Made by a program: the position numbers and the translations under genes | NCBI GenBank assembly: GCA_029263395.1 | Contig: JAJCXO010000121.1 | Location: 1 to 64,000, forward strand | Direction of reading: 5' to 3' | Origin: Acidobacteriota bacterium | Lineage (GTDB): Bacteria > Acidobacteriota > Thermoanaerobaculia > Multivoradales > J023 | Length of the DNA: 64,000 nt | Shown: one piece after another, positions 1-64,000 of the stretch | Position numbering within the stretch: the first letter of the stretch is position 1 | Layout of the letters: every line of letters begins with the position of its first letter | Notes under the pieces: generated by a model | What the model was told of the DNA's origin: nothing | What the model saw: only the letters and a program-made list of their open reading frames with translations | Databases searched by the model: none

Positions 1-3
1 ATG

Positions 4-115
4 TCCCACGGGTGTTGGGGGTCGTGTTCAATCCCCAATTGGATTTCCCACGGGTGTTGGGGGTCGTTTTCAATCCCCAGTTGGATTTCCCACCGGTGTT
101 GGGGTCGTGTTCAAT
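4..115. repeat. 42-bp tandem repeat at window edge
   Basis: Copies begin at 4, 46 and 88, exactly 42 bp apart. Each starts TCCCAC(G/C)GGTGTTGG and runs through a TTCAATCCCCA block to GGATTT. The third copy is cut short and degenerate. The array starts at the edge, so more copies may lie to the left. It sits just downstream of the acetyltransferase-like gene. There are no unique spacers, so it is not a CRISPR array. Confidence 0.8.
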
Positions 116-126
116 CTTAAATCGAA

Positions 127-654
127 TCAGTCCTGCGGTCCGACCACGTCAATGCTGGCGGAGCTGGTCACTTTGCTGCCCGCGGCGATATTGTGGGTGA
201 CAATCGCCTGGACGCCGATGAAGACGTCGTCGCCGACGGTGATGCCGCCGATCAGGGTGGCGCCGGCACCGACGAAGACGCGGTCGCCGAGGGTCGGCAT
301 CCGGTGCAGGCTGCGGTCGCTGGCGGCACCCATCGTCACCTGATGCAGGATTACGGCGTCGCGGCCAATGTGGACCCCGTCACCGATCACCAGGCCTGTG
401 CCGTGACTGATGCGGAGCCCGGGGCCGATGACCGCGCCCGGGGCGATGTCGACACCGGTGAGGAATAGGCCGAGGCGGGCGAACAGCGGCCCCAACACCG
501 GGATGCCACGGTGCTTGAACCACGATGCCAAGCGGTAAAGCACCACCGCCTGGTAGCCGTTTTCGAACAGCAGCGACTCCAGTACATAAAACGGGAAGGA
601 TTTCTTCTTCACTTCCCGCAAGCGTTGGCTGTCGCGTCTCAGGTTGTCGAACAT
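127..654 (-). CDS. Serine O-acetyltransferase-like hexapeptide-repeat enzyme
   Basis: A 175-residue left-handed beta-helix acetyltransferase resembling CysE/EpsC-type serine acetyltransferases and the related acetyltransferases of polysaccharide clusters. These transfer acetyl from acetyl-CoA to a hydroxyl group. Residues 1-65 form a short helical N-terminal part. Hexapeptide repeats run from about 68 to 165, with the likely catalytic His84 in ISHGTG and a second conserved His104. The start at 654 (MFDNLRRD) was chosen because the longer open frame upstream reads through a REP-like element. It is divergent from the GT4 gene at 815, which suggests it may acetylate a sugar in surface polysaccharide synthesis rather than serine. 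Substrate unknown. Confidence 0.75.
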   Translation of the reverse strand: MFDNLRRDSQRLREVKKKSFPFYVLESLLFENGYQAVVLYRLASWFKHRGIPVLGPLFARLGLFLTGVDIAPGAVIGPGLRISHGTGLVIGDGVHIGRDAVILHQVTMGAASDRSLHRMPTLGDRVFVGAGATLIGGITVGDDVFIGVQAIVTHNIAAGSKVTSSASIDVVGPQD

Positions 655-751
655 TGAGGCCGAGACTAAAGCCAAACCGAATCTCGGATCAAGGCAGCGG
701 TCTGCGAGACCACCCGGCATGGTAGCCTTCGTCGCTTCTGAATCCACTTCC

Positions 752-790
752 CCCCCTTTGAAAAAGGGGGATCGAGGGGGGATTCTCCCC
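752..790. repeat. REP-like palindromic element
   Basis: CCCCCTTT (752-759) pairs perfectly with AAAGGGGG (763-770) across a 3-nt loop, followed by a second G-run (775-781) and CTCCCC. Very similar CCCCCTTTGAAAAAGGGGGA sequences are dispersed through many unrelated bacterial genomes and often produce false peptides of the type LKKGDRGG. It lies in the 160-bp gap between two divergent genes. Confidence 0.6.
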
Positions 791-814
791 ATTTGCCGCC
801 AACCCGGACTCGAC

Positions 815-2068
815 GTGCACGTTCTCACCGTTTCCAACACCTACCCACCCGCAGACATCAGTGGCGTCGGTTCACTGGTTTTCGAGCTTGCGCACCTATT
901 TGGTGAGGCCGGTCTTGGTGAGGCAGGTGACGAGCATCAGGATGCCCATCGCGTCAGTGTGTTGACCCGCCACGTGCCAGCGGATGATCCCTATGCCGTG
1001 GGCGTCGGCGGTCCCAAGATCCTGTTCCCGCTGCTCGCCGGCTGGCGCTTTTTGCGGTTGGCGAGCGCCACCCCCTACGACGTGGTGCATCTGCACGAGT
1101 CCGACGGTGTCATGGTGGCGATCTTCCATCGCCTAGCGCGACTGCTTGGGCTACGCGCCGGCCGTTCGCGCCTAGCGGTCACGTTGCATGTTTCCTACGT
1201 CCGCGAGCGGTTGTCGGTGCGGCCGATCCGCGCCGACGGCAAAGTGGTGTCGACGCCAACCGGCAGCGAGCGGGTTTTCGCCTGGTTCCGGGCGCCATTG
1301 TTATCGTTTCTAGGCAAGCTCACCGCCCGGCTGTGTGATGGCATCGCCACCCCCAGCAAAGTCACGGCAACCGAGATCGAAGAGGACTACGGCGTCTCCG
1401 TCGACGCCGCCATTCCGAACGGTGTGTCGCGCTGGATCGCCCGCGACGCCACTGCTGACGAACCTGCTGCTGGCGGGTCGATCGACGTCGAGGTCGACGA
1501 TCCGGACTCTAGCGCAGAGGGTTGGCCCGTGGTGCTGTTTGTTGGTCGGCTGCGCACCCGCAAAGCGGCGGCGGTGCTGCTGGAGGCTTTTGCCGTTCTG
1601 CTGCGGGATTGGCCGCAGGCACAGTTGATTTTTGCTGGTAATGGCGAACTTAGGGAGGCGTTGGAGGCGCACGCCGGAACTCTGGGCATCGCGTCGTCGA
1701 CTCGTTTCCTGGGCGCCGTGCCGCGGGCTGAGATGGATCAGTGGTACCGCATCGCTGATGTGTTCTGCCTGCCGTCGATTTATGAAGGTTTCCCGGTCAC
1801 TATCCTAGAGGCGATGGCGGCTGGGCTACCGATTGTGTCGACTACCGTCTCCGGCATCCCGGAAGCGATCGACGACGGCGTCAGCGGCTACCTGGTAGAG
1901 CCTGAAAGCGCCACTGCCCTAGCCGCCGCCCTCGCCCGTCTGGCCGCCGATCGTGAGCTCACTCGCAGTATGGGCCGCAACGCTCGCCGCGCCGTCCGCG
2001 AGCAGTTTTCGATCCAGGCGACCGGTGAGGCCTATTTGAAGCTGTGGCAGAAACTGCTGGACCGCTGA
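815..2068 (+). CDS. Glycosyltransferase family 4
   Basis: A 417-residue GT-B fold, retaining glycosyltransferase (GT4), probably adding a sugar from a nucleotide donor to a lipid-linked glycan at the inner membrane. The GTG start at 815 gives MHVLTVSNTYPP and an early GVGS glycine loop, the usual beginning of the family. The longer frame from 644 is translated REP-like sequence. The C-terminal donor domain has VLFVGRL near the interdomain junction and the EX7E signature around SIYEGFPVTILEAMA. No Shine-Dalgarno sequence is evident. A 15-bp duplication (LGEAG twice) lies in the N-terminal domain. Donor and acceptor cannot be told from sequence. Confidence 0.85.
   Translation: MHVLTVSNTYPPADISGVGSLVFELAHLFGEAGLGEAGDEHQDAHRVSVLTRHVPADDPYAVGVGGPKILFPLLAGWRFLRLASATPYDVVHLHESDGVMVAIFHRLARLLGLRAGRSRLAVTLHVSYVRERLSVRPIRADGKVVSTPTGSERVFAWFRAPLLSFLGKLTARLCDGIATPSKVTATEIEEDYGVSVDAAIPNGVSRWIARDATADEPAAGGSIDVEVDDPDSSAEGWPVVLFVGRLRTRKAAAVLLEAFAVLLRDWPQAQLIFAGNGELREALEAHAGTLGIASSTRFLGAVPRAEMDQWYRIADVFCLPSIYEGFPVTILEAMAAGLPIVSTTVSGIPEAIDDGVSGYLVEPESATALAAALARLAADRELTRSMGRNARRAVREQFSIQATGEAYLKLWQKLLDR
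899..928. repeat. 15-bp in-frame tandem duplication
   Basis: Two 15-bp copies (899-913, 914-928), each ending GGTGAGGC(C/A)GGT, code for LGEAG twice in the GT4 gene. Confidence 0.7.
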
Positions 2069-2096
2069 GCCTGACTTGACCCGTCTCGATGGTTTT

Positions 2097-2115
2097 TGTA
2101 CCGGGTTCCTGTACA
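2097..2115. promoter_or_regulatory. YefM-type TGTACA operator
   Basis: TGTACC (2097-2102) and TGTACA (2110-2115) lie 13 bp apart just upstream of the antitoxin start at 2126. E. coli YefM binds TGTACA hexamers spaced by about 12 bp, so this is a likely autoregulatory operator. A TTGACC box at 2076-2081 could be the -35, but no good -10 is visible. Confidence 0.5.
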
Positions 2116-2125
2116 GACTTGCAAT

Positions 2126-2404
2126 ATGGCTATCTACACCAACTACACTCGAGCAAGGGCCAACCTGGCCGGATTATGTGATCGAGTCACCGGCGATCGT
2201 GAGACGGTGATCATCGAGCGTCGAGGCGCGGAGCCGGTGGCGATGATCGCTGCCAGCGAACTTGCTGGGATCGAAGAAACAGCGCATCTGTTGCGTTCTC
2301 CGAAGAATGCCAAACGCCTCTTAGCAGCTCTCGTGCGAGCCCGTTCCGACGCTGAGAACCCCCAAACCGTTGACGAGTTGAGGCGAGACTTGGGTCTTGA
2401 CTGA
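2126..2404 (+). CDS. Phd/YefM-family antitoxin, apparently without toxin
   Basis: A 92-residue Phd/YefM antitoxin. The N-terminal dimerisation and DNA-binding part has the typical MAIYTNYTRARANLA start and VIIERRGAEPVAMI strand pair. The C-terminal tail, rich in charged residues (about 55-92), would normally wrap the toxin. In this family the protein neutralises a RelE/YoeB ribosome-dependent RNase and represses its own promoter. The ATG at 2126 was preferred to the upstream start because it aligns with the family and follows the TGTACA operator. No intact toxin gene follows. A short downstream stretch looks like the beginning of one. Confidence 0.8.
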   Translation: MAIYTNYTRARANLAGLCDRVTGDRETVIIERRGAEPVAMIAASELAGIEETAHLLRSPKNAKRLLAALVRARSDAENPQTVDELRRDLGLD

Positions 2405-2425
2405 CAGTCGGGGAGTTCCAAAACA

Positions 2426-2464
2426 CGCCAAGCGGTTTTCCAACCTGAGTTCAGGCGCGCTTTC
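2426..2464 (+). pseudogene. Possible remnant of Txe/YoeB toxin
   Basis: Read in the antitoxin frame after its stop, this stretch gives RQAVFQPEFRRAF, which resembles the opening strand of Txe/YoeB-type toxins (pattern AVFQPEFREDL). The rest of the toxin is absent: the frame stops at 2549-2551 and the sequence passes into the 3' end of the opposite-strand gene. The match is short and made by eye. Confidence 0.35.
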
Positions 2465-2474
2465 ACTACTAATG

Positions 2475-3467
2475 TTATGGCGCTGATCGCAGTCTGGCAG
2501 AGTTGGATCTCGACGCGGCCCGCCGGACCAGTTCGTCGACTACAGCGGTAGCGATGGGTGCCGACATGGTTGCCACTTTGTCCGCGCTGATCCGCATCTC
2601 TTCGAACGGCGAGAAAGGGTCTGCAAGAAGGTCGCGGGCGATCTCGAGGCACAACACCTGGCCGGGATACCGCACCGAGTAGTGGTACCCCATGCTTGCG
2701 GGGTGGAGATGGTAGCTATCGTTCTTGGCTGCTGTGATGCCGATCTTTGTGTAGTTGTCTTGGATTGCCTCGACCAACCGTGCCGGCGCCAGCTCAACGC
2801 CATCAGGCGTTGCGGTGAGCAGATCCACGGGGGGACGGGTAGGCCATTTTTGGTATTGTTTCGGCTCGTAGGCGCTTCGCAACGCCTTGCTGATGCCCTC
2901 GTCGAACGAGTCGATGGAGATCGCTTTCGGTGCGTAGGTGTGGGGAGTGATGGCGAGTCCGCCCGATCCGCAGACCAGCTCGTAAGCGCTCTCGGCGATA
3001 GCGCTGTAGTGTTGATGAAGTGCGGTGAGTCGTTCGATGTCCCGGGGTTCGCGGACATACTCGAAGACCGCCGGGCTCAAACCTGTTGCCGAGTCGACCT
3101 CGAGGATTCGATTGGTGTCGACAAACGTGCGTGGAATCAGGCAGCGCAAGATCAGGACGCTACGCGCCGACGCCGCCGGGTCGGTGTCGGCCGCCCTAAC
3201 GACCAGCTCCGCGACCTGGCGAGCGATCTCGGTCGAACCAACGTCGGTGTTGACGAAGAAGAAGTCTTCCAGGTCAGGGGGCAAGGTGCCTTCCAGCAGC
3301 AGCCGGATGGCCTCGAAATGGGAATGCTGCGTCGCTCCGTGGGGCACCTCGAACAGCAGGTCGGGAGCCGCCGACGGATCGGCTCCCGGTGCGGCAATAG
3401 TTGTTACCTCGCAGACGTTCTCGGTTGAGACGATAGCGGTCGAGACGTTCTCGGTCGATAGATTCAT
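2475..3467 (-). CDS. N-formylglutamate amidohydrolase-like protein
   Basis: A 330-residue protein with family marks of N-formylglutamate amidohydrolase, a zinc enzyme that hydrolyses N-formyl-L-glutamate in histidine degradation: a PHGAT histidine motif near 44-48, NTDVG (72-76), RTFVDTNR (the RxxxDxNR motif), HTYAPK and a late SVRYPG..LEI stretch. The sequence is divergent and no hut genes are nearby, so another amide or formyl substrate is possible. Its N-terminus is a 15-bp tandem duplication (STENV-STAIV-STENV), which makes the exact start uncertain. It lies 24 bp downstream of mutM on the same strand and may be co-transcribed with it. Confidence 0.65.
   Translation of the reverse strand: MNLSTENVSTAIVSTENVCEVTTIAAPGADPSAAPDLLFEVPHGATQHSHFEAIRLLLEGTLPPDLEDFFFVNTDVGSTEIARQVAELVVRAADTDPAASARSVLILRCLIPRTFVDTNRILEVDSATGLSPAVFEYVREPRDIERLTALHQHYSAIAESAYELVCGSGGLAITPHTYAPKAISIDSFDEGISKALRSAYEPKQYQKWPTRPPVDLLTATPDGVELAPARLVEAIQDNYTKIGITAAKNDSYHLHPASMGYHYSVRYPGQVLCLEIARDLLADPFSPFEEMRISADKVATMSAPIATAVVDELVRRAASRSNSARLRSAP
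3414..3458. repeat. 15-bp tandem repeat, three copies
   Basis: Three 15-bp units (3414, 3429, 3444), each GACG(T/A)T(C/A)-like followed by CGGT(T/C)GA, code on the minus strand for the pentapeptide series STENV/STAIV/STENV at the N-terminus of the amidohydrolase-like protein. Confidence 0.7.
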
Positions 3468-3491
3468 GCTGCGTCTTTCGCGGGTTGGCCG

Positions 3492-4406
3492 TTATGCCGA
3501 GCGTCCATAGGGTGCCTTTTTCGCTTCGAGCTCTTCCAAGGTTTTGGGCCAATCCTGTTTCATTAGACGGGACAAGGCACGGTCCGCCAATAGGCGGCCG
3601 GCGGTTTGGCACCGGGGACAGTAGTTGGCTTCGTTTTCGGCGTAAAGCACACGCTGGACGGCGGTGCCGCAGACCGGACATGGTTTGCCGAAGCGGCCGT
3701 GGACGGCCATCCCTTTGCGGAAGGCAGTCACGTTGTCGGGGAAACGGTCGCCAACTTCGTGCCGGGTGCGGTCGATCCACTCTTCGAGTACCTCGCGGGT
3801 GGCTGTGAACAGCTGTTGCCAAGCCTCGTCGTCGAGTTGGTCGGTGCGTTTGAAGAGCGACATGCCGGCGCGATGCAGAATCTCGTCGGAGTAGGCGTTG
3901 CCGATGCCGCTCAGCAGTCGCGGATCGGTCAAGGCGCGTTTGAGGGTGTGGTTGGTGCGAGTGAGTACGGTGCGAAACGCGTCGAGATCGTTCTCCAGCA
4001 CCTCCAGACCTCCCGGGTCGTGTTCGGCGACACCGTCGGCTCCGCGCACCAGGAAGAGGGATGCCCGCTTCTTCGAGCTGGCCTCGGTGAGGGCGAGGGT
4101 GCCGTCGGGGAAGTCGAAGCCGGCGAGGCCGTTCTTGCGCGGCAGCTTGAAACCCACCGGGCGCCAGCGTAGGCGGCCGGCGATCATCAGGTGTAGCACC
4201 ATGAAGAGCTCGTTCTCGAGCTCGAAGACGATGCGTTTGCCGAGTCGGTGGACGCCGAGCAGCCGATGGCCTTCCACTGCCGACAGCGGCGGGTCGTAGG
4301 TCCGCAACAGGAACGGGCTGGCGAGTCGCACCCGTTCGAGCGATTTGCCGACGGCAAAACGCTCGAGGGCTTCGAGGTAAACGACGATATCGGGTAGCTC
4401 TGGCAT
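3492..4406 (-). CDS. mutM: Fpg/Nei-family DNA glycosylase
   Basis: A 304-residue bifunctional DNA glycosylase/AP lyase of the Fpg/Nei family, which removes oxidised bases such as 8-oxoguanine and then cleaves the strand. It begins MPELPD: Pro2 is the nucleophile and Glu3 the general acid. Lys57 in LGKR matches the conserved beta-hairpin lysine. The H2TH region carries LLSGIGNAYSDE (Asn170), and a zinc finger closes the protein with C243-x2-C246 and C263-x2-C266. MPELPDI rather than MPELPEV puts it nearer to Nei-like subgroups, so the preferred lesion is unsure and the symbol is tentative. No strong ribosome site is seen. Confidence 0.9.
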   Translation of the reverse strand: MPELPDIVVYLEALERFAVGKSLERVRLASPFLLRTYDPPLSAVEGHRLLGVHRLGKRIVFELENELFMVLHLMIAGRLRWRPVGFKLPRKNGLAGFDFPDGTLALTEASSKKRASLFLVRGADGVAEHDPGGLEVLENDLDAFRTVLTRTNHTLKRALTDPRLLSGIGNAYSDEILHRAGMSLFKRTDQLDDEAWQQLFTATREVLEEWIDRTRHEVGDRFPDNVTAFRKGMAVHGRFGKPCPVCGTAVQRVLYAENEANYCPRCQTAGRLLADRALSRLMKQDWPKTLEELEAKKAPYGRSA

Positions 4407-4574
4407 AGGCTGAGGTCAACGGGCCTTGGGGGCGAGAGAAGTCTTGCGATCGTCGGGGCGAAACCTTTGTTAGCCATTCTCGCATATAGTGCTGCGCCCG
4501 CTTCCCCGCAGCCAGCCTCCCCGTCCTCAACTCAATTCACGGTCCTTCATTCCAATCGTTCGGCCGGATCCACC

Positions 4575-5810
4575 ATGAGCCCGCAAACCAAAACCAAATA
4601 TTCCCTCATCGCGACCCTCTACGTCTCGCAGGCGATCCCACTGGGGTTCTTCATCACCGCCATGCCGGTGATCTTGCGTGACTCCGGGTTGTCCCTCGAG
4701 CGTGTTGGCCTGTTCAGTGCCATCGCGGCACCGTATTTGATCAAGTTCCTGTGGGCGCCGGCAGTCGACCGTTACGGTGCTCGGCGGCGACACTATCTGT
4801 CGTGGATTCTGCCGTTGCAAACCGTGGCGTTGGTGACGGTTCTGGCGATGTCGTCACTCGAGTTGTCGACCCAGCTGTCGATGGTGTTGGCCTTGGCGGC
4901 GTTGTTCATGGTTGTGGCTGCCACCCAGGATATTGCCACCGACGGGTTGGCGGTTCGCGCTCTCGCCGAGAGCGAACGCGGCCCGGGTAACGCGCTCCAG
5001 GTTGGCGGCTATTACCTAGGTCAAGTGTTGGGTGGCGGGATGATGTTGGTGCTGTTCTCCCGCTTCGGCTGGGCGCCGGCACTGTGGGCGATGGCGGCGA
5101 TGTTGACTTTACCGCTGTTGCCTGCCTTGCGGTTTCGTGAGCCTGAGCTGTCGTCGGCTGCAGTGCGTCGATTCGACTTTGGTGCCCTCGGACGTTTCTT
5201 CCGTCGACCAGGAGCTTGGAGTTGGACAGCGATCCTGCTGTTGTTTCGCAGTGGCGAAACGATGGCGACGTTCATCTTCAATCAAATGCTGGTCGACCGC
5301 GGTTATGGCCTAGCCGACATCGGCCTGCTGGCCGGGGTCTTGTATGCCGCGGGCGCCCTCTCCGGCTCGTTGGTTGCCGGGTTTGTGATCACGTCGCTGG
5401 GGCGTCGCGCTGGGTTGACGTTGTTTGCCGCCATCCAAGCGATGGCAATTTTGGGTTATTTGATTCCGGCCGGCGGTAGCGTCGGTCTGGCGGTGATTGC
5501 TGGGGTGGTGTTTGTCGCCGCTTTTGCCGGCGGTTTGGCGACAACCGCGCTCTACACCAGCATGATGGACGCCAGTCGTCCCGAGACCGCGGGCACCGAC
5601 TTCACGCTTCAACAATCTCTGTGTGCGGTCGGCCCGGTGATCGGTACCGGGCTGTCGGGGTTCAGCGCCGCCGCGCTTGGATTTTCGGGTCACTTTGTGT
5701 TGTGCGCCGCGGTTTCACTGCTGGCGGTGGCGTTGGTGATGCGTTCCAAGCTGCCGTCGGAGCAGCCGGCTGTTTTGGTGCCGGTCAGCGCTCCGTCCGC
5801 CACATCATGA
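4575..5810 (+). CDS. MFS transporter, AmpG/PAT1-like
   Basis: A 411-residue major facilitator with about 12 hydrophobic segments in the inner membrane. The first segment carries YVSQAIPLGF. TATQDIATDGLAV-like sequence (here AATQDIATDGLAV) in the middle of the N-terminal half is typical of AmpG and acetyl-CoA (PAT1) transporters. AmpG imports anhydro-muropeptides during peptidoglycan recycling, so that is a reasonable but unproved substrate. The ATG at 4575 (MSPQTKTKYS) was chosen over the earlier start because the upstream part is low-complexity. Its last 26 bp overlap the convergent GNAT gene. Confidence 0.8.
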   Translation: MSPQTKTKYSLIATLYVSQAIPLGFFITAMPVILRDSGLSLERVGLFSAIAAPYLIKFLWAPAVDRYGARRRHYLSWILPLQTVALVTVLAMSSLELSTQLSMVLALAALFMVVAATQDIATDGLAVRALAESERGPGNALQVGGYYLGQVLGGGMMLVLFSRFGWAPALWAMAAMLTLPLLPALRFREPELSSAAVRRFDFGALGRFFRRPGAWSWTAILLLFRSGETMATFIFNQMLVDRGYGLADIGLLAGVLYAAGALSGSLVAGFVITSLGRRAGLTLFAAIQAMAILGYLIPAGGSVGLAVIAGVVFVAAFAGGLATTALYTSMMDASRPETAGTDFTLQQSLCAVGPVIGTGLSGFSAAALGFSGHFVLCAAVSLLAVALVMRSKLPSEQPAVLVPVSAPSATS

Positions 5811-6330
5811 CGATCCGTTGATCCGGGTCGAGGCCGCGGCGGGCCTCATCATCGACGGCGGTCGCGAGGGCCGACGGCAAGCTCTTGCGGTCGACCGGCT
5901 CGAAGCCAAGACGGCGATAGAACGGCGCATTCCACGGCACGTCGCGATAGGTCGTCAAGCTGACGCCGCGTAAGTTGGCGTCGGTGGCGTATCGGCAGAC
6001 GGTCCGCACCAGGGCGGCACCGATACCACGTTGGCCATATTCGGGCAGAACGTCAACCTCTTCGAGGTGGCAAAGATCGTCGAGCACGGCGGCATAGGCA
6101 AAGCCGATCACTTCGTCATGGTTCGAGTCTTCCGCGCTGACTGCGACCCAGACTCGTTCCATCGAATGGGCGACTTCGAGTTCGGCCAGCGGAGTGAGAT
6201 CGGCTGGTGCGTCGACCAACTCGGCCACTTGTTGGAAGCGCCGACCGGCGCGGGCTTCGATCTCAGGCAGTAGAGCCAACTCGTCGGCTCGGGCAGTTCG
6301 GATGCGGATGCCGGAGAATACGTTGGTCAT
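5785..6330 (-). CDS. GNAT-family N-acetyltransferase
   Basis: A 181-residue GCN5-related acetyltransferase. The acetyl-CoA loop is in motif A: LPEYGQRGIGAALV (R/Q-x-x-G-x-G/A), preceded by the strand HLEEVDVL. A later FYRRLGFEPV is the usual motif B ending. These enzymes move acetyl from acetyl-CoA to an amine on a small molecule or protein; the substrate is unknown. The gene converges on the MFS gene and shares 26 bp with it, so the two stop codons lie inside each other's reading frame. Confidence 0.85.
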   Translation of the reverse strand: MTNVFSGIRIRTARADELALLPEIEARAGRRFQQVAELVDAPADLTPLAELEVAHSMERVWVAVSAEDSNHDEVIGFAYAAVLDDLCHLEEVDVLPEYGQRGIGAALVRTVCRYATDANLRGVSLTTYRDVPWNAPFYRRLGFEPVDRKSLPSALATAVDDEARRGLDPDQRIVMMWRTER

Positions 6331-6615
6331 GCTTCTCGTGACCTCGCTCTTCGTGGAGACCTGTGCTCATGTGGAGACGCTGGCGTCCTCTTTCAATTCA
6401 CTATTGGGTCGAATTTCGACGACCAAGCGAGTTCTTGAGGCGAATTCATGCGATCGGACGACCTGGAACGAGACATGCATTACACAACAACTAGAGGCAG
6501 TCGGTAGCGGGCACTGCACGCACACCAAGAATTTACCATCGCCCGCTGCTGCTGCTCGAAGATCCCCTTGCTGCATGTTCGAGACCTGTTGACTGAATTT
6601 CGAGGAGACCCGACC

Positions 6616-7413
6616 ATGACCAAGAGACGTCTACTCTTGCTCACCCTGCTGCTTCCCGTGCTTCTGACGGTGACGACGCCAGCGTTTGCGGGCCATCGCG
6701 GCTCTTGGACTTCAATCCAGTACAGCGATGTGTGTATCGGTGGTGACCGTTGCGGTGGTCGCTTGGAGCTGCCGTTGGCTGACGCGCCGGTGGTGGCGGT
6801 CCGTTTCTACGCCCATGATGACGTCGGTAACAAACACCGTGCGCATCTGCGGGTGTCGATCGACGGCGACGTCATTGCCTACGACCTGGATATCAAACGC
6901 GACGGCCGAGTGCACGAGCTCGATGCCCGTGGGTACGCTGGTCGCTGTCTGGTCTTCACGCCGCTCACCAATGACGAGGCGGTGATTGAGGAGGTCGAAG
7001 TGATTTATGGCCGTCGTCACGGCTACAAGCCGGATCGTCGCGACCGTCCCTATCGGCCAGCCACCGACGGTCCCGGTTATGGTGATTGGCGCCCGGTGCG
7101 CCGCGCTGGCGGTTGCTTCGGCGGCGAACTTTGCGGCCACCAAGGTGACGATCTTGTGGTGCGCCTATCCGGCGCGCCGCTCCATGGCGTGCGTTTTTAC
7201 GCCCACGATGCCGTCGGCCAAAAGTCTGGTGGCCGTCTGCGAGTGAGAGTTGACGGCAAGGTGATCGAGTACGACCTCGACATCAAACGTGCAGGCGGCG
7301 TTTACGAGCTCGATGTGCCTGGGCTGCGTGCCCGACGTTTGGTATTCGAGACGCTCAGCCACGATGAAGTGGTGGTCGAGGACATCGAGGTCTTGTCCGG
7401 TGGCCGCTACTAG
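6616..7413 (+). CDS. Exported protein with internal domain duplication
   Basis: A 265-residue protein with a clear signal peptide (residues 1-24, cut after AFA). It consists of two copies of a domain of about 90 residues. Copy 1 contains VRFYAHDDVG and YDLDIKRDG, copy 2 VRFYAHDAVG and YDLDIKRAG, and each begins with a Cys-Gly-Gly pair (CIGGDRCGG, CFGGELCG) that could form a disulfide. Each copy looks all-beta with a conserved FYAHD..G turn. I do not recognise the family. The linker (about 125-160) is rich in Arg, Tyr and Pro. The ATG at 6616 is the only start giving a proper signal peptide. It appears to be monocistronic. Confidence 0.7.
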   Translation: MTKRRLLLLTLLLPVLLTVTTPAFAGHRGSWTSIQYSDVCIGGDRCGGRLELPLADAPVVAVRFYAHDDVGNKHRAHLRVSIDGDVIAYDLDIKRDGRVHELDARGYAGRCLVFTPLTNDEAVIEEVEVIYGRRHGYKPDRRDRPYRPATDGPGYGDWRPVRRAGGCFGGELCGHQGDDLVVRLSGAPLHGVRFYAHDAVGQKSGGRLRVRVDGKVIEYDLDIKRAGGVYELDVPGLRARRLVFETLSHDEVVVEDIEVLSGGRY

Positions 7414-7560
7414 ACGTGGTGCACGTTAATGGATAGTAGACACTGACGATGGGAACGCCGTAACACCAGTTGGTAGAGGCCACGCGGGATCCCATCTGGC
7501 CTTCTCGAATCTGACGACTTTGACGTTGGTGCCTGGCCGGTTCCGGCCACGAGGAGGACT

Positions 7561-8106
7561 ATGTACACTCAGCGGACGCGCAACACGCAAGGCTTCGGCC
7601 TGCTCGAATTAGTGGTCACCGTCGCCATCATCGGCATCATCACGACGCTGATCATTCCGAATCTGCTCGAGGCTCTCGATCGGGGCCGCCAGAATGCCAC
7701 CAAGGCAGATATCCGTTCGATCGCGACCGCGCTCGAGCGATTCGCAATCGACCACCAGGCCTATCCGGTGGTGGACAAATTTGCCGATCTGCGTGGCGAT
7801 CTCGAGCCCAAGTACATCAAGAAGTTGCCGCTCACCGACGGCTGGAATCACCCTTGGGCGTTCGAGACCAACGCGCACGGTGATACGTACACCTTGAGCT
7901 CCCCCGGCAAAGACGGTGAGTTCCAGGACACGCTGGCGGACCCGCTGGTTCCGGCAGACCTGACTCTAACGGACGCTGCACTCGATGGGGCCCGGGCGGC
8001 GGAGCCGACGATCGGCTTTGCCGCAGATATCATATGTATCGATGGGGTGATTCTCGAGGAATCCTCAGGGGCTCTCGAACCGGCGATAGAGCAGGCCCGG
8101 ATGTAA
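7561..8106 (+). CDS. Type II secretion/type IV pilin-like pseudopilin
   Basis: A 181-residue prepilin-like protein. After a short leader (residues 1-11) comes GFGLLELVVT, the prepilin peptidase site: cleavage after Gly11 leaves Phe1 and Glu5. A hydrophobic helix follows (IIGIITTLIIPNLL). The body has the GspG-like AdirsIatALErFaiDhqaYP pattern and ends in a DGWNHPWAFE segment and a P-G-K-D-G-E-F stretch reminiscent of the calcium loop of major pseudopilins. The C-terminus is longer than that of GspG. No other secretion gene is adjacent. A GAGGAGG ribosome site lies just before the ATG. Confidence 0.8.
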   Translation: MYTQRTRNTQGFGLLELVVTVAIIGIITTLIIPNLLEALDRGRQNATKADIRSIATALERFAIDHQAYPVVDKFADLRGDLEPKYIKKLPLTDGWNHPWAFETNAHGDTYTLSSPGKDGEFQDTLADPLVPADLTLTDAALDGARAAEPTIGFAADIICIDGVILEESSGALEPAIEQARM

Positions 8107-8210
8107 AGATGTGATCATCTCTGGCGTCACTTGAACAATCGGCGTTGGGTGGCGTACCTGGTGGATGTTAGGCTCCTGCGTTGGCCGTTCGACGGGGGCC
8201 TCTATCCACA

Positions 8211-10463
8211 ATGAAGCTTCGTACCCAGTTAATTATTGCCTTCATGCTGCTTGCGGTGTTGCCACTTGCTGGCATCGTGTCGTATTCATACGTCACGTCG
8301 CTGCGGGCGGTACGGCAGACCGTTGCCGAAGAAGCCGGCGAGCTCACCGCCGAGATGAACGATCGGTTGGCGGCGGTCGAAGGAGATATCCAGCGCCGGG
8401 TAGGGCGCTTGCAGAACCTGCCGCTGATCCGGATGCTGCGCCAGGGCAACGAGGGGCGTGACGAAGTCACTCGTCGTTTGCTCGGTGAGATGGGGGACGC
8501 TGCGACGCTGGTGGAGGCGTTCGAGTTTCGACCGGTTCCTGAGGCGCCAATGCCTCCCAGGCCGTTGCAACCACCCGTCGATCCGGACGGACCCAGCCCT
8601 GATGTCCCCGGTGCTGTCGAATCGATGGAATCGGTGCGTGAGATCGAAGCCATCGTATTCCAAGTTACCGATGAAATTCGCCAACGTTTCGAGGGTGAGT
8701 TCGAGGCGGTGGGCGAGGACACCGCGGACGGCGTTCGGGTCGGTATGGAGGTGGCGGCGGCCTTCGTCGAGGCTTTTGCCGGTCGGTTCGACAAGTCGGC
8801 GGAAGACCCGGCAGAGCTTCTAGAGTCTCTAGAGCTAGAGGCCTTAGAGCAGGAGTCTTTAGAGATAAAGTCTCTGGAAGACCGGACCGCTCTAGAAGAC
8901 CGGACCGCGTTGAGAGGTGCTGACCAGTCAAGCGTGCCCCAGACGATCACCCTGTTGAACGAGGACGGCAGTGTCCGTAAGCTGTCACCGCAAGAGCAGG
9001 CAAGGTTGATCTTTCAGCAGGCACGGGCCGAAGCGCGCGAGCAGCGGGCCCTGGCGCATCGCGAGATGGCCGAGGAACGTGCCAAGGTCCGGTGGTTGTC
9101 GAAACAGGACCTCGAGATCCAGGTGCGAGAGGAGGGCGAGCTGATCGGCCAGGTCACCACCCGCATCCGCGCTGAACAGCTGCTGCGTCAGGTGCTGGAC
9201 TACAGCCAACGCGACCAGGGTGAGATCCCCTATGCCCTCGATGCCGAAGGCCAGTTGGTGGTGGTCGACGAGGCCGACCGTGAAGCCCTTGCGGATCTGA
9301 CGTTGGATCAGCCCGGGCTGGTTGGTGATTGGGTGATCGCCAACACCACAACGCCCGCCGGGTTGATCGTCGGCATCGCCCGTCCAATCAGCGAACCATT
9401 GGCTGAGGTCCAGCGTACCGCCGCCCGTAACTTCGGCTACGGCCTCGGGCTGATCGGCTTGGCCCTGGTCGGCATCTTGCCGTTGTCTCGACGTATGACA
9501 CGCAACCTCGGCGCGGTGACCGAAGGCGCTGAGCGCATTGCAGCCGGCGATCTCGCCACCCGGGTGCCGGTGCGCTCGCGGGACGAGATTGGTCATTTGG
9601 CCCGCGCCTTCAACAACATGGCGCACGACCTCGAGCGTCATCAGGAGCGTCGGGTGGAACAAAAGCGGCTCGAGGTGGAGTTCGAGCGCAAGACCCGTGA
9701 GCTCGAAGAAGCGCGGGACTTCCAGCTTTCCTTGCTACCCAAACACTTGCCGCGACATCCCGGCTTCGAAATCGCCGTCCACATGCAGACCGCCAACGAG
9801 GTTGGCGGTGACTACTATGATTTCCACCTGGCGGATGACGGCACCCTGACCGTTGCTGTCGGTGACGCTACCGGTCATGGAGCGCGAGCGGGCACCATGG
9901 TGACAGTGGTCAAGAGCCTTTTTTCTGCCTACGCGTCTGCCGACCTATCGGTGGCGCCATCCGGCGGCCTGTGCGCTTTCCTCAGCGATGCCAGCCGCAC
10001 CATCCGTCGCATGGCGCTCGAACGGATGGCGATGACCTTGACCCTGGCCGAGCTGCGCGGCAACATCCTGACCGTTGCGGCGGCCGGCATGCCTCCGGTG
10101 CTGGTTTTGCGCGCAGCCAACTCGAAGATCGAAGAGATCGAGCTCCAGGGCATGCCATTGGGTAGTCTCGAATTCGACTACTTGGAGCGTCGGGTCGAGC
10201 TGGCCAGCGGCGACACCGTATTGTTGATGACCGACGGCTTCCCCGAGCTCTTGCGGCCCGATGGCGAAGTGTTGGGTTATGCTGCCACCCAAGAGCATTT
10301 TGCCAAGGCAGCTGCTGGAGACACCATCCGTCTTGGCGAAGCCCGTACCGGTGAAGCTAATGCCGACGAGATTGTGGCGTCGTTGGCGTCGCAGGTTGAG
10401 GTCTGGACCGATGGGCAGTCGCCCAATGACGACGTCACGTTCGTGGTGATCAAGATTCGCTGA
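8211..10463 (+). CDS. Membrane HAMP-linked PP2C (SpoIIE/RsbU-type) serine phosphatase
   Basis: A 750-residue two-TM sensor phosphatase. The first membrane helix spans about 8-28. A long extracytoplasmic region follows to about 400, then a second helix (FGYGLGLIGLALVGIL), a HAMP domain (RIAAGDLATRVPVRSRDEIG) and a short coiled coil. A SpoIIE-type PP2C domain ends the protein, with metal-binding GGDYYDF and GDATGHG motifs. Such proteins dephosphorylate anti-sigma antagonists in partner-switching pathways. No anti-anti-sigma gene is adjacent. The extracytoplasmic part holds a Leu/Glu-rich run of 15- and 18-bp repeats (8829-8909) and looks disordered. The ATG at 8211 gives the best signal-anchor. 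Confidence 0.85.
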   Translation: MKLRTQLIIAFMLLAVLPLAGIVSYSYVTSLRAVRQTVAEEAGELTAEMNDRLAAVEGDIQRRVGRLQNLPLIRMLRQGNEGRDEVTRRLLGEMGDAATLVEAFEFRPVPEAPMPPRPLQPPVDPDGPSPDVPGAVESMESVREIEAIVFQVTDEIRQRFEGEFEAVGEDTADGVRVGMEVAAAFVEAFAGRFDKSAEDPAELLESLELEALEQESLEIKSLEDRTALEDRTALRGADQSSVPQTITLLNEDGSVRKLSPQEQARLIFQQARAEAREQRALAHREMAEERAKVRWLSKQDLEIQVREEGELIGQVTTRIRAEQLLRQVLDYSQRDQGEIPYALDAEGQLVVVDEADREALADLTLDQPGLVGDWVIANTTTPAGLIVGIARPISEPLAEVQRTAARNFGYGLGLIGLALVGILPLSRRMTRNLGAVTEGAERIAAGDLATRVPVRSRDEIGHLARAFNNMAHDLERHQERRVEQKRLEVEFERKTRELEEARDFQLSLLPKHLPRHPGFEIAVHMQTANEVGGDYYDFHLADDGTLTVAVGDATGHGARAGTMVTVVKSLFSAYASADLSVAPSGGLCAFLSDASRTIRRMALERMAMTLTLAELRGNILTVAAAGMPPVLVLRAANSKIEEIELQGMPLGSLEFDYLERRVELASGDTVLLMTDGFPELLRPDGEVLGYAATQEHFAKAAAGDTIRLGEARTGEANADEIVASLASQVEVWTDGQSPNDDVTFVVIKIR
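8829..8909. repeat. 15/18-bp tandem repeats in PP2C gene
   Basis: Three 15-bp units (8829, 8844, 8859) coding LELEA, LEQES and LEIKS are followed by two 18-bp units (8874, 8892) coding LEDRTA twice. The two 18-bp units are almost identical, which suggests recent duplication. Confidence 0.8.
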
Positions 10464-10499
10464 GTCGTTTGAAGGACCCACTCAAGAAGGGAGATCCCA

Positions 10500-10946
10500 A
10501 TGACCCCGAGCCGTTTGATCTGTTGGTGCCTATGCCTGCTGATGACCCCCGCGATTGCCCTTGCTGGCACCGCTGAAGACGAGGCGGGTGTCCGCGAAGC
10601 GGTGCTCGACTATGTCGAGGGCGTTTACGAGGTTGATCCGTCGCGCATCGAGCGCAGCGTGCATCCCGACCTCGCCAAACATGGTTTCTACCGTCCTGAG
10701 CCTGGCGCCCCGTACAAAAAGGTGCCGATGAGTTTCGATCAGTTGGTCAACCTTGCCGCTAACTACAACAAGGATGGCAGAGTCCCGAAGGATGCACCCA
10801 AAGAGGTTATCCTCTTCGAGGTCTTGGACAAAACCGCCAGCATCAAACTGATCGCCAGCTGGGGGATCGACTACATGCATTTGGTCAAGGAAGAGGGCAA
10901 GTGGAAGATTGTCTACGTGCTCTGGCAGGGGCATCCAGAGGAGTAG
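10500..10946 (+). CDS. Exported NTF2-like (putative lumazine-binding type) protein
   Basis: A 148-residue protein with a signal peptide (1-22, cut near ALAG). The mature part resembles the NTF2-like putative lumazine-binding group (PF12893): an N-terminal helix VREAVLDYVEGVYEVD, the strand HPDLAKHGFY, and the final strands ASIKLIASWGIDYMHLVKEEGKWKIV. These are alpha+beta cone folds, often with a small-molecule pocket. The biochemical role is unknown. It lies 36 bp downstream of the phosphatase gene on the same strand with a GGGAG ribosome site, so it may be co-transcribed with it. Confidence 0.65.
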   Translation: MTPSRLICWCLCLLMTPAIALAGTAEDEAGVREAVLDYVEGVYEVDPSRIERSVHPDLAKHGFYRPEPGAPYKKVPMSFDQLVNLAANYNKDGRVPKDAPKEVILFEVLDKTASIKLIASWGIDYMHLVKEEGKWKIVYVLWQGHPEE

Positions 10947-11150
10947 GGAGGTCTTGTGGAGCAAGCAGCGAGCGTGTTTGAGCCTCGCACTTGTTGGCTT
11001 CTCGTATCCGGTGGCATCACAAGGCCTTGGAAATTTGCAAAGAGATCCGGCGAGTTTCCGGAGCTGCGGCGCAGCCCACGAGACCGACCGAGCACTCGAT
11101 GCGTTCTTGGCTGGGATTTAGATAGATCCTTGCCTTTCTGCCCGAGGGCG

Positions 11151-11179
11151 CTGACCGCAACGCACCGATGCTCTATCAT
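11151..11179 (+). promoter_or_regulatory. Candidate sigma-70 promoter of neu operon
   Basis: CTGACC (11151-11156) and TATCAT (11174-11179) are separated by exactly 17 bp, matching 4/6 and 5/6 of the consensus boxes. It lies about 40 bp before the neuB start. The rest of the 271-bp gap (10947-11217) shows nothing else convincing. Confidence 0.45.
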
Positions 11180-11217
11180 GGGCGCCGCTTCTCAGAAGGT
11201 AAGAATCCCCTGCCAGT

Positions 11218-12300
11218 ATGGAGCGACCGCCTGCCCTCGTGATCAATCCTGGCCACATATCGTCAATCCAGATCGCTGACCGCACCGTCGGTCCGGGGCA
11301 TCCCTGCTTCGTGATTGCGGAGATTGGCCAGGCCCATGATGGCAGCCTAGGGGCTTGTCACGCTTATGTTGATGCCGCAGCCAAGGCGGGTGCCGACGCG
11401 ATCAAATTCCAGACCCACATCGCCAGCGAGGAGTCGTCGCCCGACGAACCCTGGCGGGTCAAATTCAGCCCCCAGGATGTGACGCGGTACGAGTATTGGC
11501 AACGGATGGAGTTTGCGCCCGAACACTGGGTCGAGTTGGCGCGCCACGCGCGAGCACAAGGGCTGGTGTTCTTGTCCTCGCCGTTCTCCTTCAAGGCGGT
11601 TGAACTGCTCGACAACCTCGACATGGCGGCGTGGAAAGTAGCGTCCGGTGAAATCACCACCTTGCCGCTGTTGCGCCGGATGGCCGAGACCGGAAAGCCT
11701 GTGCTGCTCTCCAGCGGTATGTCCGCCTGGGACGAACTCGACACGGCGGTAGCGTTGATCCGCAGCTTGGACGCTCCTGTGGCCATGTTCCAGACCACCA
11801 CCTCTTATCCATGCCCGCCAACCAAATTGGGGCTCAACGTGTTGGCGGAGATGGCTTCACGGTATGGCTGTCCGGTGGGACTGTCAGACCATTCCGCCAC
11901 GATCTACGCTGGCCTGGCGTCGGTGGCCCTGGGAGCCAGTTTGCTCGAGGTGCATCTGACGTTTTCCCGCGACAGTTTCGGCCCCGATACCTCGTCGTCA
12001 TTGACGGTGGCAGAGCTGAGCCAACTGGTCGAAGGGATTCGTTTTACCGAGACCGCCCTCGCCCACCCCGTCGACAAGGAATTGATGGCGACGGAGCTGG
12101 CTGAGCTACGAACCATCTTCGGCAAGAGCCTGGTGGCGGCACGGGACCTGGCTGCCGGAACGGTACTGAGTGCTACTGACCTAGCCCTCAAGAAGCCGGC
12201 GACTGGCATCCCAGCGGCACGGTTCGACGCGGTGATCGGCCGTACGCTGGCACGATCCGTCGCCCACGATCAGCAGATCCTGGAGGACAACCTTGTCTGA
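11218..12300 (+). CDS. neuB: N-acetylneuraminate synthase family (nonulosonate synthase)
   Basis: A 360-residue nonulosonate synthase. It condenses phosphoenolpyruvate with a six-carbon N-acetyl sugar (ManNAc or a dideoxy analogue) to make a nine-carbon sugar acid. The TIM barrel opens with FVIAEIGQAHDG, followed by GADAIKFQTH, the WKVASGEI strand, and a GLSDHSA catalytic loop. A C-terminal antifreeze-like SAF domain (about 300-360) has SLVAARDLAAGTVL. Sequence alone cannot separate neuraminic from legionaminic or pseudaminic acid synthases. It heads a tightly packed operon with a hydrolysing epimerase, which favours the ManNAc or legionaminate routes over pseudaminate. Confidence 0.85.
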   Translation: MERPPALVINPGHISSIQIADRTVGPGHPCFVIAEIGQAHDGSLGACHAYVDAAAKAGADAIKFQTHIASEESSPDEPWRVKFSPQDVTRYEYWQRMEFAPEHWVELARHARAQGLVFLSSPFSFKAVELLDNLDMAAWKVASGEITTLPLLRRMAETGKPVLLSSGMSAWDELDTAVALIRSLDAPVAMFQTTTSYPCPPTKLGLNVLAEMASRYGCPVGLSDHSATIYAGLASVALGASLLEVHLTFSRDSFGPDTSSSLTVAELSQLVEGIRFTETALAHPVDKELMATELAELRTIFGKSLVAARDLAAGTVLSATDLALKKPATGIPAARFDAVIGRTLARSVAHDQQILEDNLV

Positions 12301-13483
12301 ACAGCGTCGGATCTGTGTTGTGCTAGTCGATCGGGCGAACTACGGGCGTCTCAAGCCGGTGATGCGTGCGGTGCAGCAGCATCCCGAACTCGAGTTGTTG
12401 ACCATTGCGGCCGGTAGCATGCTGCTGGAGCGTTTCCAACAACCGGTGGACGTGGTGCGCGCCGATGGCTTCCGGGTCGACAGTGAGATCTTCATGGAGC
12501 TCGAAGGCTCAACCCCGACCACCATGGCCAAGTCGGTCGGCTTCGGGGTGATCGAATTTTCGAGTGAGCTTCAGCGTCTGCGTCCAGACTTCGTACTGAT
12601 GATCGGAGATCGTTACGAAGCGTTGTCGGCAGCGGTGGCCGCCGCCTTCATGAACATCCCGATCGTCCACATGCAAGGTGGCGAAGTCAGCGGTTCGATC
12701 GACGAAAGCACCCGCCACGCCATCACCAAACTTTCCCACTACCACTATCCCGCCACCGCCCGTGCGGCCGAAAACCTGGTGCGGATGGGGGAGCGTCGCG
12801 AAACCATTCTCGGAGTGGGTTGTCCGTCCAGCGACATCGCTCGTAGCCTGGATCGCACCTTGTTGGCGGAATACTTCAACGAGCATGGATCCGGGGTCGA
12901 GATCGATCCGTCGCAGCCCTACTTCCTGTTGGTCTTTCATCCCACCACCACCGAATTTGGCGACGAGCATGGGCAGATGCAGCAGGTGCTCGAAGCTCTC
13001 GACGAGATCCGTACGCCAACGTTGTTCCTGTGGCCCAACATCGATGCCGGCAGCGATCACATCAGCAAAGCGGTGCGGATTTTCCGCGACCATATGCGTC
13101 AGCCGTGGTTGCGGACGGTCACCAACCTGACCCCCGAGATTTATCTGAAGGTGCTGGCCGGGGCATCGTGTGCCATTGGTAACTCGAGCAGCTTCGTGCG
13201 TGATTCCAGCTTTTTTGCCACCCCGGTGGTATTGGTCGGGAATCGTCAGAACGGTCGTGAGATCGCCGACAATGTGATGCGGGTGTCGGCGAGCCGCGGC
13301 GAGATTGCGACGGCGGTTCGGCAGCAGGTGGTGCACGGTCCGTATCCTCCCAGCCGGCTCTATGGTGCTGGCGGTGTCTCCAGTCAGTTGGCGGCGAAGC
13401 TCGCCTTGATCGAACCCTATCTGCAGAAGCGAATTCACTTCGAAGGTGACACGGCGCATGCGTCCGAGGATCCGAATCGCTGA
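12293..13483 (+). CDS. neuC: UDP-GlcNAc 2-epimerase, hydrolysing (NeuC-like)
   Basis: A 396-residue GT-B fold epimerase/hydrolase that converts UDP-GlcNAc (or a UDP-diacetamido sugar) to free ManNAc-type sugar, supplying the NeuB substrate. Motifs include FVLMIGDRYEALSAA, HMQGGEVSGSIDESTRHAI and a late GNSSSFVRDSSFFATP. Translation begins at TTG 12293 inside the end of neuB (8-bp overlap). GGAGG at 12282-12286 has ideal spacing and supports this rare start. GSIDE-type motifs are typical of NeuC/LegG hydrolysing enzymes rather than the WecB type. Confidence 0.85.
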   Translation: MSEQRRICVVLVDRANYGRLKPVMRAVQQHPELELLTIAAGSMLLERFQQPVDVVRADGFRVDSEIFMELEGSTPTTMAKSVGFGVIEFSSELQRLRPDFVLMIGDRYEALSAAVAAAFMNIPIVHMQGGEVSGSIDESTRHAITKLSHYHYPATARAAENLVRMGERRETILGVGCPSSDIARSLDRTLLAEYFNEHGSGVEIDPSQPYFLLVFHPTTTEFGDEHGQMQQVLEALDEIRTPTLFLWPNIDAGSDHISKAVRIFRDHMRQPWLRTVTNLTPEIYLKVLAGASCAIGNSSSFVRDSSFFATPVVLVGNRQNGREIADNVMRVSASRGEIATAVRQQVVHGPYPPSRLYGAGGVSSQLAAKLALIEPYLQKRIHFEGDTAHASEDPNR

Positions 13484-14417
13484 GCCCGAAGGGTTTGATG
13501 CTCGGGCTCTGAGACGGCTGCGAGAGGTTGCGGACGTCAGCCTCGAACCGTGTTCTCGCCAAGAGCTGGCCGACGCACTACAAACGGCCGACGTCTTCTG
13601 GTTTCGTTTGGGCCACCGGATCGATGCCCAGGTCCTAGGTGACCATCCCCGCTGTCGTATCATCGCGACCCCGGTGACTGGCCTGGATCACATCGATCTC
13701 GAAGCCTGCGCCGAGCGTGGGATTGGGGTAGTGAGTCTGAAGGGTGAGGTCAACTTCCTCAAAGAAGTACGAGCAACCGCCGAGCTCACCGTCGGTCTGG
13801 CGATCTCCCTCCTGCGTCGCATCCCCCGGGCATCAGCCGATGTCTTGGCTGGGCATTGGCGCCGTGACCATTTTCGCGGGCACGAGCTCTTTCGTAAAAC
13901 CGCTGGTATCGTCGGAGTGGGCCGGCTGGGCTCAATTGTTGCCGAATATCTCAGTGCCATGGGTATGCAGGTGCTCGGCTACGATCCGCGGCCTGACATC
14001 CCCGCTGGGGTGGAGGCTGTCGCGTCCCTCGGCGAGCTGTTCGAACGATCGGACCTGGTTAGCCTCCATCCGGTGTATCACGACGCGACCCACCATTTGA
14101 TTGATCGCGAGGTGCTCGCCAAGGCACGCCGAGGGATGGTGTTGATCAACACGTCTCGTGGCGGCATCGTCGACGAGGCTGCCCTGCTCGATGCCCTCGA
14201 GACCGGTCGTCTTGCGGGGGCCGCTCTCGATGTCTTGGCGGACGAACCTGAGCTGGCGGCGGATCATCCTCTACTGCGTTATGCCCGCGAGCATTCGAAC
14301 TTGCTGATCGTTCCCCACATCGGCGGCAACACCTTCGAGTCGTTCGAAAAGACCGAACGTTTCCTGGCTGAACGCGTCTGCCAGGCGTTGATGGAGGTAG
14401 GCTCAGAACATGGTTGA
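13458..14417 (+). CDS. D-2-hydroxyacid dehydrogenase family protein
   Basis: A 319-residue NAD-dependent dehydrogenase of the D-3-phosphoglycerate/hydroxyacid family. The Rossmann loop is GIVGVGRLGSIVAEYL. The INTSRGGIVDE segment has the catalytic arginine, and PHIGGNT near the end has the catalytic histidine. It reduces a 2-oxoacid or oxidises a 2-hydroxyacid; the substrate is unknown. It overlaps neuC by 26 bp if the ATG at 13458 is used; a GTG at 13446 is an alternative start. A dehydrogenase between neuC and neuA is not part of the textbook sialic acid route, so it may modify the nonulosonate or its precursor. Confidence 0.8.
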   Translation: MRPRIRIAEPEGFDARALRRLREVADVSLEPCSRQELADALQTADVFWFRLGHRIDAQVLGDHPRCRIIATPVTGLDHIDLEACAERGIGVVSLKGEVNFLKEVRATAELTVGLAISLLRRIPRASADVLAGHWRRDHFRGHELFRKTAGIVGVGRLGSIVAEYLSAMGMQVLGYDPRPDIPAGVEAVASLGELFERSDLVSLHPVYHDATHHLIDREVLAKARRGMVLINTSRGGIVDEAALLDALETGRLAGAALDVLADEPELAADHPLLRYAREHSNLLIVPHIGGNTFESFEKTERFLAERVCQALMEVGSEHG

Positions 14418-15135
14418 CTTGATGGCCAAGCCCGAAGTTGTGACCGTCCTGGGAATCATCCCGGTCCGCGGTGGCTCGAAGGGCATCCCCAAGAAGAACA
14501 TCAAGCCGTTGTGCGGTCGACCCTTGCTCGCCTACACCGTTGACGCGGCACAAAAGAGTCAGCGGCTGACCCGTCTGGTGGTTTCGACCGACGATGAAGA
14601 GATCGCCACGGTGGCGCGCGAGCTTGGGGTCGAAGTGGTCGAGCGTCCAGCCGAGCTGGCGACCGATGCCTCACCCACGTTGCCTGCCATCCAACACGTA
14701 CTCGACCACTTAGAGCCGCACCACGGGCGATTCGACGCCGTCTTCACCCTACAAGTGACGTCACCCTTCCGTCAGGCTGAAGATATCGATCGATCGATTG
14801 CCCTGCTCAAGTCGAGCGGTGCCGACTCGGTGATTGGTGTGGTGCGGGTTTACGACAACCATCCGGCGCGCATCAAGAAGATTCACCACGATCGTCTCGA
14901 AGCCTTCGACACCCCGGAGCCCGAAGGGGTGCGTCGGCAAGACTTGCCCCCGGCCTATCTCAGAAACGGCGCCGTGTACGTCACCCGGCGCGACGTCATC
15001 ACCCACGGCTCGCTGCTCGGTGAACATCAGTGTCCGTTCGAAATGCCAGCTGAACGATCCATCAACATCGACGAGCCTCTCGACTTTGTTTTTGCCGAAG
15101 CTGCTTTGGCGGGTGGGTTCGTCGAGGCACCCTGA
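14410..15135 (+). CDS. neuA: CMP-nonulosonate (acylneuraminate) cytidylyltransferase
   Basis: A 241-residue nucleotidyltransferase that activates the nine-carbon sugar with CTP to give the CMP-sugar. The nucleotide-binding signature IPVRGGSKGIPKKNIKPL is near the N-terminus. TLQVTSPFR and the late NGAVYVTRRD, followed by INIDEPLDFVFAE, are typical of NeuA/LegF. It starts at 14410 inside the previous gene (8-bp overlap) with GGAGGT 10 nt upstream. It lacks the C-terminal hydrolase domain of some NeuA proteins. With neuB and neuC it makes a complete route from UDP-HexNAc to CMP-nonulosonate. Confidence 0.88.
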   Translation: MVDLMAKPEVVTVLGIIPVRGGSKGIPKKNIKPLCGRPLLAYTVDAAQKSQRLTRLVVSTDDEEIATVARELGVEVVERPAELATDASPTLPAIQHVLDHLEPHHGRFDAVFTLQVTSPFRQAEDIDRSIALLKSSGADSVIGVVRVYDNHPARIKKIHHDRLEAFDTPEPEGVRRQDLPPAYLRNGAVYVTRRDVITHGSLLGEHQCPFEMPAERSINIDEPLDFVFAEAALAGGFVEAP

Positions 15136-15138
15136 GTC

Positions 15139-16869
15139 ATGTGCGGCATCGTAGCCATCGCCGGACCTGGGGCGAGTCGACCGCGGCTCGACGCCATGCT
15201 CGCAACCCTCACCCATCGCGGTCCCGATGCCGAAGGTGTGTGGCAGTCCGACGATCGACAGGTCGCTTTGGGGCACCGACGACTCAGCATCATCGATTTG
15301 TCGGATCTCGCCAACCAACCGATGACCAGCGCCAATGGCCGCTTCCAGTTGATCCTCAACGGCGAGATCTACAACTACCGAGAGCTGCGCGCCGAGCTTG
15401 CCAGCTACCCCTATCGCACCGAGTCGGACTCCGAAGTTCTGCTGGCTGCGTTGCAAGCGTGGGGTACCGACTGTTTCGATCGGTTACTCGGCATGTTTGC
15501 CTTCGTGGTGTGGGACGCCGCCACCAAGAGCCTGCTGGCGGTGCGAGACCGCTTCGGAGTCAAGCCGCTGTATTACGCGGAGCTCGACGGCACTCTTCTG
15601 ATCGCCAGTGAAATCAAGGCATTACACGCAGCTGGCGTCCCGGCGCGGCCCGACGAGCCGGCCTGGGCCGGCTACCTGGCCCACGGCAGCTACCCGGAAC
15701 CCTCGCGCACCTTCTGGCAAGGTGTTTACCAGTTGGCCGCCGGGCATGCGATGACCTGGGCAGGCCAGGAGCTCGAACCGTGGTGTTGGTATGACTTGGC
15801 CGAGCGTGTTGGCCTCGACGAAGACGATCGTGACGACGAGGTGGTTCGGCAAGAGTACCTCGAGCTGTTGGAAAACAGCGTGCGGCTGCGTTTCCGCGCC
15901 GACGTTGAGGTTGGGATCAACTTGTCGGGGGGCTTGGACTCCGCGACGTTGTTGGCCATGGTTGGGCAGGTCCAGGGCGCCGAAGCCTCGGTGCGGGCTT
16001 TCACCTTTGTCACCGGTGATCCCGACTACGACGAGCTGCCCTGGGCGCAGGCGATGCTGGCCCACACACGCCATCGTGGTGAGGTCTGCTCGCTGCAGCC
16101 GGACGAGGTACCGGCCCTGGCCGCCTCGATGCAGCACGTCCAAGACGAGCCTTACGGTGGCCTGCCGACGCTGGCTTATGCCAAGGTTTTCGCCCGAGCC
16201 CGCGAGCTCGGGGTGAAGGTTTTGCTCGATGGCCAAGGCATGGACGAACAATGGGCAGGTTACGACTACTACCGTCGTTCCGACTACCAGGCCAGCCAGC
16301 CGACACTCCAAGGCGCTCGCGATCCCGCGGTTCGTATCGAAACTCTGCAAGAGGACTTTTGTCGCCTAGCTCGTGTTATGGAGCACAAGTCGCCGTTTCC
16401 AGATCGGCTGCGTCAGCTGCAACATCGCGACATCCTCACCACCAAGATCCCTCGTGCCCTGCGCTTCAACGACCGGGTTTCGATGATCGCCTCCACCGAG
16501 TTGCGAGAGCCCTTCCTCGATCATCGCCTGGTCGAGCTTGCCTTCCGCCAGCCGGCGCATCGCAAGATCCGTGGCGATACCGGCAAGGCCTTCCTGCGGG
16601 AAGCCGTCCACCACTTCTTCCCCAAAGGGATCTCCGAGGCCCCCAAGCGTCCGCTCCAGACCCCGCAGCGAGAGTGGTTGCGAGGACCCCTGCAAGCGTG
16701 GGCCGATGGCCAGATCGAGACCATGCTCGCCGGTCCACAGCGTCACTGGTTCCACGCCGACCAGGTGCGTGTGGCATGGCAGCGTTATGGGGCGGGCGAG
16801 AGCGACAACAGTTTCTATGTCTGGCAGTGGATCAGCTTAGCGCTGATGCAAGATCGATTCTTGTCTTAA
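15139..16869 (+). CDS. asnB: Glutamine-hydrolysing asparagine synthase family protein
   Basis: A 576-residue class II amidotransferase. Cys2 (MCGIVAIAG) is the glutaminase nucleophile. The N-terminal Ntn domain (1-200) has HRRLSIIDLS and NGEIYNYRELR. The synthetase domain contains the ATP-pyrophosphatase loop INLSGGLDSATL near 260. In surface-glycan clusters such enzymes often amidate uronic or nonulosonic acids rather than free aspartate. It begins 3 bp after neuA, so it belongs to this operon and may amidate a sugar carboxylate. The gene ends 44 bp before the stop of a convergent gene. Confidence 0.8.
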   Translation: MCGIVAIAGPGASRPRLDAMLATLTHRGPDAEGVWQSDDRQVALGHRRLSIIDLSDLANQPMTSANGRFQLILNGEIYNYRELRAELASYPYRTESDSEVLLAALQAWGTDCFDRLLGMFAFVVWDAATKSLLAVRDRFGVKPLYYAELDGTLLIASEIKALHAAGVPARPDEPAWAGYLAHGSYPEPSRTFWQGVYQLAAGHAMTWAGQELEPWCWYDLAERVGLDEDDRDDEVVRQEYLELLENSVRLRFRADVEVGINLSGGLDSATLLAMVGQVQGAEASVRAFTFVTGDPDYDELPWAQAMLAHTRHRGEVCSLQPDEVPALAASMQHVQDEPYGGLPTLAYAKVFARARELGVKVLLDGQGMDEQWAGYDYYRRSDYQASQPTLQGARDPAVRIETLQEDFCRLARVMEHKSPFPDRLRQLQHRDILTTKIPRALRFNDRVSMIASTELREPFLDHRLVELAFRQPAHRKIRGDTGKAFLREAVHHFFPKGISEAPKRPLQTPQREWLRGPLQAWADGQIETMLAGPQRHWFHADQVRVAWQRYGAGESDNSFYVWQWISLALMQDRFLS

Positions 16870-16913
16870 AGACGTCAGGGTCTTGGTAGTCTCGACAAGG
16901 AAAACAGGCGGTC

Positions 16914-17837
16914 CTAACTCCGGTGGGATCCGCTGGTATCGACAATACCGCCTTCTGCTTCTCGATCCACCGGCTGAGCGACGAGGGGGTGGCCTTGTAA
17001 CACGCAGCGCAGCCATGCTGCGGCCATCAGGGTGGCGTCGAATCGATCGTCATCGGAGGTGACGGCCTCACGTTCTGGCAGTTGGACGTTGTAGTCGTCG
17101 ATCCATGGTGAGCTCGACAATGCGTCGAACGCTGCGTCTCGGGCTTCGCGGCGGCTCTTGGACAGTTTTCTGGGCGCCGCCGGCAGAACCGACGCCAAAG
17201 CGGTGCCGTAAGCCGCCTTGGGGTAACCCTCAGCCAGCACGATGCCATCGGTTTGGCCGAGAGCGTCCAGATCACCCTCGAACGGCCACACCCTGAACCG
17301 CCTTTGCGGATCCGGCAGCAGCTTTCGCAGCTCCCGCCACAGCTCGAGGCTTGCCGATCCCACAGATCCGGGAATCCCGCGCACGATAAACACCGGGTTA
17401 CCACCCAGCGCTTCCTCAACCCGTCGCCGCGGCTCCCACGTCGCCGCCTGTTCGAACCTTCGCCGCCCACCGACGCCTGTCGGCACTGCAAAAAACGGCC
17501 GTTCCGCCGCCAGCTGCGCCACCTCCGTCGCCGCCTCGAAGAAGTGTGGCAGCGTCTGTGTCGTCGGTAGCCAATCCAGAAACGTCATGCCCTCCCGCCA
17601 GCCCGGAGCCTGCCGCAGATAACTTTCCTGCACCCCGATTACCGCGTCGATCCCGATCAGCACCGAGCCGTCGAGCTCGGTCTCAGCGAAGTCGAGCAGA
17701 GCCGCCAGGGTCCATGGGAACCGCTCCACCAGCTCGAGTCGTCGTGTCTGCACGTCGGCATGGCACACGGCACGTTTGGCGGGGCCTTTGGCCCAGTCCG
17801 CACACAAGATGTGTCGCCAGGTGTCTGAGGAGCTCAA
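16914..17837 (-). CDS. DUF429-like predicted nuclease (RNase H fold)
   Basis: A 307-residue protein resembling the DUF429 group, thought to have an RNase H-like fold. The first strand holds CADWAKGP (Asp14) and the next IGIDAVIG (Asp63), which would supply two metal-binding acidic residues. A late SDDDRFDATLMAAAWL has further aspartates typical of the family's C-terminal helix. Its start overlaps the stop of the CHAT-FGE gene by 4 bp (ATGA), so the two are translationally coupled. Whether it cuts nucleic acid is inferred from the fold only. It would be the possible toxic effector at the end of a protease cluster. Confidence 0.55.
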   Translation of the reverse strand: MSSSDTWRHILCADWAKGPAKRAVCHADVQTRRLELVERFPWTLAALLDFAETELDGSVLIGIDAVIGVQESYLRQAPGWREGMTFLDWLPTTQTLPHFFEAATEVAQLAAERPFFAVPTGVGGRRRFEQAATWEPRRRVEEALGGNPVFIVRGIPGSVGSASLELWRELRKLLPDPQRRFRVWPFEGDLDALGQTDGIVLAEGYPKAAYGTALASVLPAAPRKLSKSRREARDAAFDALSSSPWIDDYNVQLPEREAVTSDDDRFDATLMAAAWLRCVLQGHPLVAQPVDREAEGGIVDTSGSHRS

Positions 17838-19855
17838 AAGTTTCCTTCGTTGTTGATCTCGCGCACGACGCGGAATCCGGTCTCTTTACGAGTTTCGTCG
17901 TCCGCTTTGACCTTCCATCGGGTTGCGGTAAAGGCGCAGCCAGATGGAGCGTTCTTGAAGGATCCCCCGAGGCGCAACGCCTTGTTGTCCTCGCGAGGCC
18001 CGTCATCTTCGGGCCAATCGACCCATTCCGCAACGTTGCCATGGACGTCGTAAAGACCCCAGGCGTTGGGTTTGTAGGACCCAACAGGTGCGGGGCCATC
18101 AAAACAGTCTTGGCCGAGATAGTTACTACAGTTCCCATACAGATGCAGTTCCGTTGGCTGGTCACCAAAGTGATAACTGGTCTCGCTGCCGGCGCGGGCA
18201 GCAAATTCCCATTCGTCCTCGGAGGGCAAGCGGTAGACGACGTCGGGATCCCGGCTGGTGAGTTGGGTGAGGAATAGACTCACGTCATCGATAGTGACGT
18301 CTGTCATCGGCCAATCGGTTGGCCAGTCGGGGCGGCGAAGCCCACCCCCCATGACTTGCTGCCAGTCGCGTCGACTGACTTCTTTGGTGGCGATGCAAAA
18401 GGCATCTTCGACAACAATCTTGCGCTCTCCAGTGTCGACAACGTCGGGCTCAATGGCGACAAATTCGAGGTCCTCGAGGCCCATTGGGGCGGGGCAGGGT
18501 GACGGTGTTTCGTCGAGGGTGGCATCACCAGAATCGGTGGATTCAGTAGATGGGTGGGACGGTTGTTGATCCGGGTCTCGGGGCAGAAGGTTCCAGAACG
18601 AAGTCACCAGCAGACCCGTCACCAGCAGACCCGCCAACGCGAGCCCGGCGATCGGTTTGCTGATGCTGCGGAATCCTGATCTTGCCGGTGCTGCAAACAA
18701 CGCCGATGGGATGCTCGGAGGTGCGGTGAAGATCCTGACGTTGGCCTCTCTCAAATAGACGGCAGGTGTTGCCCATTCAGCCCGTCGCTCGCCCAACGCC
18801 AACGGGCGTCGTGCTTCGACGAGGCTGGCCTCGATCGTCTTACCCAGGGCGAGTTGCCGGTAGAGGGCGACGGCGAAGGCCACCGCCGCGGAGTCTGAGA
18901 TCGCAGTTCGCATTGCGACAACGGCGGTGACCCCTCGGCTGAGAAGGCGCTGTGCCAGACCATCGAATGCGTCATCGATGGTCGTTCGGGCGCCGTGGCA
19001 GGCATTAATCACGACGAGGCGCGGCGGGGTCCGTCGTTCGAGTGCACGAGCAAGGTCGCCGCCGCTGATCTCGTCCAGGTCACCGGTCGCCGTTTCCAGG
19101 TGCAGCAGGCCACCATCGCCCGAGCTGCCAGCGCCGCCGTGCGCCACAATGTGAAGGACGTGGCAGGGACCGGCGTCGATCCGTTGGCCAAGCTCATCGA
19201 GGGTGGCTGGGGTGATGCGATCGACCTCTACCGTGCCTGCTTGGTGCAGTGGCGCCAGTTGGTCCTGAATCTGTCGCCATTCGGTGGCACCTCCGAGCTT
19301 ACGCTCACCTCGTGGCTCCGGCAGCAGCGCCAGCATGCGCAACGGGCCAGTAGCCATCAGCTTGATGGGTCGTCCTGGTTTGACCCGCAGGGTTCGTACG
19401 ATCGGCAGATCAGCTTGATCGGCCAGGAACGCCTTCATTTCTGGGTCCCACAATGCTTCCCATGGCAGAGGGGCGAGCTCCGCAACCTCATCGAGTTTGA
19501 GGCAGATCCGCAGCCCCTTGCTCTGGCTGCGTACTCGCTCAATCGATGTGCGGTAGGCCTCGGCGATACGACCGACGAAGGCGGTCCGGAAGAGGCGTTC
19601 CCCTACTGACCTCAAATCGTCACGGTCCACGGCCTCGCGGTGTACATCCCGGGTGTTGCTGGTTGGCTCTCTGACGACCGGAGAGTCCATCGTCAAACCC
19701 GCCGGGTCGATTTCGACCGGCGGCCTTTCGCCATCCGGCGAGGCCGTGACGCTGGCACGGTAGACCTCTCCGATCCGCTGAATCGACAATTCGAAGGTTT
19801 CGAAGTGGTCGGGAACGGAACGTTCGGACGAGTCATGGCGAGGTGGTGAATCCAT
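17834..19855 (-). CDS. CHAT protease - TM - FGE/sulfatase-modifying domain fusion
   Basis: A 673-residue three-part protein. Residues 1-380 hold a CHAT domain, a clan CD cysteine protease, with His239 in HIVAHGG and Cys286 in INACHGA. One membrane helix follows (about 402-423). A formylglycine-generating-enzyme-like (FGE/SUMF1) domain ends it (about 465-670), with the family's RLPSEDEWEFAARAG, GLYDVHGNVAEW and TGFRVVR motifs. With no signal peptide, the protease would face the cytoplasm and the FGE domain the periplasm. FGE-like domains without enzyme activity often bind ligands. The start at 19855 has a strong GGGAGG ribosome site 7 nt away. A 196-bp gap separates it from the metacaspase gene. 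Confidence 0.8.
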   Translation of the reverse strand: MDSPPRHDSSERSVPDHFETFELSIQRIGEVYRASVTASPDGERPPVEIDPAGLTMDSPVVREPTSNTRDVHREAVDRDDLRSVGERLFRTAFVGRIAEAYRTSIERVRSQSKGLRICLKLDEVAELAPLPWEALWDPEMKAFLADQADLPIVRTLRVKPGRPIKLMATGPLRMLALLPEPRGERKLGGATEWRQIQDQLAPLHQAGTVEVDRITPATLDELGQRIDAGPCHVLHIVAHGGAGSSGDGGLLHLETATGDLDEISGGDLARALERRTPPRLVVINACHGARTTIDDAFDGLAQRLLSRGVTAVVAMRTAISDSAAVAFAVALYRQLALGKTIEASLVEARRPLALGERRAEWATPAVYLREANVRIFTAPPSIPSALFAAPARSGFRSISKPIAGLALAGLLVTGLLVTSFWNLLPRDPDQQPSHPSTESTDSGDATLDETPSPCPAPMGLEDLEFVAIEPDVVDTGERKIVVEDAFCIATKEVSRRDWQQVMGGGLRRPDWPTDWPMTDVTIDDVSLFLTQLTSRDPDVVYRLPSEDEWEFAARAGSETSYHFGDQPTELHLYGNCSNYLGQDCFDGPAPVGSYKPNAWGLYDVHGNVAEWVDWPEDDGPREDNKALRLGGSFKNAPSGCAFTATRWKVKADDETRKETGFRVVREINNEGNF
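18603..18632. repeat. 15-bp tandem duplication in TM segment
   Basis: Two identical 15-bp copies GTCACCAGCAGACCC lie head to tail. On the minus strand they code for GLLVT twice, lengthening the membrane helix of the CHAT-FGE fusion by five residues. Confidence 0.85.
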
Positions 19856-20051
19856 GAAGCTTCCTCCCAGGCTGATCAATATGTACTCGAAGGTCGTTCC
19901 ATTGTACGCCTTGTCCGATACAGCCATGGTGGCTCGGGCGTCTCGTGGCTCCACAGGCCAGCTTTCCTGCCGCCGTGCGGATTCTTGGAGCCGGAGCAAC
20001 TGTCAGAGGCACTGTGATCCATGAGACCCGAGCCGACGCCAAAGGTTGAAG

Positions 20052-21347
20052 CTACCGGCTGCGCAATCGATAGGGCTTAGCGATGGCCGCTGTCAGGACG
20101 ATGGCGGCCGGCGAGTTGTCGATAGAGCCGCCGAGCAGACGGGCGGCTGAGATGCGGGCACCGGAGGCGAGGAGGAGCAGATGCCCGGTGCCGCACGAGC
20201 CAGCGGGATGACCTCTCGGCAGGTGGAGATGCATGGCATCGCCGGGACGATCGCCGATGGTGAGCCGGGTGCCGGGGTCGAGCAGTTCGTGGCCTTCGAG
20301 GTCTGGGAACAGCAGGCTTACACTGCCGGTCAGGCCGATATCGAGCAGGTAAACGAAAAGCTCTCGAGGGTGAGTGTGGTGGAGGTCGACACGCAATCGG
20401 TCGCCGACCCAGAACGCTGCACCCTCAGCAGGCAGCCAGGCGCCACCGTGCGAGCGATAAAGCGCCATCGTGAGACCGAAGGGATCGGGCTGATCCGCAA
20501 GTTTGAGCAGAGCTCGTCTGGGGTCATAACCGCGGCTGGTTGATCGATCATTGCCAAAGATTGGCCCGTCGAGACCATCGCCTGAAAGTTGAGGGTGCTG
20601 TTCCTCGTGGCTGTCTTTGATGCATTCGGTGGCGACGCCTTCGAAGAGCTCACGCCAGGTCACCCCCGGATCGGCCTGTCGTAGGGCGTCGATGAGCCGC
20701 AGACTGAGAATGCCGCGGGGCTCGCCAGCAATCTTGGGGGGCAGCTCGTAAGCTAGCTCATGGTCCTTGCAGGCGGCAATCATCAGCGGCCTGGGGCCGG
20801 TTTCGACGTCGCGCCAGCGGGGAATGAGGGAGCGCGGCAGCTGATCAACCGGACGTTCGTCGGTTGGGACGGAGCGTACTTGAAAAGGCGGCCGGTGCAG
20901 GGTTGCCGCATGGCAGCAGTCGAAGATCAGGGTCAGATGGGGTGTCTTCTCGAGGACACGGGCGGCCCAGTGGTTGACCTCGTCGTCGGTCAGGTCGCGA
21001 TTTTCGTCGCGGTGTCGGCCGCTGTCGAAGGGTACGAAGGTCTCGTCGAGTCCGTCACCTTCGTCACCCTCGCGATCGGTCATCTGTGAGCCGTGACCGG
21101 AGAAGAACAGTACGACGTGATTCCCTGTGCCGACGCGGCGAGCCAGGCGGTCGAGGGCGTCCAGTACGGCTTGGCGAGTTGCGTTCTCGTTGAGCAGGGT
21201 TTCGACATGCTCCGGAGGGAAGCTGTAATGTTCGATTAGCACCTCGGTCATGCGCTCGGCGTCGCGGACAGCGCCGAAGAGTTGGGCCTCTGGACCGAAG
21301 CCTGGATAGTCGTCGATACCGATCACCAGGGCGTGGCGACGACTCAT
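20052..21347 (-). CDS. Metacaspase (peptidase C14 family)
   Basis: A 431-residue caspase-fold protease. It starts RHALVIGIDDYPG, the usual first strand of p20 domains. His85 is in SGHGSQ and Cys145 in DCCHA, the catalytic dyad. Metacaspases cut after Lys or Arg and often need calcium. Residues about 110-125 are rich in Asp/Glu. The last 150 residues are all-beta and resemble the DUF4384-type domains found behind bacterial caspases. Its ATG overlaps the stop of the C25-like gene (ATGA), so the two are translated together. No signal peptide, so it is probably cytoplasmic. Confidence 0.88.
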   Translation of the reverse strand: MSRRHALVIGIDDYPGFGPEAQLFGAVRDAERMTEVLIEHYSFPPEHVETLLNENATRQAVLDALDRLARRVGTGNHVVLFFSGHGSQMTDREGDEGDGLDETFVPFDSGRHRDENRDLTDDEVNHWAARVLEKTPHLTLIFDCCHAATLHRPPFQVRSVPTDERPVDQLPRSLIPRWRDVETGPRPLMIAACKDHELAYELPPKIAGEPRGILSLRLIDALRQADPGVTWRELFEGVATECIKDSHEEQHPQLSGDGLDGPIFGNDRSTSRGYDPRRALLKLADQPDPFGLTMALYRSHGGAWLPAEGAAFWVGDRLRVDLHHTHPRELFVYLLDIGLTGSVSLLFPDLEGHELLDPGTRLTIGDRPGDAMHLHLPRGHPAGSCGTGHLLLLASGARISAARLLGGSIDNSPAAIVLTAAIAKPYRLRSR

Positions 21348-22657
21348 GTTGTGGGCATCGCGGCTGGCAGACGCACCGCGGGGTCTCCGATCAACGACCA
21401 GCTATGCGCATCTTGGTAGGCGCGCCAAAGGTCGAGGGAATCGGTGGGGGCCGAGGCGGAGTCGATGCGAGACCGCGCCCAGGTGATCACTAAGTCGGCA
21501 TACCGCTGACCAAAACCATCCAGCGCTTCACCCAGTCGCCGACCTTCGAGCAGGGCCAAGAGCGTGTCCTCAAAAGGGCCGATCTGAGAGACGCCGCGCC
21601 ACACGAAGGATGCGGGAAACGCTCTGCCGACATGGCCGATGACCGCCAAGGCGCCACCCTCACGGCCCAGTAGTCGCTGAGCAATTGCCGAAACAAAAGG
21701 CTGGCGGGTCAGCGGACGTGTTTTGCTGACACTGTCGAAGACATCGAAACGTGGCGTACCGACGGTATGGCAGCCGAAGAGCATGGCGACGCCGCCGGGG
21801 AGAGAGCCTACTGGCAGATCCTGTGCGGTCACCGTGTAGCGAGTCGGAATGCTCTTGCACTGTTTTGGCCCTGGCCATTCGGCACAGACCAAGGATCCTT
21901 GAAGCCGCCGCTGGCAGTCGATGTCGGGCTCAAACACTGTGGCGTGTCCAGCGGTGATCAAGAGGTCTGGTGCACCCGCGATCAAGTTGAGCAAGCCAGC
22001 CCGACGAGCGTCGTTCTCGAGCAAGACCGAGCAGGCAAGTTTCTGGTCGAGCAGGGTTCGTATCGGCTGGGCGAAGTAGTCGATGCACTCGCGGGTTGCT
22101 GAGTCGTCAGGGTGGGTCGGTGCAAACAGAGCTGCTTTGGGAGGGCGCCGAACGACCCGTTCTTCTGATGCTACGACGCGTTCAGCGTAAGCCGCCAGAT
22201 CGTCGATTGCATCGAACGCCAGGCGGCCGATGGCATGAGGCACGCCTAGGTCAAGCTCGAAGCCGTGAGGTATCTCCGCGGGAGTTCCCACCAGCAACAA
22301 ATACCAAGGCACTTGCCTGGCGTCGACCCGACCAAAACCCGCCCGCAGGTGATGACGAAACGTCGCCGCGTCTTGACCTGAGCGGTAGGTCAGCTCTTGG
22401 TAGAGGGATCCCGCCTGACGTTGGCGCAGGGCCAGCAGTGGACCGAGGGCGTCGCGCACACTGGCATCGACACCCTCGGGAAAGACCACCCCCCAACTCG
22501 CACTGGCGAGGTCGCTGCTGGCGACACCGTAACGGGCTGGCCGTGGACGCAGAGCGTCATCAACCCAGCGTCTGGCCTCGGCTTCGGGGATCGGATCCAG
22601 GAGTCGACCAGTGGTACCGTCGACTCCCAGAATCCTCAGCAGGTGGTCTTCGGTCAT
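21344..22657 (-). CDS. Clan CD, C25 (gingipain)-like cysteine protease
   Basis: A 437-residue protein I assign to the caspase-fold clan. DLLITAGHAT gives the probable catalytic His238 and AMLFGCHTVG the Cys296. The closing WSLIGDPAVRLP matches the LxGDPxxxL ending usual in C25 peptidases. The N-terminal 115 residues have no recognised domain, though PWYLLLVGTPAEIP (118-130) resembles the first strand of C25 domains. It lacks a signal peptide, unlike secreted gingipains. It lies 11 bp after the repeat protein and overlaps the metacaspase start by 4 bp. Family assignment is by motif only. Confidence 0.65.
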   Translation of the reverse strand: MTEDHLLRILGVDGTTGRLLDPIPEAEARRWVDDALRPRPARYGVASSDLASASWGVVFPEGVDASVRDALGPLLALRQRQAGSLYQELTYRSGQDAATFRHHLRAGFGRVDARQVPWYLLLVGTPAEIPHGFELDLGVPHAIGRLAFDAIDDLAAYAERVVASEERVVRRPPKAALFAPTHPDDSATRECIDYFAQPIRTLLDQKLACSVLLENDARRAGLLNLIAGAPDLLITAGHATVFEPDIDCQRRLQGSLVCAEWPGPKQCKSIPTRYTVTAQDLPVGSLPGGVAMLFGCHTVGTPRFDVFDSVSKTRPLTRQPFVSAIAQRLLGREGGALAVIGHVGRAFPASFVWRGVSQIGPFEDTLLALLEGRRLGEALDGFGQRYADLVITWARSRIDSASAPTDSLDLWRAYQDAHSWSLIGDPAVRLPAAMPTT

Positions 22658-22668
22658 GCGCCCCGAGC

Positions 22669-22965
22669 TCAGTCCGGTTTGCCGGTGCCTTCTAGGCCGC
22701 CAGCTTTGGGATCGGATGATGTCGGGTCGTCTTTGTGTTGTCCGACGCCATCGAAGCCACCGGCTTTGGGGTCGGATGATGTTGGGTCGCCGTCGTCTTT
22801 GTGTTGTCCGACGCCATCGAAGCCACCGGCTTTGGGGTCGGACGAGGTCGGGTCACCGTCGTCCTTGTGGGTGCCGGTGCCTTCGAAACCGCCAGCTTTG
22901 GGGTCGGACGAAGTCGGGTCACCATCATCTTCTTGTTTGTGGACGAGCGCCGGGTCTGTCGCCAT
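22669..22965 (-). CDS. Small four-repeat acidic protein
   Basis: A 98-residue protein made almost wholly of four copies of a 22-residue unit, DPTSSDPKAGG(F/L)(D/E)G(V/T)G plus an HKDDG linker. It has no predicted helix or membrane segment and should be disordered. The ATG at 22965 follows an AAGGAG site at good spacing and lies inside the end of the TPR-CHAT gene (41-bp overlap). The third and fourth copies lack or vary the linker. Each copy contains two lysines (DPK, HK), so it could be a substrate or decoy for the Lys/Arg-cutting proteases beside it. That is inference; no family is recognised. Confidence 0.75.
   Translation of the reverse strand: MATDPALVHKQEDDGDPTSSDPKAGGFEGTGTHKDDGDPTSSDPKAGGFDGVGQHKDDGDPTSSDPKAGGFDGVGQHKDDPTSSDPKAGGLEGTGKPD
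22690..22950. repeat. 66-bp tandem repeat, about four copies
   Basis: The coding repeat of the small protein: each unit is 66 bp and the two middle units are almost identical in DNA as well as protein, which indicates recent duplication or conversion. The outer copies are more diverged. Confidence 0.8.
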
Positions 22966-25513
22966 GATCTGTCTCCTTGAATTGTTGGGGATCTTGCGAT
23001 CCATCGGTTGATTCATGGGACCCGCTTTTCGCCGGAAGGTTGAAAGTGTTCGAAGTTTCGCCGTCTCCAAGTAGTACAAAAGCCGCCCACTCCGAAGGGG
23101 TTGCGCCCTCCTGAATCATGTCGCGTTTGGCTTGGCGCAGCGCACTTGCCGAGCTCTCTCCCGTTTGTAGGTAGCGGTGGAACGCCGTCATGAGCTTGGC
23201 TGTCGGCTGGTCGGTTACCGCCCACTGGCTAGCGATGACGGTCGAGGCTCCAGCGCGGAGAAAAGCACGCGGCAAACCCAACGTACCCTCGCCGAACACC
23301 AGCGGTCCTTCGGCGGTACTACACGCGCTCAGCACCACGAGTTGGCCGCACAGCTCGGCGAACGCCAATTGCTCGGGGTAGAGATCACAGGGGCCGTCTA
23401 CTGGACCCTTGATCCCCATGCACGAAAGGGCAATCTTGGATCGCTCCGCGATCTCCAAATTACTCAGGGCATGGGATGCGATATGTAGTGTTCGATGCTT
23501 TGAAGCCTCGGAGAGGAGCCGTTGGCGTGTAGCGTCCTTACGCAGAAGAATCGTCGCACTGTCGTCTGGGTAGAGTTGTGCGATATTCAAAACTTCTTGG
23601 CCGCTACCCTCGAGCCGCTGGAACATCAACGCTTCGTCGTCGTTGCGCCTATAGGGAGCATCCTCGGGCCATTCCTTGTCTCGCTGACCGAAGAATGGGT
23701 CGCCAACAGCCAAGATCTGTTTTGTTGGTTGGGGGCACATCATCGCTCGATCCCTCAGCAAAGAGAGGACGGATAGCGATGGCACGTAGGAGATCTCATG
23801 GCTTTCGATGAGAAACTTGCCGGTCCTCGGGTGGGTCAAGAGGCCGTACGGTAGTCTGGTGAGCGGGGCATCGGCCACAATGACCAGCCGCTCGACCGAC
23901 TCGAGTCGCCCGGTGAGCGGATGAAGCAGGGCTTCGCTGAGCCAACGGATCTCTGCGTCGAGTTGTAGCACGTCCGACTTTTGGTCGGCTTTCAAGGCTG
24001 CCGCAACCTCACTCGCCTTGGCCTCGATCTGCTGCAGATCAGCTGGAAGCGTCGATAGTTCCAGTTGGCCACGATCATCGAGAGTGACGAGATGGAGCGC
24101 TTGGTTGCCGGCGGCGAATAGTAGGGCAAGGGTTTTGTTATCAAGTAGAGCCTGCGCCTCGGCCAGCGTCATCGGTGATTGCTGCGTGTCAACACCAGCG
24201 GTTGCCAACTGTTCGATTTGCAGCTTCTTGAGTAGGCGTGTTCGAAGTACAGCATGGCGGTGAGTCTTCACTGCCTGTTCGGCCCCTGGCTCTACGAGAT
24301 CGAGCTGTAGAACAGCATCAATCAGTTCTTTGCCGTGAGCGATAAGCTCTTCTTTGCTCGGCCCTCGAGTGTTGGTGAGCCCCATTGTTGGTTTACCGAG
24401 CTCGGTGGCAAGAGTACGTGCCTGAATGCGCTGCAGCGTAGCCCACGCATCCTTGGCGTCGTTCGAAGCAGCAGCGATATCGAGCCGATGTTGGTAGTAG
24501 TCCTGCCGAAGGTCGATGTAATGGAGTTCCAAGGCAGACCACGGATCCCGTGGGTCCTCCAAGACAGACAGTCCAGCATCCGCAGCCACTCTAGCGTCTG
24601 CAAAGTGCCCGAGTGCGAACAGAGCCACCGACTTCGCGTAGTAAGCGTGGGCTTTCATGTTGGGGTCCGAGAGTTCGTTCGCTGCTGCTAGCTCAAGCCC
24701 GAGGTTTGCTTCGCCCAGCGCTCGCGACCAGTTGTTTCGGCGGATCTCCAATTCGGCACGATCTGCGAACAGGTTGGCTCGTAAGCGAACGTTGCCAGTC
24801 TTGTTCGCAGATTTCAGTGCGTCGTCGAGCAAGGCGGCCGCTTCATCGAGTTGTCCGGTATCCATCAACAGGCGAACCTGCTCCATCTTCAGCGTGGCGC
24901 GGTCCGTGTCGTTCGGCGCGATGAGGAGCGCTTCGTCGATTGAGGCCTCGGCATCGGCGCTCTCCCCGAGTAGTCGGTATGCTCGAGCGAACTGCAGCAG
25001 CATGCCGACGATATCTTCAGGCGAAGAACCGAATTGTCCGTAAAGAAGCTGGGCACGATGCAGTCGATCGATGGCCAAGTCTGGCCGCCCAAGGCGTACC
25101 AAGGCTGCGCCAAAATTGTGCTGGAGTTTGGCTTCCTGATTCCCTTTGGACGTGGCCTCGCCTTTGCCGTGGGCAGTAAATTTGTGGATTGCCTGCAACC
25201 CTAGGTCGAGGTGAGGCAAGCTTCTGGCCAAACGCCCTACTCTTGTGTAGTGCCAACCGAGAATGCTCCGGGTGCGAGCTTCTTGGATAAGACAACCCCG
25301 CGTTTGGGCCGTTTCGAGAACTTCATGCAAGGCGGCAACACCGGCAGTCTTGTGACCAGCCTCCAAGTCCTCAGCGGCTTGGGTGATCGTCGGGCCGAGA
25401 TCATCACACCGGTTCGTGGCCTCCGTCGACTTTGCGCCAGTTGCTAGCAATAAGCCAGCGCAGAGGGTACTGACGAAGGCTGCTAACCAAAACGACTGGC
25501 GCTTGATGGTCAT
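22925..25513 (-). CDS. Exported TPR-CHAT protease
   Basis: An 862-residue protein with a signal peptide (1-27), several TPR-like helical repeats (about 35-400) and a C-terminal CHAT domain (about 560-840). The catalytic pair is His681 in LHIASHALS and Cys731 in LSACSTAEG. The conserved GEGTLGLPRAFLRAG and ASQWAVTDQPT segments follow. CHAT is related to separase and caspase proteases, and TPRs usually sense a partner. The signal peptide suggests it works outside the cytoplasm, where it could cut the periplasmic part of the membrane anti-sigma encoded 5 bp upstream. The C-terminal 40 residues are hydrophilic and overlap the next gene. Confidence 0.85.
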   Translation of the reverse strand: MTIKRQSFWLAAFVSTLCAGLLLATGAKSTEATNRCDDLGPTITQAAEDLEAGHKTAGVAALHEVLETAQTRGCLIQEARTRSILGWHYTRVGRLARSLPHLDLGLQAIHKFTAHGKGEATSKGNQEAKLQHNFGAALVRLGRPDLAIDRLHRAQLLYGQFGSSPEDIVGMLLQFARAYRLLGESADAEASIDEALLIAPNDTDRATLKMEQVRLLMDTGQLDEAAALLDDALKSANKTGNVRLRANLFADRAELEIRRNNWSRALGEANLGLELAAANELSDPNMKAHAYYAKSVALFALGHFADARVAADAGLSVLEDPRDPWSALELHYIDLRQDYYQHRLDIAAASNDAKDAWATLQRIQARTLATELGKPTMGLTNTRGPSKEELIAHGKELIDAVLQLDLVEPGAEQAVKTHRHAVLRTRLLKKLQIEQLATAGVDTQQSPMTLAEAQALLDNKTLALLFAAGNQALHLVTLDDRGQLELSTLPADLQQIEAKASEVAAALKADQKSDVLQLDAEIRWLSEALLHPLTGRLESVERLVIVADAPLTRLPYGLLTHPRTGKFLIESHEISYVPSLSVLSLLRDRAMMCPQPTKQILAVGDPFFGQRDKEWPEDAPYRRNDDEALMFQRLEGSGQEVLNIAQLYPDDSATILLRKDATRQRLLSEASKHRTLHIASHALSNLEIAERSKIALSCMGIKGPVDGPCDLYPEQLAFAELCGQLVVLSACSTAEGPLVFGEGTLGLPRAFLRAGASTVIASQWAVTDQPTAKLMTAFHRYLQTGESSASALRQAKRDMIQEGATPSEWAAFVLLGDGETSNTFNLPAKSGSHESTDGSQDPQQFKETDHGDRPGARPQTRR

Positions 25514-25518
25514 TAGTC

Positions 25519-26283
25519 TCAGTCCAAGGAGACTCGAAAGATGAACGGCTGCCCGCTGCTTTCGGCGGGCGGTCCAAGGAGTATTTCGTAGGCCCCTTCA
25601 TCCAACAGGTCCGACTTCGTCACGCGAAAATAGACCGAGACTTGACCGGCCTCGAAGGTGATTTGCCGTACACGAATTCGTCGTCCTTTCGAGTCCAGCA
25701 ACTCGACCGAGATTTCGCCACCACTCTCCGGTTGTTCTAGCGCGATCTCAAACTGAATCCCAACCGCCTCGGTGGGCACGGTTACGGTGCCGCCGCGGTA
25801 GATCTCGTCCGTGACCGTCACCAAGTGGTAATGCTCATCTGGCAATTTGGCCTCATTCAACGTCAACCACCAGCCGGCCCCCAGTCCACCGATCAGCATT
25901 GCCGCCAGCCCCACCAGTGCCCGACGTAAAGACGGCCTGGAAAAACGAACCACGTTGGTATCGACCGTCGGAGGGGTCCCACCACCCTCCAGCTTGGCTG
26001 ACAGTGCCCCCCACGCCGCCTCGACATCGGCGTCAGTGTCGAATCCCGGAGTAGGCTCGACGGCCGAGCTGTCGAGATTGGGCAAACGTTGCAATTCTAG
26101 GTAGGTGGCGGCTAGCTCCGGGTCGACGGTGAGCCACTCGCGGACTCGTTCGGCCTCGGAGTCCGACAACACGCCGTCGTGCAACGCGGCTAGCTCCTCC
26201 ATACCAGGGGGTTTGCCGAGGTGGGCACGCTCACGCTCGGCCAGCGTGGCAATATCCCTCGAGAACGTTGAATTGGATGCCAT
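25519..26283 (-). CDS. Anti-sigma-factor-like membrane protein lacking zinc ligands
   Basis: A 254-residue protein. Residues 28-70 (AALHDGVLSDSEAERVREWL) follow the pattern of the anti-sigma domain (ZAS), but the usual HxxxCxxC is missing: VDPELAATYLELQ replaces the CPxC segment. One membrane helix (121-141) and a periplasmic all-beta domain of about 100 residues follow. Such proteins hold an ECF sigma factor at the membrane until proteolysed or altered by a signal. It begins 4 bp after the sigma gene and ends 5 bp before the TPR-CHAT gene, so the order is sigma, anti-sigma, protease. Its role is inferred from position and the partial domain match. Confidence 0.6.
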   Translation of the reverse strand: MASNSTFSRDIATLAERERAHLGKPPGMEELAALHDGVLSDSEAERVREWLTVDPELAATYLELQRLPNLDSSAVEPTPGFDTDADVEAAWGALSAKLEGGGTPPTVDTNVVRFSRPSLRRALVGLAAMLIGGLGAGWWLTLNEAKLPDEHYHLVTVTDEIYRGGTVTVPTEAVGIQFEIALEQPESGGEISVELLDSKGRRIRVRQITFEAGQVSVYFRVTKSDLLDEGAYEILLGPPAESSGQPFIFRVSLD

Positions 26284-26287
26284 GGCT

Positions 26288-26824
26288 TCAGTCTCCCAGG
26301 CGTTTCAGGTCGACTTCGAGATCGGGGTAGTGTTTGGCTAGTTTGGAGCGCAATCGCGGCCGTGCCAAGGAAAGTTGGGACTTGGCGGTTTCTATCGTGA
26401 TGCCCAGAACCGTCGCGATCTCACGATACTTCATGTCTTGATAGACCCGAAGCTGGACGCAACGTTGCATTTTGGGTGGTAGCTCGTCGATCGCTGATTG
26501 CAGCAATCGCAGGCGCTCGTCGCGGATCGCATGATCCAGTGGACGACCCTCGGGGTCGGGTAGCGCATGATCGTCCTCTGGCAGTGGTACTTCGTCGCCG
26601 GTGCGTTTGATGGCGTCGGTGTCGCGGAGGCGATTGCGCCAAACATTGCTGGCGATAGTGAATAGCCAGGTGGACCGTTTGGCGTCGCCACGGAACGAGT
26701 CGAAGGCGCGATGGGCCCGTAAGAAGGTCTCCTGCGCCAAGTCTTTACACTCTTCCTGTGAGCAGCCGCGCTTGCCGAAGAAGCCCAGCACCGGACGATA
26801 CAGCTCACGGAAAAGCTCTTCCAA
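26288..26824 (-). CDS. ECF-type sigma-70 factor
   Basis: A 178-residue RNA polymerase sigma factor of the extracytoplasmic-function type. Region 2 covers about 10-75 (DLAQETFLRAHRAF, then STWLFTIASNVWRN). Region 4 covers about 115-170 (LRVYQDMKYREIATVLGIT and TAKSQLSLARPRLR). Regions 1.1 and 3 are absent, as usual. It starts with TTG at 26824; AAGGAGG lies 5-6 nt upstream. A 7-bp hairpin (26848-26864) sits in the leader. As first gene it probably drives its own operon, but no clear ECF -35/-10 pair was found. Confidence 0.9.
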   Translation of the reverse strand: MEELFRELYRPVLGFFGKRGCSQEECKDLAQETFLRAHRAFDSFRGDAKRSTWLFTIASNVWRNRLRDTDAIKRTGDEVPLPEDDHALPDPEGRPLDHAIRDERLRLLQSAIDELPPKMQRCVQLRVYQDMKYREIATVLGITIETAKSQLSLARPRLRSKLAKHYPDLEVDLKRLGD

Positions 26825-26847
26825 GGTCCCCTCCTTATCCCTTGAGA

Positions 26848-26864
26848 CCCTCGGAGGCCGAGGG
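26848..26864 (-). promoter_or_regulatory. Leader hairpin upstream of sigma gene
   Basis: CCCTCGG (26848-26854) and CCGAGGG (26858-26864) form a perfect 7-bp stem with a 3-nt loop, about 10 bp upstream of the ribosome site. Two CTATCGGA copies lie further up, in the 259-bp divergent gap. Function unknown. Confidence 0.4.
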
Positions 26865-27083
26865 ACAGGTCGCTGTCGAATCAGACGCTATCGGAGTCAT
26901 AGCAACGTTTGCCTGAGTCTATCGGAACCATCCTTTCTCGAAGTCAGTTCTATTCAGGTGCAGATTGTTGGTCTTTTTGCCTGTTACTCAAGATCGGGGC
27001 GGTGTTTTCCGTCTTCACAAGGGTGAAGACGAGCTCACGCACGCGGGGGCTCCCCCTCACACACTCGACCGAAGGAGCACAGG

Positions 27084-27887
27084 ATGAAAATGACGATTGC
27101 AGAAATTATTGCGGCGATTGATTCGCAAAGTGACGACCTGCCACGCCGGGCGTTAGAGGAGGCGATGGAGCGCCCCGCGGATGTGACTGAGCCGCTACTC
27201 GACTTGGTGCGAGATATCGCTCGCGATACGGTGACGGTCTTGGACCCGAACAATCGTTCGATCGGTTATGTCATCGCGCTGTACTTGTTGGCTCAGTTTC
27301 GCGAAACGCGGGCGTATCCATTGATTGTGGAGGCGCTCTCGCTGCAGGACGTGGACATGGATATGCTGTTTGGCGACATGCTGGTAGAGGATATGGCGCG
27401 GATTCTGGCGTCGATCTCAGGGGGTGATTTGCGGGGCCTCCGCTACCTGATCGAGGATCCCGGCAACGATCCGAGAGTCCGGAAAACCGCTCTCGATGCG
27501 CTGTACGCTCTGGTCTACTGCGAAGTGAGCGAGCGGGAAGAAGTGATGGAGTACCTGACCGGGCTATTTTGTGGTGGACTCGAGCGGTTGCCATCGCCAG
27601 TCTGGACGGCCCTGGTGTGCACGGCCTCGTGGCTGGGACCGGAAGAGCTTTACTTGGAGATCCAGCGAGCTCACCAAGAGGGTCTACTGGTGGGTGATCG
27701 CATCCACTTGCTGATGGAAGAAGTGGAATCGAATTATGTCTACGGCCTGGAGATGGGTGCGCCGCACGTCACAGAAACCGGTGCTCATGGCCTGGTGGGC
27801 AATACTCTCTTCGAGATTGGTGGACATGCCATGTTCAATGCAGCGACCCGCTTGAAGCCGGAGGAGTTTTTTGCGCAATCGTGGTGA
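27084..27887 (+). CDS. DUF1186 family protein
   Basis: A 267-residue alpha-helical protein with the pattern of DUF1186: an N-terminal EIIAAID helix, HEAT-like paired helices, VIALYLLAQFRETRAYPLIVEAL (split helices near 60-85) and VRKTALDALYALVYC. The C-terminal Cys-rich SEC-C zinc motif present in some relatives is absent. Function is unknown. A GGAGC site precedes the ATG. The gene is divergent from the sigma-factor operon across a 259-bp gap, so it could be a target of that sigma factor, but no promoter evidence supports this. Confidence 0.65.
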   Translation: MKMTIAEIIAAIDSQSDDLPRRALEEAMERPADVTEPLLDLVRDIARDTVTVLDPNNRSIGYVIALYLLAQFRETRAYPLIVEALSLQDVDMDMLFGDMLVEDMARILASISGGDLRGLRYLIEDPGNDPRVRKTALDALYALVYCEVSEREEVMEYLTGLFCGGLERLPSPVWTALVCTASWLGPEELYLEIQRAHQEGLLVGDRIHLLMEEVESNYVYGLEMGAPHVTETGAHGLVGNTLFEIGGHAMFNAATRLKPEEFFAQSW

Positions 27888-28004
27888 AGGCGATAGGGAA
27901 AACGTGACAACCGACCCTTGACCCGTCTATGGCTTCACAGTGCAGGATCGATCGGGTCGCGCGACAACGACTGAACCAACTCAACTTGAAGATAGGAGCA
28001 CGTA

Positions 28005-28238
28005 ATGACGACTCAAAACGGGACGACTCGAGACGCTACGTCTCGAGACCGTGTCACGGTGGATGAATGGACGGACATGTTCCGTGCGATTGGCTTGCAG
28101 GACTCACAGATGATGGCATGGCACGCCGAGTTCGAGCGGCGCCACCCGGACGGCCATCAGGGTTTCTTGGAGTGGCTGCGTCTGCCAGCGGAGAGGATCG
28201 GCGATATCCGTCAACGTTCGGCGGCTGCGGCGTCATAA
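28005..28238 (+). CDS. Small protein matching MerR C-terminal domain
   Basis: A 77-residue protein. Residues 17-72 align with residues 115-172 of the MerR-type regulator encoded next: both have W..(M/I)(F/L)RA.GL, then WH.EFER..P..HQ.FLE.L, then a basic I.xIR end. It has no DNA-binding part of its own. It could be a stand-alone copy of the regulator's sensor domain, competing with it or forming mixed complexes. An AGGAG site precedes the ATG. The first 15 residues are Thr/Asp-rich and not matched. Confidence 0.7.
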   Translation: MTTQNGTTRDATSRDRVTVDEWTDMFRAIGLQDSQMMAWHAEFERRHPDGHQGFLEWLRLPAERIGDIRQRSAAAAS

Positions 28239-28245
28239 TCTGGAG

Positions 28246-28284
28246 ACGGCAGGGAGGGGCTGCTCAACAGTCTCTCTCTGCCGT
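28246..28284 (+). terminator. Hairpin between small gene and merR
   Basis: ACGGCAGGGAG (28246-28256) can pair with CTCTCTGCCGT (28274-28284) with one G-U pair across a 17-nt loop, followed by GGGTTTATT. It may end transcription of the 77-residue gene or attenuate into merR. Confidence 0.4.
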
Positions 28285-28296
28285 GGGTTTATTCAC

Positions 28297-28827
28297 ATGC
28301 TGACGATCAGCCAACTCGCCAAACGTTTCGGCCTGTCACGAAGTACGTTGTTGTACTACGACTCGATCGGCTTGCTGTCACCGGCACTGCGCAGCCGTGC
28401 CAATTATCGGCTGTACTCGGACGAAGACGTCGAACGCATGGAGACCATCGACCTCTACCGGCAGGCAGGTCTACCGCTCGAAGACATCGGCCGAGTGCTA
28501 GCGTCGGGTCGTAGCTCGGCCACCGAACTGCTGGGGAATCACCTCGAGAGCTTGAGTCTGGAGATTCGCAAGCTCCGGCGTCAGCAGCAGATGATAGTCG
28601 AACTACTGCAAGACGAGGTCGTCCTGCGCCAGACGCGCTCGCTGGACAAGGAGCGTTGGGTTGCGATCTTGCGGGCAACCGGACTGAGTGAGGATGACAT
28701 GGGCCGCTGGCATCAGGAGTTCGAACGTCTCACTCCCGAGGCGCACCAAGACTTCTTGGAGTCCCTTGGCCTCGACGACAACGAGATCGCGAGGATCCGC
28801 AAATGGTCTCGCGACGTAGACTCGTGA
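28297..28827 (+). CDS. MerR-family transcriptional regulator
   Basis: A 176-residue regulator. The winged helix-turn-helix (1-70) begins MLTISQLAKRFGLSRSTLLYY and has RLYSDEDVERM. A linking coiled coil (about 80-112, rich in Leu/Arg/Gln) is followed by a C-terminal sensor domain (115-172) that matches the small protein before it. MerR proteins typically untwist 19-bp spacer promoters on binding an effector; the ligand here is unknown. The usual metal Cys residues are absent, so metal sensing is unlikely. No ribosome site is visible; the hairpin upstream may control expression. Confidence 0.85.
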   Translation: MLTISQLAKRFGLSRSTLLYYDSIGLLSPALRSRANYRLYSDEDVERMETIDLYRQAGLPLEDIGRVLASGRSSATELLGNHLESLSLEIRKLRRQQQMIVELLQDEVVLRQTRSLDKERWVAILRATGLSEDDMGRWHQEFERLTPEAHQDFLESLGLDDNEIARIRKWSRDVDS

Positions 28828-28837
28828 GCTTTCGAGT

Positions 28838-28853
28838 GCACGTAAATACGTGC
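28838..28853. promoter_or_regulatory. Perfect inverted repeat upstream of TA pair
   Basis: GCACGTAAATACGTGC has two 7-bp arms around AA, placed 38 bp before the antitoxin gene. It is the right size for a ribbon-helix-helix operator, so the TA pair is probably autoregulated here. Confidence 0.6.
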
Positions 28854-28890
28854 TAGTCTTTCGTAGAGGCCACTAACTGGAGGGTGCCGT

Positions 28891-29133
28891 ATGCAAACCC
28901 AGAACGTCACGCTATCTCTTCCTAAGAAGATACTTCGTCAAGCCAAGCTGGTTGCGGTACAGCGACAGATTTCCTTATCGCGCCTTCTGGCTCACCTCAT
29001 TGAAGATCTGGTGAAGTCTGAGCAGAGCTACGAACGGTCGCGGCGTCGCCACCTAGAGATCCTCGATCATGGCTTCGAGCTTGGCACTCATGGCCAGGCT
29101 CGGGCCAGTCGTGAGGAGCTCCATGGGCGCTAG
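28891..29133 (+). CDS. Ribbon-helix-helix antitoxin (VapB/CopG type)
   Basis: An 80-residue protein. VTLSLPKKILRQAKLVAVQ (6-24) is the strand and first helix, and ISLSRLLAHLIEDLV the second helix, of a ribbon-helix-helix DNA-binding fold. The C-terminal tail would bind the toxin. GGAGG lies before the ATG. It overlaps the PIN toxin gene by 11 bp, the usual arrangement for a VapBC-type pair, and a perfect inverted repeat precedes it. Confidence 0.8.
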   Translation: MQTQNVTLSLPKKILRQAKLVAVQRQISLSRLLAHLIEDLVKSEQSYERSRRRHLEILDHGFELGTHGQARASREELHGR

Positions 29134-29551
29134 GCTTCCTGGCGAATTTGTCGACAGCAACATCTTGGTTTACGCCCACGATGCCACGGCGGGAAGGAAG
29201 CGTGAGGTCGCCAAAGGGCTTCTGGCTAGACTCTGGGCGCAAGAGCAAGGCTGTCTCAGTATCCAGACTCTTCAGGAGTTTGTGGTGAACGCGACCCGGA
29301 AAGTCCCGGAACCCATCTCAATCGAAGAGGCACAGGAAGTTGTTACTGCGCTCAGCGACTGGACGGTCCACTCTCCTGGGCCGGCGGGTGTTGTTGCCGC
29401 GCTCAAGCGCCAGGCTCGGTACAAGATCTCATTCTGGGACGCAATGATCCTAGAGAGTGCCGTTTGTCTCGGATGTCATCTCATGTGGTCCGAAGACTTG
29501 AGCTCCGGCCAAGTTTTCGATGGTGTCGAAGTTCGGAATCCCTTCGTCTAG
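29123..29551 (+). CDS. PIN-domain toxin (VapC-like ribonuclease)
   Basis: A 142-residue PIN domain. The first acidic residue is Asp11 in FVDSNILVYAHD. A middle acidic site is in TLQEFV, and SFWDAMILESA supplies the later Asp, followed by SEDLSSG. PIN toxins cut RNA (often tRNA or rRNA) with Mg2+ or Mn2+. The ATG at 29123 has a GAGGAG site 5 nt away and gives the best alignment; a longer start would add residues overlapping the antitoxin. Target unknown. Confidence 0.82.
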   Translation: MGARLPGEFVDSNILVYAHDATAGRKREVAKGLLARLWAQEQGCLSIQTLQEFVVNATRKVPEPISIEEAQEVVTALSDWTVHSPGPAGVVAALKRQARYKISFWDAMILESAVCLGCHLMWSEDLSSGQVFDGVEVRNPFV

Positions 29552-29607
29552 ATTGCATGGACCGAATCGCGCAACCTAGGCGTGAATCACGATAGAGGGT
29601 CTTCGTT

Positions 29608-30928
29608 ATGAACCTGTCACTCCGCCTTGCTACGATCCTTCTGCTGACGTCGGGAGTTGCGGCGTCCAGTCTCGCCGAGAACTGGCCACATTGGCGTGGG
29701 CCTCGATTCGACGGTACCAGTCAAGCCACCGGTCTGCCGACGAGCTGGGATCAGAAGACCAATGTGCGTTGGCGTTACGAGATGCCGGGTGACGGTGCGG
29801 CAACGCCGATCGTGTGGGGAGATCGGATCTACATGACGTCGACCGTCGACGACAGCACCGATCTGGTGGTGCTAGCGGTCGATCCAGATGGCAAGCAGGT
29901 GTGGCGAACGGTGGTCTCGCAAGGCGCGTACGATTTCCAGGGGGGGGCTGGCGCAATTTGCCACCGAAACCAATCCGGCGTCTCCCTCGCCGGTTACCGA
30001 CGGCAAACATCTCTGGGTGCTGTTCGGCAACGGCAACCTCGCCGCCCTCGATATGGATGGCAAGGTGGTTTGGAAGGTCAGCCTAGAAGAGCGTTACGGC
30101 GAGCTCAGCCTGTATTTTGGTTTGTCGTCTTCGCCTTTCGTTGATGGCGAGCGCCTCTATCTGCAGCTGCTCAACACCAACGGTCAGTTGGTGGTGGCTT
30201 TGGACAAGACAACCGGCAAGCAGGTTTGGAAACACGAGCGAGCCACCGACGCCCGTGCGGAATGCCTGCATGCCTACACTTCGCCGTTTACCTACGCTGC
30301 GGCCGATCAGCAGCTGCTGGTAATTCATGGTGCTGACTATGTGAGTGCCCATCGGCTCGCGGATGGTGCCGAGCAGTGGCGTCACGGTGGGTTGAATCCA
30401 GAAGATGGCTACAACCCGTCCTTGCGACTCGTGGCAACGCCGACCTTCACTGATGGGCTGCTGGTGGTGCCGTCGGCCAAGCGTGGCCCTGTCTACGGCC
30501 TGAACCCGATGGGTGCGAAGGGTGATATTACCGGCACAGAGAAACATGCGGTCTGGCATCTCGAACGGGGGACGCCGGACGTCCCGTCACCGGTGGTACA
30601 CGATGGATTGGTGTACCTCAGTGGCGAGCGCGGTACCCTCACCTGCCTGGACGCCAAAAGCGGCGAGAAGCTTTATGATGAGCGCGTCCACGGTGCGCCG
30701 CATCGCGGCTCACCGGTGGTCGCCGACGGCAAGATCTTCTTGATGTCCTCGGATGGTACGGTGTCGGTGGTCAAGACCGGTAAAACCTACGAGTTGCTGG
30801 CGCAGAATTCAGTCGACGAACGCATGGCGTCGTCGCTGGCGATCTCTGGAGATACGATCTACCTGCGTAGCCACGAAGCCTTGTACGCGATCGGAGTGGT
30901 GCCTGCCGAGTCGAAAGCCGGACTCTAG
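29608..30928 (+). pseudogene. Exported PQQ-like beta-propeller protein, frameshifted at a G8 run
   Basis: A secreted protein (signal peptide, then WPHWRGP, usual for PQQ-like propeller proteins) of about 440 residues if repaired. It has several propeller blades with repeated LYxLD-like motifs (for example VVALDKTTGKQVWK). The reading frame is broken at eight consecutive G (29940-29947): the 5' part (29608-29940) continues in the next frame after the run. With seven G the two parts join without a gap (reading QGGLAQF). Either one G was inserted recently, phase variation operates here, or the base call is wrong. A 5'-only product would lack most blades. Confidence 0.8.
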
Positions 30929-30954
30929 TCTCTTGCTCATACATACTCGCCGCG

Positions 30955-30983
30955 TGCTCGCTCCATAGGGCGCTCCGCGAGCA
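30955..30983. terminator. Hairpin between convergent genes
   Basis: TGCTCGC (30955-30961) pairs with GCGAGCA (30977-30983) in the 100-bp gap between convergent transcripts. No U-run follows on either strand, so it may be only a weak bidirectional terminator. Confidence 0.3.
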
Positions 30984-31028
30984 ACGGGCTTCTGGGCGCA
31001 AGGGCGAACGGCCGCGCGCCCACCAAAC

Positions 31029-31865
31029 TTACGGCGCGCAATACTCTGCTGTTGGCGTAAGGGCGTGGAGCACCGCCTCGGTGCCGACCGGGGCGACAAA
31101 TTCGCTCAGGCCATGCGGGTTGGCCGGATTACCCCAATCGTAGGTGTAACCAAGCCCGGTCCAGGGATAGTTGTCGGTGAGCTTGTCGTTGCCGTAGCTG
31201 CCAGCCCAGTTGTCGCACATCCAACGGCGATGATTGGGGTTGACGGGCGGCTCAGACGTGGCCTCTGTGCCGCAACCCCAAGGCGGCTCGCCATCGCGAT
31301 CAGCTAGCGGAATTTCGATCTGGCAAACACGATCCGTGATCTCCTGGTCGATGCAAGGCCGAAAAAGATCCTCTGGATCGAGCCACAGCTCGACGAAGGA
31401 GTCTTTACCGTTGTTGGGTGGCAAGCCGATGAGCTGCTCGAGTCGAAGCGTGAGCTCGGTGCCTTCGAGCCCGGACTCGCGGCAGAAATCGCGTACGGCA
31501 TGGGCGGGAGTCAGCCAAACATCGGCGCCGAGAGGGAACGGGGCCTTTGAATCAACTCCTTCGGGGGATTCGTAATAACGCGCCTTGCTCCAGGTCGACA
31601 TCAAGACTCTGCCGTCGTCATTCCACACCAATCCCTTGGCGGTGGGCAGGACCGGCATCAAGTTGTGGGCGATGGAGTTGGTGTCAGGATGTTGAGCCGC
31701 CTCGAGCGCCGCAGCAAAGGCGGTCGCAATCTTCGGCGAATTCGGGTCCTCGAGGCATAGGGCACAGGGCAAGCTGCGGTCGATTGGGCCGCGACTGGCA
31801 CAGCCTGAAACCCAGGCGACGCAGACGAGAGCCAAGCCGAGGCGTCCTAACCGGTGGCGGATCAT
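31029..31865 (-). CDS. Lipoprotein coupled to argH
   Basis: A 278-residue predicted lipoprotein: residues 1-22 form a signal peptide with lipobox VSGC. The mature protein has many cysteines (CALC, C-rich end with WGCG, MCDNWAG), suggesting disulfides, and Trp/Pro-rich segments. I do not recognise the family. The ATG at 31865 overlaps the argH stop (ATGA), so it is translationally coupled to the arginine operon. The link to arginine is by position only; it could simply ride on the operon's promoter. Confidence 0.6.
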   Translation of the reverse strand: MIRHRLGRLGLALVCVAWVSGCASRGPIDRSLPCALCLEDPNSPKIATAFAAALEAAQHPDTNSIAHNLMPVLPTAKGLVWNDDGRVLMSTWSKARYYESPEGVDSKAPFPLGADVWLTPAHAVRDFCRESGLEGTELTLRLEQLIGLPPNNGKDSFVELWLDPEDLFRPCIDQEITDRVCQIEIPLADRDGEPPWGCGTEATSEPPVNPNHRRWMCDNWAGSYGNDKLTDNYPWTGLGYTYDWGNPANPHGLSEFVAPVGTEAVLHALTPTAEYCAP

Positions 31866-33280
31866 AGATCGAAACCTCGCCCCACGTTGCCCTCCAAGAT
31901 CGCCACTTGACGCTGGATCTCTAGCCACGCGGTGCCACCTCTCGAGGTCCTGCGCTCGGCGGCGGTTCTAGGGTCGAGCCAAGGGCCAAGATCTTCTGGG
32001 AAGCTGGGGTGAAACTCACGGGCGACGCTTGGGGTGAGAGCCTCGAGACCGCTGCCTTGCTCCTCGCACCAGCGGACAATGCTGGCGACCACTTCATGGG
32101 CCTCGCGAAACGGTACGCCGCGCTCGGCCAGGAGATCGGCCAACTCAGTGGCAAGGCTGAAGTCGCCTACGAGATCCGCCTCGAAGCGGTCGCGGGAGAT
32201 GGTCAGGGTGCGCCACATACCGGCGGTAATGTTGATCGAGGCCATGGTGGTGTCGACGGCATCAAACAACGGCTCGCGGTCTTCCTGCAAGTCTCGATTG
32301 TAGGCCATGGGCAGGGCCTTGACGAGGCTGAGCAGCGTCATTAGGTCGCCGTAGACCCGAGCCGATTTGCCTCGGACCAACTCGGCGGCGTCGGGATTTC
32401 GTTTCTGCGGCATGATCGACGAGCCGGTGGCGTAGTCGTCACCGAGACGGACAAAGTTGAATTCGACCGACGACCACAGCACCAGTTCCTCGGCGATCCG
32501 CGACAGGTGGGTCATGCAGATGGCGCAGGCCGCGACCACCTCTTGTTCGTGGTCCCGCGCCGCGACGGCGTCCATGGCGTTTTCTACCAGGCCTCTGAAG
32601 CCGAGTAACTCAGCGCTGATACTGCGATCAATTGGATGGGGTGTGCCTGCCATGGCGCAGGCCCCGAGGGGTGATTTCTCGACCCGCGCCAGAGCTTCTA
32701 CTAGGCGGTCACGATCTCGCTCCAAAGCCCACAGGTGGGCAAGTAAGTGGTGACCGAGGAGAATCGGCTGGCCGCGCTGCAAGTGGGTGTAGCCGGGCAT
32801 CAAGGTGCGACCGTCGGACTCGATGCGGTCGAGTAAAACGCTGACGAGCTCGGTGAGAGCCACATCGAGCTCGATCAAGCGACGTTTCAGCCACAGCCGT
32901 ACATCAGTGGCAACCTGATCATTGCGGGAGCGTGCGGTATGGATCTTCTTACCCACCTCGCCCACCACCTCGGTCAGCCGTTCCTCGACTGCCATGTGGA
33001 CGTCTTCGTGGGCGTCAGTGGGTGCCCAGGTGCCGTCGTGGATTTCCTGACGTACGGTTTCGAGGCCAGCACAGAGGGTTTGGGCCTCCTCAGCGGTCAC
33101 GATACCGACCTGGCCGAGCATCGTGGCGTGGGCGATCGAACCGTCGATGTCTTCGTCGAGCATGCGCAGATCGACCGCCAGGGAGGACGAAAAGGTCTGC
33201 ATGTCGGTACTGGTCGGGGCGGCAAATCGCCCGCGGATCAGGTGGGAGCCAGGTTTTCTCGTCGAATTGGGTTGTTTCAT
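31862..33280 (-). CDS. argH: Argininosuccinate lyase
   Basis: A 472-residue enzyme that splits argininosuccinate to arginine and fumarate, the last step of arginine synthesis. The signature GSSIMPQKRNP is in the middle, preceded by HTARSRNDQVATD and TPHPIDR. Its ATG at 33280 overlaps the argC stop by one base (TGATG), with GGAG a few nt upstream; a second ATG at 33289 would add three residues. It is the last enzyme gene of the arg operon, followed by a coupled lipoprotein gene. Confidence 0.92.
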   Translation of the reverse strand: MKQPNSTRKPGSHLIRGRFAAPTSTDMQTFSSSLAVDLRMLDEDIDGSIAHATMLGQVGIVTAEEAQTLCAGLETVRQEIHDGTWAPTDAHEDVHMAVEERLTEVVGEVGKKIHTARSRNDQVATDVRLWLKRRLIELDVALTELVSVLLDRIESDGRTLMPGYTHLQRGQPILLGHHLLAHLWALERDRDRLVEALARVEKSPLGACAMAGTPHPIDRSISAELLGFRGLVENAMDAVAARDHEQEVVAACAICMTHLSRIAEELVLWSSVEFNFVRLGDDYATGSSIMPQKRNPDAAELVRGKSARVYGDLMTLLSLVKALPMAYNRDLQEDREPLFDAVDTTMASINITAGMWRTLTISRDRFEADLVGDFSLATELADLLAERGVPFREAHEVVASIVRWCEEQGSGLEALTPSVAREFHPSFPEDLGPWLDPRTAAERRTSRGGTAWLEIQRQVAILEGNVGRGFDL

Positions 33281-34362
33281 CAGCTCCATCCTACCCCGGG
33301 AAGTTCCAGCCCGGTGGTTTCAGGAAACCCACAAAGACGGTTCATCCAATGCAGTGCCCCACCGGCAGAACCCTTGGTGAGGTTGTCGATCACCGCGGTC
33401 ACCACGGCTCGTCGTCCGCGGGCGGCGAGACCGATCTGGCAGCGATGCGTCGCGACCACGTCCTTGAGCCGCGGGGGGGTGTCACTGACCGAGACGAAGG
33501 GTGCCGAGTCATAGAAGTTGGCGTAACACTCGGTCAGTTCGGCGGTGGTCATCGGTTCGACGAGATCGAGATGGACGGTGGCGTGGATGCCGCGGCTCCA
33601 GGGGCCGGAATGGGGCGCAAGACAAACTTCTGGTGGCTGGCCTCCCAACCGTGCCAGCAGCATTTCCATTTCCGGTGCGTGCCGATGGTTCAGGGGACTG
33701 TAGGCTTTGATGTTGCCGTGTCGCTCTGGATGATGGGTGTTGGCCGACGGCGTTTTGCCGCTGCCGGTGGAGCCGGTTATAGCGGTGACACGGTAACAAG
33801 GCTCAGCCAGGCCAGCGGCTTGGGCTGGGGCGCAGGCCAGGACCGTCGCAGTAGTGAAACAACCCGGATGCGCCATGTGCGTAGACGGTGGATCAGGACT
33901 GAGTTCTGGCAGGCCGCAGCCGAAGTCGACGTAACGCTGCGGAGCACCGTGTTTGCCCCCGTACACGGCCTCGTAGTCCGCGGCTGTGGGTAAACGAAAG
34001 TCTGCTGACAGATCGACCAGATGTACACGAGTGTCCTGAGCCGCTGCCTGCGACAGCAGCCGATCGATGCGCTCGGCACTTTTGCCGTGCGGAAGACAGG
34101 CGAAAACGGCCACGGGTTGATCCGTGGTCAACACGGTGTCGACGGCAGACGTTTCGGCGAAGCGGTGGCCGTCCAGGACTCCTCGCAGGTGGGGAAACGC
34201 ATCCACCAAAGGTCGACCAGCCTGGGAGCGGGAGAGGGCAGCACGCAACTCGAACCGCGGATGGGTCGCCAGCAGTCTCAGCAGCTCGCCTGCGACGTAG
34301 CCGCCAGCTCCCAGGATTGCGACCGGGACTTTGTGCTCAGGGACGTCGTGCTCAGGCATCAA
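33280..34362 (-). CDS. argC: N-acetyl-gamma-glutamyl-phosphate reductase
   Basis: A 360-residue NADPH-dependent reductase, third step of arginine synthesis. The nucleotide loop is AILGAGGYVAGELL, the active Cys is in HPGCFTTA, and the catalytic His is probably in the HHPERHGN region. It resembles the type with longer insertions rather than the short form. The N-terminus has a 15-bp duplication (PEHDV, PEHKV). Starts overlap the 3' end of the P-loop gene by 11 bp. Confidence 0.92.
   Translation of the reverse strand: MMPEHDVPEHKVPVAILGAGGYVAGELLRLLATHPRFELRAALSRSQAGRPLVDAFPHLRGVLDGHRFAETSAVDTVLTTDQPVAVFACLPHGKSAERIDRLLSQAAAQDTRVHLVDLSADFRLPTAADYEAVYGGKHGAPQRYVDFGCGLPELSPDPPSTHMAHPGCFTTATVLACAPAQAAGLAEPCYRVTAITGSTGSGKTPSANTHHPERHGNIKAYSPLNHRHAPEMEMLLARLGGQPPEVCLAPHSGPWSRGIHATVHLDLVEPMTTAELTECYANFYDSAPFVSVSDTPPRLKDVVATHRCQIGLAARGRRAVVTAVIDNLTKGSAGGALHWMNRLCGFPETTGLELPGVGWS
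34327..34356. repeat. 15-bp tandem duplication in argC
   Basis: Two 15-bp copies ending GTGCTCAGG code for PEHDV and PEHKV at the extreme N-terminus of ArgC. Confidence 0.7.
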
Positions 34363-35425
34363 CAGCTCCCGGTGAGCGGTCGGCCAGCACCTTCTGCCAG
34401 ATATGTTGGGTCAGCTCGGTAGGCCGAGTACGAGCGTTGAACGCTGCGACCCCAATTTGGTCGCGGATCAGGTCGGTGCCGGCGACGTTGTCGGTTGCTG
34501 GCCCGGTCACCACGGTGGTCTCCAGATCGAAACGCTCCATCAGTTGGCGATGTCCGCCCCAGGCGCCAACCGGGTCGCTAGCTGACAGCACCACGGCGGA
34601 GAAGGCGTCGCTGATGTCGGTCGATTCGAGAATGGCGTCCACGCCGTAGTCACCCATCAAGCCGTCGCCGAGCTCCAACACGATCACATCCGGGCCCGAT
34701 TCGGAGAGTTGCGTCAACATACTGCGGGTGAGGGCGGGGGCGTTGCTGCGTTGTGTGGTGACCACCCCGAGATCGGTGAAGATCATGGTTTCGCTGGCGC
34801 CGGCATCTTCCATCGCGTGGACGTCACGGCGTAGGCTGACACCGGTTGCTTTGGCGGCGTGCACCACCAGTCGTTGTCGCACCAACTCTTGGATCAAGCT
34901 CGAGCAGGCCAGGGTTTTGCCAGAGTTCATACAGGTGCCGACCACGGCGATGACGGGAACCCCCTGCGTGTCGAGGCCATCGGTCAGAGGCCTGGCGTCC
35001 TGCTGGATGTTGGCTGGCACCCCGATGCGTTCACCCAAATAAGGAAAGTGTAAGACTTGACCGAGGATTTCGCATTCGAACGGCGGCCCGATATCGGGGT
35101 TGCTCGACGTGCACAGTCCAAGGCAACCTCCGATGTTGAGCAGCTGGACAACATCACCCACCGCCAGCGTTTCAGGCAGATGACCGGCATAACCCATCAA
35201 GGCTCGCCGATGACCGAGGGCTCCGGCCACTACGTCGCCGGTTTTGATTAGCGAGAATCGTCCCGTAGTGAGCTCGAGTTGGTTGTAAGTCGACTTGCGA
35301 TTGAGGATGCGAACGGCCACCACGTCGCCTTCTTTGCAGGGAAATTCTTGGCCGAGTTTGACCTCCCTGGGCAGCCGGCAATTGAGGGTTACCGAGGCGA
35401 TTTTGTCGAGGACGGCGGATTTCAT
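34352..35425 (-). CDS. P-loop NTPase of unknown role in arg operon (DUF1611-like C-terminus)
   Basis: A 357-residue protein between argB and argC. Residues 1-130 look all-beta (GDVVAVRIL, GRFSLIKTGDVVAGALG) and are not a domain I know. From 155 on there is a P-loop: Walker A GTCMNSGKT (163-171), then AKATGVSLRRDVHAMEDAGA and VIVLELGDGLMGDYG, resembling DUF1611 and MobB-like proteins. Some DUF1611 proteins (DgcN) are reported D-glutamate N-acetyltransferases. No argA or argJ is present in this operon, so it might supply the acetylglutamate step. That is a hypothesis. Overlaps: ATGA with argB; 11 bp with argC. Confidence 0.7.
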   Translation of the reverse strand: MKSAVLDKIASVTLNCRLPREVKLGQEFPCKEGDVVAVRILNRKSTYNQLELTTGRFSLIKTGDVVAGALGHRRALMGYAGHLPETLAVGDVVQLLNIGGCLGLCTSSNPDIGPPFECEILGQVLHFPYLGERIGVPANIQQDARPLTDGLDTQGVPVIAVVGTCMNSGKTLACSSLIQELVRQRLVVHAAKATGVSLRRDVHAMEDAGASETMIFTDLGVVTTQRSNAPALTRSMLTQLSESGPDVIVLELGDGLMGDYGVDAILESTDISDAFSAVVLSASDPVGAWGGHRQLMERFDLETTVVTGPATDNVAGTDLIRDQIGVAAFNARTRPTELTQHIWQKVLADRSPGAVDA

Positions 35426-36390
35426 GATGAACTCTCTTCCGGCGCACCGTTCCCTGTTGAGACCTCCCCTGTTGAGACCTCCTCAGGACGGAGCGACTGG
35501 GTGTCGAGGACAACCAAGGTGCCGCAGCCTTCGTTGGTGAAGACCTCGAGTAAGAGGCTGTCGGTGACTTTCCAGGAGATCACGTGGACCCGTGCAACGC
35601 CGCCGTTGAGTGCATCACTGATCGCTGAGACCTTGGGTAACATGCCGTCGGCCAGTGAGCCTGCTTGGCGTAGGGTGTCGAGTCCTTGCACATCGGTGTA
35701 CGACACCAGGCTGGCGGGATCGTTGCGGTCTTCGAGGATGCCGGGAGCACCGGTGAGGAGCACCAGTTTGGCGGCTTTTAGCTCGGTCGCAAGCTTGGCG
35801 GCGACACTGTCGGCGTTGACGTTCAAGATCTCGCCACTGTCGTCGGCCGACAGCGAACTGACGACCGGTACAAAACGATCGTCCAAGATGTGTTCGAGGA
35901 CCTCGGATTTAACCGCCACAATGTCGCCGACATAACCGTAGTCGACGGTGCCTTCCGTGGTGGTTTCGACGGGCGGGCGGCGCCGTGCTCGAATCAATCC
36001 GGCATCAACCCCTGAAATCCCAAGCGCAGGAATCTCGAGCTCGCGACAGGCGGCGACGATCTGGGTGTTGACGTGGCCGTTGAGGGCCATGGTGGCAACG
36101 TCGCGGGTTGCCTCGTCGGTCACCCGTCGACCTTCGACGAAGCGTGTTTCCAGGCCGAGCCGCGATGCCAAGTCGGTCGCCTGGCCGCCGCCACCGTGAA
36201 CCACCACAACCCGAATGCCGAGGCGATGGAGAAGACCCACCTGCTCCATCAAGGCGCGGATACGTTTGCGATTGGCGACCACATCGCCGCCAGCTTTGAT
36301 GACGAAGGTGCTGCCTTGGAAGAGGCGTAAATACGGTGCCGCGGCACGCAGTGCCGCAACCGCGATGTGCCGATCATGTTCGGTGGTCAT
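35422..36390 (-). CDS. argB: Acetylglutamate kinase
   Basis: A 322-residue amino acid kinase-fold enzyme that phosphorylates N-acetylglutamate with ATP, second step of arginine synthesis. Features: FVIKAGGDVV (Lys-Gly-Gly), VVVHGGGGQATDL, LGISGVDAGL and an LNVNADSVAAKLA nucleotide segment. The ATG at 36390 follows a GAGG site. The C-terminal 20 residues contain a 15-bp duplication (EVSTG twice) and look disordered. It overlaps the P-loop gene by 4 bp. It could be arginine-inhibited, but no sensor helix was identified. Confidence 0.92.
   Translation of the reverse strand: MTTEHDRHIAVAALRAAAPYLRLFQGSTFVIKAGGDVVANRKRIRALMEQVGLLHRLGIRVVVVHGGGGQATDLASRLGLETRFVEGRRVTDEATRDVATMALNGHVNTQIVAACRELEIPALGISGVDAGLIRARRRPPVETTTEGTVDYGYVGDIVAVKSEVLEHILDDRFVPVVSSLSADDSGEILNVNADSVAAKLATELKAAKLVLLTGAPGILEDRNDPASLVSYTDVQGLDTLRQAGSLADGMLPKVSAISDALNGGVARVHVISWKVTDSLLLEVFTNEGCGTLVVLDTQSLRPEEVSTGEVSTGNGAPEESSS
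35453..35482. repeat. 15-bp tandem duplication in argB
   Basis: Two identical copies of CCTGTTGAGACCTCC code for the repeated EVSTG near the C-terminus of ArgB. Confidence 0.85.
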
Positions 36391-36406
36391 ATTCGATTCC
36401 TCGAAT

Positions 36407-37552
36407 TCAGAGTGCTGGCGGAATATCTGCAAGTGCCTGTTCCAACGCTTCGACCTCGGCTTCACCGAGGGTGAGCGGTGGCATCAAGCGCACGATGTTG
36501 GGATCGGAAGCACCGCCCGCCAAAATGCCGCGTTGGCGCAGTGCAGGCAACACGTCGCGGGCCGGGCGATCACAGCGCAGGCCGAGCAAGAAGCCCCGGC
36601 CTTGGATCTCTCGTACCGGGCCGACGAGGCAACGATCTTGGATCCTGCGGCCAAGCCTAGCCACCTGTTCGAGGACACCGGGAGCACTCAAACATTCGAC
36701 GACGGTCCAGATGCCGACGCAGGCTAACGGTCCGCCGCCAAACGTCGTGCCCAAGGAGCCTTTCGGCAAAGCATCGGCAAGTTCGGCTGAGGCCAGTACC
36801 GCGCCGGCAGGGAAGCCGCCAGCCAGTCCCTTGGCGGTGGTGAGGAGGTCGGGGGTCACCCCGGCGTCCTCGATCGCAAAGGCGGTCCCGGTGCGACCCA
36901 TGCCGCACTGTACCTCGTCGGCGATCAGCAAGGCACCATGATGTTCGGTCGCCGAGCGCGCTGTCCGCAACATCTCGCGGCTGAGCGTCCGGGCGCCAGC
37001 AATGCCCTGCACCGGTTCGAGAATCACTGCCGCGGTGGTGTCATCGATCGTTGCTGCTAAGGCTTCGGGATCGTCCGGCGGCACCCATTGCACGTCGAAC
37101 GGAGACCGCGGGAAGGCGTACCAGGAATCGTGGCCATGGGTGCAAGCACCCGCTGCCGCGGAACGACCGTGAAACCCGCCTTCCAGCGCAACCACCTGGG
37201 TCCGCCCGGAGGTATCGGACCCTCGAAACGCCAGGCGTAAGGCGTTTTCGTTGGCTTCAGCACCGGAGTTGACGAGAAACACCCGGTCGAGTCCGGGAGG
37301 TGCAAACTTGGCGAGCGCCTCGCAGGCATCCCGTCGTTCCTGAAGCTCAACCAGGTTGGTCTGGAAGATCAACCGTTCGGCTTGCTCCGCCAGCGCGGAA
37401 ACCAGCCGGGGATGACGGTAACCGAGGGCCGCAACGGCGTGGCCGCCGTAGAAGTCGATCAGCTCATGGCCGTCCCGGGTGAGGACGCGGCTGCCCGCGC
37501 CCTCGACGATTTCGAGATCGAGCCGGTGGTAAACCGGAAATTCGTAAGACAT
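36407..37552 (-). CDS. argD: Acetylornithine aminotransferase
   Basis: A 381-residue class III PLP aminotransferase that converts acetylglutamate semialdehyde to acetylornithine. PLP-binding features: LVNSGAEANENALRLA, LIADEVQCGMGRTG and the Schiff-base lysine in TTAKGLAGGFPAGA. TTFGGGPLAC is the usual second substrate loop. It is placed between argG and argB, with 16 bp to argB and 24 bp after argG. It could also act on other omega-amino acids, but its operon context fits arginine. Confidence 0.9.
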   Translation of the reverse strand: MSYEFPVYHRLDLEIVEGAGSRVLTRDGHELIDFYGGHAVAALGYRHPRLVSALAEQAERLIFQTNLVELQERRDACEALAKFAPPGLDRVFLVNSGAEANENALRLAFRGSDTSGRTQVVALEGGFHGRSAAAGACTHGHDSWYAFPRSPFDVQWVPPDDPEALAATIDDTTAAVILEPVQGIAGARTLSREMLRTARSATEHHGALLIADEVQCGMGRTGTAFAIEDAGVTPDLLTTAKGLAGGFPAGAVLASAELADALPKGSLGTTFGGGPLACVGIWTVVECLSAPGVLEQVARLGRRIQDRCLVGPVREIQGRGFLLGLRCDRPARDVLPALRQRGILAGGASDPNIVRLMPPLTLGEAEVEALEQALADIPPAL

Positions 37553-37576
37553 GGTGCACCCAAATGATTCGCTCCG

Positions 37577-38779
37577 TTATTCACCTTCAGAAATACGTTT
37601 GGCGCCCATGGTTCGCAAGCGCAGCGCTTGCAGACGGATGAAGCCGCCAGCGTCGGCCTGGTTGTAAACCTCGTCGGCTTCGAAGGTGGCGATCTTCTCG
37701 TCGTAGAGCGTATGGGTGTGAGACCGGCGACCTTCGACGGAGACGCGCCCTTTGTAGAGCTTCATCCGCGCCTCGCCGTTGACCCGTTCCTGAACCGAGT
37801 CCATGAACGACTGTAGAGCCTCGCGCTCGGGACTGAACCACAGACCGTTGTAGACGATTGCGGCGAACTTTGGCGACAACTCGTCTCGTAGGTGTTGGAC
37901 TTCGCGATCCAGGGTGATCGACTCCACTGCCCGGTGAGCATGGAGCAGGATCGTGCAGCCCGGGGTCTCGTACACGCCGCGGCTCTTCATACCGAGAAAG
38001 CGGTTCTCGACGATGTCGATCCGGCCGATGCCATGGCGTCCACCGAGTTGATTGAGCTTCTCCACCAACTCGACCGGACCGAGCTCTTCGCCGTTGACCG
38101 CCACCGGTGTACCTTGCTCGAAGCGGATCGTGACCAACTCGGGAGTGTCGGGCGCTGCTTCGGGGTCGGTGGTCATGCGGAACATGCCGGCTGGTGGACC
38201 CACCCAAGGGTCTTCGAGCACACCACCTTCGTAGGAGATGTGCATCAGGTTGGCATCCATCGAATATTCGGGCTTGGGTGCCGCCGCCAGGTTGAGATTG
38301 TGCTCCTGAGCGTAGGCCATCAGGTCCGAGCGTCCCTTGAACTCCCATTTCCGCCACGGCGCAATGATGCGGATGTCGGGCTGCAAGGCGTATGCTGCCA
38401 GTTCGAAACGGATTTGATCGTTCCCCTTGCCGGTGGCACCATGGGCGATGGTGTCGGCGCCGAGGCGCTTGGCGGCACGCATCAAGCCTCGAGCGATGAC
38501 TGGTCGTGCCAAGGCAGTGCCCATCAAGTAGTACCACTCGTACACGGCGTTGGCGCGCAAGGCGGGAAAGATGCAATCACGGGCAAACTCTTCCCGCAGA
38601 TCTTCCACAATGATCTCGCTGGCGCCGGTTTCGATCGCCGCTTGCCGCGCCGCTTCCACCTCACCGCCTTGTCCGACGTCGGCCATGTAGGCCACCACCT
38701 CGGCGTTGTAGGTCTCGCGGATCCAATGCAGGATCACCGAGGTGTCGAGACCGCCAGAATATGCCAATACGACTTTCAT
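37577..38779 (-). CDS. argG: Argininosuccinate synthase
   Basis: A 400-residue ATP-dependent ligase joining citrulline and aspartate. The ATP loop [10 protein letters not shown] is right after the start, and [12 protein letters not shown] follows at the usual distance. The ATG at 38779 was chosen because the longer open frame reads antisense argR sequence. It begins 4 bp after argR, so the two are co-transcribed. Length is typical. Confidence 0.93.
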
Positions 38780-38783
38780 CGTC

Positions 38784-39254
38784 TCAAGTCTCCAAAAGGT
38801 TTTCGAGTTGCTGAGCCAGCGCTGCGCCGCCGACCGGATCCTGGGTAATGACCAACACGGTGTCGTCACCCCCCACGGATCCCAGAACACCATCGAGGGC
38901 CGCGGCGTCGAGTGCCGCGGCAACCGGGCTGGCGGAGCCCGGATCCATCTTCAGAACCACCAAATTTGCTGAGCTGCCAATCTCGTTGACGAATTCCTTC
39001 ATACGACGAGCAAGGTTGCGGATCGCGCCGGAGTGACGCTCGAGATCGGCCGCGATGACATACCGTTCACTGCCGTCCTCACCGACCAACTTGTCGGCGC
39101 CGAGGGTCGTCAGGTCACGCGACACCGTCGCCTGAGTGACGTGATGTCCACGCTCTCCCAGCCGTTGTACGAGCTCTTCTTGGCTGCCGATCTCATGTTG
39201 AGCGAGTAGCCGCCTGAGGATCACTAGTCGGGCTGCCGAACGATTCTTTTTCAT
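38784..39254 (-). CDS. argR: Arginine repressor
   Basis: A 156-residue ArgR/AhrC protein. The N-terminal winged helix (1-70) has [13 protein letters not shown] and [14 protein letters not shown]. The C-terminal domain has the usual hexamerisation and arginine-binding [13 protein letters not shown]. It binds arginine and then ARG boxes. A palindromic site overlaps its own promoter, so the whole arg operon it heads is probably autoregulated. AGGGAGG-like sequence lies upstream of the ATG. Confidence 0.93.
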
Positions 39255-39278
39255 GAAGGGAGGTCTCCGTGAGTCGTC

Positions 39279-39294
39279 ATACGCATATACGTAT
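39279..39294. promoter_or_regulatory. ARG box operator
   Basis: ATACGCATATACGTAT, an imperfect palindrome with ATACG/CGTAT arms, is placed between the arg promoter -10 and the argR start. This is the size and position of an ArgR operator. Confidence 0.65.
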
Positions 39295-39321
39295 AGTGAC
39301 TCTGGTAGAGCATGATGTCAA
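39293..39321 (-). promoter_or_regulatory. arg operon promoter
   Basis: On the minus strand a perfect TTGACA (39316-39321) and CACTAT (39293-39298) are 17 bp apart. The -10 overlaps the ARG box by two bases, so bound ArgR would block RNA polymerase. Confidence 0.6.
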
Positions 39322-39558
39322 CCCTCTTGGCGTGTTGAAATCGCTCCGCTATGCTTTTGTTGAGCATGCATGCCAGCCTGCGCTGGCTCTGCTCTTGGAT
39401 GCGATCCTCGGATATCATCGAGGGCGCTGGCGGCTGTCGAGCCGTTGCAGATCATCTCGATGAGAGGCCGAATAAAGCCGTCGATCCGGTCTTCGATCAA
39501 ACGGTATGCCTGCTAACCTGATCGGGGTGGTTAGACGCCAACCGTCACGCCACGCGAT
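39322..39558. other. Non-coding stretch upstream of arrays
   Basis: No gene is supported here. CTAACC (39513-39518) and GGTTAG (39529-39534) form a small inverted repeat just before the first array. Otherwise nothing stands out. Confidence 0.6.
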
Positions 39559-39768
39559 GCGTCGAGCAGTTTGGACGCCAGAATCGCCAAAACATCGGAT
39601 GTGTCGAGCAGTTTGGACGCCAGAATCGCCAAAACATCGGATGTGTCGAGCAGTTTGGACGCCAGAATCGCCAAAACATCGGATGCGTCGAGCAGTTCGG
39701 ACGCCAGAATCGCCAAGACATCGGATGCGTCGAGGAGTTTGGACGCCACAATCCTCGAAACATCAGTG
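39559..39768. repeat. 42-bp tandem repeat array, five copies
   Basis: Units begin at 39559, 39601, 39643, 39685 and 39727, exactly 42 bp apart, each starting G(C/T)GTCGAGCAGTT. The first four are nearly identical and the fifth is diverged. Because 42 is a multiple of 3, three frames stay open and give 14-residue repeats, but substitutions show no clear coding bias. No spacers, so not a CRISPR. Confidence 0.9.
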
Positions 39769-40017
39769 AACGACGTCTTCCCTCCGGCCAGCAGGGTGGA
39801 TCCGAAGCTCGACAACACATTCCGAGCCTGTTTTTAGGAGCGCAGGAGCGTCAACGACGCACTGTTGGTGTGTCCCTCCGCTGATTTTCGGCTCTCCTAC
39901 GTCTCACTTGACCCGGTGGCGATCGTAGTTCAGCGGGACAACACGTCCGCTAGCCCATCGGCCGTGCGATCGACGTTCGTCTGGGCTGTTGAACGAGGGG
40001 TTAAACCCTAGCGCCTT
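39769..40017. other. Non-coding gap between two arrays
   Basis: No gene is supported. The stretch holds a GGGGTTAAACCC palindrome-like block (about 39998-40009) and nothing else recognisable. Confidence 0.5.
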
Positions 40018-40440
40018 GGCCTAGCCGGATCGCCTCGACGAGCCGGGTCAGGCTGTTTCGTCACTTGCCGAATCGCCTCGCCGAGCCATGTCAGGCCGTT
40101 TCGTCACTTGCCGAATCGCTTCGACGAGCCATACCAGGCCGTTTCGTCACTTGCCGAATCGCCTCGCCGAGCCATGTCAGGCCGTTTCGTCACTTGCCGA
40201 ATCGCCTTGACGAGGCGCGTCAGTCTGTTTCGTCACTTGCCGAATCGCCTTGACGAGGCGCGTCAAACGGCGTTGTCATGCCAAAATCGATCAGCCGAGG
40301 TCCGTCAAACCGTGTCGGCACTCGACGAATCGACGGCGAGCCTCCGTCTGATCGATTCGGCATCTGCAAATCGGATGTACGAGCCGCGTCACCGCGCTTC
40401 GGCATCTGTAGATTCTAGCGGAGGCCGTCAAGGCCCGATG
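40018..40440. repeat. 43-bp tandem repeat array with decaying right end
   Basis: TCACTTGCCGAATCG recurs at 40061, 40104, 40147, 40190 and 40233, exactly 43 bp apart. From about 40260 to 40430 further units of about 42 bp with CGTC(A/T) starts are strongly diverged, giving roughly ten copies in all. A 43-bp unit shifts the frame in each copy, so it cannot code a regular peptide repeat. Not related in sequence to the 42-bp array on its left. Confidence 0.85.
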
Positions 40441-40545
40441 CGGCCATATCGTGACATACAATCAACGTGACTTCGAAGGTTCCGAGAATTTCGGGGTCGC
40501 CGTCGTCACACCCGGGCAGTTGCTCCACGAGATAGGAGTCATCCC

Positions 40546-40782
40546 ATGAGCACAGTCAGCGTACATCTCTCCAAGTCTCTCCACGAGCAGGCGGCGGCTG
40601 TCGCAACGCAGGAGGGCGTTTCGATGGGACAGTTCGTCGCCATGGCAGTGGCGGAGAAGGTCGCGACGCTCAGGACAGTGGACTACCTGAGGGAGCGGGC
40701 CAAGCGCGGCAGCCGGGAGAAGTTGCTGGCGGTCCTTCAGAAAGCGCCCGATGTGGAGCCCGACGAGATGGATCGTCTTTGA
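40546..40782 (+). CDS. Small RHH/HicB-like antitoxin-type protein
   Basis: A 78-residue protein. VSVHLSKSLHEQAAAVATQ (4-22) and GVSMGQFVAMAVAEKV form a ribbon-helix-helix fold. The C-terminal half (YLRERAKRGSREKLLAVL, then PDVEPDEMDRL) is a conserved tail in CopG/HicB-like antitoxins. No toxin gene lies on either side. AGGAG is placed before the ATG, and TACAAT (40457-40462) is a possible -10 further upstream, at the edge of the repeat array. Confidence 0.75.
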   Translation: MSTVSVHLSKSLHEQAAAVATQEGVSMGQFVAMAVAEKVATLRTVDYLRERAKRGSREKLLAVLQKAPDVEPDEMDRL

Positions 40783-40825
40783 TCCTGGTGTCGGGCCAAG
40801 CGCGAAGCGATGGCGTTGGGTTGAC

Positions 40826-41362
40826 CTAAGCCGACACGAGGTCGTAGTCCAACATGGCGTCACCATCGAAGATGAAACGCCCTTTGAGGGTTTTGCCAGC
40901 GAGCATCAACGGCAGCCAGATCTGATCGTCTGCCCACATTTCGTCGTAGGGAATCTGATCGAGCGCGGTCCACAGCGGGATCGCCTCGTCGGTCTCTTGC
41001 GGCTCGCCCTGGCAGTCGGTGGCCGAGAAGACGTGGACGTGGATCGAGTAGCCGTCGACGAATTGGAACAGTAACTCACCCCGTTGATCGAGACCGGTGG
41101 GGGTGACCAACAGCTCTTCTTCGACCTCGCGGATGGCACACTCGAGGGCCGACTCGCCGGGATCGATTTTGCCGCCTGGCCCGTTGATTTTGCCGGCGCC
41201 GAGGCCGCGCCTCTTGCGGATCAGCAGCACCTGGCCATCGCGAATTACGAACACCAGGGTGGCGTGGTTGACTGGCTGCCAGGTTTGCCAGTCGATTTCG
41301 CTGAGTTTCCTGGGTACTTTGGCCTGTGTCGGTGCTGTGGCCAGCGTCGGTGCGGTGTCCAT
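40826..41362 (-). CDS. NUDIX hydrolase, 8-oxo-dGTP diphosphatase type
   Basis: A 178-residue NUDIX enzyme. The Nudix box [20 protein letters not shown] (GX5EX7REUXEEXGU) is at about 62-82. [29 protein letters not shown] resembles MTH1/MutT-like enzymes that clean oxidised nucleotides. Such a role would fit with the Fpg/Nei glycosylase elsewhere in the window, but other substrates are possible. The N-terminus ([12 protein letters not shown]) is a short 18-bp repeat. No ribosome site is seen. Confidence 0.85.
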
Positions 41363-41386
41363 GGTGGCGCTGACGGTATCAGCGCC

Positions 41387-42136
41387 TCACTCCCAACGGA
41401 AGATCTTCGCCGACACCGCGGTGCAGAGAGTGAAGTTCGCCAACAGCGCTCCAACTTCGAGCAGTTGCTGCGACCATGGCTCGCCACTCCAGATGCCTTG
41501 CAGAAGCGAGACCGCGTGGGTGACCGGCGACAACATGGCGACGTTCTGCCAGATTGGAGCAAAGGCGTCGAGAGGTACAAACAATCCTGAGATTGCGAGT
41601 AGGGGATAGAGAATTGCACCGGCCACCGGCTGCGCAAACCGTGCGGTGGGGACGGCGCTGGCGATGACAAATCCCAGCGAGAGGATGCTGGTGGTCGCCA
41701 GCAGGAGTGCGAGGGTAAAACTGAGCAGGTTGGTTTCGAGCTCGATGGGGTAAAACCGTTTACCGGCGAGAAACAACAAGCCGAGGGTGAAGGCGGTCAG
41801 CGAGAGCTTGAGGAAGACGTGTGCCGTTAGGATGGTCTGGGGACTCAGCGGGGTTGCCTTCAAACGCTTGAGGATGCCTCCCTCGCGATAGATCGAGATG
41901 ATCGAAATGAGCGAGGTTGCGGCGGAGAACGCCATCATCATGGAAGCGAACACCGGCAGCGTTACCTGGACGAAGGTTGTGAGCCGTTGCGCCTGATCCA
42001 TCCTCGGTCCAATGGAGCGACCGAGGAGGAGGAAAATGATCAGCGGCACGCCGATGGTGGCGAGCAGGCCCAGCGGTTCACGGATGAACACCTTGAGCTC
42101 GATCCAGGTCAGTTTCCAGAAGCCGCGCAAGATCAT
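41387..42136 (-). CDS. ABC-2 type transporter permease
   Basis: A 249-residue inner-membrane protein with six hydrophobic segments. The central motif PLLAISGLFVPLDAFAPIWQ before the last helices is typical of ABC-2 permeases. It works with the ATPase encoded 2 bp upstream to export a lipid, drug or polysaccharide; the cargo is unknown. The ATG at 42136 (MILRGFWKLTW) was chosen over a longer start because upstream sequence is the ATPase end. Confidence 0.85.
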   Translation of the reverse strand: MILRGFWKLTWIELKVFIREPLGLLATIGVPLIIFLLLGRSIGPRMDQAQRLTTFVQVTLPVFASMMMAFSAATSLISIISIYREGGILKRLKATPLSPQTILTAHVFLKLSLTAFTLGLLFLAGKRFYPIELETNLLSFTLALLLATTSILSLGFVIASAVPTARFAQPVAGAILYPLLAISGLFVPLDAFAPIWQNVAMLSPVTHAVSLLQGIWSGEPWSQQLLEVGALLANFTLCTAVSAKIFRWE

Positions 42137-42138
42137 CG

Positions 42139-43053
42139 TTAGTCTCGAATCCCGTGGCCGGTGAGCTCTAAGAAGACGTCCTCTAGGGTGGGCAGGATGG
42201 TGCGGAAGTCGGTGACGCGAATGGACTGCTGGGAAATGCACTGGATGACTTCGGTGACAAAGTCATCACCCTGGCCTGCCAGGGTGTACGTCCGGTCTGC
42301 GCGCTGCACCGAGTCCAATCCCTGGATAGTCTGGAAGGTGTCGGTGGATCCGTCCCAATCGGTTGAGAATGCGACTGAGCGTTGTGGGCAGTGGCGGCGC
42401 ACCAAGGCAGCTGGGGTGTCGATTTCGATCACCCGTCCATGTTCGATGATTGCAACCCGGTCACACAGCCGTTCTGCCTCCTCCATCAAGTGGGTGGTCA
42501 GCAGGACGGTTTTGCCTTGGTCCCGGATGTCCGTGATCAGTGACCAGATGGTGCGGCGGGCTTGAGGATCGAGCCCGGTAGTCAGCTCGTCGAGGAACAC
42601 CAGCTCGGGGTCATGGATCAGCGCCAGGGCAATGAACAGACGTTGCTTTTGGCCGCCCGACAGGGTCATGAACCAGGCGTCACGTTTGGTGTCGAGCCCC
42701 AGGCGTTCGAGTAAGGCGTCGCCATCCACCGTTTGGGGATAAAGCGAGGCCCAAAGGTCCACCGCTTCCCACACTTTGATGCGTTTCTGAAGGTGAGCCT
42801 GCTGGAGCTGGACGCCGATGCGATTCTGCAACTCGTCGGCGTCTTTGGCTGGATCCTTCGACAACACCCGGATGGTACCGCGATCCGGCTGCCGCAGCCC
42901 CTCGGTGCACTCCATCGTGGTCGTTTTGCCGGCACCGTTGGGGCCGATCAAGCCGAAGATCTCGCCTTCCAAAACTTCGAAAGACACATCGTCCACCGCC
43001 ACGGTGGAACCGTAAACCTTCCTCAGGCCCTGCACACTGACAACAGATGGCAT
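42139..43053 (-). CDS. ABC transporter ATP-binding protein (DrrA-like)
   Basis: A 304-residue ATPase. Walker A GPNGAGKTT, the LSGGQKQR signature, Walker B LVFLDELTTGLDPQ and the H-loop TTHLMEE are all present. A C-terminal extension (from about 230) is common in DrrA-type exporters. It forms a two-gene operon with the ABC-2 permease. Length is typical. Confidence 0.9.
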   Translation of the reverse strand: MPSVVSVQGLRKVYGSTVAVDDVSFEVLEGEIFGLIGPNGAGKTTTMECTEGLRQPDRGTIRVLSKDPAKDADELQNRIGVQLQQAHLQKRIKVWEAVDLWASLYPQTVDGDALLERLGLDTKRDAWFMTLSGGQKQRLFIALALIHDPELVFLDELTTGLDPQARRTIWSLITDIRDQGKTVLLTTHLMEEAERLCDRVAIIEHGRVIEIDTPAALVRRHCPQRSVAFSTDWDGSTDTFQTIQGLDSVQRADRTYTLAGQGDDFVTEVIQCISQQSIRVTDFRTILPTLEDVFLELTGHGIRD

Positions 43054-43106
43054 TCCGCGATTATAGAGGGTCCGTGGGGCCAGGTCTGCGAGGCCGAGCC
43101 TGCGGG

Positions 43107-45245
43107 CTACATCCAGCTGCTGGTGTCTCCTGACTCGAAGCCATCGGCAAAAATGGTTTCGTCGAGCTGAATCGTCTGCGCGAAGATGTCGAGATCGCCG
43201 TTGATGGTGGCGGGGTAAACCGCCAAGATCTGGTCGCCTGCGACCGAAAGTCCGACAAAGTCCCCCAGGAATTGTTCGAAGCCTGGCCAGGTGGCGTCGC
43301 TGCTGGTGAACGATGTTGGGGTGAGACGAGCTTCGATCCAGCTGTCGCCGCCATTGGCGCTGGTGGCGTAATAGGCGTCGAACATGCCATTCACGGTGTC
43401 GTCGAGTTGGGCGGTGTGGCGGGTGTCGAGGTAAAGCAAGTGGAGTCGACCGTTTGTGTCCACTTCGAGCCAGGGGTAAAACTGATCACCCGGCGGGTCC
43501 GAGTCACCGTTGATCACCCGCGGGGTGGTCCAGGTATCGCCGCGATCCTGGGATCGGGTGAAATAGAGGTCGATGTTGGCCTGACCGTCGACCACACCCG
43601 TGGTGTCGAAGTAGACGCAGTAGAGTGTGCCGTTGTTGGGGTCGACCGCCAGGTAGGAGAGTGATGGCACCCGGAAGCGGCCGGGGAAACGCGAACCATC
43701 TTGTGTTCCCCAGACGTCCATTCTCTGAGCCATGGTGATCGGCGGGCTGATGGTCGTCCCGCCGTCGAAGCTGCGTTGCAGCAGCACACCGTCGTCGAAG
43801 TCCCAATAGGCGATGTACAGCTCTCCCATTGGCCCGATCCGTGGTTGTTGGGCGATGCCTGGATCCAGCTTCTGAACGCCCGACCAGGTGGTGCCGAGAT
43901 CGGTCGAGATCTGGAGCCCCAGGTTGTAGGCGACGTAGAGGTTGGTGGTGTTGGGACTATCGGGGCCTCGGCCGGCAGCCAGCCAACCCTTGTCGAAGTT
44001 GTTCTGATCGTTGATCACAACCACCGGATCCAGAGTTGATGCGCCAGGAGCCTTGCGGGCGACGAAGATGTTGCCGCCTTGGAAGAACGTCACGCCGCCG
44101 ACCCACAGGTTGCCGGTGCGGGGATCGTAGGCGGTCATCGGATCCCCTTCGAAGTTGTCGATCGTGGCTCCGGGCGCCCGCAGCAGGAAGTCGTTCCAGG
44201 TTGCTCCGCCGTCTTGGCTCAGACCGACGCCTAAGCTCCAAGCCTCGAGGGTGCCCGGCTCGCGCAAGTCATTCCAGGCCGCCACGATGTCGAGTGGGTT
44301 CGCTGCTGAGCGGATCACCGAGGTTTCGACGGACTGTGAGGTGCCGCCCCCGGCGTCGATTCGGACCATCGGTCCGGCGATGATTGCGCCGGAACCACGG
44401 GTGGCAGCGGGAGCCTGTTCAGGTGTCGAGGACGGTGTCGACTGGCTATCGTCGAGTCCCAGCAGCAGCTCGAGTCTGAGTCCCAGGAGGGTCTCGAGCT
44501 GGGCTGGTGGAGCTGTTCCCAACAACTCAGCGGTTTGTAGGTGATCTCTTGCTCTACGGCGGTCATCCAGGTAGAGGTGATCGACCGCCAGGCGGACATG
44601 GGCCATCCCGTCCGTCGGGTCGAGGGTCAAAACCTCGTCCCATGTTGCAACAGCCTCTGACCAACGAGCCAACCGTTCCAGGGTGCGAGCGGTCTCGGCG
44701 ATGGACGTCACGCGCTTGGGCTCGAGCCTTGTTGCGGTTCGGAAAGCCGCCAAGGCTTGATGGGTTCGGCCGAGAGTTTGCAGGACGCGTCCGAGGGCTT
44801 CGAAAGCCTCCGCGGATTCCGGGGCCAGCACCACCGCCTGGGCGATGTGTTCCAAGGCTTCGACTCGCAGGCCGGTTGCCAGTTGCAGTCGCCCCTCGAG
44901 CAACGCCGCCTGGGCGAGAACTGTGCTGTCATCCAAGGCGTGGGCTTTTCGTGCGTCCGCTCTCACCTCGATGTGTTCGTCAGTGAAGTGCAGCGGTTGC
45001 AATATGCGCTCGATGCGTGCGCCTCGATGCGCTGCGACCGGACCCAGCTGGCGATCCACAGTGTGGGCGGGCTCTCTGGGTGGTGTGTCACCGGATGCTG
45101 TCTCAACGGTGGACTGATAGGTGGTGCAACCGCTCGCGAGGGTTGCGATCAGGCAGAGCTGGACGCTGAGCTTGGACACAGTGAGCTTGGACACAGTGAG
45201 ATTAGCCACAGTGCAACAGTGAGGTAGAAGCATGGCATAGATCAT
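43107..45245 (-). CDS. TPR/BNR-repeat lipoprotein with DGFESG tail
   Basis: A 712-residue predicted lipoprotein (lipobox LASGC at about residue 40). TPR-like helices cover about 85-260, then a sialidase-type BNR propeller with Asp-box repeats (S-x-D-x-G-x-T-W, for example SQDGGATWN, SQDRGDTWT, SANGGDSW). The end IFADGFESGDTSSWM is a tail I recognise from secreted proteins in Acidobacteriota and other groups, with a possible sorting role. It need not be a sialidase; the catalytic Arg triad was not found. The start is uncertain because the signal-peptide region has three 15-bp repeats. Confidence 0.75.
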   Translation of the reverse strand: MIYAMLLPHCCTVANLTVSKLTVSKLSVQLCLIATLASGCTTYQSTVETASGDTPPREPAHTVDRQLGPVAAHRGARIERILQPLHFTDEHIEVRADARKAHALDDSTVLAQAALLEGRLQLATGLRVEALEHIAQAVVLAPESAEAFEALGRVLQTLGRTHQALAAFRTATRLEPKRVTSIAETARTLERLARWSEAVATWDEVLTLDPTDGMAHVRLAVDHLYLDDRRRARDHLQTAELLGTAPPAQLETLLGLRLELLLGLDDSQSTPSSTPEQAPAATRGSGAIIAGPMVRIDAGGGTSQSVETSVIRSAANPLDIVAAWNDLREPGTLEAWSLGVGLSQDGGATWNDFLLRAPGATIDNFEGDPMTAYDPRTGNLWVGGVTFFQGGNIFVARKAPGASTLDPVVVINDQNNFDKGWLAAGRGPDSPNTTNLYVAYNLGLQISTDLGTTWSGVQKLDPGIAQQPRIGPMGELYIAYWDFDDGVLLQRSFDGGTTISPPITMAQRMDVWGTQDGSRFPGRFRVPSLSYLAVDPNNGTLYCVYFDTTGVVDGQANIDLYFTRSQDRGDTWTTPRVINGDSDPPGDQFYPWLEVDTNGRLHLLYLDTRHTAQLDDTVNGMFDAYYATSANGGDSWIEARLTPTSFTSSDATWPGFEQFLGDFVGLSVAGDQILAVYPATINGDLDIFAQTIQLDETIFADGFESGDTSSWM
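45168..45212. repeat. 15-bp tandem repeat, three copies
   Basis: GAGCTTGGACACAGT twice, then a third degenerate copy. It codes for the LTVSK-like repeats in the signal-peptide region of the TPR/BNR lipoprotein. Confidence 0.85.
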
Positions 45246-45294
45246 GCCGCAGCAGCATGCATGCTGTCAAACCCTATCCTCGTGTGGACATCGA

Positions 45295-45312
45295 GTGTTC
45301 GAAACTGAACAC
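45295..45312. promoter_or_regulatory. Dyad, probable activator site of efflux operon
   Basis: GTGTTCGAAACTGAACAC has perfect 6-bp arms. It is centred about 100 bp upstream of the expected start site of the sigma-54 promoter, where NtrC-type activators usually bind. A partial copy (TTTGAGAATTGAAC) lies 39 bp downstream. Confidence 0.55.
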
Positions 45313-45383
45313 CCCCGGTCATTCGCGGACGGTGGTTTGAGAATTGAACGATGGCAACGTGTTGATTCTAAAGAGATAGACGT

Positions 45384-45398
45384 TGGCATAGAGCTTGC
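45384..45398 (+). promoter_or_regulatory. Sigma-54 promoter
   Basis: TGGCATAGAGCTTGC matches the sigma-54 consensus (TGGCACRNNNNTTGC) at all but one position, and the GG and GC dinucleotides are 10 bp apart. It is 30 bp before the macA-like gene. The operon's own NtrC-type regulator would be its activator. Confidence 0.75.
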
Positions 45399-45427
45399 CT
45401 TTAGGAAACTGCGAGAGGAGTTGAGCT

Positions 45428-46675
45428 ATGGACCGTGAACTGACCACCCAGACCCGTGTGCGCCGTCATTTACGACGATGGCTGCCGGGTTTGTTCTTGA
45501 GCCTCGCCGCGGGCGGTGGATTGGTGTGGGCGATCGGTTGGCTCGAGCCCAGTTTGAGCCGCTCGCAGATCCGGACCGGCTTGGTGGAGCGCGGGCCGAT
45601 CGAGGCGGTGATCGTCGGCTCCGGCACCGTGATGCCTGCCGACGAACAAGTGATCTCCAGCCCGATCGAGGCGCGGGTGATGCGGGTTTTACAACAGCCA
45701 GGGGCGGTTCTAGAAGCGGGCGATCCAATTCTCGAGCTCGATGTGACGACCTCTGCGCTCGCTTTGGATCAGCTCGAGGGGGAGATCGCGCAGAACGAGG
45801 CGGGGCGTGACGAGCTTACACTCGAGCTGGATGAGACGTTGCTCGCTTTGCAGAGCCAGCGCGAGATCAAGGGCCTGGACGTCGAAGAACTGGAGCTTCT
45901 GCTCGAACAACGCCGGGAGCTGTTCACTCAAGGTCTGGTTGCAGAGTCCTTACTGCGGCAGACCGAGACCCAGGTGAAGCGGTCGCGGATCGAGCTGCGG
46001 ACCCTCGGCGCAACCATTGCCAAAGCACGGCAAGTAGCCGCGGCACGGACGGCCAATCTCACCGCCAGCCTACGAACGCTCGAACGGCGTCGGGAGCAGG
46101 CGCAGGCCCAGGTGCGTCGGGCGACCGCCCGGGCCGATCGGGCTGGAGTGCTGACAGTGATGACCGCCATCGAGGGTGAGACGGTGCGACAAGGCGAGGT
46201 GGTGGCCCGCATCGCGGATCTCGACCACTTTCGGGTCGAGGCGATTGTGTCCGACGTCCACGCCGGGCGTCTCGAGGTGAGTCAGCGGGCGCGGGTACCG
46301 ATCACCGACGAGTGGATGCTGGATGGGCACATCGAACGAATTCTGCCAGCGATCGAGTCTGGGACGGTGCGCTTCTGGGTTGCGCTCGACGAGCCCGATC
46401 ATACACGGCTGCGGGCCAATCTGCGGACGGATGTGTTGGTGGTCACGGATCACAAGCCTTCGGTACTGGCCCTGCCCAAAGGGCCTTATGTGACAGGCAC
46501 CGGAGAGAATCAGGTGTTTGTCGTCGACGGCGAGGGCGCAAAACGTCGGACGGTGCGTTTTGGGCTAGCCGGATACAACCACTACGAAGTCCTCGAGGGG
46601 CTGTCGGAAGGCGACGAGGTGGTCCTTTCGGATGTCGCCGACACGATCCATTTCGAGCGCGTGACCTTCCGTTGA
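45428..46675 (+). CDS. HlyD/MacA-type periplasmic adaptor
   Basis: A 415-residue membrane fusion protein. An N-terminal membrane helix (about 17-37) is followed by a lipoyl-like half, a long coiled-coil hairpin (about 110-225, with LEQRRELFTQGLVAESLLRQ) and the second half with TVRQGEVVARIADLDHFRVEA. A C-terminal barrel ends it. It would link the MacB-like ABC pump to an outer-membrane channel not encoded here. It heads a six-gene operon behind a sigma-54 promoter, with a GAGGAG ribosome site. Confidence 0.88.
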   Translation: MDRELTTQTRVRRHLRRWLPGLFLSLAAGGGLVWAIGWLEPSLSRSQIRTGLVERGPIEAVIVGSGTVMPADEQVISSPIEARVMRVLQQPGAVLEAGDPILELDVTTSALALDQLEGEIAQNEAGRDELTLELDETLLALQSQREIKGLDVEELELLLEQRRELFTQGLVAESLLRQTETQVKRSRIELRTLGATIAKARQVAAARTANLTASLRTLERRREQAQAQVRRATARADRAGVLTVMTAIEGETVRQGEVVARIADLDHFRVEAIVSDVHAGRLEVSQRARVPITDEWMLDGHIERILPAIESGTVRFWVALDEPDHTRLRANLRTDVLVVTDHKPSVLALPKGPYVTGTGENQVFVVDGEGAKRRTVRFGLAGYNHYEVLEGLSEGDEVVLSDVADTIHFERVTFR

Positions 46676-46706
46676 GCGCTAGACGATTTGCTTCCAGGAG
46701 ACCGAG

Positions 46707-47372
46707 ATGATTGAGCTACAAGACGTCGAAAAGATTTATCGCACCGATCGTATTGAGACGGTGGCTTTGGCGAACGTGAATCTAGAGATCGAAGCCGGTG
46801 AGTTCGTGTCGATTATGGGTCCTTCAGGCTGCGGCAAATCCACCCTGCTCAACTTGATGGGTCTGCTCGATGTGCCGTCCGAAGGTTACGTGCGCTTGGC
46901 CGGAGAGTCGGTTGAGTCTTATTCCGACCGTCGGCTGTCTCGGCTGCGTAATCAGAGGATCGGGTTCGTTTTCCAGACCTTCCATTTGATCGCTGATCTC
47001 AGCGTGGTGGCCAACGTCGAAATTCCGCTGCTCTACCGGCGCATGCGGGGCCGTGAACGACGTCAGCGGGCGCTGGCTGCTCTCGAGCAGGTCGGGTTGT
47101 CGTCGCGTGTCCATCATTTCCCCTCCCAGCTCTCTGGCGGCCAGCAGCAAAGAGTAGCGATTGCCCGCGCCATTGTCGGTGAACCCGATGTCCTGCTGGC
47201 TGACGAGCCCACCGGTAATCTGGACAGCAGTATGGGAGACGAGGTGATGGCGATGCTCCACGACCTCAACAACCGTGCCGGGACCACCATCGTCATGGTG
47301 ACCCATGACGAGAGGCTAGCCGGGCGCACCGGACGCACGCTTCGTTTGTTCGATGGCCGTCAAGTGAATTGA
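46707..47372 (+). CDS. ABC ATP-binding protein, MacB/LolD type
   Basis: A 221-residue ATPase. Walker A GPSGCGKST, signature LSGGQQQR, Walker B LLADEPTGNLD and H-loop VTHDER. Short ATPases of this kind energise FtsX-type permeases, which act as mechanical pumps rather than true channels. The two permease genes downstream are its partners. Confidence 0.9.
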   Translation: MIELQDVEKIYRTDRIETVALANVNLEIEAGEFVSIMGPSGCGKSTLLNLMGLLDVPSEGYVRLAGESVESYSDRRLSRLRNQRIGFVFQTFHLIADLSVVANVEIPLLYRRMRGRERRQRALAALEQVGLSSRVHHFPSQLSGGQQQRVAIARAIVGEPDVLLADEPTGNLDSSMGDEVMAMLHDLNNRAGTTIVMVTHDERLAGRTGRTLRLFDGRQVN

Positions 47373-47381
47373 GGGATTGCC

Positions 47382-48623
47382 ATGTTGAAGCATTATCTCG
47401 CGACAGCTATCCAGGTGCTACGGCGTCGCAAGTTCTTCACCTTCATCAGTCTTTTTGGGGTCAGCCTGACGTTGGTGGTGTTGATGGTGGCGACGGCGGT
47501 TTTCGATCAGGCTCTGGGACCCCAGCCGCCAGAGGTCCACTCCGACCGCACCCTCGGGGTCTACAGCCTCGGCATGCGAGGCCCCAGCATCAGCAGCAAC
47601 AGTGATGCCTCCTATTGGTTTCTCGACCGTTATGTGCGGACTCTGCCGGACGTCGAGGCGGTGACGATCTTCTCGCAGGCCGCTCGCTCTGCCACCTATC
47701 GGGACGGCGAAAAGTTCGAGCTTTACCTCAAGCGGGCGGATGGCGCCTTTTGGCATGTCTACGCCTTTGATTTTCTCGAGGGGGGGCCCTTTCTCGCCGA
47801 GGAGGACGCCAACGCGGAGCGGGTTGCGGTGATCAACGAGACCACCCGTCGAAGGCTCTACGATGGCGAGTCGGCGGTGGGCCGCGTGTTGGAGATTGAT
47901 GGTCAGCGCTTCAAGATCAAGGGCGTCGTGCGCGATATTTCGTACCTGCGCCAGGATCCATTCAGTGACGTCTGGACGCCGAATTCGACGGCGCGATCCG
48001 ATGTTCACTTGCGTCCAGCGGTTCTGGGAAACCACACCGGTGTCATCTTGGCGCATCGCCGCAGCGATTTCCCAGCGATCAAACGGGCGTTCGAGGCGAG
48101 CCTCGAGGAAGTTGAGCTGCCCGAGCGGTACGAAGAGCTCACCGGTGAAGCCAACACCCGCTTCGAGCGGTTCTCGCGTGTCTTGTCTTCGGACCGGGAT
48201 CAAGTCAAGGCGTCTCCCTGGCGGTTGCGAATTGCCATCGCGCTGGCGATGTTGCTCTTCATGATCTTGCCGAGTCTCAATCTGGTGAACATCAACATCA
48301 GCAGGATTCTAGAACGGGCATCAGAGATCGGAGTACGGAAAGCTTTCGGCGCGTCCTCGTGGACCCTGGTGGGGCAGTTCGTGGTTGAGAACGTCCTGCT
48401 GACGTTGATCGGTGGCGGTATCGCTTTTGTACTCTCGAGTGGGGTCCTCAGCCTCTTGAACGGTGTCCAGCTGGTTCCCTACGCGGTGTTCCAATTGAAC
48501 TTCCGAGTGTTCTTCTACGGTCTGTTGATCGCAGTGATCTTTGGCCTCGTCTCCGGCGTCTATCCGGCGTGGAAAATGTCTCGTTTACACCCGGTTGTCG
48601 CTCTGCGAAGGAGATCTTTATGA
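47382..48623 (+). CDS. FtsX/MacB-type ABC permease 1
   Basis: A 413-residue permease with one N-terminal helix, a periplasmic MacB-PCD domain (about 45-240) and three C-terminal helices. The last helices carry RASEIGVRKAFGAS, the usual coupling motif, and PAWKMSRLHPVVALR at the end. It lacks its own ATPase domain, so it uses the adjacent one. It ends inside the start of permease 2 (ATGA). Confidence 0.88.
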   Translation: MLKHYLATAIQVLRRRKFFTFISLFGVSLTLVVLMVATAVFDQALGPQPPEVHSDRTLGVYSLGMRGPSISSNSDASYWFLDRYVRTLPDVEAVTIFSQAARSATYRDGEKFELYLKRADGAFWHVYAFDFLEGGPFLAEEDANAERVAVINETTRRRLYDGESAVGRVLEIDGQRFKIKGVVRDISYLRQDPFSDVWTPNSTARSDVHLRPAVLGNHTGVILAHRRSDFPAIKRAFEASLEEVELPERYEELTGEANTRFERFSRVLSSDRDQVKASPWRLRIAIALAMLLFMILPSLNLVNINISRILERASEIGVRKAFGASSWTLVGQFVVENVLLTLIGGGIAFVLSSGVLSLLNGVQLVPYAVFQLNFRVFFYGLLIAVIFGLVSGVYPAWKMSRLHPVVALRRRSL

Positions 48624-49831
48624 TCCGACACATGCTCCAGATCGTCTGGAATCGCAAAGCTTCAAATGCCTTGATCATCCTGGAGATTTTGGTTTCGTTC
48701 CTGGTCGTCTTTGCGGTGGTGGCCATGGCGATTTTCAACTGGCGGAATTACCATCGACCTCTGGGTTATGCCTGGGAAGATGTCTGGCAGATCAATTTCC
48801 GGATTGGCGATCGGGAGTTCGACGCCGCCGAACGCCACGCCGCCGCAAATCGCACCTTGGAAAGACTGTTGCGTGAGCTCGAAACGATGGCGCCGGTGGT
48901 CCGGGCAGCGGCCGGACACTATCCCCCGTACACTCGATCCTCGTCGAGCCGGAATTGGGACACCAGCGACGGCCGCGACATTTTCACCGAGATCATCGAG
49001 GCAACCCCGGAGTTCTTCGAGGTGCTCGACATCAGAATCGTCGCGGGTCGTGGATTCGAAGCCGCCGATGCCGCTCACCCGTGGCAACCGGTCATCGTCA
49101 ACCGGACCCTGGCAGCGGATCTTTTCGGGGAGGGCGAGGATCCCATCGGCAAGACGGTGGACCTCGGCAATATGAAATCGACCGAGACAGAGCTGAGGGT
49201 TGTCGGCATGATCGACGACTATCGGAAAGGGGGAGAGTTGGCGGTGCCGTCCAACATGATGTTCGAAGCCGTCTGGCTAGAGCCGACCCGACGCCCACTG
49301 TCTCTCCTGGCGATCCGACTGGCGCCGGGAACCCCGGCAGCTTTCGAAGAAGAGCTGTCGAAGCGACTCAACGCTTTGGCGCCGGAATGGTCGTTCAGCG
49401 TGCGTTCGTTGGCTGCCAAACGGGATGCTTACCTGAGGTTGCGCCTCGCACCGCTATTGGCCGCTGCGGTGGTGGCGGCCTTTCTGATCCTCATGGTGGC
49501 CCTCGGCTTGGTCGGTGTGCTGTGGCAAAATGTGACGCAACGTACTCTGGAAGTTGGACTGCGTCGTGCCAAAGGAGCGACGCGCCCCAATATCCACTGG
49601 CAGATTCTGGGGGAGATGCTGATGATCGCTTCTCTCGGCTTGGTACTGGGTACCTTGGTGGTTGTCCAAGTGCCGCTGATGGGGTGGTTAAGCTTTCTCG
49701 ATCTCTCGACGTTTGGCCTCGCCTTTGCGGTCTCGGTGGTCGTGATCTACTGCTTGGCGGCAATCTGTAGTCTCTATCCGAGTTGGCTGGCGGCTCGTAT
49801 CCAACCCGCGGAAGCGCTGCATTACGAGTGA
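48620..49831 (+). CDS. FtsX/MacB-type ABC permease 2
   Basis: A 403-residue permease with the same plan as the first (one N-terminal helix, periplasmic domain, three C-terminal helices). QRTLEVGLRRAKGATR is the coupling motif, and PSWLAARIQPAEALHYE ends it. Sequence similarity to permease 1 is low except at the ends, so the pump may be a heterodimer. The ATG at 48620 was chosen because it overlaps the previous stop. Confidence 0.85.
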   Translation: MIRHMLQIVWNRKASNALIILEILVSFLVVFAVVAMAIFNWRNYHRPLGYAWEDVWQINFRIGDREFDAAERHAAANRTLERLLRELETMAPVVRAAAGHYPPYTRSSSSRNWDTSDGRDIFTEIIEATPEFFEVLDIRIVAGRGFEAADAAHPWQPVIVNRTLAADLFGEGEDPIGKTVDLGNMKSTETELRVVGMIDDYRKGGELAVPSNMMFEAVWLEPTRRPLSLLAIRLAPGTPAAFEEELSKRLNALAPEWSFSVRSLAAKRDAYLRLRLAPLLAAAVVAAFLILMVALGLVGVLWQNVTQRTLEVGLRRAKGATRPNIHWQILGEMLMIASLGLVLGTLVVVQVPLMGWLSFLDLSTFGLAFAVSVVVIYCLAAICSLYPSWLAARIQPAEALHYE

Positions 49832-49837
49832 TATTCG

Positions 49838-51280
49838 ATGATTCTCATCGTTGACGACGACGCCTCCGTAACCGCCTCTCTGGCGCTGCTATTCAAGCGC
49901 CAGGGTTATGCCACGATGACGGCTGTGTCGCCGGCTGCCGCGCTCGACGTGCTGGCTCGAGAGAGCTGTCGTGCCGTGATCCAGGATATGAACTTCTCCC
50001 GTGGTGCGGCTTCAGGGGGGACTAGCGGCGATGAAGGGCTCGAGTTGCTGCGGCAAATCAAGCAACGGTACCCGGACTTGCCGGTGATCTTGATCACCGC
50101 TTGGGGCTCGATCGAGTTGGCGGTCGAGGGTATGCAAGCCGGGGCCGCCGACTTCATCACCAAGCCGTGGTCCAATCCACAGCTGTTGCAGGCAGTGGAG
50201 ACGGTGCTCGAGGTGGCTGCGGTGCGGGCCGATCCTCGGCGTGGAGCCCCAGGCCGTGAAGAGCTGGATGCACACTACGATTTTGCCGGCATCGTGGGTC
50301 GCGACCCCAAGCTACTGCGCATCCTCGATCTGGCGGGTCGGATCAGCTCGACGGATGCCTCAGTACTGATCACGGGCGAAAGCGGTACCGGCAAGGAGTT
50401 GTTGGCAGAAGCGATCCATCGCAACGGCAAGCGCCGGGGTGGTCCTTTCGTCAAAGTCAACTTGGGCGGCGTCTCCTCGACCTTGTTCGAGAGTGAAATG
50501 TTCGGGCATGTGCGCGGTGCATTCACCGATGCCCGACAGGATCGCGTCGGACGTTTCGCGCTGGCAGACGGTGGCACCATTTTCCTCGACGAGATCGGTG
50601 AGGTGGATCCCAGTGCTCAGGTGAAACTGTTGCGGGTGCTCCAGGATCGCACCTACGAAGTGCTCGGCTCGAGCACTACCCGGCGAGTGGATGTCAGGGT
50701 GATCTCCGCAACCAACCGGGAATTGCCAGAGATGGTGGCTCGCGGAAGCTTTCGTGAGGACCTGCTCTATCGGCTCAACCTGATAGCGGTGGAACTGCCA
50801 CCCCTGAGAGAGCGACCGAGTGACATTCCTCTGCTGGCGACCCATTTGGTGGAGAGCTGTGCGCGTCTGTACGGCCGCGAAGGCCTGCAGCTGGCACCCC
50901 AGGCGGTCGAATGGTTGGGGGCTCAGCGTTGGCCGGGCAATGTGAGGCAATTGAAGCAGGTGATCGAGCGTGCGGTCTTGCTCGCCCGCAACAATGCGAT
51001 TGCCGTCGAAGAGCTTTTGGACCTCAACGAATTGGGCCAGAAAGAGCGTGGCGCGCAAGCTTTGCCAGCGGCTGGTGCCATGACGTTGGAAGAAATGGAG
51101 CGGGCGATGATCGTCAAATCGCTCGAGCATTACCGCGGCAACATCACCAAGGTCGCGAAAGCCCTGGGGCTCAGCCGAGCGGCGCTTTATCGTCGATGTG
51201 AGAAGTTTGCGATCGACCACACCGGACCTGGGCCTGGTGAGGACCGCGACGAGGCCGCCGGTAACGCATCAAAACGATGA
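49838..51280 (+). CDS. NtrC-type sigma-54 response regulator
   Basis: A 480-residue regulator. The receiver (1-125) has the acidic pocket VDDD and phospho-acceptor Asp50, with the late Lys in ITKPW. The AAA+ domain carries Walker A GESGTGKE and Walker B FLDEIGE. The sigma-54 contact loop reads GAFTDA instead of the usual GAFTGA; this variant also occurs in some working regulators. A Fis-type helix-turn-helix (NITKVAKALGLSRAALYRRCEKF) ends it. It follows the permease genes by 6 bp and probably activates the operon's own promoter. Confidence 0.9.
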   Translation: MILIVDDDASVTASLALLFKRQGYATMTAVSPAAALDVLARESCRAVIQDMNFSRGAASGGTSGDEGLELLRQIKQRYPDLPVILITAWGSIELAVEGMQAGAADFITKPWSNPQLLQAVETVLEVAAVRADPRRGAPGREELDAHYDFAGIVGRDPKLLRILDLAGRISSTDASVLITGESGTGKELLAEAIHRNGKRRGGPFVKVNLGGVSSTLFESEMFGHVRGAFTDARQDRVGRFALADGGTIFLDEIGEVDPSAQVKLLRVLQDRTYEVLGSSTTRRVDVRVISATNRELPEMVARGSFREDLLYRLNLIAVELPPLRERPSDIPLLATHLVESCARLYGREGLQLAPQAVEWLGAQRWPGNVRQLKQVIERAVLLARNNAIAVEELLDLNELGQKERGAQALPAAGAMTLEEMERAMIVKSLEHYRGNITKVAKALGLSRAALYRRCEKFAIDHTGPGPGEDRDEAAGNASKR

Positions 51281-52623
51281 CGCTGCGATCCAAGTTCCTG
51301 GTCTATGTGTTGGTGATGCACGGGCTGCTCGCCAGCGCCAGTGCTCTGTTGCTGCGTGAGCATCGCGACTGGCTGCTGTTGGCTGAGGTGGTGTTTCTGT
51401 TCTCGGTGTGGTTTGCGGTGCGCTTGATCCGCTCGCTTTCGGTGCCTTTGCAGTTGATCGACACCGGTACCGAATTGATCAAAGAGCGCGACTTCACCAC
51501 CCATTTCTCGGCGGTCGGTCAGCCTGAGATGGATCGGTTGATCGCGGTCTACAACCGAATGATCGACCAGTTGCGGGAGGAGAGGCTGCGGGTTCGTGAG
51601 CAGAACGAGTTGCTTGATCGTATCGTCGAAGCGTCACCGGGAGGTGTCGTCATCTGTGACTTCGAGGGGCGTGTGGCGGAGCTCAACCCGAGCGCAGAAA
51701 GACTGTTGGGTATCGTGCGTGAGTCAGCGGTTGGAGCCCCGTTGGCGGAGCTCGCGTCGCCGCTGGCAACACCCCTTGCGGCGTTGGAAGATGGGGTCTC
51801 ACGGGTCGTCTCAGCGAGCGGCGGCCGGCGTATTCAATGCCAGCGTGCGGGTTTTCGCGACCGTGGTTTCGCTCGCAGCTTCTTCCTGCTCGCCGAGCTC
51901 ACGGTAGAGCTTCGGCAGTCCGAGCGAGCAGCCTACGAGAAGTTGATCCGGATGATGTCGCACGAGGTCAACAATTCGGTTGGGGCGGTCGGATCCTTGC
52001 TGGCCTCGGTGCGGGGAGCGTTGGCCGAGCTACCATCCAGCGAGCGTTCGGATATGGACCCTGCCCTTGACGTGGCCGCCGCTCGCCTCGACCACCTACG
52101 CGGATTTATGGATGGTTTTGCCAAGGTGGTGCGGTTGCCCTCGCCAGACCTGCGGCCCTGCAATGTGGCGCGATTGATCGACGATCTAGTGGTGCTGCTG
52201 GGGCCGTCCCTCGCAGAACGTGGCATCGAGCTTCGGCGAGAAGGGATGGCTGAACTGCCAGCGATCAGGCTCGACAAAAACCAGATCGAACAGGTCTTGG
52301 TCAATGTGGTCAAGAACGCGGCCGAAGCGATTGGCGAACAGGGTGTGATCACGTTGCGTTTCGGACCGTTGCCCGTCACTAAGTCGTCAACCGGCAGGGG
52401 TTCGAACGGAACCTTGGGGCGATGCTGGATCGAGATCGAAGACACCGGCGAGGGTATCGGTCCCGAGGTTGGGACTCAGCTTTTTACGCCTTTTTTCACC
52501 ACCAAGGAAGACGGCTGTGGTCTTGGGTTGACTCTGGTCAAGGAAGTCTTGAGTCGCCATGGCTTCGGTTTTTCGCTGGAGAGTGCAGAAGGCGGTGGGG
52601 CGCGTTTTCGGATCGAGATGTAG
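51277..52623 (+). CDS. Sensor histidine kinase
   Basis: A 448-residue kinase. Two helices near the N-terminus (about 8-26 and 32-50) leave almost no periplasmic loop. HAMP-like and PAS regions (about 50-180) follow. Phospho-acceptor His229 is in MMSHEVNNS. The ATPase has an N box (NVVKNAAEA), DTGEGIG and GLGLTLVKEV. The small loop suggests sensing at the membrane or in the cytoplasm. Its ATG overlaps the regulator stop (ATGA), so the pair works together. Confidence 0.9.
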   Translation: MTLRSKFLVYVLVMHGLLASASALLLREHRDWLLLAEVVFLFSVWFAVRLIRSLSVPLQLIDTGTELIKERDFTTHFSAVGQPEMDRLIAVYNRMIDQLREERLRVREQNELLDRIVEASPGGVVICDFEGRVAELNPSAERLLGIVRESAVGAPLAELASPLATPLAALEDGVSRVVSASGGRRIQCQRAGFRDRGFARSFFLLAELTVELRQSERAAYEKLIRMMSHEVNNSVGAVGSLLASVRGALAELPSSERSDMDPALDVAAARLDHLRGFMDGFAKVVRLPSPDLRPCNVARLIDDLVVLLGPSLAERGIELRREGMAELPAIRLDKNQIEQVLVNVVKNAAEAIGEQGVITLRFGPLPVTKSSTGRGSNGTLGRCWIEIEDTGEGIGPEVGTQLFTPFFTTKEDGCGLGLTLVKEVLSRHGFGFSLESAEGGGARFRIEM

Positions 52624-52739
52624 TCGGTCGGCGCGTGGTGGACCGTTCGGGCGGCGATTTTCGCATCTAGGGGCGAGCCGGATAGCGCGTCTGTTGATCC
52701 GCTGAGGCTCGATCCACACCCAAGATCAAGGAGATCCTC

Positions 52740-54005
52740 ATGAGCTATAACTGTGCCCGACAACCCCACCTTTTTCTGGTCCTCTTTTTGGGATGGATCG
52801 CTTTGGTAAGTCCCACACCTGCTGAAGCGGGTTCGATGGTTGGCCTCGGAGCCAAGTGTCTCGACGTCGAAGGGGGTTCGACGGCGGACGGTACCCCCGT
52901 CGTGTTATGGGAATGTAACGGTGGTCAAAATCAACAATGGCAGCTCGCAGCCTCCGGGTCCTCTTTCCGGATCCGAGGGATCGGCGACAAATGTCTTCGG
53001 CCTGCCAATCCGGGTGGGGATTCGCCGCTGTCGATCGGGCCCTGTGACGGCGTCGAAGATCTTTGGCGAGCCGGCGTCGGCTTCCCCGACAGCTTTGCCT
53101 GGATCCATCTGGAGTCTGGGCAATGTATTGACGTCGAAGCAGGTAACGCCGCCAACGGTACGCCGATTATCTTGTTCGCTTGTAACGGCAATTCCAATCA
53201 GCAATGGCACTTCAATGACGATGTGGGGTCCTTGTTTCCACCCGGTTCTTTGGTGGGGCTCGACGGTAAGTGTGCCGATGTTGAAGGAGCCGGCACAGCA
53301 GATGGTACGCCGGTTGTTCTCTGGGACTGCGAGGGCAGCGAAAACCAAACCTGGGAGATCGAGGGTACGGGGGCTTCGGCTCGTTTTCGGGGGCTGGCCG
53401 ACAAGTGTTTGCAACCCGCTGACAGCGTTGCCGGTAGTCAGTTGGTCATCAGGCCCTGTGAGGGTGCCAATGATCGCTGGCAGTACACCGGCAGTGCTCC
53501 GGTGTTGACAACGCTGATGCACGTTTCGAGCGGACTGTGTATGGACGTCGAGGATTCCAGTACGCAGAACGGCACACCGCTCATTCTTTTTCCATGCCAT
53601 GGGCAGCCCAATCAAATCTGGAGCTTCGAGCCCGAAACTGTAAACCCATCCATTTGTTACAACACGACGCGAACGCTTTGTTTGAATGGCCGTCGGTTCA
53701 AGGTCGAGGTCGAATGGGAAGACTTCGAAGGCAACCTCGGAGATGGTCGTGTGCTCGGGTTCAGATCGGATGACTCAGGCTTGTTCTGGTTCTTCGACCT
53801 GAACAATTGGGAGCTGCTGGTCAAGGTGCTCGATGGCTGTCGGATCAACGACCACTTCTGGGTGTTTTCCGCCGCCACCACCAACGTCAAATACACCCTG
53901 AAGGTGACGGATACCCAGACCGGGGTCCTGCAGACGTATGTGAATCCTCTCGGCCAGTCAGCCGATGCCGTGACCGACACCGAAGCGTTTGCCACCTGTC
54001 CTTGA
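52740..54005 (+). CDS. Secreted protein with two ricin-B lectin domains
   Basis: A 421-residue exported protein (signal peptide 1-30). Two beta-trefoil (ricin B) regions, about 33-170 and 175-300, have repeated QxW-type motifs (NQQWQLA, NQQWHFN, NQTWEIE, NQIWSFE) and CxDVEG starts. The last 100 residues are a separate domain (FKVEVEWEDFEGNLGDGRVL, then GLFWFFD, FWVFSAA and CP at the end), which I associate with secreted acidobacterial proteins. It probably binds a glycan; no catalytic domain is seen. AAGGAG precedes the ATG. Confidence 0.8.
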   Translation: MSYNCARQPHLFLVLFLGWIALVSPTPAEAGSMVGLGAKCLDVEGGSTADGTPVVLWECNGGQNQQWQLAASGSSFRIRGIGDKCLRPANPGGDSPLSIGPCDGVEDLWRAGVGFPDSFAWIHLESGQCIDVEAGNAANGTPIILFACNGNSNQQWHFNDDVGSLFPPGSLVGLDGKCADVEGAGTADGTPVVLWDCEGSENQTWEIEGTGASARFRGLADKCLQPADSVAGSQLVIRPCEGANDRWQYTGSAPVLTTLMHVSSGLCMDVEDSSTQNGTPLILFPCHGQPNQIWSFEPETVNPSICYNTTRTLCLNGRRFKVEVEWEDFEGNLGDGRVLGFRSDDSGLFWFFDLNNWELLVKVLDGCRINDHFWVFSAATTNVKYTLKVTDTQTGVLQTYVNPLGQSADAVTDTEAFATCP

Positions 54006-54022
54006 CGGCGACCGCGAGGGGG

Positions 54023-54976
54023 CTAGGCGTCGTCGAAGATCTCGTCGAGAGTCGACGCGTCAACAAAGCGCTCGCCCCAGCCCAACAGCTCTTGAACGCC
54101 TCCAGCCCGGATGCGTGCTTCGAGGTGGGCATCGAGGGCGCCGAATCGTCGGCGCAACATCCTGAGCAGAATCGTAGCCTCACCTTCCTGGCGTCCTGCG
54201 TGTCGACCCTCTTCTCTCCATTGCGTAGACCAGTCGATCGCGTGCTGGGTCATCATTGGGCTCACCTCTTCGAGTTTCTTCACTTCAGGTACGGTAACGC
54301 CAGGAAGCCTCGAAGGCAAGAAGACTTGGGTCAACCACAGGGTGACGGCGCGTCGGAGACCGGAGTGTTCGGGCTGGGGTAAGAGTGACTCGAGGATTTC
54401 TATCGGTTTGGTCGCGAGGTTTCGACTACCCTCCAGCCACAACAGGCAGGCGACAGGATTGGACATTGACTCGAGCTGGCCTTTGTCGAAGGCGTTGGCG
54501 TCGAGCAACAAATAACGCAGGTGAGGCAGGTAGGGCTCAATCTCGGGCGGAGCGGCCGCGATCAGCTGATGAACCTCAGTCTTGGCTGTCCATGCAGGCT
54601 GTCCACGGTAGAGGACTACGGGTAAAACGACTGGCAGGCGTTCTCCACGTTTGGGCTTCAGGCTGCGCACGAGTTGTCGGTAGAGCCCGCCACTATAGTC
54701 GAGGATCCTCACCGCCATGAAGGGCTCGTCGGTGCTCTGGAACTCGAGCATCAAATAGATGTAGATCCATACGTCAGCTTCGCGCCACCTCAGTCGCCAG
54801 ATCACGTCGTCGTAACGAGTGCCGATATCGTCGCGAGGATGGGCCTCTCGGACGGTTTCGAGGGAATCGAAATCGAGATGCCCTATCCATGGCCCAGGCA
54901 CGAATCCACGGATCAGCGATTCGACGAGAAGGGGGTAAGAGAAGAGGAGTTTGTAGGCGCTATCGTGGGTTCCCAT
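54023..54976 (-). CDS. Rpn-family nuclease (PD-(D/E)XK), DUF4351 tail
   Basis: A 317-residue protein of the recombination-promoting nuclease (Rpn/YhgA-like) family, sometimes annotated as transposase. DSAYKLLFSYP begins it, and DVWIYIYLMLEFQS holds the E-x-Q motif of the nuclease core. The C-terminal end (ATILLRMLRRRFG to SLDEIFDD) resembles DUF4351. Rpn nucleases cut DNA and are often mobile, but no terminal repeats flank this gene. It converges on the lectin gene across 17 bp. Confidence 0.82.
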   Translation of the reverse strand: MGTHDSAYKLLFSYPLLVESLIRGFVPGPWIGHLDFDSLETVREAHPRDDIGTRYDDVIWRLRWREADVWIYIYLMLEFQSTDEPFMAVRILDYSGGLYRQLVRSLKPKRGERLPVVLPVVLYRGQPAWTAKTEVHQLIAAAPPEIEPYLPHLRYLLLDANAFDKGQLESMSNPVACLLWLEGSRNLATKPIEILESLLPQPEHSGLRRAVTLWLTQVFLPSRLPGVTVPEVKKLEEVSPMMTQHAIDWSTQWREEGRHAGRQEGEATILLRMLRRRFGALDAHLEARIRAGGVQELLGWGERFVDASTLDEIFDDA

Positions 54977-55188
54977 ATGAGCACTCGCGAAGGGTGTTAA
55001 TGGACGCGAAGAAGTGCGGTCTGACGACTACACACCACTTCTTGCAACAACTGTCACCCTCTAAAGACGGAAAGCGCGCAACCGATCTTTTCGCTAGGCG
55101 TAGGCAAAATCCCTGTCTTTCGAGCGTCCGGTGCGAAACAAGCGCTCTGGTATTCGATATCCCCGCAGATCAGGCGTATCCTCCGCGG

Positions 55189-55194
55189 TACAAT
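55189..55194 (+). promoter_or_regulatory. Possible -10 box of VWFA gene
   Basis: TACAAT (5/6 to consensus), 41 bp before the start codon. No good -35 is visible, and the rest of the 258-bp gap (54977-55234) shows nothing further. Confidence 0.3.
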
Positions 55195-55234
55195 GTCGAC
55201 TTCTCGTCGATTCAGTCACCAAGGAGGATGCACG

Positions 55235-56359
55235 ATGCGCCACGCCGCTCTGTTTCTGATCCTGATCCTGACGCAGCCTTGGACGGCCGTCGCGCAGGTC
55301 GTCGATTCGTCTGACCAGCCACCAAGTTCGAGGCCGTCGGACGAACCAATGCTCGACGCCTCCTTCGAGGGCATGGTGGAGGTATCCGAAGTATTGCTCG
55401 ATGTGTTGGCCACGGACGAAGAAGGGCGGGTTGTCCGAGGCTTGGGAACCGATGACTTCATCGTCGAAGAGAACGGGTCGCCGGTCGCCTTGACCGGCGT
55501 CAGTTACTACACCACTCGCTACGATCGTGGCGACGAGGAGGTCGAAGCAGTTGCGGAGGCGCCGTCGAGCCGTTACTTCATCTTCTTCTTTCACACCCAA
55601 TGGCAGCAGAGCTCGTTCACTCCCGACTTGATGCGGCAGCAACTGCGAGCTGGTCTCGAAAGCCGCCGCTGGTTGGAAGAGGAGATGCTGCCGTCCGACT
55701 GGGTGGCGGTGGTCCGATACGGCAGTGGGTTGAGGGTCTACCAAGACTTTACGCAGGATCGCGAGGCTCTCGCTGGTGCGTTCAAAGAAGCGGCCGCGGG
55801 CAAGAAGCCATCGAACGACGTACCTTTGCGGCGTAGGTCGCCAGGCGCTACCGAGTTGTCGATCTTGCAACGTTTACCGAAGGGGCGCGAGTTACGCCAA
55901 CGGACAGAAACGGTGTATGAGGCCCTTGGGTTGGTTGCTGAAGCCTGCGGCTTCGTCGTCGGGCGCAAGAACCTTCTTTTGTTCACGATGGGTTTCGGCA
56001 AGGAGATCCGTTTCGGTGACGCCGAGGCCGACCCGCGGTATTACCCTCAGCTCGAAGCAGCACTCAACGATCACAACGTGGCGGTTTATCCGATCGATAC
56101 CTCACCTGCCGGTCGCGGTACCCGCCAAACCGACTTCTTGACTCAGCTCGCTGAAGACACCGGTGGGGTTTACCACGAGGACTTCTACGGCTTTATCAAT
56201 CCGCTGCGTGACATCGGCGGCGACAGTTATGCCTACTATGTGCTCAGCTACCAAAGTGAGCACCCAGCCGGGGAAATCGGTTACCAGCGGATCGAAGTCA
56301 AGTCGCGAGACGAAAGTGTGCTGGTCCGTGCTCGCAAAGGCTACCGTTACGGTCTGTAG
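55235..56359 (+). CDS. Exported VWFA-related protein, acidobacterial type
   Basis: A 374-residue protein with a signal peptide (1-20, cut near AVAQ). It resembles the VWFA-related Acidobacterial domain family (TIGR03436): VSEVLLDVLATDEEGRVVRG, then GTDDFIVEENGSPVALTGVSYY, a von Willebrand A-like core and ending SRDESVLVRARKGY. Metal-site residues were not clear. Function unknown, but the family is strongly enriched in Acidobacteriota, which supports the taxonomic guess. AAGGAGG precedes the ATG. Confidence 0.8.
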   Translation: MRHAALFLILILTQPWTAVAQVVDSSDQPPSSRPSDEPMLDASFEGMVEVSEVLLDVLATDEEGRVVRGLGTDDFIVEENGSPVALTGVSYYTTRYDRGDEEVEAVAEAPSSRYFIFFFHTQWQQSSFTPDLMRQQLRAGLESRRWLEEEMLPSDWVAVVRYGSGLRVYQDFTQDREALAGAFKEAAAGKKPSNDVPLRRRSPGATELSILQRLPKGRELRQRTETVYEALGLVAEACGFVVGRKNLLLFTMGFGKEIRFGDAEADPRYYPQLEAALNDHNVAVYPIDTSPAGRGTRQTDFLTQLAEDTGGVYHEDFYGFINPLRDIGGDSYAYYVLSYQSEHPAGEIGYQRIEVKSRDESVLVRARKGYRYGL

Positions 56360-56383
56360 GCTCTCTGGGCGGCCGCCAGTCGA

Positions 56384-57808
56384 TTAGTAGGCATTGTGCC
56401 AAATGCCGCTGCGCAGGGTCATCCAGATGATCTTGAGGTCCAGTGTCAGAGTCCAGTTCTGGATGTAATAAAGATCGTATTGGATGCGCTTGCGGATCGA
56501 TGTATTACCACGCCAGCCATGCACTTGGGCCCATCCGGTGATGCCTGATTTGACCCGATGACGCAACATGTAATCTGGGATTTTGTGTTTGAACTCGTGC
56601 ACGAAGGTCGGACGCTCGGGCCGCGGACCGACGATCGACATGTCGCCCTTGAGGACATTCCAAAGCTGCGGCAGCTCGTCGATCGACCATTGGCGGATGA
56701 ACGTTCCGACACCGGTGCGACGGCTGTCTCCGGGCACTGCCCACACTGGGCCGCTGGCAGATTCGGCGTTGACCCGCATAGAACGGAACTTCCAGATCAT
56801 GAACGGCTTGCCGTCCAAACCCATACGTTCCTGGCAGTAGAAGATCGGGCCATGGTCTTCCCGCCAGATGAGCAACGCCATGATGGGTAGGAATGGCAGC
56901 AGAACAATCATCGCTGCTCCAGCAATGGCGATGTCCATGGCTCGCTTGACGAGACTGCTCCAGCCTTGCAGCGGCACCTGCGAAAGATTGATCACCGGCA
57001 TGCCGTCGAGATCTTCGAGGCTCGATTTGAGGGTCGCGTACTGCAAGATGTCGGGGACCAGTTTGACTCCGACGCAGGCGCGACCAACCGTTTGCAGCAC
57101 CCGCATCATCTTGCGATGCGCTTCCAGTGGCAGCGCTACGTAGACGTGATCGATCGCTTTCTCCTCGATCACCGATTCGACGTCCTTGAGGGTGCCGAGT
57201 ACCGGGACGTCCATGATCTTGTGATCAATCTTGCTGGGGTCGTCGTCGAGGAAACCCACCACTTCGAGGCCAAGCTCGCGATGGGCTTGCAGTTTGTAAG
57301 TGAGCTCCTTGCCAAGTTCGCCGGCACCTACCACCAGAATACGCTGCAGGTTGTAGCCTTTGAGGCGCAGCCGTTGCAAGATTTCGCGAACGGTGACCCT
57401 GGCGCCAAGCACCAGGATGAAATCGAGAATCACGAAGTTGGCGACAAAAGCCCGGCTGTAGTTGAAAGGCTCAGTGCCTCCTGTCTGAGTTGGTCGATAC
57501 CAAGCCAGGACTGCCGACAGAACAAAGGTGGCGACGACGGCAGCGAGGAGGATTGTGAGGGCATCGTCGACTCGGCTGTGGTCGCGACGGCTCTGATAAA
57601 GGCCGTGGAAGTAGAAGACGATCGGCCACAAAACCAGCACAAGCGGTAACAAAGCCAAATAGCGGCCAAACTCTGGAACACCTTTGGTCAAGACTGGGAA
57701 CTCGAGCTCGAAGCGAACGAACCAGGCGAGCAGGAAGGCTGCGAGCGTGGCGAACAGATCGCTAGCGAGGTAGAGCGCAACTGTGCTTTGGCGGCGCTTT
57801 TGAATCAT
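56384..57808 (-). CDS. Undecaprenyl-phosphate sugar phosphotransferase (WcaJ-like)
   Basis: A 474-residue polyisoprenyl-phosphate hexose-1-phosphate transferase. Four N-terminal helices (1-120), a CoA-binding-like middle domain (about 140-250, ILVVGAGELGKEL) and the transferase (about 275-474) with KRAMDIAIAGA, KFRSMRVNAE, DELPQLWNVLKGDMSIVGPRPERP and DLYYIQNWTLTLDLKI. It starts exopolysaccharide synthesis by loading a sugar phosphate on the lipid carrier. The two downstream transferases read the same strand upstream of it. Confidence 0.9.
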   Translation of the reverse strand: MIQKRRQSTVALYLASDLFATLAAFLLAWFVRFELEFPVLTKGVPEFGRYLALLPLVLVLWPIVFYFHGLYQSRRDHSRVDDALTILLAAVVATFVLSAVLAWYRPTQTGGTEPFNYSRAFVANFVILDFILVLGARVTVREILQRLRLKGYNLQRILVVGAGELGKELTYKLQAHRELGLEVVGFLDDDPSKIDHKIMDVPVLGTLKDVESVIEEKAIDHVYVALPLEAHRKMMRVLQTVGRACVGVKLVPDILQYATLKSSLEDLDGMPVINLSQVPLQGWSSLVKRAMDIAIAGAAMIVLLPFLPIMALLIWREDHGPIFYCQERMGLDGKPFMIWKFRSMRVNAESASGPVWAVPGDSRRTGVGTFIRQWSIDELPQLWNVLKGDMSIVGPRPERPTFVHEFKHKIPDYMLRHRVKSGITGWAQVHGWRGNTSIRKRIQYDLYYIQNWTLTLDLKIIWMTLRSGIWHNAY

Positions 57809-57823
57809 AAACGGGACCCGCGG

Positions 57824-59161
57824 TCAAGGGATGGCCGGACTCCGGGAGTTCGTATCGAGTGTACGATCCAGCTCCGCCGAGCGCTGAGTCAACTGTGAAA
57901 GATATCGCTCGGCGAAGCGCTGGCTGGAAAATTCGCTTGCTCGGGCTTGTAATTCCAATTTATTGAAGCCGATCTGACGAGATTTGTCAATCGCCGCGCA
58001 CAGTGCGTTGATTTCTGTGGCGCGGTCAGCGCCAGACGGCGGACGGTACAGTACCCCATGGAGACCGTCTTCAACAATGTCGAGCACGCCGCCGTGGCCT
58101 AGCGCCACAACCGGGGTACCGCAGGCCAGCGCCTCGACTGGAGCGATGCCAAAGTCCTCAATGCCTGGTTGTAGAAAAATGTCCGCACCTTGAAAAAGGC
58201 TCCGCAACGCTTCGCCATCGACTCGACCGAGGAGCCGGGTTCGCGGCCCTGCCAAGCGCTCGAGACGTTGGCGCTCAGGTCCGGTGCCGACGACCCATAG
58301 TTCGCGACCGAGTCGTTCGCAAGCCTCGATCGCAAGCTCGATCCTCTTATAGGGAGCCAGGGCAGTCACGATGAGGCAATAGCCCTGGTCGTCGGACTGT
58401 GTAATGTCGGACTGTGTAATGTCGGACTGTGGACTGCCTTCCCCGCGGAAGAAGTTGATATCGACTGGCGGTGCTACCACGGTTGCTTGGCGGCTGTAGT
58501 AGCGAGCGATACGACGGGCAACGAAGCGCGAGTTGGCTAGGAAATGGTCGACCCGTGGCGAAGCTGCGGCGTCCCACGCCCTGAGGTTACTCAGCACCAG
58601 TTGGCGTAACCGAGCGACGAGGCCGCGACGACGCGGAAAATAAGTGTGCTCTTGATCCCAGGCATACCGCATAGGGGTGTGGCAGTAGCAAACGTGGTAA
58701 GCGTCGGGCGGCGGGATCACGCCTTTGGCGACGCAGTGACTGGTGCTCAGGATCAGGTCATAAGCACCAAAATCGAAGTCTTCGATGGCGCTCGGAAACA
58801 GCGGCAGATAGTGCCGATAGTGGCGCCGGATACCAGGAGCGCGTTGCAGGTAGCTCGTATGGATGGGGTGGCTCTCGAGCGCCTCGCTGACGCTGCCCGG
58901 GATGTGTATCAACGTGTAGATTGGCGCACCAGGGAAGAGGTTGGCGATGGCTTCGAGGACTTTCTCGCCGCCCCGCATACCAGTCAGCCAATCATGGACC
59001 AGCGCAACGCGACCTGCAGCCAGCGATTCAGCTACGGTTGCTGGCAGTGTCGGCGCCGGTAAAGTCGTCACCGGCTGTGTCGGTGTCGGCTGTGTCGCCG
59101 AAAGCACCGGCAGCGTTGCCGAAGTTGGTACTGGCGAGTTGGATTGGGAACGCGCCGCCAT
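57824..59161 (-). CDS. Glycosyltransferase family 4 (exopolysaccharide)
   Basis: A 445-residue GT4 enzyme. VALVHDWLTGMRGGEKVLEAI starts the catalytic core after about 45 low-complexity residues. GIEDFGIAPVEALACG holds the EX7E region of the donor site. The N-terminal part is a four-fold 15-bp repeat (TQPTP, TQPVT, TLPAP, TLPAT), and another 15-bp repeat (SDITQ three times) sits in the linker. The ATG at 59161 follows the previous gene's stop by 2 bp. Sugar specificity is unknown. Confidence 0.85.
   Translation of the reverse strand: MAARSQSNSPVPTSATLPVLSATQPTPTQPVTTLPAPTLPATVAESLAAGRVALVHDWLTGMRGGEKVLEAIANLFPGAPIYTLIHIPGSVSEALESHPIHTSYLQRAPGIRRHYRHYLPLFPSAIEDFDFGAYDLILSTSHCVAKGVIPPPDAYHVCYCHTPMRYAWDQEHTYFPRRRGLVARLRQLVLSNLRAWDAAASPRVDHFLANSRFVARRIARYYSRQATVVAPPVDINFFRGEGSPQSDITQSDITQSDDQGYCLIVTALAPYKRIELAIEACERLGRELWVVGTGPERQRLERLAGPRTRLLGRVDGEALRSLFQGADIFLQPGIEDFGIAPVEALACGTPVVALGHGGVLDIVEDGLHGVLYRPPSGADRATEINALCAAIDKSRQIGFNKLELQARASEFSSQRFAERYLSQLTQRSAELDRTLDTNSRSPAIP
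58391..58435. repeat. 15-bp tandem repeat, three copies
   Basis: GTCGGACTGTGTAAT twice and a third diverged copy code for TQSDI-type pentapeptides in the linker of the GT4 gene. Confidence 0.88.
59036..59095. repeat. 15-bp tandem repeat, four diverged copies
   Basis: Units at 59036, 59051, 59066 and 59081 code for TLPAT, TLPAP, TQPVT and TQPTP at the N-terminus of the GT4 enzyme. They are older and more diverged than the other 15-bp duplications. Confidence 0.65.
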
Positions 59162-59163
59162 CG

Positions 59164-60291
59164 TCAGTCCGTTTCGCCGGTGACCGCCTGATGGTAGACC
59201 GCCAGTGTCTGCTCTGCGGCTTGGCGCCATCTGAAGTCTTCGGATCTGCGCTGACCTACCTTACGCAGAGACTTGCGGTGGTCTGCGTCGGAGACCAGGC
59301 GAACGATGGCCTCGGCCATGCCATCGAGATCGAGCGGATTGACGAGGTCGGCGTACCCAGCGGCGATTTCCTTCAAGGCCGAAGTATTCGAGGTGATGAC
59401 CGGAACGCCGGAAGCCATCGCTTCGATCACCGGCAATCCGAAACCCTCGTAGAGGGTTGGATAGAGGAAGACCGCAGCGCCCTGATAGATCGCTGGCAAG
59501 GCTTCTTGAGCAACGTGCCCGAGCAGCAGGATACGATCCTCGATGCCAAGCTGGGAGGCACGCTGGCGAATTTTGAACTCCAAACCACTACGGTCACCAA
59601 CACAGACCAATTTGTGTGGAAAGTCATGCATCTTGACGGCTTGGGCGTAGGCTTTGACGACGTTGTCGAGGTTCTTGTGAGGTTTGGGGTTGCCGACGAA
59701 CAGTAAGTAGGGGCGTTCGAGACCGAGGTGTCGCATCCAACGTTCGAGCTCTTCCGCCGGCAGGGTTTTGCGGAACTCTTCATCGATACCGTTGTAAATC
59801 GTCTTGATCTTCTTGCCATCGACCTGAAAGTAGCTCTTGAGGTCGGCCCGGGTATTGCGGGACACTGAAATCACGCGATCACCGCGTTGCAGGCTGTGGC
59901 GAATCATCCGCTCGGCGTAAATGAAGGCTAGCCGGTTGGGCAGAAACTCGGGATAAAGCAGGTGGATGATGTCGTGGATGGTAACCACCGCTCGACATGG
60001 CACGATCAACGGCAGCACATAGTGGGTGGCATGGTAGAGGTCGACCTTGAGCCGCATGAGGTCCCAGGACAGAGTGAAGAGCTCGCGTACCGAATAAACT
60101 GGAGACCTCTGGATGATGATCTGAAAGTTCTCGGGTAAGCGTCGGAACGCATCGCGATGACCTGGGCCGGTAAACACCAGATAGTTGTTGTCGTGGTCGA
60201 GTTCGGCGATCTCGCGGATCAGATTGCGGACATAGGTACCGATGCCGAAGTCGTTGACTTTGCGGGCGTCGATGGCGATCGTATACGGCAA
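59164..60291 (-). CDS. Glycosyltransferase family 4 (exopolysaccharide)
   Basis: A 375-residue GT4 enzyme if read from TTG at 60291, which gives the usual PYTIAIDARKVNDFGIGTYV start and has GGAG 5 nt upstream. A longer frame to 60399 adds 36 residues of low-complexity sequence. The donor domain has LLFVGNPKPHKNLDNVV and YPTLYEGFGLPVIEAMASG (EX7E). It is divergent from the next GT gene. Confidence 0.85.
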   Translation of the reverse strand: MPYTIAIDARKVNDFGIGTYVRNLIREIAELDHDNNYLVFTGPGHRDAFRRLPENFQIIIQRSPVYSVRELFTLSWDLMRLKVDLYHATHYVLPLIVPCRAVVTIHDIIHLLYPEFLPNRLAFIYAERMIRHSLQRGDRVISVSRNTRADLKSYFQVDGKKIKTIYNGIDEEFRKTLPAEELERWMRHLGLERPYLLFVGNPKPHKNLDNVVKAYAQAVKMHDFPHKLVCVGDRSGLEFKIRQRASQLGIEDRILLLGHVAQEALPAIYQGAAVFLYPTLYEGFGLPVIEAMASGVPVITSNTSALKEIAAGYADLVNPLDLDGMAEAIVRLVSDADHRKSLRKVGQRRSEDFRWRQAAEQTLAVYHQAVTGETD

Positions 60292-60488
60292 GATGGCTCC
60301 GAGGGGGTCGGTCAGGCCGCGGTCTTTAGGTTCGAAACAGCATGTTCGAGGCGGCCTTCGAGACGGTCTAGATTCAGCGAGTGTCGGCGGGGCAGGCAAG
60401 CGTGATTGAAGCGGATCGAGCGGGGTTGAGGGTGTCCCGACCGACGCGAGGCAGTCTATACGATGTGTGATCGGGTATCGTTGCGCCG

Positions 60489-61868
60489 ATGAGTTCGAAA
60501 CCTGACCCGCTCTCTCGCCTGGTGCGCCGTGGTCGTCGTTTGTTGGCGCCGCTTCACCCGCGGCGAATCCACGGGCGCCTGATGCGGATTGCCGTCCGAT
60601 TGGGATACAACTATGTGCGCCTTTGGATCGTTGGGCTTCACCCGCGGCGCATCTTGGCGACGCTGCGTTGGGCGCATCAGTTCCGTCGTATCCTCAGGCG
60701 TCGGCGAGCAGAGCCGCGGCTGACCGTGGCGGTTGATGTCAGTGCACTGTGGGAGCCATTGACCGGCGTCGGTTGGTATCTCTACCGCTTGCTCGAGCAT
60801 TTGGCAGAGCGTGACGATGTCCGATTACGACTGTACGGTCCGGGGTTCGTCGACAAACGAGACGTTCCGCCGCCGGTTGTTGAACTGCCGACGGGTCCGG
60901 CGATCGAAGAGGTGCGTTATGTGGTGCCTGAGAATCTCAGCTTCGTCTTCTACTATTTGGCGGAGAAGCTGCGGCGCATTCAGGAACGCCTGATCGCGGC
61001 GGACGGCAATCAGGTACTCTTCGCGCCCAACTATTTTCTACCGCCTTGGTTCGATCGTAGTGGAGGTAAGTTGGTGGTGATGATCCACGACCTCAGCTTC
61101 CTTCAGGTCCCCGAGACTCTACGGGAGTCCACCCGTCTCGATCTCGAAGCCCATGTTCGCAGTACCAGCCGTCGTGCCGCCCGAGTGTTGACGCCGAGTG
61201 CCACCGTCCGTGGTGAACTGATCTCCAGTGGATTAGTGGATGCTTCGCGAGCCCGCGCTGTACCCCACGGACCGGGCTCAGTCTCGATTGCGACACCAGC
61301 GTCGCCACCTGACGGGACTCCCGAGCGTTACGTTCTGCATGTCGGAACCCTAGAGCCGCGCAAGAATTTGTTGACGTTGTTTGCCGCTTGGCGGATCTTG
61401 CGAGATCGCAACTTGGACCCACCGCCGTTGGTGCTGTGTGGGCGACTGGGGTGGAAGACCGAAACCTTGGAACGAGAAATCGACAACGGTCGGCGAGAAG
61501 GCTGGCTGGTCCATCACGGATACCTACCCGATGAACAGGTTGCGGCGCTCTATCACGGCGCGTTGTTGGTGGTCCTGCCGTCGATTTACGAGGGGTTCGG
61601 ACTGCCTGCGCTCGAAGCGATGGCAGCCGGGGCCCCCTTGTTGTGCAGTGATATCCCGGTGCTACGTGAGGTTGCGGCCGAGGGTGCGGCCTACGCGCCG
61701 ACGGATCAACCGGCGGCCTGGGCCGATCGGCTGGCCGAGCTGTTGGCCGATCATGAACAGCGTAGCGAACTGGCACGACGCGGCCGAGATCGCAGCAGAC
61801 AATTTGATTGGCGACGGACGGCTGAGCAGACCGTAGCCGTCTGGAAGGAGGCAGCGGCCAGCCTATGA
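60489..61868 (+). CDS. Glycosyltransferase family 4
   Basis: A 459-residue GT4 enzyme. About 75 basic residues at the N-terminus (two LHPRRI motifs) precede the core TVAVDVSALWEPLTGVGWYL. The donor site has VLHVGTLEPRKNLLTLF and LPSIYEGFGLPALEAMAAG. The basic front may sit on the membrane surface. It is divergent from the GT gene at 60291 and overlaps the next gene by 4 bp (ATGA). Confidence 0.87.
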   Translation: MSSKPDPLSRLVRRGRRLLAPLHPRRIHGRLMRIAVRLGYNYVRLWIVGLHPRRILATLRWAHQFRRILRRRRAEPRLTVAVDVSALWEPLTGVGWYLYRLLEHLAERDDVRLRLYGPGFVDKRDVPPPVVELPTGPAIEEVRYVVPENLSFVFYYLAEKLRRIQERLIAADGNQVLFAPNYFLPPWFDRSGGKLVVMIHDLSFLQVPETLRESTRLDLEAHVRSTSRRAARVLTPSATVRGELISSGLVDASRARAVPHGPGSVSIATPASPPDGTPERYVLHVGTLEPRKNLLTLFAAWRILRDRNLDPPPLVLCGRLGWKTETLEREIDNGRREGWLVHHGYLPDEQVAALYHGALLVVLPSIYEGFGLPALEAMAAGAPLLCSDIPVLREVAAEGAAYAPTDQPAAWADRLAELLADHEQRSELARRGRDRSRQFDWRRTAEQTVAVWKEAAASL

Positions 61869-63142
61869 CTACCAAACGATGGATACTTGGCGGCCTGGTG
61901 GCGGTGGTGGCGACGGCTGGACATTGGGCTTATCACTACAAGCCACGAAGTCGACCCGCAGCGCCGTGGAGTGACTCGCGGGTTGCCGGTCTACTCGGCA
62001 ATAGTGATTTTCCGGCCGCGGTCTGGGTGCCCTATCCACACCAGAACTTGGCTCACCTGCGTGAAATCGCCGGCACCGAGCCCAGTACTTTGCGAGCGGT
62101 CGCCCGTCTGGCCGGGTTGCCGGCGCCTGCATTGCCGACGTTTGGGCCCTTGGCCTTGCCGCCCTCGTCGGAGATTGCGGTTGCGTCGGATGAGACCGGT
62201 GAGCGTTTTGCTGTGCTTGCCCAGGTTTATCCCGCCTTTGCTGGATTTGCCAAGTTGGCGGGGCGGTTGGCTGGGAATCCCTGGCTGGCCGGCGGCGAGA
62301 TCGTGGTGGATGGCAGCACGGCTGACGTGTCCTGGGACGGGAATCTCTGGATGGTGGTTTCCAGCGGGTTGTCGCCCGATGTGCTGCTGCGGGAACGCAG
62401 TGAGTCGACAGACTCGACGGTCAAAGAGCTGGCTAGCGAGAAGGGAATCGGCTGGATACAGGTTCGCCAGGCGGTCGACCCGCTGCCGGCAGGACTTTAC
62501 CGATTGTGGGAAGACGCTAGAGGGATCGGAATCGTCTCCAATACCGGTATCTCCGAATCTGCGCCAGCAGCCATCGGCGATCAAACGTTGGTGGATCGAT
62601 TCCAGAATATCGGTTTGTTCCTCTTGGTCTTCTCAGGTGGTCTTGAAGCCCTGGGAGAGCCTGCTCAGGCTTTGGCCTTTTTTGATCAGGTGGAGGACAA
62701 GCTCAAGGAACTGCCGCGGATCGCTTCCTTACACGAGCCCGGAACCGAGCGCTGGTCGTTGCCAGGCGAGAGCTTGTTGCAACTCGCCGGGCGAGAGCCC
62801 CGAACGTCGGACGAAGGCTCGTGGGCGGTCGCGGCGCTCGATCGTGCCAGTCTCGAGCAAGCTCGCGACGTCGCACCACTACTCGATCGGCTGAGCGGTG
62901 ATCCGCTAGCGTGGGGATTGTGGCTCGATCTCGAGGGCGGCTTGGTGGAGGTGGAGCGCATTGCACAGCTGCTCAGCGAAGTACCCATCGTGCCCCGTCG
63001 CCGTGTCGAGCGTTGGAGTGATGCGCGGAGGGTGCTGCTGCCGCTGGCGAACCGCTACTCGCACCTGGAGGCGGTTGTCACCGAGGAGCCTCGCGTGTTC
63101 GAACTGCGTCTGGCTTTCAAGCAGTCCGAAAAGCAACCGTAG
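61865..63142 (+). CDS. Membrane-anchored protein of unknown function
   Basis: A 425-residue protein with one N-terminal helix (6-22) and a large exported part, mostly alpha/beta with Leu-rich segments and no recognised motif. FQNIGLFLLVFSGGLEALGEP near 260 is the most hydrophobic part of the exported region. The ATG overlaps the GT4 stop (ATGA), so it is part of the polysaccharide operon and may take part in assembly or export. Family not recognised. Confidence 0.6.
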   Translation: MTTKRWILGGLVAVVATAGHWAYHYKPRSRPAAPWSDSRVAGLLGNSDFPAAVWVPYPHQNLAHLREIAGTEPSTLRAVARLAGLPAPALPTFGPLALPPSSEIAVASDETGERFAVLAQVYPAFAGFAKLAGRLAGNPWLAGGEIVVDGSTADVSWDGNLWMVVSSGLSPDVLLRERSESTDSTVKELASEKGIGWIQVRQAVDPLPAGLYRLWEDARGIGIVSNTGISESAPAAIGDQTLVDRFQNIGLFLLVFSGGLEALGEPAQALAFFDQVEDKLKELPRIASLHEPGTERWSLPGESLLQLAGREPRTSDEGSWAVAALDRASLEQARDVAPLLDRLSGDPLAWGLWLDLEGGLVEVERIAQLLSEVPIVPRRRVERWSDARRVLLPLANRYSHLEAVVTEEPRVFELRLAFKQSEKQP

Positions 63143-63171
63143 AAACAGGTCAGCGGGAGAGAATCGAGGAC

Positions 63172-63200
63172 TTGTGGTAGCTTCTAAGCTAAGCTAGCAT
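63172..63200 (+). promoter_or_regulatory. Candidate promoter of TPR gene
   Basis: TTGTGG (63172-63177) and TAGCAT (63195-63200), 17 bp apart, in an AT-rich island unusual for this region. A TAAGCTAAGCTA direct repeat lies within the spacer. Confidence 0.35.
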
Positions 63201-63304
63201 AGGATATTCTAAGATTCATCCTAGGTAGGCAGATCATCATCCGTTGACAGCAGACCGACCCTTTTACCGGGATCACCCACTGAGCAAACCTGTAAGACAC
63301 CGTC

Positions 63305-64000
63305 ATGTTGTTCATTAGCTGTCCAAGTCAGGCCAAGACGCGTCGTACCTTTGAGCAATTGCGAGATGCGGCGATGGTCGCAATCGAGGACGGACGCCTC
63401 ACCGACGCCCTTGGGTTGTGCGAGCGTGCGCTCGCCCAGGCTCGCGAACGGGGTGCTCAGGATCTTGTCGATCTGGCCGTCTGCAACCGCAGCGCGGTTT
63501 TGATCACCCTCGGGCGCGAACGCGAAGTGATGCCAGAGCTTCGCCAGATTCTGCTGCGCAGCTCGGATCCGAAGATGTGCTCGGTCGCAGCCTACGACCT
63601 CTCTCGGGCTCACGAGCGAATCAAGGAATACAAGAAGGGTCTCTTCTACGGTCGTATCGCACGGGATCGTGCCCTGCCAACAGGCCGCGATGATCTCCTG
63701 GTGGGTAGCTACAATCAGATCGGTAATTGTTTGATGTCGGACAGCTTCTTCGCCGAGGCAGCCGCTGAATACCATTACGCGATGGAACTGTTGCCCGCCG
63801 AGCGTTCTGTGTCTCAGGCGTTGGTGACGGCGAACCTGGGTTACTGCCACATGATGCAAGACCGAGTCCGCGAAGGGATGGCTTTGTCATTTCGAGCACT
63901 TCGCTGGTTCCGCAGCTTGGGAACCAGGGTTTACGAAGCCTGGCCGCATCTCGACCTCTGTTACGCCTATCTCGAGTTGGGGCGCCCGACCCGAGCATGG
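63305..64000 (+). CDS. TPR protein, cut by window edge
   Basis: The first 232 codons of a gene that runs past the right edge. A stop codon two codons before the ATG limits the start to 63305 or later. The product is helical with TPR-like repeats: ALGLCERALAQARERG, then YDLSRAHERIKEYKKGLFYG, NQIGNCLMSDSFFAEAAAEYHYAMEL and NLGYCHMMQDRVREGM. Residue Cys6 is near the N-terminus, but no signal peptide is seen. Such repeats usually scaffold a partner; the C-terminal domain that would reveal the role lies outside the window. Confidence 0.65.
   Translation, partial: MLFISCPSQAKTRRTFEQLRDAAMVAIEDGRLTDALGLCERALAQARERGAQDLVDLAVCNRSAVLITLGREREVMPELRQILLRSSDPKMCSVAAYDLSRAHERIKEYKKGLFYGRIARDRALPTGRDDLLVGSYNQIGNCLMSDSFFAEAAAEYHYAMELLPAERSVSQALVTANLGYCHMMQDRVREGMALSFRALRWFRSLGTRVYEAWPHLDLCYAYLELGRPTRAW

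Follow-up and report, generated by a model that had tools for sequence, protein, structure and literature searches.

Bacterial proteases of the caspase clan are common, and both their restraint and their targets are mostly unknown. The locus described here places a 98-residue protein with four repeated units between the genes of a TPR-CHAT protein and a gingipain (C25)-like peptidase. This raises the question of what the small protein does and which of its neighbours it serves. The window, meaning the whole 64,000-nucleotide stretch of DNA that was analysed, holds the gene in a minus-strand operon composed of the following features.

26288..26824, minus strand: ECF sigma factor that opens the operon; start codon uncertain (TIGR02937, 7e-30; Pfam Sigma70_r2/r4_2)
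25519..26283, minus strand: anti-sigma-like membrane protein (NCBIfam antisigma, 1.1e-5, below the cut-off; sequence)
22925..25513, minus strand: TPR-CHAT protein with an N-terminal signal sequence (PF12770, 3e-60; TPR models)
22669..22965, minus strand: repeat protein (P0001), four units, 98 aa (ORF translation, composition, AlphaFold)
21344..22657, minus strand: gingipain (C25)-like cysteine peptidase (P0004; family alignment, AlphaFold, Foldseek)
20052..21347, minus strand: C14 caspase/metacaspase-like protease (PF00656, 1.9e-25; PADLOC caspase, 6e-24)
17834..19999, minus strand: CHAT-TM-FGE-sulfatase-fold protein, start codon uncertain (PF12770, 2e-26; PF03781, 1e-27; hydrophobic stretch)
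16914..17837, minus strand: protein with no Pfam or NCBIfam match, retained in the cluster of a same-genus relative

About 15 loci of the bacterial order have the same succession of sigma factor, anti-sigma factor, TPR-CHAT and C25-like peptidase, often followed by a C14 or CHAT-TM protein, and the sigma gene is also found upstream in about 15 related loci. The CHAT His/Cys motifs of the TPR-CHAT protein, IASHA and LSAC, were found by eye. An N-terminal signal or lipobox-like stretch is present, as a sequence pattern, in most TPR-CHAT proteins of these operons, including the CHAT-C25 fusions. This pattern, read by itself rather than with a dedicated signal-peptide program, suggests that TPR-CHAT is exported. 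The repeat protein has no signal sequence, and therefore the two products may occupy different compartments. The anti-sigma-like protein would have a cytosolic N-terminus, one transmembrane segment and an extracytoplasmic C-terminal domain. Because it adjoins an apparently exported TPR-CHAT, the anti-sigma factor (25519-26283) might be a target of the CHAT protease outside of the cytosol, much as RseA is of DegS. In the product of 17834-19999, a cytosolic CHAT part would place the FGE part outside of the cytosol.

The open reading frame at 22669-22965 translates to MATDPALVHKQEDDGDPTSSDPKAGGFEGTGTHKDDGDPTSSDPKAGGFDGVGQHKDDGDPTSSDPKAGGFDGVGQHKDDPTSSDPKAGGLEGTGKPD. Its ATG lies inside the final 41 nt of the TPR-CHAT gene, 7 nt downstream of a strong ribosome site, AAGGAG, and the ATG of the C25-like gene follows its stop codon by 11 nt. 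These features bear out the original prediction of a real gene translationally coupled between TPR-CHAT and C25-like genes. The ribosome site and the repeat units are positioned as follows.

22973..22978, minus strand: Shine-Dalgarno sequence AAGGAG of the repeat ORF (sequence)
22855..22920, minus strand: repeat unit 1, DPTSSDPKAGGFEGTGTHKDDG (TRF and unit comparison)
22789..22854, minus strand: repeat unit 2, DPTSSDPKAGGFDGVGQHKDDG (TRF and unit comparison)
22729..22788, minus strand: repeat unit 3, DPTSSDPKAGGFDGVGQHKD (core as in unit 2, with 3 silent differences in 16 codons)
22681..22728, minus strand: core of repeat unit 4, DPTSSDPKAGGLEGTG, followed by KPD and the stop (unit comparison)

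The unit core is DPTSSDPKAGG(F/L), and TRF reports a 66-bp period with 3.1 copies and a score of 291. The protein had been described as four 22-residue units; the number stands, and the length is slightly inexact because the last unit lacks "GD", giving core spacings of 22, 22 and 20 residues. With nine Lys, no Arg, 9% hydrophobic residues, 30% P+G and a net charge of -13, the protein has a composition that agrees with its AlphaFold model (limited by its single-sequence input; mean pLDDT 51.8, pTM 0.11, no secondary structure). It is thus predicted to be disordered, as had been proposed. The gene is single-copy in the genome. No match to the protein was obtained in Pfam, NCBIfam, PADLOC, PDB sequences, phages or plasmids, in keeping with the earlier statement that no family could be recognised. 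Searches of relatives returned, apart from the same-genus genome G001, only weak matches (E>0.005) that were taken as chance. A scan of the window against Rfam, which would have pointed to an RNA-level explanation, gave no match, and promoter and terminator scans gave signals no higher than in shuffles. Two other identities were considered and rejected. A multicore RiPP precursor does not fit, as the Pfam matches of the cluster include no modifying enzyme and the FGE-fold protein would need a Cys target, which P0001 lacks. A bacterial gasdermin would be of another size and would have a membrane-active segment, which is absent here.

Codon comparisons indicate how the units have been maintained. 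Between units 2 and 3, the 16 codons compared show 3 changes, all silent (pS 0.24), the remaining pairs in the window have a pS of 0.38-0.55, and pN is 0-0.11 for all pairs. Over all pairs of window and G001 units, there are 32, 16 and 103 differences at codon positions 1, 2 and 3, respectively. The G001 orthologue, MVTDPNPIHKEGDDCDPTSADPKAGSFDSAGRNKEGDDCDPTSSDPKAGGFESTGKPA, has two units, lies in the same place and has a stop codon that overlaps the C25 start (TGATG). Across the whole repeat gene, pS is 0.60 and pN 0.18 between the two relatives, close to the 0.64 and 0.16 of the C25 neighbour. By these two independent comparisons, the repeat gene is coding and its units are under purifying selection. 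The recent duplication once read from the middle repeats holds only in part: units 2 and 3 are the closest pair, and the other pairs are more diverged. Given this silent divergence and the two-unit orthologue, units 2 and 3 are no very fresh copy. The difference between two and four units also means that unit number shifts between close relatives. Gene conversion among the units may add to their likeness.

The downstream gene (21344-22657) had been called C25-like. A Pfam search of P0004 found no family, Peptidase_C25 included, and the assignment comes from structure prediction. The AlphaFold model (pLDDT 84.1, pTM 0.86) has the C25 fold; Foldseek against the PDB places gingipain K (Kgp) first (E=1.8e-11), followed by RgpB (6.5e-10), which upholds the label. 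In the family alignment, H238 is invariant and C296 is invariant or nearly so, and they form the putative catalytic pair. The gingipain-like family is also widespread beyond Acidobacteriota (L063-L142: Chloroflexota, Cyanobacteriota and others), mostly with no adjoining TPR-CHAT found.

The interval between CHAT and C25 was read in every related locus found, and a counterpart in the same position of related clusters, which was sought, is present. In addition to the two-unit orthologue, about 20 related loci have a free-standing, Shine-Dalgarno-preceded, disordered ORF between TPR-CHAT and C25. These ORFs encode 43-98 aa (128 aa in one case), and most of the products are acidic with a high content of Pro and Gly. 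In L037 and L045 the segment extends the N-terminus of C25, L205 has a short extension of this kind, and in L202 it forms a C-terminal tail of CHAT. In L042, L044, L060, L062 and L207, it is the linker of a single polypeptide that contains both TPR-CHAT and C25. Across these varied fusion states, a disordered inter-enzyme segment is thus always present, and what changes is how it is covalently joined. This suggests that the segment sits N-terminal to C25, as pro-regions do. Searches with the gap proteins of L052 and L040 found nothing above noise except themselves. On this sequence evidence, the short disordered proteins are a real, selected and fast-evolving class tied to the TPR-CHAT/gingipain-like operons of one Acidobacteriota order, and the four-unit protein of the window is the most repeated member among those seen. 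In the open-licence literature on CHAT or C25 in these contexts, this arrangement was not found described.

Several of the gap sequences share a motif that is roughly (D/E/N)-P-K-x-x-G-(F/Y/L). The window has DPKAGGF four times, one with L, and G001 has DPKAGSF and DPKAGGF. Related forms are DPKPAGF (twice) and EPKPVGL in L052, HKPVGF and FKPVGF in L053, NPKTGY in L036 and EPKTGF in L051, and the fused linkers of L042 and L207 contain DPNKGEGY and DPGKGSSY. The sister locus L040 aligns with the window unit over GDPTQTDDTAKAGGGLPLEG. Of 26 other gap proteins or linkers, 5 contain the strict motif (shuffled mean 0.09; 0 of 2000 shuffles reach the count), at 7 sites as against 0.025 expected from long ORFs. 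Because the pattern was defined after viewing the sequences, the window and G001 units themselves were scored as well, against every sequence and shuffles of it. The likeness exceeds composition overall (Fisher p = 3e-5) and in the protease-clade members (5e-4). Many gap proteins, such as those of L041, L048/L049, L054 and L061, are without the motif.

On the C25 tree, the motif loci cluster in a clade of modest support (92/84, or 90/62 without the outgroup). The distribution of the motif was then followed on trees of both enzymes from the same 27 loci. The motif label requires 3 changes on the C25 tree (shuffled mean 6.4; as few in 1 of 500 shuffles), whereas the CHAT tree requires 4 (as few in 10 of 500). 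When the label is extended to L037 and L040, the values are 2 changes (0 of 500) and 5 changes (10 of 500), respectively. The tighter clustering on the C25 tree favours C25 as the partner, although the CHAT tree is poorly resolved and the operon partly co-inherited. Small Shine-Dalgarno-preceded ORFs also trail TPR-CHAT genes that have no C25 neighbour. The strict motif is absent from these trailing ORFs; the two listed matches, L033 and L051, are C25 loci. Specificity of the motif for C25 is therefore partly supported, given the poor resolution of the CHAT tree and the existence of such ORFs.

Amplification of units is not limited to the window. Internal repetition exceeds that of 300/300 shuffles (p=0.003 each) in 7 of 28 sequences: the window (four units), G001 (two), L052 (three), L053 (two), L206 (two) and the C25 extensions of L037 and L045 (two each). 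The gap ORF of L206 (G026:C116) has two 25-residue units that are identical as protein and differ by 9 silent and 0 replacement codons in 25. This is a strong sign of selection on a repeat unit that occupies the same slot and is unrelated to that of the window. The units of L053 differ by 3 silent and 0 replacement codons in 6. The significant repetition in seven sequences, together with the silent differences, points to several independent origins in the same slot, after which the units were held by selection. Single-unit versions are found in L036, L051 and L040. Neutral growth of the array in the manner of a minisatellite, within a short ORF or linker that the cell could do without, would be compatible with the other tandem arrays in the window (39556-40257 and 4-116) and with the tolerance of disordered regions for expansion. 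Set against the silent-biased differences among units and orthologues, the strong Shine-Dalgarno sequence, the conserved slot and the shared motif, it is very improbable.

Since related bacteria have quickly changing versions of it in the same slot, the repeat protein is probably no stray repeat and serves the adjacent gingipain-like protease specifically, as a regulator or a substrate. The reading that we favour, tentatively and at somewhat less than even confidence, is that the repeat protein is a stand-alone, disordered, multivalent partner peptide of the C25-like peptidase, in effect a detached pro-segment. It is the most economical because the segment is placed much as a pro-region would be, some loci have it joined to C25, its distribution follows the C25 tree, and the propeptides of gingipains act in trans as inhibitors of their cognate enzymes (PMC3677877). 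Purifying selection, the conserved slot, the sharing of the motif and the Kgp fold match also speak for it. Each unit of ~20 residues, with its motif, would dock on one C25-like peptidase molecule, the units being independent docking sites. A docked unit would restrain or position the peptidase until the peptide is taken away or displaced by a competitor, and the TPR-CHAT, sigma and anti-sigma proteins would be the upstream sensing and expression arm. Binding to C25, inhibition or positioning, and release are what we infer from the arrangement of the locus. The likeness to propeptides concerns position and context and does not extend to family membership. Kgp and RgpB of Porphyromonas gingivalis have a segment N-terminal to a C25-fold peptidase (PMC3677877), whereas here the segment is mostly a separate gene, of 43-98 aa, disordered and often repeated. 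Gingipain propeptides are domains of ~200 aa, which counts against the pro-segment reading; no prodomain of that size is present in the 98-aa disordered chain, which has no family or PDB match. The compartments also do not fit simply, since the fused CHAT-C25 chains seem to be exported and the free peptide has no signal. Moreover, the small proteins trailing TPR-CHAT without C25 mean that the partner could be TPR-CHAT.

Cleavage of the repeat protein, rather than docking, is a possible though doubtful alternative. As a multi-site substrate, a role suggested earlier alongside those of decoy and timer, it would have its units cut by a protease of the operon, releasing short peptides or ending a signal. 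A disordered and accessible chain of identical units amid protease genes is suited to this role, and it has nine Lys and no Arg. Among solved folds, the C25-like enzyme next to it is closest to the Lys-specific Kgp, so this enzyme may cut at Lys. In homologues, however, Pro can come directly after the conserved Lys (DPKPAGF in L052, HKPVGF in L053), and Pro right after Lys is a context that most proteases refuse. The suggestion that the lysines are of the kind that metacaspases cut after thus found no support. A TPR-CHAT protease has precedent as the cutting enzyme, in that Csx29 cuts Csx30 from the same locus (PMC10028731). Those studied so far, though, have no Lys requirement, their cuts falling at L|D, M|K and A|S (PMC11106740), and the TPR-CHAT of the window seems to be exported while the peptide does not. 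Multivalency itself could instead be the function. As a scaffold, the repeated motifs would gather C25, C14 or CHAT molecules for proximity activation, as in caspase platforms. We consider this unlikely: tandem units did arise repeatedly and were kept by selection, but an adaptor domain is absent and the single-unit versions indicate that multivalency is not essential. A disordered platform peptide that gathers gingipain-like peptidases within an ECF-sigma/TPR-CHAT signalling operon and jointly holds them or switches them on, with unit number setting the threshold, is likewise a minor prospect.

The peptide may also serve TPR-CHAT or the sigma/anti-sigma pair instead of C25, as Csx30 does in Craspase loci. 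We give this only a small chance, and it is a live rival because of the Craspase parallel and the small ORFs that trail TPR-CHAT without C25. The overlap of the repeat ORF with the CHAT gene and the co-occurrence of a sigma factor with TPR-CHAT in type III-E CRISPR loci (PMC10028731) are in its favour. Against it, the strict motif is missing from the trailing ORFs without C25 and tracks the C25 tree better than the CHAT tree, and Csx30 is a 565-residue multi-domain protein. In Craspase, cleavage of Csx30 by Csx29 frees a sigma factor, CASP-sigma, and the operon described here resembles that system in that its locus, too, combines TPR-CHAT with a sigma factor and a dedicated partner protein (PMC10028731). 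The window cluster differs in that no CRISPR effector was seen, the anti-sigma factor is a membrane protein, TPR-CHAT is predicted to be exported, the partner is small and disordered, and C25-like and C14 proteases are added. P0001 had no PADLOC or PDB match that would indicate similarity to Csx30.

Other conflict systems share parts of this arrangement. The EACC1/EACC2 and ECF-sigma-linked caspase systems, as they are presented in the relevant sections of PMC7159879 and PMC8195603, also combine a caspase with ECF sigma and TPR genes. The C14 protease of the window matches NCBIfam caspase_w_EACC1 weakly (39.5 bits; cut-off 140), and a gene for the EACC1 single-TM domain protein, which in that system lies 5' of the caspase gene, was not recognised in searches short of a dedicated EACC1 profile. 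The core of the cluster here is TPR-CHAT plus the C25-like peptidase, and a short repeat peptide does not appear in those sections. The FxSxx-COOH-type precursors with dedicated peptidases, in the portion of PMC7159879 that treats them, are likewise small, fast-evolving proteins that adjoin a peptidase in a conflict-type operon and have a short motif better conserved than the rest. That portion gives them a zincin peptidase and a conserved C-terminus, with the FxSxx type also having a radical SAM enzyme, whereas neither zincin nor radical SAM enzyme was seen in the window cluster.

The short slot peptides of about twenty related operons are named, small and testable candidate partners for orphan proteases. 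If they are detached pro-segments or multivalent platforms, they would represent a compact form of protease control, with an evolutionary series available from fused linker to N-terminal extension, free peptide and repeated peptide.

Further features were observed in the window and in related loci. Downstream of TPR-CHAT genes without C25 (L187, L193, L211, L171 and L146), ORFs of about 130-160 aa have similar Gly-rich tails, and GVMGAEEGG, GVMGGSSGG, VFGAEEDGGG and FGAEEGG may be a recognition tail. In L236-L240 (G012, G025, G018, G013), chains of about 1560-1680 aa join a lipobox-type TPR-CHAT to a gingipain-like domain. Within the window, two adjoining minisatellite-like arrays that are apparently intergenic lie at 39556-39764 (42 bp, 5 copies) and 40024-40257 (43 bp, 5.4 copies), and positions 4-116 hold a tandem array of 42 bp in 2.7 copies.
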